Assembly: GCA_947459655.1 (NCBI GenBank)
Contig: CANHEE010000014.1
Location: 1 to 38,308 of the forward strand
Origin: Lewinellaceae bacterium
Lineage (GTDB): Bacteria; Bacteroidota; Bacteroidia; Chitinophagales; Saprospiraceae
Direction of reading: 5' to 3'
Length of the DNA: 38,308 bases
Under the pieces are notes generated by a model. That model was given only the letters and a program-made list of their open reading frames with translations. It was not told the DNA's origin and searched no databases. Positions within the stretch are counted from its first letter, which is position 1; every line of letters begins with the position of its first letter. Shown here one piece after another: positions 1-38,308 of the stretch. The position numbers and the translations under genes were made by a program.

Positions 1-315
1 GAAATTACCGATGAGCAGCGTTCCATTTTACATGTGGCCGCAACTTTTGTCAATAATTTCGGGAATTATCTTTACCAGATTGCCGAGCAGATTGTTGAAT
101 CGGAAGACATTCCCTTCCGTTTGCTCAAGCCACTGATTGTAGAAACCGCAGCAAAAGTTCAAAACCACTCACCTGCCGATATGCAGACGGGGCCTGCGCG
201 CAGAGGGGATCTGAAAACGATTGAAAATCACCTTTCTTATCTGGAAAAATACCCCGATTTCAGAGAGCTGTATCGGACCATGACTGCGCTCATTCAAAAA
301 AAATATTCTTCCTGA
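1..315 (+). CDS. Rossmann-like/DUF2520 protein, C-terminal part (5' end outside window)
   Basis: The frame is open from base 1 to the TGA at 313-315, so this is the last 104 residues of a protein that starts before the window. The visible part fits the helical DUF2520 domain that follows an NAD(P)-binding Rossmann domain: HVAATFVNNFGNYLYQIAEQ, then a PL..ETAAKV segment, then TGPARRGD followed by an ENHLSYL segment. The TGPA.RGD...HL pattern is the most characteristic piece. In this family the N-terminal part binds a dinucleotide and an oxidoreductase role is assumed, but the substrate is not established. The gene converges with the leftward OmpA gene, with only two bases between the stop codons and no separate terminator. 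Family assignment is by motif recognition only. Confidence 0.8.
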   Translation, partial: EITDEQRSILHVAATFVNNFGNYLYQIAEQIVESEDIPFRLLKPLIVETAAKVQNHSPADMQTGPARRGDLKTIENHLSYLEKYPDFRELYRTMTALIQKKYSS

Positions 316-317
316 AT

Positions 318-1427
318 TTATTTCGAGAGGATGATAAATTCTACCCTTCGGTTCATTTGTCTGCCCTCCTCCGTTTCATTTTCTGCAATCATCATGGTTT
401 CGCCGAAGCCCTTACTTTTCACACGGTATGGTTTTATGCCGTTGTAAACGAGGAAATTAACCACCGACTTTGCGCGGTCTGCGGAAAGTTTCAGATTGTA
501 CTCATCTGTTCCCTGGTTATCGGTATGCCCGCGGACTTCTATCTTCATGGTAGGGTTTCTGCGCATCAACAAGAGCAGCTTTTTCAACTCAAAAAAAGAA
601 CGCGGTTCCAGGTCTGATCCATCGGTCTCAAAATAAATGTTTTTCAGCTGCACGACCTTGCCGGGTTCGACTTTTATCCTGGTCAAATCGTCGTCGGGGA
701 CGGGTATAGGGAGGATGGGTGGTACTTTTTTCAGGAGCACATCGTCAATGTAGTAGTAGGCGTAATTCAGGGTATCATTCAAACGTGCTTTTTCGGTCAT
801 GGTCTGGCTATCGGTAAAAAAATTGCCGAGCAGCATAAACTCTGCTTCTTCGCCTGCTTTGAATTTTTTCGAGAACTTTTTCCAACCGGCAGAGCCATTC
901 ATGATGTTTTTCTCAGAAACTGCCGGCGTCATGACGAGTGGCTCCTCCATCTGGGTGTTTACTTTCTTTTTACTGAAGCAGGCCCCGAGGTTGTTGATCT
1001 GAAGGGAATAAGGAAGATTGGCATAGAAAAATTCGAGAATATAGTCCTGCTTCGGTACCAACGGTTCAGAAAGTTGTATCTGTATGTACTCCCTGCAGTG
1101 CGGTTTACCCTTTTCACAGCCGTATGCGGTTATACCCGCAAACGCACCGCCACCATGTGCCTTGATTTTGCCAAAACCCTTGTCTGCCCAGCTCGCAGGA
1201 ACCCTGACTCGCGGTCCGTAGGCATCGGGAGAGGTTGCTGTAGGCGATGTCCAGTATTTCATCGCCTGACTGAAGTGCTCACCTCTGTAAAACCATCCCA
1301 TCGGAGTGCTGGCAAACAGTTCAAAACCTGCATTGGGTACAAGATTGGGCTGCTCCTTCTCGGATTGAGCCTTCGGAGTGCTTTGCAGAAAAAGCAGGAT
1401 AATGGTTATTAGGCTGAAATATTTCAT
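318..1427 (-). CDS. OmpA-family outer-membrane protein with N-terminal carbohydrate-binding-like domain
   Basis: 369 residues. An N-terminal signal peptide (hydrophobic residues 5-15, likely cleavage after STPKA) points to export. Residues about 28-235 resemble a CBM4/9-type beta-sandwich: NLVPNAGFE near the start, a REYIQIQLSEPL strand in the middle, and YAYYYIDDVLLKK at the end. Residues about 260-369 are an OmpA C-terminal domain (IYFETDGSDL, then VRGHTDNQGTDEYNLKLSADRA, where D of GHTDN and R of ADRA are the usual peptidoglycan contacts, and finally NRRVEF). The likely role is anchoring the outer membrane to peptidoglycan while the front domain faces a glycan or acts structurally. Domain order is typical of Bacteroidota OmpA proteins. 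rsmG lies 69 bp upstream on the same strand. A 14-bp palindrome sits directly upstream of the start codon. Confidence 0.85.
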   Translation of the reverse strand: MKYFSLITIILLFLQSTPKAQSEKEQPNLVPNAGFELFASTPMGWFYRGEHFSQAMKYWTSPTATSPDAYGPRVRVPASWADKGFGKIKAHGGGAFAGITAYGCEKGKPHCREYIQIQLSEPLVPKQDYILEFFYANLPYSLQINNLGACFSKKKVNTQMEEPLVMTPAVSEKNIMNGSAGWKKFSKKFKAGEEAEFMLLGNFFTDSQTMTEKARLNDTLNYAYYYIDDVLLKKVPPILPIPVPDDDLTRIKVEPGKVVQLKNIYFETDGSDLEPRSFFELKKLLLLMRRNPTMKIEVRGHTDNQGTDEYNLKLSADRAKSVVNFLVYNGIKPYRVKSKGFGETMMIAENETEEGRQMNRRVEFIILSK

Positions 1428-1429
1428 AA

Positions 1430-1443
1430 AATTTCATGAAATT
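1430..1443. promoter_or_regulatory. 14-bp perfect palindrome abutting the OmpA-gene start
   Basis: AATTTCATGAAATT is its own reverse complement. It lies two bases before the leftward start codon at 1425-1427. The neighbouring bases repeat the TTTCAT unit, including a second short palindrome GAAATATTTC at 1416-1425. This could be a dimeric repressor site or an mRNA fold that hides the start. The function is inferred from position only. Confidence 0.3.
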
Positions 1444-1496
1444 GAATTCGGAAAACACCCGTTCGGGAAAAGATTCTCCGTACTGGAATTTCCGGA

Positions 1497-2126
1497 TTAT
1501 CCCTGAACGTAAACCACATATTTTTCTTCAAAAAACGGTTCATTGAAATAGCGGCTGATAGGGTACTTTTCAATGTACTCCTGCTTCGACACCGCATTTA
1601 TTTCTTCTTTGAGATGACCACCTTTCAGTAACAGCCAGCCGTTGGGAAGTGCATGCACAGGCTTCGTTTTAATCAGTTTCCGGCTCCAGCGCAGCAATTC
1701 ATAGAGTTGTGCAACAGCCCTGCTAACGATAAAGTCAAAGCGTCGGTTTTTGATTTCCTCCACCCTGCCATGGATGCAGCGCACATTTTTAAGTCCCAGC
1801 GCCGCCGCAATTTCCTCTGCAACTTTGACTTTTTTTCCGATACTGTCAACCAGGGTAAATTCTACCTCCGGAAAAAAAATCGCCAGCGGAATTCCCGGGA
1901 AGCCGCCACCCGTACCCAAATCAAGAACTTCGGCACCCTGCTTAAACTGAATGACTTTTGCGATGGCCAGTGAATGCAAAATGTGACGCTCGTACAGAGA
2001 CTCCACATCTTTTCTTGAAATGACATTAATCTTGGCATTCCAGTCAAGATACAAGGGATACAACTGCTCAAATTGCCGCTTCTGCAATTCGCTTAAATTG
2101 GGAAAATAGTGCAAAATCTGATTCAT
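1497..2126 (-). CDS. rsmG: 16S rRNA (guanine527-N7)-methyltransferase RsmG/GidB
   Basis: 209 residues from the ATG at 2126. An in-frame ATG three codons upstream (2135) is possible, but MNQILHYFPNLSE is the usual family N-terminus. The enzyme transfers a methyl group from SAM to G527 in 16S rRNA. Visible motifs: LYERHILHSLAIA before the fold, the SAM-binding loop LDLGTGGGFPGIPLA (residues 68-82), LVDSIGKKVKVAEE after it, and FDFIVSRAVAQL, the family's conserved catalytic-core strand. Length is normal for the family. It is followed by the OmpA gene on the same strand, with a 69-bp gap. No TAnnTTTG element was found upstream. Confidence 0.95.
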   Translation of the reverse strand: MNQILHYFPNLSELQKRQFEQLYPLYLDWNAKINVISRKDVESLYERHILHSLAIAKVIQFKQGAEVLDLGTGGGFPGIPLAIFFPEVEFTLVDSIGKKVKVAEEIAAALGLKNVRCIHGRVEEIKNRRFDFIVSRAVAQLYELLRWSRKLIKTKPVHALPNGWLLLKGGHLKEEINAVSKQEYIEKYPISRYFNEPFFEEKYVVYVQG

Positions 2127-2335
2127 ACAACACAAAAACGGACCTCCAAAGGTCGGAAAACGAAGTTAAGTATCCTGCTTATAATCGGCGGTATTTTGCC
2201 TCTTTTTTTTCAGAAAACAGCCATATATTTCAAACACTGATTGTTTTACAAGGCAGAATGTAAAGAAAGAATCTGCCGGCAAAAGCAAATTATTGTGCTA
2301 TGCAAATTTCTGTTCTTCTACTGCTGCAAAACGCT

Positions 2336-2343
2336 TATTTTTG
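2336..2343 (+). promoter_or_regulatory. Bacteroidota -7 box (TATTTTTG) for the GH57 gene
   Basis: TATTTTTG fits TAnnTTTG and lies 20 bases before the chosen ATG at 2363, which would give a leader of about 14 nt. No TTG was found at the expected -33 spacing of 17-23 bases, so support is partial. The box also argues for the ATG at 2363 over the ATG at 2300. Confidence 0.35.
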
Positions 2344-2362
2344 CAATAGACCAGGGTTGAAA

Positions 2363-4759
2363 ATGAAATCCACTGACAAATACATCTGCATTCACGGCCA
2401 TTTTTATCAGCCTCCCCGCGAAAATGCGTGGTTGGAAGCTATCGAAACCCAGGATACGGCCAGTCCTTTCCACGACTGGAACCAGCGCATCAACTTTGAA
2501 TGCTACGCACCCAACACCAGCGCACGAATACTCGACGAAAATGGCCGGATTTCCCGGATAATCAACAACTATGCGAAAATCAGTTTCAATTTTGGTCCCA
2601 CCCTGCTGTCCTGGTTGCAGACAAATGATGCAGAGAGCTACCGCTTGATTCTGGAAGGCGACAAAATCGCACAGCAAAACAATGGTGGTTTTGGCTCTGC
2701 CATTGCGCAGATTTACAACCACGTCATTATGCCACTGGCCAACAGACAGGACAAAATCACGCAAGTGAAATGGGGAATTAGGGATTTTGAAAACAGATTC
2801 GGACGCAAGCCCGACGGTATGTGGCTGGCAGAAACTGCCGTTGATACCGAAACACTTGAAATACTGGCAGAGGCGGGCATCCGGTTCACCATTCTCGCAC
2901 CGCGTCAGGTGAAAGCTTTCCGAAAACAAGGCGAAAGTGAATGGACAATCAAAGCAGCCGACAGCCGAAGACCTTACTTATTCGCATTGCCCTCCGGAAA
3001 AAAAATGGGGATTTTCGTATACGACGGAGACGCCTCACACTCCATCGCATTCAACGGACTGCTCAACAGCGGTAAAGCCTTTGCAGCGGCACTCCTGGAC
3101 AGATTTTCACCAGATTCCACAGCCGAGCTGGTCAATGTCGCCACCGACGGAGAAAGTTATGGCCACCACCACAGACATGGCGAGATGGCACTGGCCGACT
3201 GCATCGACATAATCGAAAACATGCACGGTGTCCAGCTCTGCAACTACGCCCACTACCTCGACCTTTTCCCTCCGGAATACGAACTGCAGATCCATGAAAA
3301 CAGCTCCTGGAGTTGCGTGCACGGAATTGAGCGTTGGAGAAGCGACTGCGGTTGCAACAGCGATGGCAAAGGCTACCACCAGCGCTGGAGAGCACCGCTT
3401 CGCGAAACGCTTGACTGGCTCAGGGATGAACTGCTGCCATTTTTTGAGAGCGAAGCATCAAAATATGTTACGGATGCTTGGGCGGCGAGAAATGCCTACA
3501 TCGACGTGATGATGGACCGCAGCCCATCATCAATTGAGGTATTTTTGGAGCAATTTGCTCGTAGAGCCCTGAGCAAAGAAGAGACCGTCTGTGTGCTCAG
3601 ATTATTTGAAATGCAGCGGAACGCCTTACTCATGTTTACCAGTTGCGGATGGTTTTTTGACGAAGTATCCGGACTGGAAACCCGGCAGATTCTTCAGTAT
3701 GCCTGCCGAGCCATCGATTATGCGGCACAGCTTCAGGGACCTGATTTGCATAGCGCCTTTGAAAAAAAACTGGCTGTAATTCCCGGTAATGAATATGAGA
3801 ACTGCGCTATTGCCTACAGAAAACTGGTCTTGCCCGGCAGGGTAAATCTCGAACGTGTGGGCATGCATGTGGCAGCAGCTTCGCTTTTTGAAAAATTTCC
3901 AGAGAGCTTTAGGGTCTTTAACTACCATGCAAGGACAGCGCATTTCGAACGACAAATCGAGGGAAATCAGCGCCTGGTCGTCGGACAGACTACGGTGCAA
4001 TCTGCCATTACTACCTCAGAAAAACAATTCAGCTTTATCGCGCTCTACCTCGGGCAACACAACATCATCGGAAATTTGTCGACCGAGATTGATTCTGACA
4101 GTTTCATACTGATGAAAGAAAAAGCACTTTCGGGATTCAAAAAAGGAAATCTGGGCGATGTCATTACCCTGATGCAGACTTTTTTCGGACTGGAAAAATT
4201 CACCATTCAGGACCTTTTTTACGATGAAAAAAGAACTATCCTTAACCTGATTGCTGAGTTGCAACTCAAATCAGTCGAGTCTTCCCTCAGGGAATTGTAC
4301 ATAGACAACTATCAATTGATGAGTACCATGCTGGACAACAATCTTCCGGTTCCGGATGCATTTCGCAGTGCAGTGGGCTACGTTCTCAATAGGGACCTTG
4401 AGCATTTCTTCGAGAACGAGCAGTTGAACCTGAAAGATCTGGAGCGTATGCTTGAAGAAAGAGGGAAATGGGGCATCAGGCTAAGCCATGAAGCAACATT
4501 CGAACTGGCGGCCAGTGAGAGAATTTACCGAGAAGTAAGAAAAGTGGAAAACAACGAAAGCGCTGTTCCGCAATTGAATATGATCAACAGTGTCCTGGAA
4601 ATACTGAACAGATATGAAGTGAAACTGGACATCTGGAAAAGTCAGAATGCTGTTTACCACATCCTGAAATCCGGCAATAACGCTCAGGAAAGTATCTTGA
4701 GCGAAGAATGGAAATCCAACTTCTTTGAGCTGGCGCAAATGCTCAATGTAAAATACTGA
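2363..4759 (+). CDS. Glycoside hydrolase family 57 protein with DUF3536 domain
   Basis: 798 residues from the ATG at 2363. An upstream in-frame ATG at 2300 would place extra sequence before a conserved beginning. The N-terminus CIHGHFYQPPRENAW is the GH57 opening motif. GMWLAETAVD (around residue 153) should carry the catalytic Glu nucleophile, YDGDASHSIAF follows, and VATDGESYGHHHRHGE (around residue 260) holds the second acidic catalytic region. The remainder, including WSCVHGIERWRSDCGC, matches the long DUF3536 extension. GH57 enzymes act on alpha-1,4 or alpha-1,6 glucans as amylases, glucanotransferases or branching enzymes. Which reaction applies cannot be told from the motifs. There is no signal peptide, so it is probably cytoplasmic and involved in glycogen or maltodextrin turnover. 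No other glycogen gene is adjacent. Confidence 0.88.
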   Translation: MKSTDKYICIHGHFYQPPRENAWLEAIETQDTASPFHDWNQRINFECYAPNTSARILDENGRISRIINNYAKISFNFGPTLLSWLQTNDAESYRLILEGDKIAQQNNGGFGSAIAQIYNHVIMPLANRQDKITQVKWGIRDFENRFGRKPDGMWLAETAVDTETLEILAEAGIRFTILAPRQVKAFRKQGESEWTIKAADSRRPYLFALPSGKKMGIFVYDGDASHSIAFNGLLNSGKAFAAALLDRFSPDSTAELVNVATDGESYGHHHRHGEMALADCIDIIENMHGVQLCNYAHYLDLFPPEYELQIHENSSWSCVHGIERWRSDCGCNSDGKGYHQRWRAPLRETLDWLRDELLPFFESEASKYVTDAWAARNAYIDVMMDRSPSSIEVFLEQFARRALSKEETVCVLRLFEMQRNALLMFTSCGWFFDEVSGLETRQILQYACRAIDYAAQLQGPDLHSAFEKKLAVIPGNEYENCAIAYRKLVLPGRVNLERVGMHVAAASLFEKFPESFRVFNYHARTAHFERQIEGNQRLVVGQTTVQSAITTSEKQFSFIALYLGQHNIIGNLSTEIDSDSFILMKEKALSGFKKGNLGDVITLMQTFFGLEKFTIQDLFYDEKRTILNLIAELQLKSVESSLRELYIDNYQLMSTMLDNNLPVPDAFRSAVGYVLNRDLEHFFENEQLNLKDLERMLEERGKWGIRLSHEATFELAASERIYREVRKVENNESAVPQLNMINSVLEILNRYEVKLDIWKSQNAVYHILKSGNNAQESILSEEWKSNFFELAQMLNVKY

Positions 4760-4763
4760 GCAC

Positions 4764-4800
4764 AAAAAAATCCATCATAAATTTGCATTTACAATGGATT
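4764..4800 (-). terminator. Intrinsic terminator of tRNA-Gln
   Basis: Read leftward, AATCCAT (4794-4800) pairs with ATGGATT (4769-4775) around an 18-base loop and is followed by a run of seven T (4764-4770). It starts 15 bases beyond the tRNA 3' end and lies between the tRNA and the convergent GH57 gene. Confidence 0.65.
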
Positions 4801-4814
4801 CAGAAGCTTTAAAG

Positions 4815-4885
4815 TTGGCTCATAAGGATTCGAACCTTAACAAACAGAACCAAAATCTGTTGTGCTACCGTTACACCATGAGCCA
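4815..4885 (-). tRNA. tRNA-Gln (anticodon TTG)
   Basis: Read leftward, the sequence folds as a full cloverleaf: acceptor stem TGGCTCA/TGAGCCA (7 bp), a D arm closed by GTG/CAC, anticodon stem ACAGA/TCTGT around the loop TTTTGGT (anticodon TTG at loop positions 3-5), a four-base variable loop, and T arm TAAGG-TTCGAAT-CCTTA. The discriminator base is A (4815). The 3' CCA is not encoded, so it must be added by tRNA nucleotidyltransferase. TTG reads CAA and, by wobble, CAG glutamine codons. It is transcribed alone, with its own promoter at 4904-4934 and terminator at 4764-4800. Confidence 0.97.
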
Positions 4886-4903
4886 GTGCCTGAAAAAGCG
4901 ATG

Positions 4904-4934
4904 CAAAGGTAAATTGGTTTTTCTAACTGCGCAA
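4904..4934 (-). promoter_or_regulatory. Promoter of tRNA-Gln (TTG-N20-TACCTTTG)
   Basis: Read leftward, TTG (4932-4934), 20 bases, then TACCTTTG (4904-4911). This fits the Bacteroidota vegetative consensus TTG-N17-23-TAnnTTTG. Transcription would start near 4898, about 13 nt before the mature 5' end at 4885, leaving a short leader for RNase P. Confidence 0.75.
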
Positions 4935-4961
4935 GGCTTTTTTCGTTTTTTTGGAAAAAAA

Positions 4962-5879
4962 TCAGTCCTCAACGCCTTTAAAGCGCATCCGCGTGTACTC
5001 GCGATTTACCAGGATAACACCGGCAAGTACAAAAAAAGTACCCAGGAAAATATACCTGTCTATTTGCTCTCCACCAAGCATCCATCCTACAAAAACAGCG
5101 ATAATCGTGTTGATGTAGGTATGCAGTGAAATTCTCGAAGGACTGTACTGCCACAACACATAGATGTAACATCCATAACCTATCAGCGACCCTACAATAA
5201 TCAGGTACAACATCGCCCACCATCCTGCAGCACTGATTTCTCCGATCAGAGAAGTGTTTTCAAATCCGGCACTTATCATGCCATTCATCAATCCACCAAA
5301 AATCATCTGCAGTCCGACCGCCAAAAACAAATCGGTATGGACCTGGTTTTTCTTCATAAATATGGAGCCCACGGCCCAGGAAAGGTTCGCCAGTACCAGA
5401 AACACAACGCCTGCGACACTGTCGTAACTTACCTGAAAACCGATGCTTTTGTGGAAAATACAAAGTATCCCGAAAATACTCAACAGAAAACCTGAGACGA
5501 TGAGCGTACTGATGGAGAAATTCCTAAAAGCGAACAGACTAAGCACCGTGATGAAAACGGGTGAAAGCGAACAGATTACCGCGGTTAATCCACTGGATAG
5601 ATACTGTTCTGCCCAGCAAACCAGACCATTTCCGCCGACGATCATCAGGAAGCCTATAATCGCAAGTCTAATCATACCCCTGCTGTCTGGAAGTTTTTTT
5701 CCGTTCATCAGACTGAACAGCAGAAAAACCAGTCCGGCTGCAATATGGCGGATTGCCGACAGAAAAAATGGCGGAATATGCTCATCTATCGCTACCTTGA
5801 TGCCCAGGTAGGTGGTTCCCCATACCAGGCAAAGCATTAGGAACGCGAGAATCGCCAGATTTCGGTTTTGCTGTATCAT
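4962..5879 (-). CDS. EamA/DMT-family drug-metabolite transporter
   Basis: 305 residues, almost wholly hydrophobic, with about ten predicted membrane helices in two EamA repeats (roughly residues 8-140 and 155-295). The opening LVWGTTYLGIKVAIDEHIPP and FFLSAIRHIAAGLVFLL are typical of the first repeat. SWAVGSIFMKK and IGYGCYIYVL fall in the second. Family members are inner-membrane exporters of amino acids, metabolites or drugs, and the substrate here is unknown. The gene lies upstream of the tRNA on the same strand with a 76-bp gap, but the tRNA has its own promoter. It is divergent from the E1 gene. Confidence 0.9.
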   Translation of the reverse strand: MIQQNRNLAILAFLMLCLVWGTTYLGIKVAIDEHIPPFFLSAIRHIAAGLVFLLFSLMNGKKLPDSRGMIRLAIIGFLMIVGGNGLVCWAEQYLSSGLTAVICSLSPVFITVLSLFAFRNFSISTLIVSGFLLSIFGILCIFHKSIGFQVSYDSVAGVVFLVLANLSWAVGSIFMKKNQVHTDLFLAVGLQMIFGGLMNGMISAGFENTSLIGEISAAGWWAMLYLIIVGSLIGYGCYIYVLWQYSPSRISLHTYINTIIAVFVGWMLGGEQIDRYIFLGTFFVLAGVILVNREYTRMRFKGVED

Positions 5880-5948
5880 TGGAAGATTTCCCTACGTAAC
5901 GGACAGCCTATTATTATGTTCAGGATTGTGCTAATGTGCCGGCATATT

Positions 5949-5980
5949 TTTGACTTTTGCGTTTTCTAAGGGTATATTTG
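5949..5980 (+). promoter_or_regulatory. Promoter of the E1 fusion gene (TTTG-N20-TATATTTG)
   Basis: TTTG (5949-5952), 20 bases, TATATTTG (5973-5980): an excellent match to the Bacteroidota vegetative promoter. Transcription should start near 5986, giving a leader of about 24 nt before the ATG at 6010. The upstream in-frame ATG at 5950 lies inside this promoter and is therefore unlikely to be the start. Confidence 0.8.
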
Positions 5981-6009
5981 CGCAAAAATTCAGTTTAAGC
6001 ATCCATTGT

Positions 6010-8079
6010 ATGGCCAAATCAACAAAAGTAAGCAAAGAAATACTCGGAAAAGCGCTGACAATTATGTCAACAGCAAAGAGTATGACCGAAATTTACGAGG
6101 ACAACTTCAAGCTGGTGTCTAAATACGTACATGCCACTTCAAGAGGTCATGAAGCCATACAGATAGCACTGGGTTTGCAACTGAAACCGCAGGACTGGGT
6201 TTCTCCCTACTACCGCGATGATGCCATGTTACTCGCCATCGGCATGCGACCGTACGACCTCATGTTACAGTTGTTCGCCAAAAGGGACGACCCCTTCTCC
6301 GGCGGCCGTTCCTACTACTGCCATCCAAGTCTAAAAGACGACGACAAGCCAAAAATACCGCATCAGTCCTCCGCAACGGGTATGCAGGCAATTCCCACCA
6401 CCGGTATTGCCATGGGTATCCGCTACAAGGAGGATACCGGACTGAGCACTGCACCGACAGATGAACTGCCGGTGGTAGTGTGCTCACTCGGCGACGCCTC
6501 CGTCACAGAAGGCGAGGTTGCCGAAGCCTTCCAGATGGCCGCCCTCAGGCAGTTGCCCATCATTTACCTTGTACAAGATAATGGTTGGGATATCAGTGCA
6601 AACGCTCGTGAAACAAGAGCGATGAATGCCTTCGAATATGCGAAGGGATTTCCCGGCATCGAAGCCATCAGCATAGAGGGAAATGATTTTGAACTGGCTT
6701 TTTCCACACTTCAGAAAGTTATTTCCACCATCAGAAAGGAGAGGAGACCCTTTTTGGTCCACGCCCGTGTACCTCTGCTAAACCATCATACATCAGGTGT
6801 TCGAAAAGAGTGGTACCGCGATGACCTCGAGGAACACCAAAGCAGGGATCCATTCCCTATTCTGCTCAAAGCCGCCCAAAAAGCAGGCTTTAGTGCCGAT
6901 GATTGTAAAAAAATAAATGCTGCTGCCGCAAAAATAGTGGCTGCTGATTTCCGTAAGGCACAGTCTGCTGAAGACCCACGTCCGGAAGACCTGTTTACAC
7001 ATGACTTTGCACCCACTCCGATAAGCGAAGAACTTGGACAGCGAGAACCCGCAGGAGCAGAGCAGAAAGTCATGGTCGACTGTGCTTTGTTTGCCGTACA
7101 CGAGCTGATGGAAAAACACCCGGAATGTCTGCTCTATGGACAAGACGTCGGACACCGCCTCGGAGGTGTTTTTCGCGAAGCGGCAACCCTCGCGCAAAAA
7201 TTCGGTAATGAACGCGTTTTCAACACACCCATTCAAGAAGCTTTCATCGTGGGAAGCACTGTGGGCATGTCGGCCGTCGGATTAAAACCTATTGTGGAAG
7301 TGCAGTTTGCAGATTACATCTGGCCGGGACTGAACCAGTTGTTTACTGAAGTGTCCAGATCATGCTACCTTTCCAACGGAAAATATCCGGTCAGCATGAT
7401 ACTGCGCGTACCCATCGGTGCCTACGGCAGCGGTGGTCCATACCACTCTTCCAGTGTTGAATCGGTAGTAGCCAACATCCGAGGAATTAAAATTGCCTAT
7501 CCAAGCAATGGTGCCGACCTGAAGGGGCTCATGAAATCTGCCTATTACGATCCGAATCCGGTCATTATTTTTGAGCACAAAGGCCTATACTGGTCAAAAG
7601 TAAAGGGAACCGAACAGGCGCGCACTGTCGAACCCGACGCAGACTATATTATTCCCTTCGGTAAAGGCAGAATAGCACTGGCCGCAGATGAATCAATCAT
7701 AAAATCGGAAAATACCGTTCTGGTCGTCAGTTACGGAATGGGTGTACACTGGGCTCTGAATGCAGCACAGAAATTTGGCCATAAGGTTGAGGTGTTGGAC
7801 ATCAGAACCATCTATCCGCTGGATACTGAACTAATTTACGAGCGCAGCAAAGCACATGGAAGAATACTTGTTGTGACAGAAGAAGCTGTCGACAATGGAT
7901 TTGCACAAAGTTTGGCCGCCAGAATTCAGGAAAATTGCTTCAGGCATCTGGACGCTCCCGTTAGAACCATAGGTGCCGAAAACCTGCCGGCGATCCCACT
8001 GAATGAAACACTCGAAAAGGCAATGATTCCCAATATTGAAATTGTGGAAGATGCCATCAGGCAACTGATGGAATACTGA
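6010..8079 (+). CDS. 2-oxoacid (branched-chain type) dehydrogenase E1, alpha-beta fusion
   Basis: 689 residues from the ATG at 6010, which lies downstream of a clear promoter. The first half (about 1-340) is an E1-alpha domain. The TPP/Mg site is GDASVTEGEVAEAFQMAAL (from residue 161) with QDNGWDIS as the second part, and HHTSGVRKEWY lies in the loop region that is phosphorylated in eukaryotic homologues. The second half (from about 348) is E1-beta: LYGQDVGHRLGGVF, then NTPIQEAFIVGSTVGMS, FADYIWPGLNQL and YPLDTELIYE. The protein performs the TPP-dependent oxidative decarboxylation step of a 2-oxoacid dehydrogenase complex, most likely for branched-chain oxoacids. Fusion of both subunits is common in Bacteroidota. 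No E2 or E3 gene is nearby, so those components must be encoded elsewhere. Confidence 0.92.
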   Translation: MAKSTKVSKEILGKALTIMSTAKSMTEIYEDNFKLVSKYVHATSRGHEAIQIALGLQLKPQDWVSPYYRDDAMLLAIGMRPYDLMLQLFAKRDDPFSGGRSYYCHPSLKDDDKPKIPHQSSATGMQAIPTTGIAMGIRYKEDTGLSTAPTDELPVVVCSLGDASVTEGEVAEAFQMAALRQLPIIYLVQDNGWDISANARETRAMNAFEYAKGFPGIEAISIEGNDFELAFSTLQKVISTIRKERRPFLVHARVPLLNHHTSGVRKEWYRDDLEEHQSRDPFPILLKAAQKAGFSADDCKKINAAAAKIVAADFRKAQSAEDPRPEDLFTHDFAPTPISEELGQREPAGAEQKVMVDCALFAVHELMEKHPECLLYGQDVGHRLGGVFREAATLAQKFGNERVFNTPIQEAFIVGSTVGMSAVGLKPIVEVQFADYIWPGLNQLFTEVSRSCYLSNGKYPVSMILRVPIGAYGSGGPYHSSSVESVVANIRGIKIAYPSNGADLKGLMKSAYYDPNPVIIFEHKGLYWSKVKGTEQARTVEPDADYIIPFGKGRIALAADESIIKSENTVLVVSYGMGVHWALNAAQKFGHKVEVLDIRTIYPLDTELIYERSKAHGRILVVTEEAVDNGFAQSLAARIQENCFRHLDAPVRTIGAENLPAIPLNETLEKAMIPNIEIVEDAIRQLMEY

Positions 8080-8082
8080 TTA

Positions 8083-8122
8083 AAAATCCCCTGCTATGTG
8101 TTCGAAAAGCAGGGGATTTTTT
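8083..8122. terminator. Bidirectional intrinsic terminator
   Basis: AAAATCCCCTGCT (8083-8095) pairs perfectly over 13 bp with AGCAGGGGATTTT (8108-8120) around a 12-base loop. T-runs follow on the plus strand (8117-8122) and, read leftward, at 8082-8086. It lies between the E1 gene (stop at 8079) and the convergent leftward gene ending at 8131, so it can serve both. Confidence 0.88.
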
Positions 8123-8130
8123 GAAAAACA

Positions 8131-8631
8131 TCAATGATTTCCGCTTTGCTTCTGCATCTGGGCAGTCAGAGGGAAAAAGGCATGTGAACTATGCGATATT
8201 TTTCTGTTGGGCTGAAAGCGCGGCTTATAATGGCCAATAAAGCTCGACATAAAGGCAGAGAGCTCCTTGGTATCCACATTTCTGGACTGCGGTTTAAGGG
8301 CGTAGGCGACGTGTCGTACCGAACCATTGGGCAGCCAGAAAACCTCAATCCACATTTTGATTCCCTTCAGGTCGTAATTGATTGATTCTGAGTAATCTTC
8401 CATATCAATTAGAAACTGTGCCCATTTGTCGAATGTGGTTTCCGGATTGTAGCCACAAATGCTCAGCAGCGAAGTACTGTATTGGCTTTGTAGTTTCTCA
8501 AAATCTTTTTCGTATTCCCCCAGGATGAACACTTTCGGCAACTGAATGCTGTCAGGGAGTACGGGACCGACAGAGGCCCGACCATCTATTGTCCACAGGC
8601 AGAAAGCAGCAAAAATCAGGAAATACTTCAT
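8131..8631 (-). CDS. Exported protein of unknown function
   Basis: 166 residues from the ATG at 8631. The start is chosen because it opens a signal peptide (MKYFLIFAAFCLWTIDGRAS). The ORF extends upstream to 8742, but those codons give no plausible N-terminus. No family is recognised with confidence. The mature part has LSICGYNPETTFDKWAQFL, then KMWIEVFWLPNGSVRHVAYA and LSAFMSSFIGHYKPRFQP. The pattern of a beta strand, turn with NGSV, strand, then helix leading to a proline-rich end loosely resembles a TonB C-terminal-like fold, but that is speculation. It is preceded by another exported unknown on the same strand, with 164 bp between the coding regions. Confidence 0.65.
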   Translation of the reverse strand: MKYFLIFAAFCLWTIDGRASVGPVLPDSIQLPKVFILGEYEKDFEKLQSQYSTSLLSICGYNPETTFDKWAQFLIDMEDYSESINYDLKGIKMWIEVFWLPNGSVRHVAYALKPQSRNVDTKELSAFMSSFIGHYKPRFQPNRKISHSSHAFFPLTAQMQKQSGNH

Positions 8632-8728
8632 TGATAACAGTTGGCAGGACGAAATTGACCGGAAAGGCACATAGGAGAAAATCTTGTTTCCACCACAGCC
8701 AAACCTGCTTTCGTACTTACATCTACTG

Positions 8729-8736
8729 CAAATATA
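8729..8736 (-). promoter_or_regulatory. -7 box (TATATTTG) upstream of the 166-residue exported protein
   Basis: Read leftward, TATATTTG fits TAnnTTTG. No TTG was found at -33 spacing. A start near 8723 would leave a leader of about 92 nt before the ATG at 8631 and would exclude the longer ORF start at 8742. Confidence 0.3.
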
Positions 8737-8795
8737 ATGCATTTCAAATTAATATGTATCCATTTTGAATTTGTCCTTTTTATCAAGGATGTGGT

Positions 8796-10124
8796 TCATT
8801 TCAGCAAGGCATAAATAGAGGTGGTTTTTTGAAGATTCGAACCGATTTCGCTGAAAGGAACAAAAAACTTCTTTTCAGACATTTCGCTTTTGTCCATGGT
8901 GTAAAATACCAGTCCGTCGCTGCATAAACTGAATTGTTCAAGCGACTCTTTTTCAATGCGTTGACTCAGGCCTTTTACCTGCAAGCCTTGCTGATTTTCA
9001 AGCCATTTTCTGCACTGTACTTTCAGTTTTTTTCTGTCCTTTACTACATCATCCAGCCGTAATTCCTTGCCTTCGACCAGATCAAAAACAAATGGTCTTT
9101 CGTAATTTTTTCCACTCTGCTCGGAAGAGAAATGCAGCATACCACTCATCAGATTTGGGGCGTTGTACAGCAATTCGCACCAAAGTGTGGCCCTGTTTAC
9201 CGCACGTGTTTCGGGTCCATTGACCGGTATTGCAGCTTTAAAATCCCTAAGCTGCTGCTGAACACTAGTAAAATGCGCTGCAAACAAGTCCTTGCTCCAC
9301 TTGTTGAGTGGTGTTCCGGCCTCCCCAAGGGGCAAAACGAGCTGATAATAACTTGAGTAGTCAGAATATTCTAAACAAAACAGCTTAAATTCATCTGAAA
9401 ATTGCAATTCAATGCTGTCTTTACTACCATTCAGTAGACTACAAACTCCCCTGATCTTTTTTTGCTCTCCTTCAGTAAAGACCAATTCCACACCGATCAA
9501 ACCATCACTTTTTTCCGCCTGAAGGCGATAGGTATGGTTTTCCGCATGGCCTTTCAACACAAAATGCTCATTAGGCGCCGAGAAATTCAAAATCCCGACC
9601 ACTCCCGAATTTTCCAGATGCTGTACCAGTATATCGACAGTGCGGTTTCCGAATTTTCCATGGCCGATGCGTATCTGGTGGTGATCGCGGCAATTGGGCA
9701 CGTGGTCTTCAGATTCCGGAAGAGCCGAAAACGATAGCTGCAATGGCTGCAACAAAGTTTTACTACCGCTCCAGCGCAGTGAAACCTGCTGTGCGGAGAG
9801 CGTTCCCTTTAGGGATGCCGTCTTTCGGTTTTCGCTGTCAAACTCCTCCATAAAAAGGGAGTCCCGCTTCAGATAACCTTTCAGCGTAAAAACATCTCCG
9901 CTGTAAACATGGGTGAGCAGACCCCGACACAAGGAACCATCCCAACCCAAGGTTAGTGTGGTGCCGGGCATGGAAAGTCCGCTGCTCTCATAGTGTCTAA
10001 TCCACCGGATATCTCCCTCCGGAAAAAGATACTTAATTTTTTTCTGTTCTTCAGCACGCTGCGCAGACATTGCTGTGCAGCAAAATACCAGAAGCGATAC
10101 AAATACCAGTTTTAAATTAATCAT
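8796..10124 (-). CDS. Exported protein with DUF3298-like C-terminus, function unknown
   Basis: 442 residues from the ATG at 10124, chosen because it opens a signal peptide (LVFVSLLVFCCTAMSAQ). The extra 30 upstream codons to 10214 look non-coding. The first 200 or so residues of the mature protein are beta-rich with no motif I recognise (TLTLGWDGSLCRGLL, LKGYLKRDSLFMEEFD). The last about 150 residues resemble the DUF3298 / RsiV extracellular domain: FVFDLVEGKELRLDDVV, a helix-rich middle, FSLCSDGLVFYTM and a final PFSEI strand. In RsiV that fold binds lysozyme and is part of an anti-sigma factor, but here there is no transmembrane helix and no sigma gene. The same-strand gene downstream is another exported unknown, so a shared envelope role is possible. 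Confidence 0.7.
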   Translation of the reverse strand: MINLKLVFVSLLVFCCTAMSAQRAEEQKKIKYLFPEGDIRWIRHYESSGLSMPGTTLTLGWDGSLCRGLLTHVYSGDVFTLKGYLKRDSLFMEEFDSENRKTASLKGTLSAQQVSLRWSGSKTLLQPLQLSFSALPESEDHVPNCRDHHQIRIGHGKFGNRTVDILVQHLENSGVVGILNFSAPNEHFVLKGHAENHTYRLQAEKSDGLIGVELVFTEGEQKKIRGVCSLLNGSKDSIELQFSDEFKLFCLEYSDYSSYYQLVLPLGEAGTPLNKWSKDLFAAHFTSVQQQLRDFKAAIPVNGPETRAVNRATLWCELLYNAPNLMSGMLHFSSEQSGKNYERPFVFDLVEGKELRLDDVVKDRKKLKVQCRKWLENQQGLQVKGLSQRIEKESLEQFSLCSDGLVFYTMDKSEMSEKKFFVPFSEIGSNLQKTTSIYALLK

Positions 10125-10129
10125 CTCCG

Positions 10130-10163
10130 TTTGAATTGGTTTACGGCAAAGTTCATACATTTG
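10130..10163 (+). promoter_or_regulatory. Promoter of coaX (TTTG-N22-TACATTTG)
   Basis: TTTG (10130-10133), 22 bases, TACATTTG (10156-10163). An alternative TTG at 10136-10138 gives 17-base spacing. Both fall within the accepted range. The start would be near 10169, with a leader of about 70 nt that contains one copy of the 13-base duplication described separately. Confidence 0.5.
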
Positions 10164-10222
10164 AAGCGGAATCCCTCCAAGGGGTCCTCCTTTGAAACGC
10201 ACTGAAAATTCCATGGAAATTA

Positions 10223-10253
10223 AACCTGATTACAGCAATGAACCTGATTACAG
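10223..10253 (+). repeat. 13-bp direct repeat spanning the coaX start
   Basis: AACCTGATTACAG occurs at 10223-10235 and again at 10241-10253, an 18-base period. The second copy encodes residues 2-5 of CoaX, directly after the ATG at 10238. The first copy lies just upstream, in the ribosome-contact region. It looks like a small tandem duplication or slippage product. Confidence 0.85.
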
Positions 10254-10969
10254 ATATTGGAAATACGCGTGTTAAACTCGCTGTTTTTAATGAACGCACA
10301 CTCGTACATAAAGTTGTCTTGGAAAAACACCTGATGACCATTGATTACCTGCGGGATTTGGATCAGGAATACCCGACGGACCATTGCATCCTAACCCATT
10401 CGGGTAAGCCGGACGATAGTGTACTCCACTACCTTAGAAACAGGGGTAATTTTCTGCTCCTGGATTCCGACACAGCCGTTCCGGTATCCAATGCCTACCA
10501 GACCCCAAATACCCTTGGCAAAGACCGGTTGTCAGCGGTTGTCGCAGCACGATTCCTTTTTCCAGAAACAAACTGTCTGGTCATAGACTGCGGCACCTGT
10601 ATCACCTGCAATTTTATCGACAGTAGCGGAACATTTCAGGGTGGAAGTATATCTCCCGGTATGCAGATGCGCTTCAGGGCAATGAACGAATTTACGGCAA
10701 AACTCCCGTTGGTTCAACCGTTGCCGGGCGATGATTTTATCGGCAAAAACACTGAGGAGTCGATCAGAATCGGGGCACAGACTGCTGCCGTATTTGAAAT
10801 AGATGCCTTTATCAACGCCTATTCGCAGCGATTTGGACAAATAACTACGCTAATCACCGGCGGTGACGCGCATTATTTTGCATTACACCTAAAAAATAAG
10901 ATATTTGCCGAGGAAAATTTAGTCCTGATTGGATTAAACGAGATACTCAACTACAACCGCAACGCCTGA
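10238..10969 (+). CDS. coaX: Type III pantothenate kinase
   Basis: 243 residues. It catalyses the first step of coenzyme A synthesis, the ATP-dependent phosphorylation of pantothenate. Family motifs are in order: the ATP-phosphate loop TDIGNTRVKLAVFN (from residue 5), LGKDRLSAVVAA, VIDCGTCITCNFID and GGSISPGMQMRF, with IGKNTEESIRIGA and TLITGGDA in the C-terminal half. It belongs to the ASKHA superfamily. Length is typical. The next gene starts two bases after the stop, so coaX leads an operon with the two outer-membrane genes. That a cofactor gene heads a run of outer-membrane genes is a matter of co-transcription and implies no direct functional link. Confidence 0.95.
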   Translation: MNLITDIGNTRVKLAVFNERTLVHKVVLEKHLMTIDYLRDLDQEYPTDHCILTHSGKPDDSVLHYLRNRGNFLLLDSDTAVPVSNAYQTPNTLGKDRLSAVVAARFLFPETNCLVIDCGTCITCNFIDSSGTFQGGSISPGMQMRFRAMNEFTAKLPLVQPLPGDDFIGKNTEESIRIGAQTAAVFEIDAFINAYSQRFGQITTLITGGDAHYFALHLKNKIFAEENLVLIGLNEILNYNRNA

Positions 10970-10971
10970 TA

Positions 10972-12330
10972 ATGCTAAAATACCTTTTTTCATTCTTTTT
11001 TATTGGCCTCTCTGCCGTCACTTTCGCGCAAAACAACAATGAAGTGCCGCTGGACAATTCTCCTTTTTCCCGTTTCGGAATCGGCGATTTCTACGGAATA
11101 AATTACGCGGCAATGAATGCCATGGGCGGACTGACTGCAACCTACAACGACCCCTATCACCTCAACGCCATGAATCCGGCTGCTTCCGCTGCGCTGAAAT
11201 CTACCGCCTATGAAGTAGGTATTTACGGCAAATATTCCCGGCTGAAAGACAGCAATCAATCTGCAGAAATCTGGAGCGGACACCTGCAGAACCTCTCTAT
11301 CGGTTTTCCACTCCGTAATCAGATAAACGAGTTGCTTGACAGAAGACAAAAATCTAAAGTGAGATTGGGAATGCACTTTGCATTGCTCCCCTACACTTCC
11401 GTTGGATACAACATTAAAGCCGCCCAACGGGTACCCGGTGTCGACTCCGTCAACTACGCATTTCAGGGTACCGGTGGCACCTACAGGATGATGTGGGGAA
11501 ACAGCATCGGATACAAAAATTTTGCCTTCGGCGTAAATCTGGGATATTTCTTCGGGACCATCAAAAACGAAAAAGGTTTGAAATTCAACCAAATTACAGA
11601 CGGATACCAGAATGACCTGAAATACAATAGCCGTTACGGTGGTTTTATTTGGAATGCAGGCATGCAATACACACATGATTTCATGAAAAAGGTTGGTGGA
11701 AAATCCGAAAAATCAGGGAAGAAATTGACATTCGGGGCATACGGAAATTCAAGTACCGGTTTCAACACCAACAGCACCCAGGTTATTCGCAGAATCAACT
11801 ACAACTATGCTACCTCAACCTCAGCATACCACTCCGACACCCTGTTTTCGGAGCGCAAAGCTGGGGTGAAGAAGAGCGGGAAGTTGCCTGCTGAATTCAG
11901 TGCCGGTGTACTGTATGAAAAAGAAAACAAAATCCGGGCAGGTGTAAATTTCAATACAGGTCTGTGGAATGGCTACCGCAATGACATTCAGCCGGAAAAT
12001 CTGAAAAATACCTTCGGCATCTCAGCCGGTGCGGAATATGTTCCTGAATACAATTCGTACAATAAATACCTCAGACGCGTGCGTTACAGGGGTGGTTTCC
12101 ACCACGGCACCGATCCGCGGGTCATAAAAGGTGAGCAAATGAAAACCACAGGCTTTACATTCGGTCTTGGACTGCCGCTGATTATGCCCCGTCAGCAGGT
12201 TTCTTTCATAGATGTCACCTTTGATGTCGGAAAAACAGGGGTAAGCATCCTGTCTGAAAACTACGCCAAGGTAATCCTGGGCTTTACACTGAATGACAAC
12301 AGCTGGTTTTACAAGAGAAGGTTCAATTGA
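10972..12330 (+). CDS. Outer-membrane beta-barrel protein, function unknown
   Basis: 452 residues with a clear signal peptide (residues 1-19, ending VTFAQ). The mature N-terminus SPFSRFGIGDFYG, followed by AMGGLTATYNDPYHLNAMNP, is typical of a Bacteroidota family of outer-membrane barrels of the PorV/FadL-like general type. The rest alternates polar and aromatic residues as barrel strands do. The last residues FTLNDNSWFYKRRFN do not give a clear BAM C-terminal signal, though FN is compatible. It starts two bases after coaX and is followed one base later by an Omp85-like gene. In other Bacteroidota similar proteins also sit next to coaX. The barrel assignment is reasonable; the function is not known. 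Confidence 0.75.
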   Translation: MLKYLFSFFFIGLSAVTFAQNNNEVPLDNSPFSRFGIGDFYGINYAAMNAMGGLTATYNDPYHLNAMNPAASAALKSTAYEVGIYGKYSRLKDSNQSAEIWSGHLQNLSIGFPLRNQINELLDRRQKSKVRLGMHFALLPYTSVGYNIKAAQRVPGVDSVNYAFQGTGGTYRMMWGNSIGYKNFAFGVNLGYFFGTIKNEKGLKFNQITDGYQNDLKYNSRYGGFIWNAGMQYTHDFMKKVGGKSEKSGKKLTFGAYGNSSTGFNTNSTQVIRRINYNYATSTSAYHSDTLFSERKAGVKKSGKLPAEFSAGVLYEKENKIRAGVNFNTGLWNGYRNDIQPENLKNTFGISAGAEYVPEYNSYNKYLRRVRYRGGFHHGTDPRVIKGEQMKTTGFTFGLGLPLIMPRQQVSFIDVTFDVGKTGVSILSENYAKVILGFTLNDNSWFYKRRFN

Positions 12331-12331
12331 T

Positions 12332-14170
12332 ATGCGCGTTGCGCAGCACAACCAAAAAACCTGCAAACGCCTCAGTAGCCTTGCAGGTTTTTTTTGTTTG
12401 CTGTTTTTTTTCCTCTCGAAAAACGGCGCGGCACAGAAATCCCTGTTTCTGATCCCTGTCATTCAAAACACAGAGCAGGAAAATTACCACAAAACCGATA
12501 CGCTCGCCCGCTTTTTTACCGATACCACGGCCGTCAACTCCGCACTGAAATTGTGGCAGCAGTCTGCTTTTCGAAACGGTCTTTACGAAGCATCGGCCGA
12601 TCGGCTGCTCAGAAAAGATAGTCTGTTGTACGCCTTTCTACACCTTGGAAATCCATATGAATGGATTTCTCTTGGCCCCGGAAATGTAGAACAGGGGGTG
12701 CTTGACAAAACTGCTTACCGTCAAAAAAAATATACCGAAGAGCCATTCCGCTACACGGAACTACAGCAACTTCAAAACAGAATTCTTCGGTATATGGCAA
12801 ATACTGGTCATCCGTTTGCCTCTGTGGGTCTGTCAAAGGTGGACATCAAAAACAGAAGAGTGTCAGCCGAACTGCAGCTGCACAAAGGTCCACTCATCGA
12901 TTTCGGGGGTATCAAATTGCAGGATGATTCGATGCGGATTTCGGTGCGATTCCTCGAAAACTACCTCGGTATTGAGCAGGGTGCTGTTTTCGGAATGGAT
13001 AAAGTCAACGTGATAAAAAGCAGAATCCGCGAACTGCCTTACCTGATGCTGACAGAAGATCCACTGTTGACTTTTATTGAAGACAAAGCATTCGTCAACC
13101 TCAATATACAAAAAAACAAAGCAAGCAGATTCGATGCTGTACTGGGCTTTTTACCATCCACCAATGCTGCAGGCAGCAGCCGCCTGACGGTTACAGGTAC
13201 TGTGAATCTTGATCTTCAGAACACACTTGGCAAAGGTGAGCGACTCTACTTCGATTTTCAGCGCCTCAAGGCTCAGACCCAGGAACTCAAATTACTTCTC
13301 AATTACCCATATCTATTCAACTACAAAGTCGGTACAGATGCTTCACTAAATATTTTCAAAGCGGACAGCACATTTACCGACATCAAAATCAATGCGGGTC
13401 TGCAGTACTTGTTCAGGGGAAATAATTTCCTGAAATTGTATTGGACGCAGTCGCTGACCAATACCGGTATCATCGATAAAACCGCAATACTGCAGCAGTA
13501 TAGGCTGCCAGCCATTCTGGATGTCGATGCAGCTGGCTACGGACTGGAATTGCAGCATCAAAACCTGGATTACCGGCAAAATCCGCGAAAAGGCTGGCTT
13601 TTGCAGATAAAATCCGATTTTGGAAATAGAAAAATCAGGAATAACAGTACCATTACATCTCTAGCAAATCCCGATGATCCGGGATACAATTACGCTTGGC
13701 TCTACGATAGCATAGCGTTGAAATCATTGCGGATGCAAAGCCAGCTGAACGCCGCAATCTTCCTGCCACTGATGCAACAAAGCACCATAAAAATAGGGTT
13801 GCAGTCGGCAGGACTTTTCTCCCGGAACAATATTTACCGGAATGAGCAGTACAGAATCGGGGGCAACCGTCTGTTGCGCGGTTTTGACGAGGCGTCCATT
13901 TTTGCGACAAAATATGCCGTTCTTACTCTCGAGTACAGGTTTCTCTTCAGCCAAAACTCTTTTTTCAGCGTTTTCTCTGATGCATCAGTGGTGGAAAACA
14001 AAACCAGCACCGTAAATCAGGTGGAGAAACGGGCAGGATTCGGTGCGGGCATGACATTTGAAACCCGTGCAGGATTGTTTTCGCTGGCGTACGCACTTGG
14101 AAAAACAGGAGGCGTTCCCATCGACATCAGAAACGGCAAAATACACTTTGGTTACCTGAATTATTTTTAA
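12332..14170 (+). CDS. Omp85-superfamily outer-membrane protein (BamA/TamA-like)
   Basis: 612 residues from the ATG at 12332, one base after the preceding stop. The signal peptide is basic (RLSS), then LAGFFCLLFFFL, with cleavage near NGAAQ. Residues about 100-260 look like POTRA units (MANTGHPFASVGLSKVDIKN; GPLIDFGGIKLQDDS; FLENYLGIEQGAVF). The C-terminal half is a 16-strand-type barrel with RIGGNRLLRGFDEASIF, which holds the RGF motif of the Omp85 L6 loop, then LTLEYRFLFSQNSFFSVF, and ends IHFGYLNYF with a terminal Phe. It is shorter than BamA, with about two POTRAs, and so closer to TamA- or FhaC-like members. The role is in insertion or transport across the outer membrane. An intrinsic-terminator structure lies within its signal-peptide codons. 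Confidence 0.82.
   Translation: MRVAQHNQKTCKRLSSLAGFFCLLFFFLSKNGAAQKSLFLIPVIQNTEQENYHKTDTLARFFTDTTAVNSALKLWQQSAFRNGLYEASADRLLRKDSLLYAFLHLGNPYEWISLGPGNVEQGVLDKTAYRQKKYTEEPFRYTELQQLQNRILRYMANTGHPFASVGLSKVDIKNRRVSAELQLHKGPLIDFGGIKLQDDSMRISVRFLENYLGIEQGAVFGMDKVNVIKSRIRELPYLMLTEDPLLTFIEDKAFVNLNIQKNKASRFDAVLGFLPSTNAAGSSRLTVTGTVNLDLQNTLGKGERLYFDFQRLKAQTQELKLLLNYPYLFNYKVGTDASLNIFKADSTFTDIKINAGLQYLFRGNNFLKLYWTQSLTNTGIIDKTAILQQYRLPAILDVDAAGYGLELQHQNLDYRQNPRKGWLLQIKSDFGNRKIRNNSTITSLANPDDPGYNYAWLYDSIALKSLRMQSQLNAAIFLPLMQQSTIKIGLQSAGLFSRNNIYRNEQYRIGGNRLLRGFDEASIFATKYAVLTLEYRFLFSQNSFFSVFSDASVVENKTSTVNQVEKRAGFGAGMTFETRAGLFSLAYALGKTGGVPIDIRNGKIHFGYLNYF
12354..12395 (+). terminator. Intrinsic terminator inside the Omp85 signal-peptide codons
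   Basis: AAAAAACCTGCAA (12354-12366) pairs perfectly over 13 bp with TTGCAGGTTTTTT (12381-12393) around a 14-base loop. An uninterrupted run of eight T (12388-12395) follows. It lies 23 bases after the barrel gene's stop codon, where a terminator is expected, but it is also codons 8-22 of the Omp85-like gene. It may end most transcripts and so attenuate the downstream gene, or translation may melt it. Confidence 0.8.
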
Positions 14171-14178
14171 CTATTGTC

Positions 14179-14186
14179 TATCTTTG
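14179..14186 (+). promoter_or_regulatory. -7 box (TATCTTTG) for udk
   Basis: TATCTTTG fits TAnnTTTG and lies 15 bases before the first ATG of udk (14202). At -33 there is only CTG (14156-14158, 20-base spacing) and not TTG. If used, the leader is about 10 nt. Confidence 0.4.
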
Positions 14187-14201
14187 TTTTGACAAAAGCA
14201 G

Positions 14202-14825
14202 ATGCAGATGACAAAGCCCTTTATTATAGGCATTACCGGCGGAAGTGGTTCCGGTAAAACAACCATACTAAACAGAATCAAGGAGCAATTCAGCAGAGAA
14301 GATGTTTGTATCGTTTCGCAGGATGACTATTATTTCGACCGTGAATTTCAGGAAACGGATGAAGAGGGGTACCAAAATTTCGATTTGCCAAAATCAATAG
14401 ACAAAAAATCGTTTTACAGCGATCTTGAAAAATTAAGCCGGGGAGAATCCTTTGAGCGACAGGAATATGTCTTTAACAACAAAGAAAAAACACCCCAGTT
14501 GCTGACTTTCAATCCTGCTCCTGTGATCGTGGTAGAGGGGTTGTTCGTTTTTCATTACAAGAAAATAAGGCGACTACTAGACTTAAAAGTGTACGTTCAC
14601 GCAAAGGAGAACCTTAAAGTTATCAGAAGAATAAAAAGAGATAGAATTGAACGCGGATACCCGCTCGATGATGTCCTTTACAGGTACGAACACCACGTTT
14701 TGCCTTCCTTTGAAAAATATGTGCTTCCATACATGCAGGATGCAGATATCGTTATCAACAATCACGAAACCTTCGATCGTGGCCTTGATGTTTTGATTGG
14801 CTTCATTCAGTCAAAGGTAAGTTGA
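14202..14825 (+). CDS. udk: Uridine kinase
   Basis: 207 residues. The start is at 14202 or at a second ATG two codons later (14208). The enzyme phosphorylates uridine and cytidine in pyrimidine salvage. The P-loop GITGGSGSGKTT lies near residue 10, DDYYFD and NFDLPKSID hold the substrate-binding region, and VVEGLFVFHYKKIRRLLDLK plus RRIKRDRIERGY form the kinase lid. Length is normal. The gene is probably transcribed from its own -7 box. Its stop codon TGA (14823-14825) directly abuts the stop codon of the convergent acyltransferase gene with no base between, so the two mRNAs overlap in their 3' tails. Confidence 0.93.
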   Translation: MQMTKPFIIGITGGSGSGKTTILNRIKEQFSREDVCIVSQDDYYFDREFQETDEEGYQNFDLPKSIDKKSFYSDLEKLSRGESFERQEYVFNNKEKTPQLLTFNPAPVIVVEGLFVFHYKKIRRLLDLKVYVHAKENLKVIRRIKRDRIERGYPLDDVLYRYEHHVLPSFEKYVLPYMQDADIVINNHETFDRGLDVLIGFIQSKVS

Positions 14826-15392
14826 TTATACTTTCCACGGATATTCCAGATCAAAAGTCCGGTGCAGTCCTTTCACTCCCCTGAAATGGGCAAGTATGTG
14901 CTGTATATCTGCATTAAAATCATCGGTAGGATACCAGGGCTCCGAAAAATGAACCGTTTTAGAACCGTAGTCAAAAGTCACAAAAATGAGCGGCACGTTG
15001 GCTGCCTTTGCGATGTAGTAAAAGCCGGTCTTTAGCTTATTTGTTGGCTTGCGCGTGCCTTCGGGTGCAATGCAAACCGAAAAGTAGGGATGGTCTTTGA
15101 ACAATTGGGCAACTCCCTGCACGTAATTGTGGCTTGAACTCCTATCCACCGGATATCCACCCAGCCATCTGAAAATGAATCCGTACGGAAATTTAAACAG
15201 AGATGCTTTTGCGACGAATTTAACGTGATTCAATCGCATAATGCTCCGCGAAAAAATCCCAAGAAAAAAATCCCAGTTGGAAGTGTGCGGAATGGCGATA
15301 CAAACGTGCTGTAATGTTCTGGGCGCCGCAAATCCAGTGACCTTCCAGCCACACAGCCATTTAAAAATAAATATGGAAAACAATCTGCCCAT
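14826..15392 (-). CDS. 1-acyl-glycerol-3-phosphate acyltransferase-like protein (PlsC family)
   Basis: 188 residues. The acyltransferase HX4D motif is HTSNWD (H36, D41), and the substrate motif EGTR lies at residues 111-114 (APEGTRKP). PLIFVTFDYGSK fits the following block. PlsC enzymes transfer an acyl chain from acyl-ACP or acyl-CoA to lysophosphatidic acid at the inner membrane. This short version without a large N-terminal anchor is common in Bacteroidota and may instead acylate another glycerolipid or aminolipid. It is convergent with udk without any gap. The LD-carboxypeptidase gene lies 92 bp upstream on the same strand, so co-transcription is possible. Confidence 0.88.
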   Translation of the reverse strand: MGRLFSIFIFKWLCGWKVTGFAAPRTLQHVCIAIPHTSNWDFFLGIFSRSIMRLNHVKFVAKASLFKFPYGFIFRWLGGYPVDRSSSHNYVQGVAQLFKDHPYFSVCIAPEGTRKPTNKLKTGFYYIAKAANVPLIFVTFDYGSKTVHFSEPWYPTDDFNADIQHILAHFRGVKGLHRTFDLEYPWKV

Positions 15393-15484
15393 CGCGAGTC
15401 TGTATGACGCACAAATTTCTGTTTTTTTACAGAAAATGGCAAGTTTTCAGCGAAAATTCGCTAGATGTAACACATTTGTAAAAT

Positions 15485-16528
15485 TCAGCTAACTGCAGAT
15501 TCAAGAAGAGTAAGCTCCATCCGGTCGGCATCCAATCTCGCTTTGATACCCACCGGCAACGTACAAATCTGCTGAACGTGTCCAAAAGAAAAGCCGTAAA
15601 TCACGGGAATGCCGAGGGGTTTAAATAGAAATTCCAGTGTCTCTTTCAGTCCCAATGAATAGAGGTCATTTTTAGGCTGACAATCCTCAAAAACGCCCAG
15701 TACAATGGCTTTTGCCAGGTGCAAATCTGCACTCTGCATCAGCTGGGTCACCATTCGGTCGATGCGGTAGGGTTTTTCTCCCACTTCTTCCAGAAAAACT
15801 ATTTTATCCCTGAAATTCACTCCAAAATCGGTTCCCGCCATGGCTGCCAGCAAACATAAATTTCCACCACTTAAAAATCCCTCCGCAGACCCGCCGCGAA
15901 TGACATAGGGTTGGTAAGCATCATCTGCGTTGATCAGCTGCTCAACTGAGCCGTGTATAGTGCAGGGATGCTCACCTTCGATGAGTATGCGGTCGAGCAA
16001 ATCCTGATTGTAGTTACTCTGTGGCGTGGCGCCCACAGGTCCGTGAAACCCAACCAATCCGGTTTTTTGATAAATGGCATGGATGAGTGCCGTTATATCG
16101 CTGTATCCAACCAATATTTTGGGGTTGGCCCTAATCAATTCATAATCCAGATGAGGAATAATTCGCGTGCATCCGTAGCCGCCACGGATACACCACACAG
16201 CCCTGGCTTCTTTATCCTGAAAAGCAGCATGGAGGTCGTCAACCCGTTCCCGGTCGGTGCCGGCCAGATAGCCATTCCGTTTGCGGATCGCTTCGGTGTA
16301 GCGGACACGATAGCCCTGTCCCTCCAGCTTACTGATGGCGGTAGCGATTTTTTCCTCCGCACACGGACTGCCGGGAGCAATCAATCTGATCAAGTCACCC
16401 TTCTTCAGTCTACCGGGCTTTATGCTATGTTTCATATGAACTGCATTTGCCGCAAGCGCTGCCTTGTCGCTGAATGCAGCCCCTGCTATGAGTGATCCAA
16501 ATATACGGGCAAAAAGACGTCTGGTCAT
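15485..16528 (-). CDS. LD-carboxypeptidase (peptidase family S66, LdcA-like), exported
   Basis: 347 residues from the ATG at 16528, chosen because it starts a signal peptide (TRRLFARIFGSLIAGAAFSD, with a twin-arginine-like RR). The upstream ATG at 16570 lies before it. S66 enzymes cut the terminal D-alanine from tetrapeptide stems of peptidoglycan during recycling. The nucleophile is Ser143 in GYSDIT. The catalytic Glu is in FLEEVGEKPYRIDR (247-248), and His317 is in YGFSFGH. CIRGGYGCTRIIPHLDY is also conserved. The export signal is notable because E. coli LdcA is cytoplasmic, so this enzyme is expected to act in the periplasm. The AT-rich HEPN/MNT pair lies upstream on the same strand. Confidence 0.9.
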   Translation of the reverse strand: MTRRLFARIFGSLIAGAAFSDKAALAANAVHMKHSIKPGRLKKGDLIRLIAPGSPCAEEKIATAISKLEGQGYRVRYTEAIRKRNGYLAGTDRERVDDLHAAFQDKEARAVWCIRGGYGCTRIIPHLDYELIRANPKILVGYSDITALIHAIYQKTGLVGFHGPVGATPQSNYNQDLLDRILIEGEHPCTIHGSVEQLINADDAYQPYVIRGGSAEGFLSGGNLCLLAAMAGTDFGVNFRDKIVFLEEVGEKPYRIDRMVTQLMQSADLHLAKAIVLGVFEDCQPKNDLYSLGLKETLEFLFKPLGIPVIYGFSFGHVQQICTLPVGIKARLDADRMELTLLESAVS

Positions 16529-16632
16529 GAATAGTGGTTTGTACGTATTATCAGGCAATGGGCCAACCAAACAATTTCTTCCGTTCGCCTCCTACTGGCT
16601 ACATTGCAATCAATGTATGTTGGGAGTGCCGT

Positions 16633-16941
16633 TTACCTTTCTATTTTATAAAAGGTCTGTCCAACCCTGTTGATATGCTCGATCAAACTTTCGGATTTTA
16701 ACGTGTGAAAGATGGAAATATCAAATAAATAGGGCGTATTTAAATCATCAATTTCCTGACAAACCCTTGTTCTTGTTTCATCAGTAATTTCTTTACCCTT
16801 CAGCGAAATGTCAATATCGCTTCCTTCTCTGTAATTCCCTTTTGCCCGGGAACCATATATGACCACCTCTTCAATCTCGGGATATTTCATAAAAACCGAA
16901 TTTATCCTATCAATCGTGACTTTATCTAATCCAAATTTCAT
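16633..16941 (-). CDS. MNT-type nucleotidyltransferase domain protein (HI0073/MntA-like)
   Basis: 102 residues. The minimal nucleotidyltransferase signature GS-x10-DxD is intact: G30-S31 in YGSRAKGNYREGSDIDISL, with D42 and D44. In type VII HEPN/MNT modules such a protein neutralises the HEPN partner by adding AMP to it. HI0073-like proteins pair with HI0074-like proteins in a two-subunit enzyme. The gene starts inside the stop of the upstream HEPN-like gene (shared bases ATGA at 16938-16941), so translation is coupled. The pair is richer in A+T than its surroundings, which suggests transfer. The role as antitoxin is inferred from family and pairing. Confidence 0.88.
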   Translation of the reverse strand: MKFGLDKVTIDRINSVFMKYPEIEEVVIYGSRAKGNYREGSDIDISLKGKEITDETRTRVCQEIDDLNTPYLFDISIFHTLKSESLIEHINRVGQTFYKIER

Positions 16942-17342
16942 AAATAGGATTTCATTTTTTGCTGAAAAGCTCTAAACAGATCCAAATAGATGGAAATTAT
17001 CTTTGAAAATTCCATCTCAAGAATGTCTGTATTATAGGTGTGTACAGTATCGTTTCTACTGTCAATCATATTCATCCATTCCTGTCCATTTGTAATTAGA
17101 TTTTTGTTAAAAGCTTCTCTGGTGGCACCCCTGGATGCTACAATTCCAGTGACCCCTTCGTATTCCAAAAAATCTTTCATTACTTTCCACGCCAATTCAT
17201 GTGTAAATTCAAATCGTTGTATGATTCCTTCTTTTACAATGTTTATCGGATTAGTTTTGTAATAGCTAATACCCTCTTCTAAATGAGACAGTGCGCTTTC
17301 AAAATTCTGAAACCGCTGTTTCCATCTTATATCTTGCTCCAT
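16938..17342 (-). CDS. HI0074-family HEPN-like protein (nucleotidyltransferase substrate-binding / HEPN toxin)
   Basis: 134 residues, all helical. The family signature QRFEFTHELAWKVMKDFLE is present, and SRNDTVHTYN holds the HEPN R-x4-H pair (R96, H101) and Y103. In HEPN/MNT toxin-antitoxin modules the RX4-6H motif is the RNase active site, and the neighbouring MNT protein modifies the Tyr of the HxY motif. In the older description the pair is a two-part nucleotidyltransferase of unknown substrate. The 4-base ATGA overlap with the MNT gene is the normal arrangement for this module. Base composition is unlike that of neighbouring genes. A leftward TACCTTTG at 17472-17479 may be its -7 element, but it lacks a -33 TTG and would give a leader of about 125 nt. 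Confidence 0.86.
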   Translation of the reverse strand: MEQDIRWKQRFQNFESALSHLEEGISYYKTNPINIVKEGIIQRFEFTHELAWKVMKDFLEYEGVTGIVASRGATREAFNKNLITNGQEWMNMIDSRNDTVHTYNTDILEMEFSKIISIYLDLFRAFQQKMKSYL

Positions 17343-17527
17343 TCCAATTATTTTTTTGTTTTGATTAAATCTACTGTAAGTTTCTGTTAATTTGCTGAAA
17401 CTGTAGAAACTATACCTTTCAGTGATAAAATTTTAACTGAAAACAGCCGTTGCCGTCCAAACGCAACCACTCAAAGGTAAGTTTAATTGCAATAATAATT
17501 TTTACCTTTACGCGCCATTTTCAGTCT

Positions 17528-18433
17528 ATGCAAACTTTTTTTTCCAAACTGCTGCTCTTTGGTGAGCACACCATCAACCTCGGTTCTCCGGCGTTGGCGA
17601 TGCCGCTTGAGCTGTATTCAGGGCACTGGGTGGAAAAAAATGGTGCAGCAAAACAGCAGGACCTTCCCGCTTTTGCAGCATATCTGCAAAAACTTGAGCG
17701 TGAGGGCAAAAATGTGCTCAGCATCAATACCGCAAAAATGCTGGATGACCTAGCGACGGGAGCATACTTTGAATCTTCAGCACCTGCAGGCTATGGCGTT
17801 GGCAGTTCGGGCATTCTGACCGCCGCAGTTTACGAGCGGTATGGAAGAGAAAAGCCCGAATTGAACTACCGCAATTTTGTACTGCTGAAAAGCGGTTTTG
17901 CACAAATGGAGGCTTTCTTTCACGGTACCAGCTCGGGAATTGATCCGCTCATTTCTTACCTGAACGAACCGCTTCTGATTACCGAACACGGTGTCACGAC
18001 CGTCAGTCTGCCGGGATACCTCCATCCTGGAAATGCCATCTTCCTGATCGATACGGGTATCCGAAGAAAGGCGGAGCCACTGATTCAATGGTTTTTAAAA
18101 AAAGTTGAAGTTCCGGAAGAACGAAAAAAACTGATCGGAGAGCTTGTTTCACACAACAAATCTGCCATCATTGCTTTTCTGGAAGGCCACTGGCCGAATT
18201 TAATGGAGAGTTGCCATCAAATCAGCTCCTTCCAGCTGAAAGAATTATCGCCGTTGATTCCGGACAAATTCAGGGAAATATGGAAAGAAGGTCTGGCAGG
18301 CAGTACTTACAAACTGAAAATCTGCGGAGCCGGAGGTGGAGGTTTTATCATGGGTGTGACAGCAGATATAGATAAAACCAAAACACTTCTGCAACAATAC
18401 ATTGTCACAGAAGTGTTTCCAAAATCAGGTTAA
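17528..18433 (+). CDS. GHMP kinase, mevalonate-kinase-like
   Basis: 301 residues from the ATG at 17528. The ORF continues upstream to 17450, but the family starts at FSKLLLFGEHTI. The opening LLLFGEH and the ATP loop PAGYGVGSSGILTAAVYE (from residue 86) mark the GHMP superfamily. GTSSGIDPLISYLNEPLL is the second mevalonate-kinase-type motif, and KICGAGGGGFIMGV is the C-terminal glycine-rich motif. The closest fit is the Bacteroidota mevalonate kinase, which makes phosphomevalonate in isoprenoid synthesis. Other GHMP substrates cannot be excluded, and no other mevalonate-pathway gene is in the window. It is followed 13 bases after the stop by a hairpin that, read leftward, ends a candidate small RNA. 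Confidence 0.8.
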   Translation: MQTFFSKLLLFGEHTINLGSPALAMPLELYSGHWVEKNGAAKQQDLPAFAAYLQKLEREGKNVLSINTAKMLDDLATGAYFESSAPAGYGVGSSGILTAAVYERYGREKPELNYRNFVLLKSGFAQMEAFFHGTSSGIDPLISYLNEPLLITEHGVTTVSLPGYLHPGNAIFLIDTGIRRKAEPLIQWFLKKVEVPEERKKLIGELVSHNKSAIIAFLEGHWPNLMESCHQISSFQLKELSPLIPDKFREIWKEGLAGSTYKLKICGAGGGGFIMGVTADIDKTKTLLQQYIVTEVFPKSG

Positions 18434-18440
18434 CAAACTC

Positions 18441-18656
18441 TAAAAAGGGTTAGCGGGTCAGCCTTTACCCCCCAGTAAACTGACCCAACCCTCTACCTAA
18501 GGCCTGTTAGACCAGAAAGTATCTTTCACCAGGCGTGAATGCCTGTTTATGAGTTCACTATCAAGTATTGAGATACTCCAACAACCGTGCCAAAGAGACA
18601 CTTTTCCGCTATGCAGCCTAGGGCGTTTTCATGGTCCTAACGATGCCCTTTGGCAC
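18441..18656 (-). ncRNA. Candidate small RNA, leftward, strongly structured
   Basis: No convincing protein is encoded here. Read leftward, a -7-like TATTTTTG (18657-18664) precedes a region with four inverted repeats: GTGCCAAAG/CTTTGGCAC (9 bp, 18587-18595 with 18648-18656), AGTAT/ATACT around TGAG (18564-18577), CAGGC/GCCTG (18530-18545), and a long hairpin (GGGTCAG/CTGACCC plus AGGGTT/AACCCT and an inner TTTA/TAAA) at 18446-18492 followed by five T (18441-18445). Promoter-like box, folded body and hairpin-T end together suggest an RNA of about 200-215 nt. The box lacks a -33 TTG, and the exact 5' end is uncertain. I do not recognise 6S RNA, tmRNA, SRP RNA or RNase P RNA in it. Confidence 0.45.
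18446..18492 (-). terminator. Hairpin terminator of the candidate small RNA (also after the GHMP kinase)
   Basis: Stem AGGGTT/AACCCT and GGGTCAG/CTGACCC (13 bp with a 3-base bulge AGC at 18452-18454), topped by TTTA/TAAA with a C-rich loop. Read leftward it is followed by TTTTT (18441-18445). In the rightward direction it lies 13 bases after the GHMP kinase stop but has no T-run, so it is a true intrinsic terminator only leftward. Confidence 0.6.
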
Positions 18657-18664
18657 CAAAAATA

Positions 18665-18930
18665 CGAGCCCTTCCATGCATCACGGGTAATAATATTGAT
18701 CCTGAATTGGATTATTTTTGTGTTGAAAAACCAGCAAACAGGAAAGAAATGTTACAGTGGAGCTCCTAAGTCCAATCGGTCATTTTTTCGCGTATTTGTG
18801 ACCAGAATTACCCCAGATTGCAGCCATATTTGCCAGATTTCGGGGCTTATCTTGACATTTTGGCAGAAATTTTCAAGTGGCATATCATTTGACCGCCTTC
18901 TCATTATTTAAACACTAAAACTCTGTTGTG
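18665..18930 (+). other. Long AT-rich leader / promoter region upstream of htpG
   Basis: No gene is visible here. A rightward -7-like TATTTTTG lies at 18713-18720, but without a -33 TTG and 210 bp from htpG. TTGACA at 18852-18857 is part of an imperfect inverted repeat CTTGA-N17-TCAAG (18851-18877) about 55 bp before the start codon. Either could drive htpG. The repeat could be a heat-shock control site. None of this is established. Confidence 0.35.
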
Positions 18931-20793
18931 ATGACCAAAGGAAATATCTCAGTGCAGACGGAAAACATTTTTCCGATTATCAAACAGTTCCTCTACTCCG
19001 ACCAGGAGATCTTCCTCCGCGAATTGATCTCTAACGCTGTCGATGCAACCACCAAACTCAGTACCATGGCCTCAAAAGGTGAGTACAAAGGTGAGGTTGG
19101 TGATACCACCATAGAAATCCTTCTGGATAAAGATGCAAAAACCCTCACCATCAGGGACAAGGGTATCGGTATGGATTGGGATGAAGCCATGAAATACCTC
19201 AACCAGGTAGCTTTCTCCAGTGCCCAGGAATTTCTGGACAAATATAAAGGCGAATCCAATATCATCGGACATTTCGGACTTGGCTTCTACTCTGCTTTTA
19301 TGGTTTCTGAAAAAGTGGAAGTCGTGACCAGAAGTTGGAAAGAAAATGCCGATGCCGTGCGCTGGACCTGCGATGGCAATCCGGAATACACGCTGGAACC
19401 CGTTGAAAAAGCGGATAGAGGTACGGATGTCATTCTGCACATCAACGAAGAATCCATCGAATACCTCGAAAAGGACAAAATACAGGGCCTTCTGGACAAG
19501 TACTGCAAATTCCTTCCGGTACTGATAAAGTTCGGTACAAAAACCAAAACCGAATATGTCGGTGAGGGCGAGGACATGAAAACGGAAGAAACGGAAGTTG
19601 ACAATATTATCAATAATCCGAAGCCACTTTGGAAAAAATCACCATCGGAAATGACCGATGAAGATTACAAGGCCTTCTACCAGGAATTGTATCCATACAG
19701 CCCTGCGCCACTTTTCTGGATCCACCTCAACATCGACTATCCGTTCAACCTCACGGGAATACTCTACTTCCCGCACATGAACAATTCTATGGAGGTGCAG
19801 AAAAACAAAATCCAGCTGTATTCCAATCAGGTGTATGTTACCGACGATGTCAAGGAAATCGTACCTGAATTCCTGACCCTGCTGCATGGTGTTATCGACT
19901 CTCCCGACATTCCGCTGAATGTCTCCCGCAGTTACCTACAGAGCGATAAGGAAGTGAAGAAAATCACCGGATACATCACCAAAAAAGTGGCAGACAAGCT
20001 CAACGAACTGTTCAAAAACAAGAGAGAAGAATACGAGTCAAAATGGAATGACATTGGAATATTTGTCAAATACGGTATGCTCACCGATGATGCCTTCTAC
20101 GACAAGGCCATCCAGTTTGCGTTGATGCACAATACGGAAAAGCAGTTTTTCACCATTGATGAATACAAGGAAAAAATCAAGGACAACCAGACCGATAAAA
20201 ACGGAAAGGTGGTGCATATCTATACGAACAACGTCAACGCACACGATATTTTCATCCAGTCTGCAAAAAACAAGGGATATGATGTCCTGTTGTTTGATCA
20301 GGTTATCGACAACCACTTCATACAGAAGCTGGAGTACAAACTTGAAAATGTCAGCTTCGTACGCGTCGATGCAGATACCATCAACAACCTGATTAAAAAA
20401 GATGAAACCATTGAATCTGTCCTCAGTGAAGACGAACAGAATACCATCAAGGAAATATTCACCAAAGCACTGGACGACCAGAAAGGCAACATTATGCTAT
20501 CGCCACTGGCACCTGACGACCAGCCTGTCACAGTGGTTCGTCCCGAATTCATGCGCAGAATGAAAGATATGCAGCAGCTTCAAGGCATGCAATTTGGTGA
20601 TTTCGGCGATTTTTACAACGTGGTCATCAATACCAATCATGAGCTAATCTGCTCCAAACTGCTAAAGGCAGAGGAGGCAGACCGCGAAAACATGGCCAAA
20701 TACCTCTGTGATCTTGCCCTGCTCAATCAGGGAATGCTTCAGGGCCCTGCTCTGACGGCATTCGTCCAAAAGAGCATCTCAATGATGAATTAG
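18931..20793 (+). CDS. htpG: Molecular chaperone HtpG (Hsp90)
   Basis: 620 residues from the ATG at 18931. A GTG directly before it (18928) gives a longer ORF, but MTKGNISVQTENIFP is the family beginning. The N-terminal GHKL ATPase domain shows SDQEIFLRELISNAVDA with the ATP-site Asn, IRDKGIGMDWDEA and GHFGLGFYSAFMV. The middle domain contains LNVSRSYLQ and the C-terminal dimerisation domain ends the protein. It is a cytoplasmic ATP-dependent chaperone for stressed proteins. Length is near the usual 620-630. It stands alone between a long structured intergenic region and its own intrinsic terminator, as expected for a separately controlled stress gene. Confidence 0.97.
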   Translation: MTKGNISVQTENIFPIIKQFLYSDQEIFLRELISNAVDATTKLSTMASKGEYKGEVGDTTIEILLDKDAKTLTIRDKGIGMDWDEAMKYLNQVAFSSAQEFLDKYKGESNIIGHFGLGFYSAFMVSEKVEVVTRSWKENADAVRWTCDGNPEYTLEPVEKADRGTDVILHINEESIEYLEKDKIQGLLDKYCKFLPVLIKFGTKTKTEYVGEGEDMKTEETEVDNIINNPKPLWKKSPSEMTDEDYKAFYQELYPYSPAPLFWIHLNIDYPFNLTGILYFPHMNNSMEVQKNKIQLYSNQVYVTDDVKEIVPEFLTLLHGVIDSPDIPLNVSRSYLQSDKEVKKITGYITKKVADKLNELFKNKREEYESKWNDIGIFVKYGMLTDDAFYDKAIQFALMHNTEKQFFTIDEYKEKIKDNQTDKNGKVVHIYTNNVNAHDIFIQSAKNKGYDVLLFDQVIDNHFIQKLEYKLENVSFVRVDADTINNLIKKDETIESVLSEDEQNTIKEIFTKALDDQKGNIMLSPLAPDDQPVTVVRPEFMRRMKDMQQLQGMQFGDFGDFYNVVINTNHELICSKLLKAEEADRENMAKYLCDLALLNQGMLQGPALTAFVQKSISMMN

Positions 20794-20822
20794 TCTGCAC
20801 AACAGCCACATTAGACGAAAGA

Positions 20823-20873
20823 AAAAGTAAGTAAAATGATCCTTCGGGACTTTTGCTTACTTTTGTTTTTTTT
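20823..20873 (+). terminator. Intrinsic terminator of htpG
   Basis: AAAAGTAAGTAAAA (20823-20836) pairs with TTTTGCTTACTTTT (20851-20864), 14 bp with one G-T wobble. An inner TCC-TTCG-GGA stem with a stable tetraloop and a T-run at 20866-20873 complete it. Confidence 0.88.
20858..20865 (+). promoter_or_regulatory. -7 box (TACTTTTG) for the TraB/GumN gene, inside the htpG terminator
   Basis: TACTTTTG fits TAnnTTTG and overlaps the right arm of the htpG terminator. No TTG is at -33 spacing. A start near 20872 would give a leader of about 28 nt to the ATG at 20900. Confidence 0.35.
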
Positions 20874-20899
20874 ACAGGTTGCCATCCATCACTTTTTTT

Positions 20900-21781
20900 A
20901 TGAAAAAATGCAGCTTTACTGCTCTGCTCCTCCTGACCTGGTTAGGCACTTTACTCGCACAGGGACCGGGACCCGGAGAGAATTCCCTTCTGTGGAAGAT
21001 TTCCGGTAAGGGTCTTGCCCATCCGGCATACCTGTACGGCACGATTCACATTATTCCGGCAAAAGACTTTTTCCTGACCGATAGTACACTGCGGGCATTT
21101 AACAATGCTGAATCTGTAGCATTTGAATTCAACCTCAAAAAAGAGATGCGGATAATTCCCCAACTAAGGCTGATGCTCAAAACGAGGATGCGAGGCGACA
21201 CCACACTGGGAATGCTGCTCAATACCGAAGACTACCTTTTCGTGAGGGACAAATTCCAAAAAAAGCGCATACCCATGAAAATAGTTGAGCGGTTGAAACC
21301 GATGTTTATCGCAGACCTCGCCAATCAGGATTTCAGCGGAGCCTCCGGTGAGGCCATGACATCGTATGAAATGGAATTTCTGAACAGGGCAAAAATTCAA
21401 AAAAAGAAAATCAGAGGGTTGGAAACTGCCCGTTACCAGATTAGCGTGCTCGATAGTATTCCCTACAGTCTTCAGGCTCAGATGCTGGTAGAAGAAATGC
21501 GCAAAGGATCCCAAAACAATCGCGAATACAAGCGGCTCGTAAAAATTTACAGGCGCCAGGATCTGGAAATGCTGGGCAAAATGACCCTTGGCAAAGACGA
21601 TTTCAGTGGATACAACGACATTCTGCTCTACAACCGCAACCGCAACTGGATTCCGGTGATGGAAAAATTCATGCAAAAAAACAGCATGTTTTTTGCCGTA
21701 GGCGCAGCACACCTTCTCGGTGATTATGGTGTGATTGCATTGCTGCGAAAACGCGGTTATGTGCTTACACCGGTGAAATGA
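20900..21781 (+). CDS. TraB/GumN-family protein (exported)
   Basis: 293 residues from the ATG at 20900, which opens a signal peptide (KKCSFTALLLLTWLGTLLAQ). The longer ORF start at 20879 is unlikely. Family marks are LLWKISGKGLAHPAYLYGTI near the mature N-terminus with GTIHIIP (the first conserved His motif), a helical middle (SYEMEFLNRAKIQKKKIRGLE), and the C-terminal GAAHLLGDYGVIALLRKRGY. The two motifs, each with a conserved His, suggest a metal-binding hydrolase; TraB/Tiki relatives are metalloproteases. No substrate is known for the bacterial forms. Export points to the periplasm or outer membrane. It follows htpG, but a strong terminator separates them. Confidence 0.9.
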   Translation: MKKCSFTALLLLTWLGTLLAQGPGPGENSLLWKISGKGLAHPAYLYGTIHIIPAKDFFLTDSTLRAFNNAESVAFEFNLKKEMRIIPQLRLMLKTRMRGDTTLGMLLNTEDYLFVRDKFQKKRIPMKIVERLKPMFIADLANQDFSGASGEAMTSYEMEFLNRAKIQKKKIRGLETARYQISVLDSIPYSLQAQMLVEEMRKGSQNNREYKRLVKIYRRQDLEMLGKMTLGKDDFSGYNDILLYNRNRNWIPVMEKFMQKNSMFFAVGAAHLLGDYGVIALLRKRGYVLTPVK

Positions 21782-21783
21782 TG

Positions 21784-21911
21784 TTTCAGTCTATCCGCTG
21801 CAACTTATTTCTTACAACTTACGTTTAAGTTAGTGCTGACTGAAAAAAGCAGCCACGGCATTCCTTTTCATTGACCGGTGATTAAGAAACCTCATCATTG
21901 ACCCGGTCAAT
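21784..21911 (+). promoter_or_regulatory. Structured leader region before the DEAD-box helicase
   Basis: Three inverted repeats fall in the 145-bp gap: TTTCAGTC/GACTGAAA (21784-21791 with 21838-21845), enclosing AACTTA/TAAGTT around CGTT (21816-21831), then ATTGACCGG/CCGGTCAAT (21870-21878 with 21903-21911) ending 15 bases before the helicase ATG. The first pair could close the TraB/GumN transcript. The last is placed to affect helicase translation, as in cold-inducible helicase genes. Neither use is shown. Confidence 0.4.
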
Positions 21912-21926
21912 CAATAAAAACTTTAA

Positions 21927-23297
21927 ATGACTTTTGAACAATTGAATTTAATCGCTCCGATTCTGAGCGCATTAAAGACGGAGGGTTATACCACCCCCAC
22001 ACCAATCCAGGCACAAACCATTCCCCTAGCCCTCGAAAGAAAAGACATCCTAGGATGCGCGCAGACAGGTACCGGAAAAACAGCGGCATTCGCTATTCCC
22101 ATCATACAGCTGCTGTCACAGGATAAAGACCTTTCACAGGGCAGGCGAAGCATCAGGAGCCTCATCCTGACCCCCACAAGAGAACTGGCGATACAAATTT
22201 GTGAGAGTTTTTCATGCTACGGAAAACAAACACCTCTCAGATACACGGTAATTTTCGGCGGCGTTAGCCAGCACGCACAGGTCGATGCCATCCGAAATGG
22301 TACAGATGTACTGATCGCTACTCCGGGCAGGTTGCTCGACCTCATCGGTCAGGGTATCATTAACCTGGATTACATTAAATTTTTTGTTTTGGATGAAGCA
22401 GACCGCATGCTGGACATGGGTTTTGTACACGATGTGAAAAAAATCATCGCAAGATTACCGCATAAACGCCAGTCTCTGTTTTTTTCCGCTACAATGCCCG
22501 GCGAGATAGTGGCGCTTGCAGATGCGATTCTCGTGAATCCCGCAAAAGTAGAGGTAACACCGGTATCGAGTACTGCCGAAACCATCAATCAGGTGGTGTA
22601 TTTCGTTGACAGGGAGAACAAACGCTACCTGCTTACCCATGTATTACAGGACAAAAATATTGAGAGGGTGCTGGTTTTTACCCGTACCAAACACGGCGCA
22701 GATAAGGTCGCAAAAGACCTCGTAAAATCAGGTATTTCTGCACAGGCCATTCACGGAAACAAATCTCAGAACGCCCGCCAGAACGCCCTGAACAACTTCA
22801 AATCGGGCAATACCCGCGTGCTGGTGGCGACTGATATCGCCGCACGAGGAATTGATATAGATAACCTGACGCACGTCATCAACTATGAGCTACCCAATAT
22901 TCCCGAATCATATGTCCACCGTATCGGACGGACAGGAAGGGCTGGTGCTGCCGGTGTGGCAATAGCTTTCTGTGACGCTGAGGAAAAGGCATACCTTAAA
23001 GACATCCAGAAACTCATCAACATGGAGATTCCGGTAAACGACAACCACGATTTTCCGCTTTTGAACCATACGGTTGTTAAAGCACCCAAGCCACAGAGAC
23101 CTCCGCGAAACAAAGAACCAAATATGGAAAAGCCTAAATTTGATTTTGCGGAAAGAATGTCTGCAAATAAAAATCGGGCGAACAAACAAACAGCGAGGGA
23201 AAACAACGGAAGTACCGAAACCAGAACTGCACCTTCAGGAAATGTGCCAAAAAGCGGCAAAAAACCGTGGTTTCATTCCAAAAAATCTTCCAGGTAG
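21927..23297 (+). CDS. DEAD-box ATP-dependent RNA helicase (RhlE-like)
   Basis: 456 residues. All core motifs are visible in order: the Q motif ([17 protein letters not shown]), motif I AQTGTGKT (45-52), PTRELA, motif II DEAD in [13 protein letters not shown], motif III SAT (FFSATMP), [11 protein letters not shown], and motif [10 protein letters not shown]. After about residue 380 there is a basic, disordered tail rich in Lys, Arg, Asn and Pro, typical of RhlE and presumed to bind RNA. Family members unwind RNA in ribosome assembly and mRNA turnover and are often induced by cold. The gene ends in a hairpin terminator shared with the convergent gene. Confidence 0.95.
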
Positions 23298-23333
23298 GTA
23301 GGACTGAATGCAGATAATCCATAGTCAAATAGA

Positions 23334-23375
23334 AAAAGGTACGACGATTTGCCATTGCAGAACGCCGTACCTTTT
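23334..23375. terminator. Intrinsic terminator between the helicase and the leftward 357-364-residue protein gene
   Basis: AAAAGGTACG (23334-23343) pairs with CGTACCTTTT (23366-23375) over 10 bp around a 22-base loop. The A-run on the left and T-run on the right allow use in either direction between the convergent genes (stops at 23297 and 23414). Confidence 0.7.
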
Positions 23376-23413
23376 AATTATAACTCCGCGATAATGAGTA
23401 TATTGAAAAACAA

Positions 23414-24508
23414 CTACCTGAGAATGTCCATCAGTTCTGTCAGCTGACCTGCTGACCAGGCGGTTGACATCGCCAGGTTGAATGGCAAAAAACAGACGGT
23501 TCTTTTCTCTTTCCTTAGCTTCTTGCCCAATACTTTCAAAGCATTTTTCAGTTCAGGCATCTGTATTTTATGAATGACCAGTAGATCGCCTTCTGCTATC
23601 GGGACATTATTAAGGAAACCATCCTCCAATACCCTGTATTCCGAGGTACTCAATTTTTCATAAACCAGCGTGTCAGATAATCTTTCCCTGTCAACCTCGG
23701 GTATGAAAGTGCTGCTTCCCGCAGAGCCTTTCAGCATCGCATTTGTTCCAATTGAAATGCCAATATCTGTGGGTAGCGGATAATCAGCAGTGCTGCTCAG
23801 GTAATCAGCAGCAGAATCTGCTTCGCCGAGCGGGTCAACGCAGGAATTTCCATCCTTTCCGCACAATTTGTCGAATAACAACATCACCCGCTTGACCGGC
23901 GGTACGCCCATTTGTTCTCGGTATTTCATTTGGTGCAGCTGCAGGGTTACCTCGACCGGACACTGAAAAGAACCCGTAAGTGCATCAACAAAAGCGAAAT
24001 AACTACCTTTGGAGGAGCTACTCCAGTCACAATCCAACAAAATCGACTTGAGAGGATTGCGTAGCCCCCTGTTTTCTGTGAACCTATCAATGATTCTATC
24101 CGCGATCATATCAGCCAGAACTCCGGCTTTTTCAGCATCCAGCTGCTCAAATACCTCGTTGTCAATTCCGATAACCGGAACAACAGAAAGGTCTTCCGGA
24201 AGCGGTTTTTCAATGGTCAGTTGCAAAGCGGGAAAGGCAAACTGCTTGTCGTCATCCCAAACGATGTCCATCAGGTGTAAATACAGTGCCCTCCCTCCAT
24301 TTGCAGCAAGTGCATTTTCCTCGGCAGTCCTGAGCTTGAGGTTATCCGATGTAACCCAAAAAGCCATTTCAGGCTTGGGGTGCATTTTGTCATAGAACCG
24401 CACACCTCCCCAGATCAGCAGAGAAACCAGCAGTACAAATCCGATTTGTTTTCTGTAGCGTTCAAAAAAAACATTAACATTCGCCATAGCCGCTATTCGC
24501 TTTATCAT
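23414..24508 (-). CDS. Membrane-anchored protein resembling DUF3142-type proteins, function unknown
   Basis: 364 residues (or 357 from a second ATG at 24487). A single N-terminal membrane helix (IGFVLLVSLLIWGGVRF) leaves the rest outside the cytoplasm. The central part recalls DUF3142-like putative glycoside-hydrolase-fold proteins: SILLDCDWSSSSKGSYF, then LQLHQMKYREQMGVPPV followed by KRVMLLFDKL, matching a DCDW...YF...LHQ..YR...GVPPV pattern that I recall from that family. Those proteins are thought to have a TIM-barrel fold, but no activity is known. The spacing looks compact, and the assignment rests on this motif string only. The gene converges with the helicase and is divergent from dnaB. 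Confidence 0.6.
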   Translation of the reverse strand: MIKRIAAMANVNVFFERYRKQIGFVLLVSLLIWGGVRFYDKMHPKPEMAFWVTSDNLKLRTAEENALAANGGRALYLHLMDIVWDDDKQFAFPALQLTIEKPLPEDLSVVPVIGIDNEVFEQLDAEKAGVLADMIADRIIDRFTENRGLRNPLKSILLDCDWSSSSKGSYFAFVDALTGSFQCPVEVTLQLHQMKYREQMGVPPVKRVMLLFDKLCGKDGNSCVDPLGEADSAADYLSSTADYPLPTDIGISIGTNAMLKGSAGSSTFIPEVDRERLSDTLVYEKLSTSEYRVLEDGFLNNVPIAEGDLLVIHKIQMPELKNALKVLGKKLRKEKRTVCFLPFNLAMSTAWSAGQLTELMDILR

Positions 24509-24613
24509 GCATCGGATTAGCCAATGCTTTCAGATGCAACAAAGTACCCCATTTCAACAGAGATTAACAAATTAATGTTGGTAAAAAAAAGACCGCGAAC
24601 AAAAAATTAGACT

Positions 24614-24621
24614 TAATTTTG
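24614..24621 (+). promoter_or_regulatory. -7 box (TAATTTTG) for dnaB
   Basis: TAATTTTG fits TAnnTTTG and lies 61 bases before the ATG at 24683. No TTG occurs at -33 spacing, so this is a partial match. Confidence 0.3.
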
Positions 24622-24682
24622 ATGTCATTTCTACTAAAGAAATCCCGGCACGCAGAGTGCGCAACATTTCCAGAACTTTTAA

Positions 24683-26269
24683 ATGCCTTTTCCAATGGAC
24701 GAAAAAGAGATTGTCCCGCGTTCCGCCGGAGATAACAACAACAATCAGGATGGTAACAAAAACAATCCCCGAAGCAAAAAGAACACTTCGGACATCTCCA
24801 GCATGGTATATGGCAAAGTTCCACCTCAGTCCGTTCCTTTGGAAGAAACGGTTTTGGGTGCACTCATGCTGGACAAAGATGCCATGTCCATCATCCTTGA
24901 CGTCCTGAGTCCCTCTACATTCTATCTCGACACCCACCAGCATATTTACCGCGCCATGCAGAGCCTTTACAACAGATCTCAACCGGTTGATTTGCTGACT
25001 GTAACAGAAGAGTTGAAAAAACAGGGCACATTGGAAAAAATCGGCGGGGCCTACTACCTCGTAGAACTCACCAACAAGGTCGCATCTGCGGCAAACATTG
25101 AGTTCCATGCAAGAATTCTGGCTCAAAAACACATACAACGTGAACTCATTAGGGTTTCCACACAAATTGTCCGCGATGCCTACGAAGATACCACCGATGT
25201 TTTTGACCTACTCGACAACGCCGAAAAACAGCTTTTCGAAATAGCAGAAAACAACCTCAACAGCGCAGAAGCGACCATGTCGGCCCTATCCGGTCAGTTG
25301 CTGCGGCAATTGGAAGAATTGTCCAAAAAAGAAGACGGGTTAACAGGTGTGCCAACGGGTTTTACCGACCTGGATCGCATGACTTCAGGATGGCAACCAT
25401 CCGATTTGATCATCATCGCCGCCCGTCCGGGTATGGGAAAAACAAGTATGGTCCTTGCACTGGCAAGAAATGCCGCTGTAGACTTCCAGAAACCCGTCGC
25501 GTTGTTTTCACTGGAGATGTCCAGTCTTCAGTTTGCGCAGCGTCTGATTTCCATGGAGGCCGAAATTGAAGGGGGAAAACTCAGAAACGGTAAACTCGAA
25601 GCATACGAATGGCCGCAATTGCACAACGCCATCGACAAACTGGCAGACATTCCTATTTACATAGACGACACGCCCGGTATAAATGTGTTTGAACTCCGCG
25701 CCAAATGCCGCCGGATGAAAATGAAATACGACATTCAGATGGTCATCATAGATTACCTTCAACTGATGTCGGGAAACAACGGCGAAGGAAAAAACACCAA
25801 CCGCGAACAGGAAATCTCCAATATTTCCAGAGCCCTGAAGGGAATGGCCAAGGAACTCAAGGTTCCGGTCATCGCTCTTTCACAGCTGAGTCGCGCAGTG
25901 GAAAACAGAGGTGGAAGCAAAAAGCCTCAGCTGTCCGATTTGCGTGAGTCCGGAGCCATTGAACAGGATGCCGATATGGTTACGTTCATCTACCGTCCGG
26001 AATACTACGGCATCCACGAAGATGAAAATGGTGCTTCGCTGAAAGGCATTGCAGAATTCATTATCGCCAAGCACCGTCATGGTGCGCTAGATACCATCAA
26101 ATTAAAATTTACAGCCGATTTCGCTAAATTTTCAAATCTGGACGATCCAAATTTCAATAGTTTCAACGGAGCGGCATTCTCTCCGGATCCTTTTTCACCA
26201 GGACCATACTCAGACGCCCAGTCCATGCGCTTCCAGTCCAAGATGAACATTGATGATGCGCCATTTTAA
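24683..26269 (+). CDS. dnaB: Replicative DNA helicase DnaB
   Basis: 528 residues. Another in-frame ATG four codons on (24695) is possible. A disordered, Asn-rich N-terminus precedes the DnaB N-terminal domain (PPQSVPLEETVLGALMLD to about residue 160). The RecA-like motor has Walker A ARPGMGKTSM (from about residue 246), Walker B MVIIDYLQLMSG, and the conserved VPVIALSQLSRAVENR and LSDLRESGAIEQDADMV. The hexamer opens the fork on the lagging strand and recruits primase. No intein or insertion interrupts the motor. The tail after residue 495 is Phe/Ser/Pro-rich and probably flexible. A DUF486 gene starts seven bases after the stop and may be co-transcribed. Confidence 0.96.
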   Translation: MPFPMDEKEIVPRSAGDNNNNQDGNKNNPRSKKNTSDISSMVYGKVPPQSVPLEETVLGALMLDKDAMSIILDVLSPSTFYLDTHQHIYRAMQSLYNRSQPVDLLTVTEELKKQGTLEKIGGAYYLVELTNKVASAANIEFHARILAQKHIQRELIRVSTQIVRDAYEDTTDVFDLLDNAEKQLFEIAENNLNSAEATMSALSGQLLRQLEELSKKEDGLTGVPTGFTDLDRMTSGWQPSDLIIIAARPGMGKTSMVLALARNAAVDFQKPVALFSLEMSSLQFAQRLISMEAEIEGGKLRNGKLEAYEWPQLHNAIDKLADIPIYIDDTPGINVFELRAKCRRMKMKYDIQMVIIDYLQLMSGNNGEGKNTNREQEISNISRALKGMAKELKVPVIALSQLSRAVENRGGSKKPQLSDLRESGAIEQDADMVTFIYRPEYYGIHEDENGASLKGIAEFIIAKHRHGALDTIKLKFTADFAKFSNLDDPNFNSFNGAAFSPDPFSPGPYSDAQSMRFQSKMNIDDAPF

Positions 26270-26275
26270 TGCACA

Positions 26276-26647
26276 ATGCTGAGAGGTTTTAGTACAATAG
26301 CACTGCTGATTGCGTCTAATACGTTCATGACCGTCGCTTGGTATGGTCACCTAAAATTCAGGGAAATGAAATGGGCTGAACAGTTGGGACTGACCGGAAT
26401 GATTTTCTTAAGCTGGGGAATCGCCCTTTTTGAGTATCTGCTGATGGTACCCGCCAACCGGTTGGGTTACAAGGAAAATGGTGGCCCTTTCTCTCTTTGG
26501 GAACTAAAGGTAATTCAGGAAGTAATCACGCTAACGGTTTTTACAGGCTTTACTCTGGTGGCATTTAAAAACGAGACCTTCAGGTGGAACTATCTCGTTG
26601 GTTTCTTTTTTCTTATTCTCGCTGTGTACTTCATTTTTAAGAAATAA
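26276..26647 (+). CDS. DMT-family small membrane protein (DUF486)
   Basis: 123 residues with four predicted membrane helices (about 5-22, 37-56, 82-100, 104-121). The sequence features of DUF486 are clear: SNTFMTVAWYGHLKF, SWGIALFEYLLMVPANRLGY and LKVIQEVITLTVFTGF. It is an inner-membrane protein of the drug/metabolite superfamily, half the size of an EamA protein, probably acting as a dimer. The substrate is unknown. It begins seven bases after the dnaB stop, so it likely shares that transcript. That a membrane protein follows dnaB has no obvious functional reason. Confidence 0.92.
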   Translation: MLRGFSTIALLIASNTFMTVAWYGHLKFREMKWAEQLGLTGMIFLSWGIALFEYLLMVPANRLGYKENGGPFSLWELKVIQEVITLTVFTGFTLVAFKNETFRWNYLVGFFFLILAVYFIFKK

Positions 26648-27035
26648 AAAACGTCCATCCCGTGTTACCGGGACAGACGCATCAAAACAAAACGAAAAAC
26701 CAACTTTAAACAAGTATCTTTATATACAAACCAATTATTTCTTCAAATCTGTGAATGTTGCTTTACTAACACGATAGAAATCCAAATGATTTCCCAACTT
26801 AGTTAATTTTTTGCTAAAAGTCCGAATTTTTGTGTTATCCCGGAATTTCTGTGCAAATTTCTTCTACACTAACTTCTATCTCTTTCCCTTCAGTTGTGCA
26901 AACAAGATTATTTTTTTCAAAAAAAAGCCGTTCGAAACTGAATATCTTCGCGTAACTAATCGTTAAATCTATAGACGCAATTGTCGTAAAAATAGTTTTG
27001 CGACCGACCCCTGATTTCTTATTTTTGACACAATT
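26648..27035. other. 388-bp AT-rich intergenic region
   Basis: No ORF with coding character is present. Just after the DUF486 stop, TCCCG/CGGGA (around 26658-26673) with flanking CGTC/GACG could form a weak hairpin without a T-run, a possible end of the dnaB transcript. A run of T followed by A (around 26911-26928) is a simple near-palindrome. The far right end carries the AsmA promoter, described separately. The rest has no feature I can name. Confidence 0.6.
26997..27027 (+). promoter_or_regulatory. Promoter of the AsmA-like gene (TTTG-N19-TATTTTTG)
   Basis: TTTG (26997-27000), 19 bases, TATTTTTG (27020-27027): a strong match to the Bacteroidota consensus. The transcript would start near 27033, only about 3 nt before the ATG at 27036, so the mRNA should be leaderless or nearly so. 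Confidence 0.75.
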
Positions 27036-30000
27036 ATGATAAAAAAAGCCATCATCTCATTTGCAGCAATTCTGGTGTTGTTACTGTTTACCGCCATTTG
27101 CATTCCCTACTTTTTCAAAGACAAAATTGTTGAAAAGGTCAAAACAGCCGTAAACGAAAATCTGGAAGCAACAGTAGATTTTTCTGATATAGATATTTCC
27201 CTACTCAGAAGTTTTCCAAAAATCAACCTGAGGATAAAAGAACTATCTGTTACAGGCAAAAACGATTTTGAGGGGGTTCCACTGCTAACGTCAGGGTATT
27301 TCGACCTGAATGTCGATTTCTGGGCAGTTGTTGGTGGCAAGGATGTTGTCCCGGTCAGAAGTATTCATATGGAACAACCGACCCTCAACATCTATGTGCT
27401 GCAAAACGGGAAGGCGAATTATGACATCACCAAACCGGACTCAACGGCAAAACCCCAAACTGAGACTGCTTCGGTGACGCTGCAACTTGAAAAATACAGT
27501 ATATCCGGCGGAAACATCACTTATGATGACCGCTCACTTGGTTTCTTCTTCCAGTTGCTGGGCTGTGAACACAGCGGCAAGGGAGATTTTACAACAGATG
27601 TTTTTGACCTCAATACCACCACCGATTCGAAAGAGACCAATATCGCATATGGCAATGCAACATACGTCAGCAAGGCAAAAGCTCACGCAGAAATCATCGT
27701 GAATGCAGACATGAAAAACTACAAATTCACACTGAAAGACAATTCCATACAACTCAACGATTTTCTGCTTAGGGCAGACGGCTGGACACAACTTGGCGAA
27801 ACCGACATCCTGATGGATCTGAAATTCAGTTCACCTGGTAGTGATTTCAAATCCCTGCTCTCTGTCGTTCCGGGTTCCTACACCAAAGATTTTGCAGATG
27901 TGAAGGCCGAAGGAAAATTCGATTTCAAGGCCTCCGTTAAAGGGACCTACAACGATGATCAGTATCCTGAATTCAGACTCAATCTCAACGTTGAAGGCGG
28001 CAAATTCAAATATCCGTCTCTGCCAATGGGCATCTCAGGGATCAATACAAAAATAGACATCTATAGCCCGCAAGGCAAGGATTTTGATCTGATGCAGGTG
28101 AATGTCCCTTCACTTGCCATTAACATCGGCAATGGAAGTATTAGCGGCTATTTTTTCCTCCGAACGCCTGTCTCTGACCCCGATATTGATACGCGACTGG
28201 ACGGGAAATTCAGACTGGATGAACTCGCGAGCGCCTTTCCCATGGAAAGTGTGAAAAATCTGAACGGCCAGATTTATGCAGATATTCAGGCAAAGACCAG
28301 GATGTCATACATTGACAACAAACATTATGATAAAGTAAACGTGTCAGGTACCCTGAACATCAGTGATATGCGAGCCGATGCGACCGGATATCCACCCGTA
28401 AACATTTCAAATCTGGCAATGAAATTCTCACCTGATTTCGTTGGGATCGAGCGTTTTTCAGGAAAACTGGGTAAATCAGATGTTGAGGCCAGTGGAAGAA
28501 TCGACAACTTCCTTGCCTATTTCACCCCTGACAAAACCATAAAGGGTAATCTCATCCTGCGTTCAAATTATTTTGACGCAGGTGAATGGCTGAGCGATGA
28601 GCCTGCTGAAAAAACTACAGAAGCAGGAAAAATTGCCGCTAATACCGGGAAAAAACCGGAGGCAGACAAGCCATTGTTCGATCGCTTCGATTTCAACCTC
28701 GACGCCAAAATCAACAGCCTGCAGTACAAGCAGCACAATCTTCAGAATACAGTTGCTGCAGGACATTTCACTTCATATGCCATCGAATTTAAGGAACTGG
28801 GAACCAAAATTGGTAATAGCGATATCATGCTGCGAGGCAAACTGGAAAATGTTTTCAAGTATATGTCCGATGACCAAACGCTGAGCGGAAATGTACAGCT
28901 CAACTCCGGTTACCTCGACCTCAACCAGTTTATGAGTACTGCATCCGCCTCCACTGCTGCCCCGGCGCAAAAAGGGACACCTACACAGGTTCCCACCGAC
29001 CTTGAACCTTTGCGGATACCGAAAAACCTGGACTTGACTATCGGCGCAGATGTAAAACGACTCATCTACACCAACATGGACCTCTCCGGACTGAACGGAA
29101 AGGTAATTGTAAAGAATGGCGTTGCAAAGTTGGTCAATACGAGAGGCAATACACTTGGTGGACAGATTGTCTTGAACGGAAGCTACGACTCCAATGTAGA
29201 AAAACCAAAATTTGACCTAAGCTACGATATCAGAAGTTTCGAATTTCAACAGGCCTTTAACACTTTCAACACTTTCGAAAAGCTTGCACCTGTGGGTAAG
29301 TTCATACAAGGTAGGTTCAATTCTACGCTTACCATGTCAGGTGATCTTGGAAAAGACATGATACCGGACCTCAACACCATCAACATTGACGGATTTCTAC
29401 AAACCATGAAAGCCGTTGTAAGTGGTCTGAAACCACTACAGGAAGTGGGCAACCAGCTGAACATCAAGGAATTGTCAGGATTTGACTTAAAAGACACCAA
29501 AAACTGGTTCAGCGTCAAGAATGGTCAGGTTTCGGTCAGTCCCTTCGACCTGAAAGTGAAGGATATTGCCATGAACATTTCCGGTTCCCACGCGCTCAAT
29601 AAAGAGATGAACTACGTCATCAAAACCAAAGTCCCCAGAAAACTACTGGAAAAAAACGTTGCCACCGCAGCGGCCAATCAAGGCATCAACCTCATCACAA
29701 AGGAGGCTGCCAAATATGGTGTGAATGTTAAAAACGGCGAGTTTGTCAACTGCCAGTTCACCCTTACCGGAGATATCCTCAATCCGAAAGTGGCTTTCAA
29801 ATTGCTCGGCACAGACGGACAGACCATCGGCGAAACCGCAAAAGATGTCGTCAATGCCACCATCGAAAATGCAAAAGATTCCATCAGAACGAGGGTTGAA
29901 CAGGAACTTGAAAAAGCCAAGGAAAAAGGAAAAGAAGTTACCAATAAAGCCGCGGATTCAATCAGAAATGTTGCCACCCGGCAGGTAGATAAAGCTATTG

Positions 30001-30149
30001 AAAAAGGTAAGGAGGAAATGAAAGGAAAAATTGGAGAAAAAGCTACTGAAATACTGGGCGATGAAGCAGGTAAAAAGGCGAAAGAGGCTATCGAAAAGGG
30101 AAGAGGTGCTATTGACGGACTGTTCAAAAAGAAGAAAAAAGAAAATTAA
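27036..30149 (+). CDS. AsmA-like protein, large envelope protein
   Basis: 1037 residues. An N-terminal membrane helix (AIISFAAILVLLLFTAICIP) anchors it in the inner membrane. VNENLEATVDFSDIDISLLRSFPKINLRI is the AsmA N-terminal signature (given here in full as one motif; its key parts are TVDFSDIDISLLRSFP). Repeated beta-rich segments with NLN, GNG and GKL turns fill the middle and fit the AsmA/TamB/YhdP bridge fold thought to carry phospholipids between membranes. An AsmA C-terminal domain with VNCQFTLTGDILNPKVAF lies near residues 905-935. The last about 90 residues are a Lys/Glu-rich helix. fabG follows 43 bases after the stop. Family assignment is good; cargo is unknown. Confidence 0.85.
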   Translation: MIKKAIISFAAILVLLLFTAICIPYFFKDKIVEKVKTAVNENLEATVDFSDIDISLLRSFPKINLRIKELSVTGKNDFEGVPLLTSGYFDLNVDFWAVVGGKDVVPVRSIHMEQPTLNIYVLQNGKANYDITKPDSTAKPQTETASVTLQLEKYSISGGNITYDDRSLGFFFQLLGCEHSGKGDFTTDVFDLNTTTDSKETNIAYGNATYVSKAKAHAEIIVNADMKNYKFTLKDNSIQLNDFLLRADGWTQLGETDILMDLKFSSPGSDFKSLLSVVPGSYTKDFADVKAEGKFDFKASVKGTYNDDQYPEFRLNLNVEGGKFKYPSLPMGISGINTKIDIYSPQGKDFDLMQVNVPSLAINIGNGSISGYFFLRTPVSDPDIDTRLDGKFRLDELASAFPMESVKNLNGQIYADIQAKTRMSYIDNKHYDKVNVSGTLNISDMRADATGYPPVNISNLAMKFSPDFVGIERFSGKLGKSDVEASGRIDNFLAYFTPDKTIKGNLILRSNYFDAGEWLSDEPAEKTTEAGKIAANTGKKPEADKPLFDRFDFNLDAKINSLQYKQHNLQNTVAAGHFTSYAIEFKELGTKIGNSDIMLRGKLENVFKYMSDDQTLSGNVQLNSGYLDLNQFMSTASASTAAPAQKGTPTQVPTDLEPLRIPKNLDLTIGADVKRLIYTNMDLSGLNGKVIVKNGVAKLVNTRGNTLGGQIVLNGSYDSNVEKPKFDLSYDIRSFEFQQAFNTFNTFEKLAPVGKFIQGRFNSTLTMSGDLGKDMIPDLNTINIDGFLQTMKAVVSGLKPLQEVGNQLNIKELSGFDLKDTKNWFSVKNGQVSVSPFDLKVKDIAMNISGSHALNKEMNYVIKTKVPRKLLEKNVATAAANQGINLITKEAAKYGVNVKNGEFVNCQFTLTGDILNPKVAFKLLGTDGQTIGETAKDVVNATIENAKDSIRTRVEQELEKAKEKGKEVTNKAADSIRNVATRQVDKAIEKGKEEMKGKIGEKATEILGDEAGKKAKEAIEKGRGAIDGLFKKKKKEN

Positions 30150-30152
30150 TAT

Positions 30153-30160
30153 TATTTTTG
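30153..30160 (+). promoter_or_regulatory. -7 box (TATTTTTG) for fabG
   Basis: TATTTTTG fits TAnnTTTG and lies directly after the AsmA-like gene's stop codon, 32 bases before the fabG ATG at 30193. No TTG at -33 spacing (the region is A-rich). Independent transcription is possible, on top of read-through. Confidence 0.4.
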
Positions 30161-30192
30161 CTCCGAAAACATCAAGGACAAAATCAGAAAAA

Positions 30193-30936
30193 ATGAAACT
30201 GTTAGAAAATAAAGTTGCCATCGTTACGGGTGGTGCACGCGGAATCGGAGAAGCCATCGTATGTAGATTTGCAGAACAGGGTGCCGCAGTAGCATTCACC
30301 TACCTTTCCTCATCAGTAAAAGCCGATGCACTCGTGGAAAAACTGAGCGCACAGGGACACAAGGTTAAGGCATACCAATCAGATGCAGCCTCTTTTTCAG
30401 ATGCCGAAAAACTAATAAATGATGTTGTCGCCGACTTCGGAGGACTGGATATCCTGGTCAATAACGCGGGCATTACAAGAGACAACCTCATTCTCAGAAT
30501 GACCGAGGAAATGTGGGATGCCGTCATCGACAGCAACCTCAAATCCGTGTTTAATCTGACCAAGCACGCCATGAAGCACATGATGCGCAAGGGCGGTTCC
30601 ATCATCAATATGAGTTCTGTCGTCGGCGTATTCGGAAATGCCGGACAAGGCAATTATGCTGCGTCAAAGGCGGGGATCATCGGATTTACAAAATCCATCG
30701 CCAAGGAAATGGGTGGCAGAAATGTAAGAAGCAACGTAATTGCACCGGGATATATAGAAACTGAAATGACGCATGTTCTCGATGAAAAAGTGAAGGAGAA
30801 TTTCCTCAGTGGCATTCCGCTAAAACGAATGGGAAAAGGCGAGGAGGTAGCAGATGCCTGTGTGTTTCTTGCATCCGATATGAGCGCTTATGTCAATGGT
30901 CAGGTACTCAGCGTCTGCGGTGGACTAAACTGCTAA
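30193..30936 (+). CDS. fabG: 3-oxoacyl-[acyl-carrier-protein] reductase
   Basis: 247 residues from the ATG at 30193. The open frame runs back to 30031 inside the AsmA-like gene, but the family begins at MKLLENKVAIVTGG. It is a short-chain dehydrogenase that reduces 3-oxoacyl-ACP with NADPH in fatty acid elongation. The cofactor loop is TGGARGIG (12-19). VNNAG follows, the catalytic Ser lies in NMSSVVG, and the Tyr and Lys in NYAASKAG. NVIAPGYIETEMT is the typical FabG C-terminal block. Length is normal. No other fatty acid synthesis gene is adjacent. It ends before a hairpin terminator in the short gap to the convergent cyclase gene. Confidence 0.93.
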   Translation: MKLLENKVAIVTGGARGIGEAIVCRFAEQGAAVAFTYLSSSVKADALVEKLSAQGHKVKAYQSDAASFSDAEKLINDVVADFGGLDILVNNAGITRDNLILRMTEEMWDAVIDSNLKSVFNLTKHAMKHMMRKGGSIINMSSVVGVFGNAGQGNYAASKAGIIGFTKSIAKEMGGRNVRSNVIAPGYIETEMTHVLDEKVKENFLSGIPLKRMGKGEEVADACVFLASDMSAYVNGQVLSVCGGLNC

Positions 30937-30970
30937 AGTACAGCTGTTCAGCCATAATATTTTTACTCAG

Positions 30971-30994
30971 TGCCATTTCTTTTCGGGAATGGCA
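30971..30994 (+). terminator. Intrinsic terminator of fabG
   Basis: TGCCATT (30971-30977) pairs with AATGGCA (30988-30994) around a 10-base loop, followed by TTGTTGTTTT. It lies 35 bases after the fabG stop and directly before the stop of the convergent cyclase gene at 31003. Confidence 0.7.
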
Positions 30995-31002
30995 TTGTTG
31001 TT

Positions 31003-34000
31003 TTAACTTGCCTCTCCGCTTAATTTTCCCATCCGGTGCCGATAAAGATATTTCGGCGTTTTTTCATAAAGGCTGCGATAGCACGAAATTGCTTTATTTT
31101 TCAATTCATCAGAGTTCGGAAAAACCGCCGAAAGCTGATCATAAACGGCAGCTTCCTCCTCCGCACTCAACTGATGCTGCTTCAAGGCATCTTGCAAAAT
31201 CTGTGCAGCCTCTTCTTTTTCATGGCGCACATTACAAAGTGCCGCCGAAAGCAGCATGTACCTGAAATGAAATGTTTTTTTGGTAACAATCTTACGGTGC
31301 TCCTCCATTTCACGGTGCAATTGAGCTGCTTTTTCCAACTCACCAGTCTGAAGAAAAATATAGCAAAGATCAATCATGGCAATGCCTTGCAAGAGCTTGT
31401 TGTCTATTTCCCCTGATGCCGCTATTGACCTCTGGTAATAAAGAATCGCCTCAGTGTAATTCCCGCTGTAAAAAGCAATCTCAGCAAGTGTATTCAGCGA
31501 TCTGATCAGGCCCTTACGGTAACCGAGTTCCTCGCAGAGCTTCAGGTTGGGTTCAAGGTAGAGTAGCGCGGTATCAAAATCACCAGTGAGCACAAAATGT
31601 CCTCCGAGCAGACCATAGGCTATCGCCATTCCCTGACGGTCGCCGAGTGACTGTGCCAGTTTGAGATCTTCCTCAAAGTAGCTTTTCGCCTTGCTGAATT
31701 CTCCCCTCACCTCGTAAATACAGCCCGTACCTCCCAGCGCAATGGATTCCAGAAATTTGTTGCCAAGTTCTTCGCTTAGTGCCAGTCCATCAAGATAATG
31801 AAGTAAAGCAGCATCATAATCGCCTTTTTCGTAATAAACAATTCCGAGATGGGTATGCAAGAAAGCAAGCCCCTGGCGATCGTTGCGGCTTTCCGTAATG
31901 GGCAGGTGTTGCTGCATCACCGCTACTCCCTCATCGTATTTGTTCAGGTTCATGTAAGTAAGTCCAAGGTTGGCGACCAGCTGCGGGTTGATGATGGTAT
32001 CATCAGATTGATGCAAAATGTTGATGGACTGCAGGAAATGGGATTTCGCAGATTCGTAGTCACCCTGTCTGAAACCAAGGTTGCCCAAGCCCTCAAGCGA
32101 TTTGCTGATGCCGGGTCCGTTTTGAAGCTGACGCATTGTTTGGAGAGCATCTTCAAAGTAACACCTTGCCTGAGTATAGTCACCTTTCATCATTAGCAGG
32201 GTTCCTAGCGCATTTCTGGAACGGCCGCTGAGCAAGTGCTCCCCTGATTTCAGTGAAATTTTCAGGGCAGCACTGAAAGAGGTCTCGGCAGCTTTCCACG
32301 AACCCATTAATTGTTCTACCTCACCCTTGTTCAACAATATGCTGACAATCAATTCATTGTTGCTTCTTTTTCTGTGAATTGCTATAAGCTTTTCAAGGTA
32401 GGTCAGCGCCTGCGCATTCTGATAGTTTCTGCATGCATAATCGGCGGCCTTGCCAAGGTACTCGGTGGTGAGTGCCACCTCGCCTGCCTGTTCGTAATGA
32501 AATGCCAAATCGGCAAACCTTTCCTCCAGCGTATAGCCGTAAACATGAACAATGGCCTCCGCTATCAATTTATGCAAGGCTTTTAGTCTACTACCCAGCT
32601 GCATGTCATAAACAGCTTCTCTTAAAAGGGAGTGCTTGAAAATGTACCTGATGTCGCTGACCGGTCTCCAGATCTGGCTTCGCTCAGCTGTCTGAACCTG
32701 TTCCTGAAGCAGCTCCTGCGGGTTTTTATTCTGCTCCGCAAAATCATGCTGTCTTCTCATGATTTCGGACAAAACGGGAATTTCAAATTCCCTTCCGATG
32801 ACCGCGGCTGCCTTAATTGTTTCTTTAACTGGATAGGGCAGCCTGTCCACTCTGGCCATCAGCACCGAATTTACAGAACCGCTCATTTTCAAAGTTTTAT
32901 CCCATATATTCCAATTTCCATCTGTTTTTTCCAGCAATGCAGATTCCGAAAAATACTCCAGCGTCTGTTCAGTATAAAAAGGATTTCCATTGCCCGAGCG
33001 CTGCAAAAAATCCAGAAAAGCATCATCAATACGGCCGCCCAAACGCACTTCCGCCATTTGCCTGATAGCTTCCTGATTCAGATTACTGAGGTCAATTGTC
33101 AATTGTCTGATGCCATTGTTTTCGTAGAATACTTCAGGCAAAATCACCGGCTTACTACCATTATCGTTGTAGCGCGATGTAATGAGCAACAGCACAGGTA
33201 GTTGTTTCAGACGCTCGATAAAATCGGGCAGCAGGCTTCGGGTTTCTTCATCAACCCAGTGCCAGTCCTCAAACTCAATGATAAGGGGTTTGAGCAAGGC
33301 CCTTGCACAGAAATAATTCAGAATTGCCGACTTGGTATTTTCATGCCTTCCCTTTGCATCGAGTTGCGTCCAGAGCGAATTTTCAATCTGTATTCCGGAA
33401 AGTCCCGCCAGAACAGACCGGGTTCTGAGCAATTCTCTGATAACCGCATCCGCTAGCTCGCCGGTGGATTCCAGCAGACTGTTTAACAACGCTCCGAAAT
33501 GCCTGTCAAAAATTTCGCTGTTTTCCGCATATGTTCGGTCACCGCTTTGTCCGAAGGCATTTCGTAAGGCGTAAACCAGCGGATTAAATGGTTTTTTCAA
33601 TATCTGATCCGACAAGCACAGCACATACTCCATGTCGTGGTTACCACAGAGCGCATTTTTTAGTTCATGACACAATCTGCTTTTCCCGATTCCGGGCTCT
33701 CCGGAAATAAGTGCTATTCCGGCAAAACGGTTTTCAAGGAGCGGCGTCGCAAATGTCTGTAAAAGAGCAAGTTCTTCCATCCTTCCGGCAACCGGCCCGT
33801 CATACGATGTTTCAGCCAATTCCCCTCTTCTGAGCAACCTGAAAGTTGACGTTTCATCAGAAATACCCTTGTATTGAAGCTTGCCGAGATTTGAAAATGC
33901 AAAACCTGCGCAGCGGCAACTTGCTTCATCTGTATATATTTGCCCATCAGGTGCTGCAGCCATCAGTCTTGATGCAAGGTTTACTCTGCTGCCCACCGCC

Positions 34001-35013
34001 GCATACTGACAGCGCCGCTTACCCCCGATGATTCCGGTATAGGCCAGTCCGGAACCAATGCCAATCCCTACACTAACCCCGGGTATGGCTTCAGAAGACT
34101 CCAATACACTGAGTGCAAACCCCAGCGCACGTTCAGTATTGTTTTCCCAGGAAAGCGGCGCGCCAAAAACAACCGGCATCACTGCGCCTTTGTCACCAAA
34201 TTCAATTTCCTTGAAGTATCCTGAATAATTTTCTGACAACTGCAGAACCGCTGCCGCAAAAACAGCCAGGGACTCGTTTGTGTCAGTGCCCCTCAGGGAG
34301 ATGAAAACAGCCACAATATCACGAAATTCACCCGACTGATTGAATTCCAAAACAGGTTGCGGGATAAACTGCCTGTATGCTTCAACGGCATATTCTCTGG
34401 CCGCGGATATTTCCTTGAAGTATTTTCCCTCCTGAATGATGTATTCAAACAGAAAAAAGCCATCGCCAAGGTTCCGTGCGCCTGAGTGCTGTCCGAGCAT
34501 AGCGATGAAATTTTCATCAGCAATAATCTGCTGCGCTCCTGCTCTCATCTGACCCTCAACGCTACCCTCAACTGCAGGGCCCCTGTAGTAGTAACTCCTG
34601 AGGGTTTTTCCGACAATTCCCCACTCTACGAGGCCGAAAGAAAGCCCTATTTTACAGCGGATTTCAAATTCATCTGAAAAGTGTCGCCCCTCAAATTTAC
34701 CGATGAAATCCCGGGCAAGCCAAAGCAGTTCATCTGCTGTCGTATCTGTTTTTGGGAAAATCGCATTGAAAGCATCACCCGCGAAACAAGGGATGAATCC
34801 ACCATGCGCATACACCAGATCCACAAGAGGTTCAAAAATACTGTTCAGAATATTGGAAAGCCGCTCTGCGCCATGCGTACCATGCCGCAGAAGTGCCTCT
34901 GTCATGGCGGTAAATCCGGAAAGATCAATTAAAAGGGTAAAGGCTTCAAAACTGCCTGAAATTTGCCCCTTTTCAAAATTATCGAGGATAGTATCCGGAA
35001 TTAATGGCTTCAA
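31003..35013 (-). CDS. Soluble adenylyl cyclase-like protein: two class III cyclase domains, NTPase, TPR repeats
   Basis: 1336 residues, no membrane helix. Cyclase domain 1 (about 22-190) has both metal-binding aspartates: D30 in LLIDLSGF and D80 in CFAGDAFNAIF. Domain 2 (about 230-395) lacks the first Asp (VFISLRG) but keeps N345 and R349 in VGSRVNLASRL and a Lys at 275 in GDKGAVMPVVFG. Next comes an AAA_16-like NTPase with Walker A GEPGIGKS (438-445) and Walker B LIIEFEDWHWVD (around 578-588), then a winged-helix-like linker, and about ten TPRs (roughly 860-1310). This is the domain order of mammalian sAC (ADCY10) and of some bacterial LuxR-like regulators, but without a DNA-binding domain. 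It is expected to make cAMP in response to an internal or protein signal; this is not shown. It is convergent with fabG and divergent from dcd. Confidence 0.85.
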   Translation of the reverse strand: MKPLIPDTILDNFEKGQISGSFEAFTLLIDLSGFTAMTEALLRHGTHGAERLSNILNSIFEPLVDLVYAHGGFIPCFAGDAFNAIFPKTDTTADELLWLARDFIGKFEGRHFSDEFEIRCKIGLSFGLVEWGIVGKTLRSYYYRGPAVEGSVEGQMRAGAQQIIADENFIAMLGQHSGARNLGDGFFLFEYIIQEGKYFKEISAAREYAVEAYRQFIPQPVLEFNQSGEFRDIVAVFISLRGTDTNESLAVFAAAVLQLSENYSGYFKEIEFGDKGAVMPVVFGAPLSWENNTERALGFALSVLESSEAIPGVSVGIGIGSGLAYTGIIGGKRRCQYAAVGSRVNLASRLMAAAPDGQIYTDEASCRCAGFAFSNLGKLQYKGISDETSTFRLLRRGELAETSYDGPVAGRMEELALLQTFATPLLENRFAGIALISGEPGIGKSRLCHELKNALCGNHDMEYVLCLSDQILKKPFNPLVYALRNAFGQSGDRTYAENSEIFDRHFGALLNSLLESTGELADAVIRELLRTRSVLAGLSGIQIENSLWTQLDAKGRHENTKSAILNYFCARALLKPLIIEFEDWHWVDEETRSLLPDFIERLKQLPVLLLITSRYNDNGSKPVILPEVFYENNGIRQLTIDLSNLNQEAIRQMAEVRLGGRIDDAFLDFLQRSGNGNPFYTEQTLEYFSESALLEKTDGNWNIWDKTLKMSGSVNSVLMARVDRLPYPVKETIKAAAVIGREFEIPVLSEIMRRQHDFAEQNKNPQELLQEQVQTAERSQIWRPVSDIRYIFKHSLLREAVYDMQLGSRLKALHKLIAEAIVHVYGYTLEERFADLAFHYEQAGEVALTTEYLGKAADYACRNYQNAQALTYLEKLIAIHRKRSNNELIVSILLNKGEVEQLMGSWKAAETSFSAALKISLKSGEHLLSGRSRNALGTLLMMKGDYTQARCYFEDALQTMRQLQNGPGISKSLEGLGNLGFRQGDYESAKSHFLQSINILHQSDDTIINPQLVANLGLTYMNLNKYDEGVAVMQQHLPITESRNDRQGLAFLHTHLGIVYYEKGDYDAALLHYLDGLALSEELGNKFLESIALGGTGCIYEVRGEFSKAKSYFEEDLKLAQSLGDRQGMAIAYGLLGGHFVLTGDFDTALLYLEPNLKLCEELGYRKGLIRSLNTLAEIAFYSGNYTEAILYYQRSIAASGEIDNKLLQGIAMIDLCYIFLQTGELEKAAQLHREMEEHRKIVTKKTFHFRYMLLSAALCNVRHEKEEAAQILQDALKQHQLSAEEEAAVYDQLSAVFPNSDELKNKAISCYRSLYEKTPKYLYRHRMGKLSGEAS

Positions 35014-35056
35014 TTAAAAAAGATATGCCCTGTTTGATCAGAAAAATGATGGGTGG

Positions 35057-35064
35057 CAAATTTA
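35057..35064 (-). promoter_or_regulatory. -7 box (TAAATTTG) for the cyclase gene
   Basis: Read leftward, TAAATTTG fits TAnnTTTG. It lies 43 bases before the start codon (35011-35013), giving a leader of about 37 nt. No -33 TTG was found. Confidence 0.35.
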
Positions 35065-35155
35065 GTATTTATTGTGCCACCATACATCAGATTTAGCTTT
35101 ATTTTGAGGGATATCACATTTATTCCATGTAATTTTACCCTCCAAATTTTGAAAA

Positions 35156-35692
35156 ATGATACTATCTGACAAGAAAATAATGGAGGCAATTGCCGAGGGA
35201 AAAATCGTAATCGATCCCTTCCTACCGGAATGCCTCGGCACCAATTCCTACGATGTACACCTCAGTCCGTACCTGGCTGTATATACCGACCCCATACTTG
35301 ATGCCCGGAAGCATAACCGTATTGAAGACATTGTCATCCCTGAAGAGGGATATGTACTCGTGCCGGGCACACTCTACCTCGGATCTACCCTGGAGTACAC
35401 CGAAACACACCATACCGTGCCTTTCCTGGAAGGTAAATCCAGCATTGGACGCCTCGGAATTGACATCCATGCAACTGCCGGAAAAGGCGATGTCGGGTTC
35501 TGCAACTACTGGACCCTGGAAATTTCGTGCGTACACCCCGTACGGGTTTATGCCGGCATGCCCATCGGCCAGTTGATTTATTTTTGCGTTGAGGGAGACA
35601 TTGAAAACTACTACAACAAAAAACAAAATGCCAAATACAACCAGCGCACACCAAAACCGATGGAAAGCATGATGTGGAAAAACAAATTCTGA
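35156..35692 (+). CDS. dcd: dCTP deaminase
   Basis: 178 residues. It deaminates dCTP to dUTP, the main source of dUTP for thymidylate synthesis. MILSDKKIMEAIAEGKIVIDP and GTNSYDVHLSP open the protein as in the Dcd family. EGKSSIGRLGIDIHATAG is the core motif, followed by GDVGFCNYWTLEI, whose Glu is the expected general acid/base. AGMPIGQLIYF is the last conserved strand of the trimer fold. Length is close to other dcd proteins (about 175-195). The C-terminal tail (KPMESMMWKNKF) folds over the active site in homologues. The M3 peptidase gene follows 40 bases after the stop and may be in one operon with it. Confidence 0.93.
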   Translation: MILSDKKIMEAIAEGKIVIDPFLPECLGTNSYDVHLSPYLAVYTDPILDARKHNRIEDIVIPEEGYVLVPGTLYLGSTLEYTETHHTVPFLEGKSSIGRLGIDIHATAGKGDVGFCNYWTLEISCVHPVRVYAGMPIGQLIYFCVEGDIENYYNKKQNAKYNQRTPKPMESMMWKNKF

Positions 35693-35732
35693 CCTGTGTT
35701 GCAATCATTCCTTTAAACCCAACCCTGTAACG

Positions 35733-37427
35733 ATGAATTTCAACGACTTCAGCTATCTGCGTCCCGACATGACCTCGTTCGGGAAGAATTTTAACGAAAA
35801 ACTTCAGGTGTTCGAAACCGAAAAGAACCTGACCGTTCTGGAGGATACATTTAACGAACTGAATAAAATGCGGGAATCTTTTGATACCATGTTTAATATT
35901 GGGTACATTAGACATTCCATCGATACGAAAGACGGTTTCTACGAAAAGGAAAACGATTTTTTCAACGAGACACTCCCCGAATACCAGGCGCTTACAACCA
36001 GATTCTACGAGGCATTGCTGCGCTCTCCGCTGAAAAATCTGTTGAAGCAGAAGTATGGCAAACAGCTGTTTGTCATCGCAGAGGCAAGTCAGAAAACTTT
36101 CAACGATTCCATCGTGGAAGACCTACAGGTGGAAAACAGAAACAGTAGCGAATACACCAAATTAAAAGCCGCGGCAGAGATTAAAATCAATGATAAAACC
36201 TACAACCTCTCCGGTTTAATACCCCTGGAAAGCGGCGCCGACAGAGATTTGAGAAAAAACGCGGCGCACGCAAAATGGCAGTTTTTTGCCGAAAACAGGG
36301 AAAAAACAGAGGGCATCTTCGATGAACTCGTAAAAACACGACATAAAATCGCCACAAAACTTGGCTACAAGAATTTTGTGGAGCTGGGTTATCTGCGAAT
36401 GCTCCGGTCAGATTACAACGCAGAGATGGTGGCTGTATTTAGAAAACAGATTCAGGACCATATCGTACCCATCGCAACCCGCCTGTATGAGCGACAGGCC
36501 AAAAGAATCGGCGTTCCGAATCTGAAAATATACGACGAAGAGTTCAAGTTCAAATCGGGAAATCCGGCTCCAAAAGGCTCGCCGGAATGGATAGAGGATA
36601 ATGCAGACAAAATGTACAGCGAATTGTCGCCCGAGACAGCAGAGTTTTTCAGGTTTATGCAGACCGGAAAACTGATGGACCTCATTAACAGGGACGGAAA
36701 GGCGACGGGTGGCTATTGCACTTATATCGCAGAGCACAAGGCTCCTTTTATATTCTCTAATTTCAACGGTACCAGTGGTGATATCGATGTACTGACCCAC
36801 GAAGCGGGACACGCCTTTCAGGTGTACCGAAGCAGAAACTTTGGCATTCCGGAGTTCCACTGGCCGACATACGAGTCTTGCGAAATTCATTCCATGAGCA
36901 TGGAGTTTTTCACCTGGCCATGGATGCACCTGTTTTTTCAACGGGATGCCGACAAATACAAGTTCATGCACCTGGCGGCAGCGCTTCAGTTTCTGCCATA
37001 CGGGGTGGCCGTTGACGAATTCCAGCATGTCATTTATCAAAATCCGGACCTGTCAACTGCCGAACGAAACAAGGCCTGGAAGGAGATAGAAAAAAAATAC
37101 CTTCCCCACCGCGATTACGACGGTATAGCCTTTCTGGAAAATGGCGGTTTTTGGCAGAAGCAGAACCATATTTTCAATTCTCCGTTCTATTACATAGACT
37201 ATGCACTGGCGCAAATCTGTGCTTTTCAGTTCTGGAAAAAAGATCAGGAAGATCATCGGTCGGCCTGGGAAGATTATATCCGGTTGTGCAACGCCGGAGG
37301 GAGTCTGTCGTTTCTGGAGCTGGTCAAGCTTGCCAACTTGACATCTCCATTCGAAGAATCCTGCGTGGCAGAAGTTGTCGGAGAGATTGATAAATGGCTT
37401 GAAAGCGTGGATGACAGTGAATTTTAG
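35733..37427 (+). CDS. M3-family oligoendopeptidase (PepF-like)
   Basis: 564 residues, cytoplasmic, no signal peptide. The zinc site HEAGH lies at residues 356-360 in LTHEAGHAFQ, and the following ESCEIHSMSMEFF supplies the third ligand region. NFNGTSGDIDVLTHEAGHAF is the family's usual run-up. YIDYALAQICAFQFW and AGGSLSFLELVKLA close the domain. M3 peptidases trim short peptides in the cytoplasm. PepF-type members act on 7-17-residue peptides. It follows dcd by 40 bases with no terminator between and precedes nadK by 57 bases. Operon membership is likely but not proved. Confidence 0.92.
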   Translation: MNFNDFSYLRPDMTSFGKNFNEKLQVFETEKNLTVLEDTFNELNKMRESFDTMFNIGYIRHSIDTKDGFYEKENDFFNETLPEYQALTTRFYEALLRSPLKNLLKQKYGKQLFVIAEASQKTFNDSIVEDLQVENRNSSEYTKLKAAAEIKINDKTYNLSGLIPLESGADRDLRKNAAHAKWQFFAENREKTEGIFDELVKTRHKIATKLGYKNFVELGYLRMLRSDYNAEMVAVFRKQIQDHIVPIATRLYERQAKRIGVPNLKIYDEEFKFKSGNPAPKGSPEWIEDNADKMYSELSPETAEFFRFMQTGKLMDLINRDGKATGGYCTYIAEHKAPFIFSNFNGTSGDIDVLTHEAGHAFQVYRSRNFGIPEFHWPTYESCEIHSMSMEFFTWPWMHLFFQRDADKYKFMHLAAALQFLPYGVAVDEFQHVIYQNPDLSTAERNKAWKEIEKKYLPHRDYDGIAFLENGGFWQKQNHIFNSPFYYIDYALAQICAFQFWKKDQEDHRSAWEDYIRLCNAGGSLSFLELVKLANLTSPFEESCVAEVVGEIDKWLESVDDSEF

Positions 37428-37428
37428 T

Positions 37429-37436
37429 TAACTTTG
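37429..37436 (+). promoter_or_regulatory. -7 box (TAACTTTG) for nadK
   Basis: TAACTTTG fits TAnnTTTG and lies directly after the M3 peptidase stop codon. It is 49 bases before the nadK ATG, for a leader of about 43 nt. No TTG at -33 spacing. Confidence 0.35.
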
Positions 37437-37484
37437 CATTTAACCGCTCCCATTGGCGCTAACTGATTTCACCCGTTCGTTTGT

Positions 37485-38308
37485 ATGCAGGTATTGATTT
37501 ACGGCACATTATTTAAGGAACAGGATATTCCATATATCCAATACCTGTTTGATACCCTGGATGCGACCGGTAGCAACGCCTTTATCTACAAATCCTATTT
37601 CGAACAGTTGCAATCCCACATCAATTTTCACAGGGATGTAGCCGTTTTCGAAAATACGCTGGACTTCAAATCGCACAAGATTGATTTTGTGGTAGCCGTG
37701 GGAGGCGATGGAACCATCCTACGCGCTGCGACGCTGATAAAAGATAGTGGCGTTCCCGTGCTGGGAATCAATATGGGACGACTTGGATACCTGGCAGACA
37801 TCGAAAAAGCGCTGCTCAACGATGCCATTCATGCATTAGATAAAGGTCTGTACAGAATCGAAGAACGCTCCCTGCTGTACCTCGAATCCAGTCACCCGCT
37901 TTTCGGAGATGCACCCTTTGCACTGAATGATTTCACTATTCTGAAAAGGGATACCTCCTCCATGATTACCATTCATGCCTATGTAAACGGGGCTTACCTG
38001 AATTCCTACTGGGCGGATGGTCTAATTGTGGCCACTCCAACCGGATCTACAGGTTACTCGCTGAGCTGTGGCGGTCCGATTGTCTTTCCAAACTCTTCCA
38101 ATTTTGTCATCACGCCTGTAGCACCGCACAACCTAAACGTCAGACCCGTCGTAATTTCAGACTCTTCGGTCATTTCTTTTGAAGTAGAGGGTCGTACAGA
38201 CAATTTTTTGTGCACCCTCGATGCGCGATTTGAAACCATCACCTCCGAATTTCAGATTGCCGTTAGAAAGGCCGATTTCACCCTGCAACTTGTGCAGATG
38301 CAGGACCA
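37485..38308 (+). CDS. nadK: NAD kinase, 5' part (runs off the right edge)
   Basis: 274 codons are visible and the frame is still open at the last base, so the C-terminus is missing; a full-length protein is usually 290-300 residues. The enzyme phosphorylates NAD to NADP. Motifs are VGGDGTILRA (GGDGT at 73-77), PVLGINMGRLGYLADI, the conserved ALNDF, and ATPTGSTGYSLSCGGPI (TPTGSTGYS at 184-192). The start at 37485 gives MQVLIYGTLFKEQD, a typical N-terminus. It lies 57 bases after the M3 peptidase gene. Only the last 20 or so residues should be lost to the window edge. Confidence 0.94.
   Translation, partial: MQVLIYGTLFKEQDIPYIQYLFDTLDATGSNAFIYKSYFEQLQSHINFHRDVAVFENTLDFKSHKIDFVVAVGGDGTILRAATLIKDSGVPVLGINMGRLGYLADIEKALLNDAIHALDKGLYRIEERSLLYLESSHPLFGDAPFALNDFTILKRDTSSMITIHAYVNGAYLNSYWADGLIVATPTGSTGYSLSCGGPIVFPNSSNFVITPVAPHNLNVRPVVISDSSVISFEVEGRTDNFLCTLDARFETITSEFQIAVRKADFTLQLVQMQD

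Follow-up and report, generated by a model that had tools for sequence, protein, structure and literature searches.

The gap between a GHMP kinase-like gene and htpG in a Lewinellaceae contig almost certainly holds a real small RNA gene, a member of a structured RNA family that is apparently undescribed. Hereafter, the window is the whole stretch of DNA that was analysed (38,308 nucleotides). A first-pass annotation, made from the letters of the window, had read the gap as a leftward small RNA ending at a hairpin and T-run, and this is still the best reading, as relatives show compensating changes; that annotation did not foresee the association with htpG, the tandem arrangement of units or the conservation of a G6 loop. 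The features of the region are listed below, the transcript and its promoter being predictions from sequence.

17450-18433, plus strand: mevalonate-kinase-like (GHMP) protein, convergent neighbour (TIGR00549 at 64 bits, under its cut-off of 163)
18436-18566, minus strand: predicted sRNA transcript, running from about 12 nt past the -12 element to the T-run
18441-18520, minus strand: conserved family core, made up of hairpin 1 and the terminator hairpin, matched by the covariance model
18442-18446, minus strand: T-run TTTTT 3' of the terminator hairpin, read from the sequence
18447-18491, minus strand: terminator hairpin, with stems GGGUU/AACCC and GGGUCAG/CUGACCC, both of which covary across the family
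18466-18476, minus strand: terminator-hairpin tip ACUGGGGGGUA, open in the comparative structure, with its G6 at 18468-18473
18497-18517, minus strand: hairpin 1, whose GGUC/GGCC core is paired in the window, where two of the outer pairs are non-standard
18578-18592, minus strand: sRNA sigma-54 -24/-12-like box TGGCACGGTTGTTGG (GG-N10-GG)
18853-18865, plus strand: palindrome TGACATTTTGGCA, at a fixed distance upstream of the htpG -24 box
18878-18892, plus strand: htpG sigma-54 -24/-12-like box TGGCATATCATTTGA (GG-N10-GA)
18931-20793, plus strand: htpG (HSP90 chaperone), divergent neighbour, ATG at 18931 (NCBIfam NF003555 at 641 bits; Pfam HSP90)

Several elements of the first-pass annotation are present as described. 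The hairpin at 18491-18447 on the minus strand is followed by TTTTT at 18446-18442, and the gap has no credible protein, its sole ORF of at least 90 aa (18549-18911, plus strand, 120 aa) giving no Pfam match at E<=0.1. The kinase-like protein gave none at E<=0.001, and its best named match, at 44% identity, is from an uncultured Saprospiraceae bacterium. Within its last codons lies an 18-nt inverted repeat (18381-18418; 89% complementary, 2-nt spacer), possibly a terminator overlapping the end of the kinase coding sequence. Folding alone is modest evidence for an RNA. The 224-nt stretch originally annotated had a z score of -1.91 (5 of 200 shuffles equally good) and the predicted 130-nt transcript one of -2.64 (4 of 300), while the plus strand of the 224-nt stretch, at -2.05, was about as unusual as the minus strand. 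In the minimum-energy fold of the window sequence the tip is partly paired, with about 4 G left unpaired.

The family was found through recurrence. At a loose threshold (E<=1), 201 of 398 genomes in the window's taxonomic family gave matches, most of them apparently by chance, and among these certain matches recurred at the terminator loop, several per contig and spaced mostly about 170-200 bp apart; four loci fetched through them carried htpG. In the units of relatives, a short hairpin is followed by a terminator hairpin, whose tip reads UUUAYUGGGGGGUAAA or a near variant, and by a T-run, and the units point away from htpG wherever the fetched stretch included that gene. The first covariance model (R1) was built from 28 seeds chosen by the letters GGGGGGTA or GGGGGGTG. 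The string GGGGGGUA is present in all 88 R1 matches of alignment A3, a constancy that is partly the product of selection, since the seeds were chosen by their loop letters. During curation, L073:1111(+) was removed from alignment A1 as a false loop, and seven of the 105 matches in alignment A2, which were loop-less, low-scoring and on the reverse strand, were kept out of A3. For the final alignment (A4, 65 units), 9 of 74 filtered units were left out by hand, mainly for 3' ends misplaced by the script, although L136:2824 and L147:2881 were omitted without a recorded reason. The tip YYGGGGGGUA occurs in 65/65 units of A4 and is CUGGGGGGUA in the window; in a distant form (locus L175) the second tip reads GGGGGGUU.

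The strongest support for a conserved structure comes from paired changes. The family structure was written by hand after the alignment columns had been viewed, so that the share of paired cells in A4 (90.3%), derived from the same sequences, is biased upward, and the two-sided changes are the stronger point. Aligning relatives and testing the stems for compensating changes, a check that the first-pass annotation had itself proposed, gave two-sided changes in 25 of 27 stem pairs among the 65 units, including all 9 pairs of hairpin 1. Cells with such changes numbered 245, as against a shuffled mean of 61, and on each of the five measures used, all 500 shuffles fell short of what was observed. 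When partners were slid by one column, pairing was halved. Finally, a model built from 64 units with the window excluded (R3) found the window at 48.6 bits (E 5.8e-10) in a search that scored every position, the next best match reaching 11.3 bits; the 65-row model that includes the window scored it at 53.0 bits.

Comparison with known RNAs bore out the earlier statement that no known housekeeping RNA is recognisable here, as Rfam, 6S families included, has no match for the RNA in the gap. At gathering score, the whole window contains only a tRNA (4815-4885), and a dedicated tRNA/tmRNA search likewise gave only a tRNA-Gln, elsewhere. Under permissive settings (E<=5) the single match in the gap search was a truncated hit of a miRNA model (E 0.3) at the inverted repeat at 18381-18418. 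Rfam searches of the loci of 15 relatives and 9 further loci returned nothing for the G6-loop RNA.

The RNA is widespread in the window's family, probably Saprospiraceae. R1 matched at E<=0.1 in 140 of the 398 genomes, the window's own included, spanning 48 of 112 genera, and had no match in the other 258 at this threshold. Model R2 matched in 21 of 248 genomes of an order sample and 4 of 296 of a phylum sample, with all matches inside the window's family; both samples include that family, and their share of genomes from outside it is not given in full. Because the R1 and R2 distribution searches used stricter filters and lost weak matches, absences are not certain. In the window genome the family model matched once. 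A BLAST comparison of the gap with the host genome, another check suggested at first pass, found its DNA present once; among 60 genomes BLAST returned only the window's own copy, and a plasmid search gave no match to the gap RNA.

In the fetched loci, the RNA lies mostly beside htpG. Fifty-eight loci were used for the counts of place, promoter, units, start boxes and palindromes, 55 of them with a usable loop: L133 and L156 are BLAST-only regions without one, and L129, which has seven G, failed the loop filter. These loci are fetched examples rather than all 140 genomes, with one genome counted twice. Same-genome repeats (L164, L165, L166, L169) and near-copies from the same genus (L078-L081, L143, L154) had been dropped beforehand, and L087-L117, L157-L162 and L178-L181 were not used. 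Some redundancy was retained (L163 and L153 represent the same genome, L144 and L145 one assembly), and several loci share a genus, so that loci are not independent. With these provisos, htpG was adjoining and divergent in 49 of 55 loci, with 230-887 nt between the first loop and the point where the htpG match starts; the stretches fetched for the remaining six, one of which lies at a contig end, contained no htpG. Loci carry one to four units, with two to four in 26/52 and a single one in 26/52. The kinase is not a conserved neighbour, since among 29 kinase loci from other genomes only L013 has htpG in its flanks, and there the RNA gave no match.

Two further observations concern individual loci. 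One assembly (G140) has two separate htpG loci on different contigs (L144 on C37, L145 on C10) with the RNA at each, which could reflect duplication or contamination. Five loci (L171, L173, L174, L176, L177) hold short distant forms with one G6-loop hairpin 72-88 nt past a sigma-54-like box; the box reaches p<=0.05 in L173 and L176 only, and four of the five adjoin htpG.

We next considered the promoter, which we judge likely to be of the sigma-54 type on the strength of its sequence. When the 300 nt upstream of the first loop were scored against mononucleotide shuffles, 38 of 55 loci had a sigma-54-like box at p<=0.05, starting 72-284 nt before the loop, and the other 17 had none at this level; the scoring was devised with the motif already noticed in some of the same loci. 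In the window, the box TGGCACGGTTGTTGG was equalled by 0 of 200 shuffles. Its -12 pair is GG, the usual pair being GC, 10 nt from the -24 GG.

This box also bears on where the transcript begins. The TATTTTTG box, first annotated as a -7-like element, is indeed present on the minus strand (18664-18657), but its role as a conserved start is not supported: of 55 loci, 13 (one genome being represented twice) have a TAnnTTTG in the 330 nt leading up to the first loop, and its distance from the loop varies. A start near 18657-18664 is probably wrong, as the sigma-54-type box at 18578-18592 is common to many relatives and TATTTTTG is not. The perfect 9-nt arms GTGCCAAAG/CTTTGGCAC do exist (18587-18595 and 18648-18656), but their proposed role as a stem closing the 5' domain of the RNA is probably mistaken as well. 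A partner of at least 6 nt for the -24 box within 110 nt upstream was found in 4 of 34 loci, the window included. Moreover, the sRNA sigma-54 box takes in part of the inner arm copy (its TGGCAC), and since this copy contains the -24 box, the arm is probably promoter DNA. With the start and the 5' domain in doubt, the original length of about 220 nt is probably wrong too, and about 130 nt, from the sigma-54-type box to the terminator-like hairpin, is predicted instead.

The same type of box is a feature of htpG itself, where it was found in 47 of 50 upstream regions as compared with 0-2.3% in shuffles. The rpoN gene was found in 79 of 80 genomes, the window genome included, in genomes with or without the RNA alike, and its co-occurrence is thus non-discriminating. 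Across the window genome the box pattern was counted 73 times and its reversed control 24 times. Seventy-one of these 73 sites were examined, and 11 precede an ORF of at least 80 codons, four of which were identified by Pfam (htpG, dnaK, rpoN and a thioredoxin-like gene); none of the 11 was recognised as groES, grpE, clpB or lon. The boxes upstream of rpoN itself and dnaK lie in L224 (G000:C33) and L238 (G000:C54). In Flavobacterium psychrophilum, sigma-54-motif promoters are reported to precede GroES/EL, Lon, DnaK, GrpE/DnaJ, HtpG and Rfp36, a putative regulatory RNA (PMC9723704), and Bacteroidota chaperone genes are described as enriched for predicted sigma-54 promoters (PMC12316311). The box pattern in the window genome fits this published sigma-54 chaperone control in Bacteroidota (PMC9723704, PMC12316311).

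The htpG promoter has a further feature. A palindrome, G.CAN3TG.C, lies 24 or 25 nt upstream of the htpG -24 box in 44 of 47 loci, as against a rate of 0.0013 in shuffles, although the pattern was loosened after viewing the same loci and its first, stricter form had matched 7 of 47. It is perhaps the operator of a stress regulator. The palindrome accompanies 1 of 32 sRNA boxes, and chaperone and sRNA may therefore not share an activator. A search for an enhancer between both promoters gave a 19-nt consensus at p<=0.02 in 3 loci. Judging from the two boxes, we think it somewhat probable that the sRNA is co-regulated with htpG.

A conserved 10-nt tip on a variable stem, with what is likely its own promoter and terminator and with repeated units, leads one to expect either a pairing seed or a protein-binding site. 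Our best guess, which we favour on balance, is a predicted sigma-54-driven sRNA of the chaperone response that would act through its G6 loop. RNA polymerase with sigma-54 would start after the -24/-12 box at 18578-18592, and leftward transcription would stop at the hairpin and T-run, at 18441. Sigma-54 probably also drives htpG in the opposite direction, from that gene's own box, and the stress that induces the chaperone may thus also induce the sRNA. The active part would be the tip YYGGGGGGUA, presented by a stem whose sequence can vary freely. We suppose that the tip could pair with C-rich UUUACCCCCC-like stretches of target mRNAs, altering their translation or stability, and that the tandem units in relatives might raise the dose of the sRNA. 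Our lean to pairing through the G6 loop is weak, and this mode of action is a tentative choice; action by binding a protein seems less probable still.

The target search in the window genome gave limited guidance. The complementary octamer TACCCCCC is not enriched there, with 17 sites compared with 18 for the reversed control, and one of the 17 is the antisense of the sRNA loop itself. Besides the window, four sites fall outside longer ORFs. One of these is antisense to RNase P RNA (RF00010), and two others offered nothing convincing. The best candidate is the leader of a gene for a Prc/Tsp (tail-specific) protease (L255:1404-1509, G000:C4), in which a sigma-54-like box is followed by a terminator-like hairpin with eight T and then by TTTACCCCCCA, an exact 11-nt complement of the tip region; by our estimate, chance alone would yield about one 11-nt match in a genome this large. 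The TTTACCCCCC patch occurs in the Prc/Tsp leader of the window genome and in 1 of 30 loci of relatives (29 genomes). The sole such relative, L279, also has a sigma-54-like box in its Prc leader, and six other Prc loci have looser C-rich patches.

Other explanations of the element were weighed against this sRNA reading. The RNA could titrate a protein, the YYGGGGGGUA tip binding an RNA-binding regulator and tandem units adding sites. By analogy with known titrating RNAs this would account for a tip that is conserved while the stems covary freely, for the two to four units in 26/52 loci and for the lack of enrichment of complementary octamers in the window genome; however, the single unit in the window genome and in 26/52 loci is few for a titrating RNA, and we regard titration as unlikely, while giving it a real chance as the main rival. 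The position of the conserved part, which ends in a hairpin and T-run just beyond the neighbour's stop codon and mostly adjoins htpG, would also suit a leftward terminator that acts only in cis, insulating the neighbouring gene from divergent htpG transcription and having no function in trans. Yet a terminator requires neither a conserved 10-nt tip nor hairpin 1, and the tandem units and the separate sigma-54-type box point to a product, which makes a cis-only role improbable.

In arrays, many later units (for example in L070-L073 and L142) are preceded by T-rich sequence in which one or two patches, each of five to seven C, are complementary to the G6 loops. Such patches might pair with the loops from unit to unit, as a self-sponge or a read-through switch. 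Patches of at least five C, or C runs with one T, precede 31 of 41 later units, a count made without a shuffle control; but they occur at 19 of 52 first units and are absent from the window RNA, so they are not needed for a basic function across the family, and we consider unit-to-unit pairing quite improbable. A degenerate mobile repeat had been raised in the first-pass annotation, and the several inverted repeats in a short stretch, together with the tandem units of relatives, are what such an element might look like. The single copy in the window genome, which shows no sign of mobility, the mostly constant place beside htpG and the paired changes in the stems argue so strongly against a mobile repeat that we have set it aside.

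Returning to the sRNA of a chaperone response, it is conceivable, and we offer it tentatively, that the sigma-54 proteostasis response of Bacteroidota has an RNA arm. A G6-loop RNA encoded beside HSP90 would silence or release transcripts in protein stress, with the terminator tip as its active site and its dose tuned by tandem amplification. In the open-licence literature, we found no paper describing this RNA by title or abstract opening, and no sRNA paper for the window's bacterial group, to which the present work adds an apparently undescribed structured RNA family. This family sits beside HSP90 in a phylum with reported sigma-54-driven chaperone genes (PMC9723704, PMC12316311). The conserved tip and the recurring place on the htpG side make its function directly testable. 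Pairing with mRNAs would make it the RNA arm of the chaperone stress response, and binding of a protein would be a lead to a new RNA-binding regulator.

Among known systems, Rfp36 and Rfp18 of F. psychrophilum are alike in being Bacteroidota sRNAs, Rfp36 being listed with a sigma-54 promoter (PMC9723704). There, Rfp36 is placed in expression cluster B419, whereas the main chaperone cluster is B254 (PMC9723704). In contrast to the Flavobacterium Rfp RNAs, the R2 matches in the phylum sample all fall in the window's own family. The 6S-Flavo RNA (RF01685) is also a Bacteroidetes non-coding RNA of similar size, but the window RNA has two hairpins and lacks the rod shape of 6S RNA. RF01685 had no match in the window genome at E<=1, and gave four weak matches across 40 genomes, none above the cut-off. 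Sigma-54-dependent sRNAs are known from other bacteria, such as Qrr1-4 of Vibrio and GlmY/GlmZ, and these resemble the window family in having a sigma-54-type promoter, a short RNA with a terminator hairpin and, in some genomes, several similar copies. Unlike them, the window family is most conserved at the tip of the terminator hairpin, has its copies in tandem and mostly beside htpG, is without an Rfam match and belongs to another host phylum. CsrB/RsmZ and CrcZ are titrating RNAs, the last of which is sigma-54-dependent. Although the motif of the window family is different (YYGGGGGGUA), and one unit is present in the window genome and in 26/52 loci, the family has in common with CrcZ and CsrB/RsmZ a repeated conserved motif displayed in hairpins of variable sequence.
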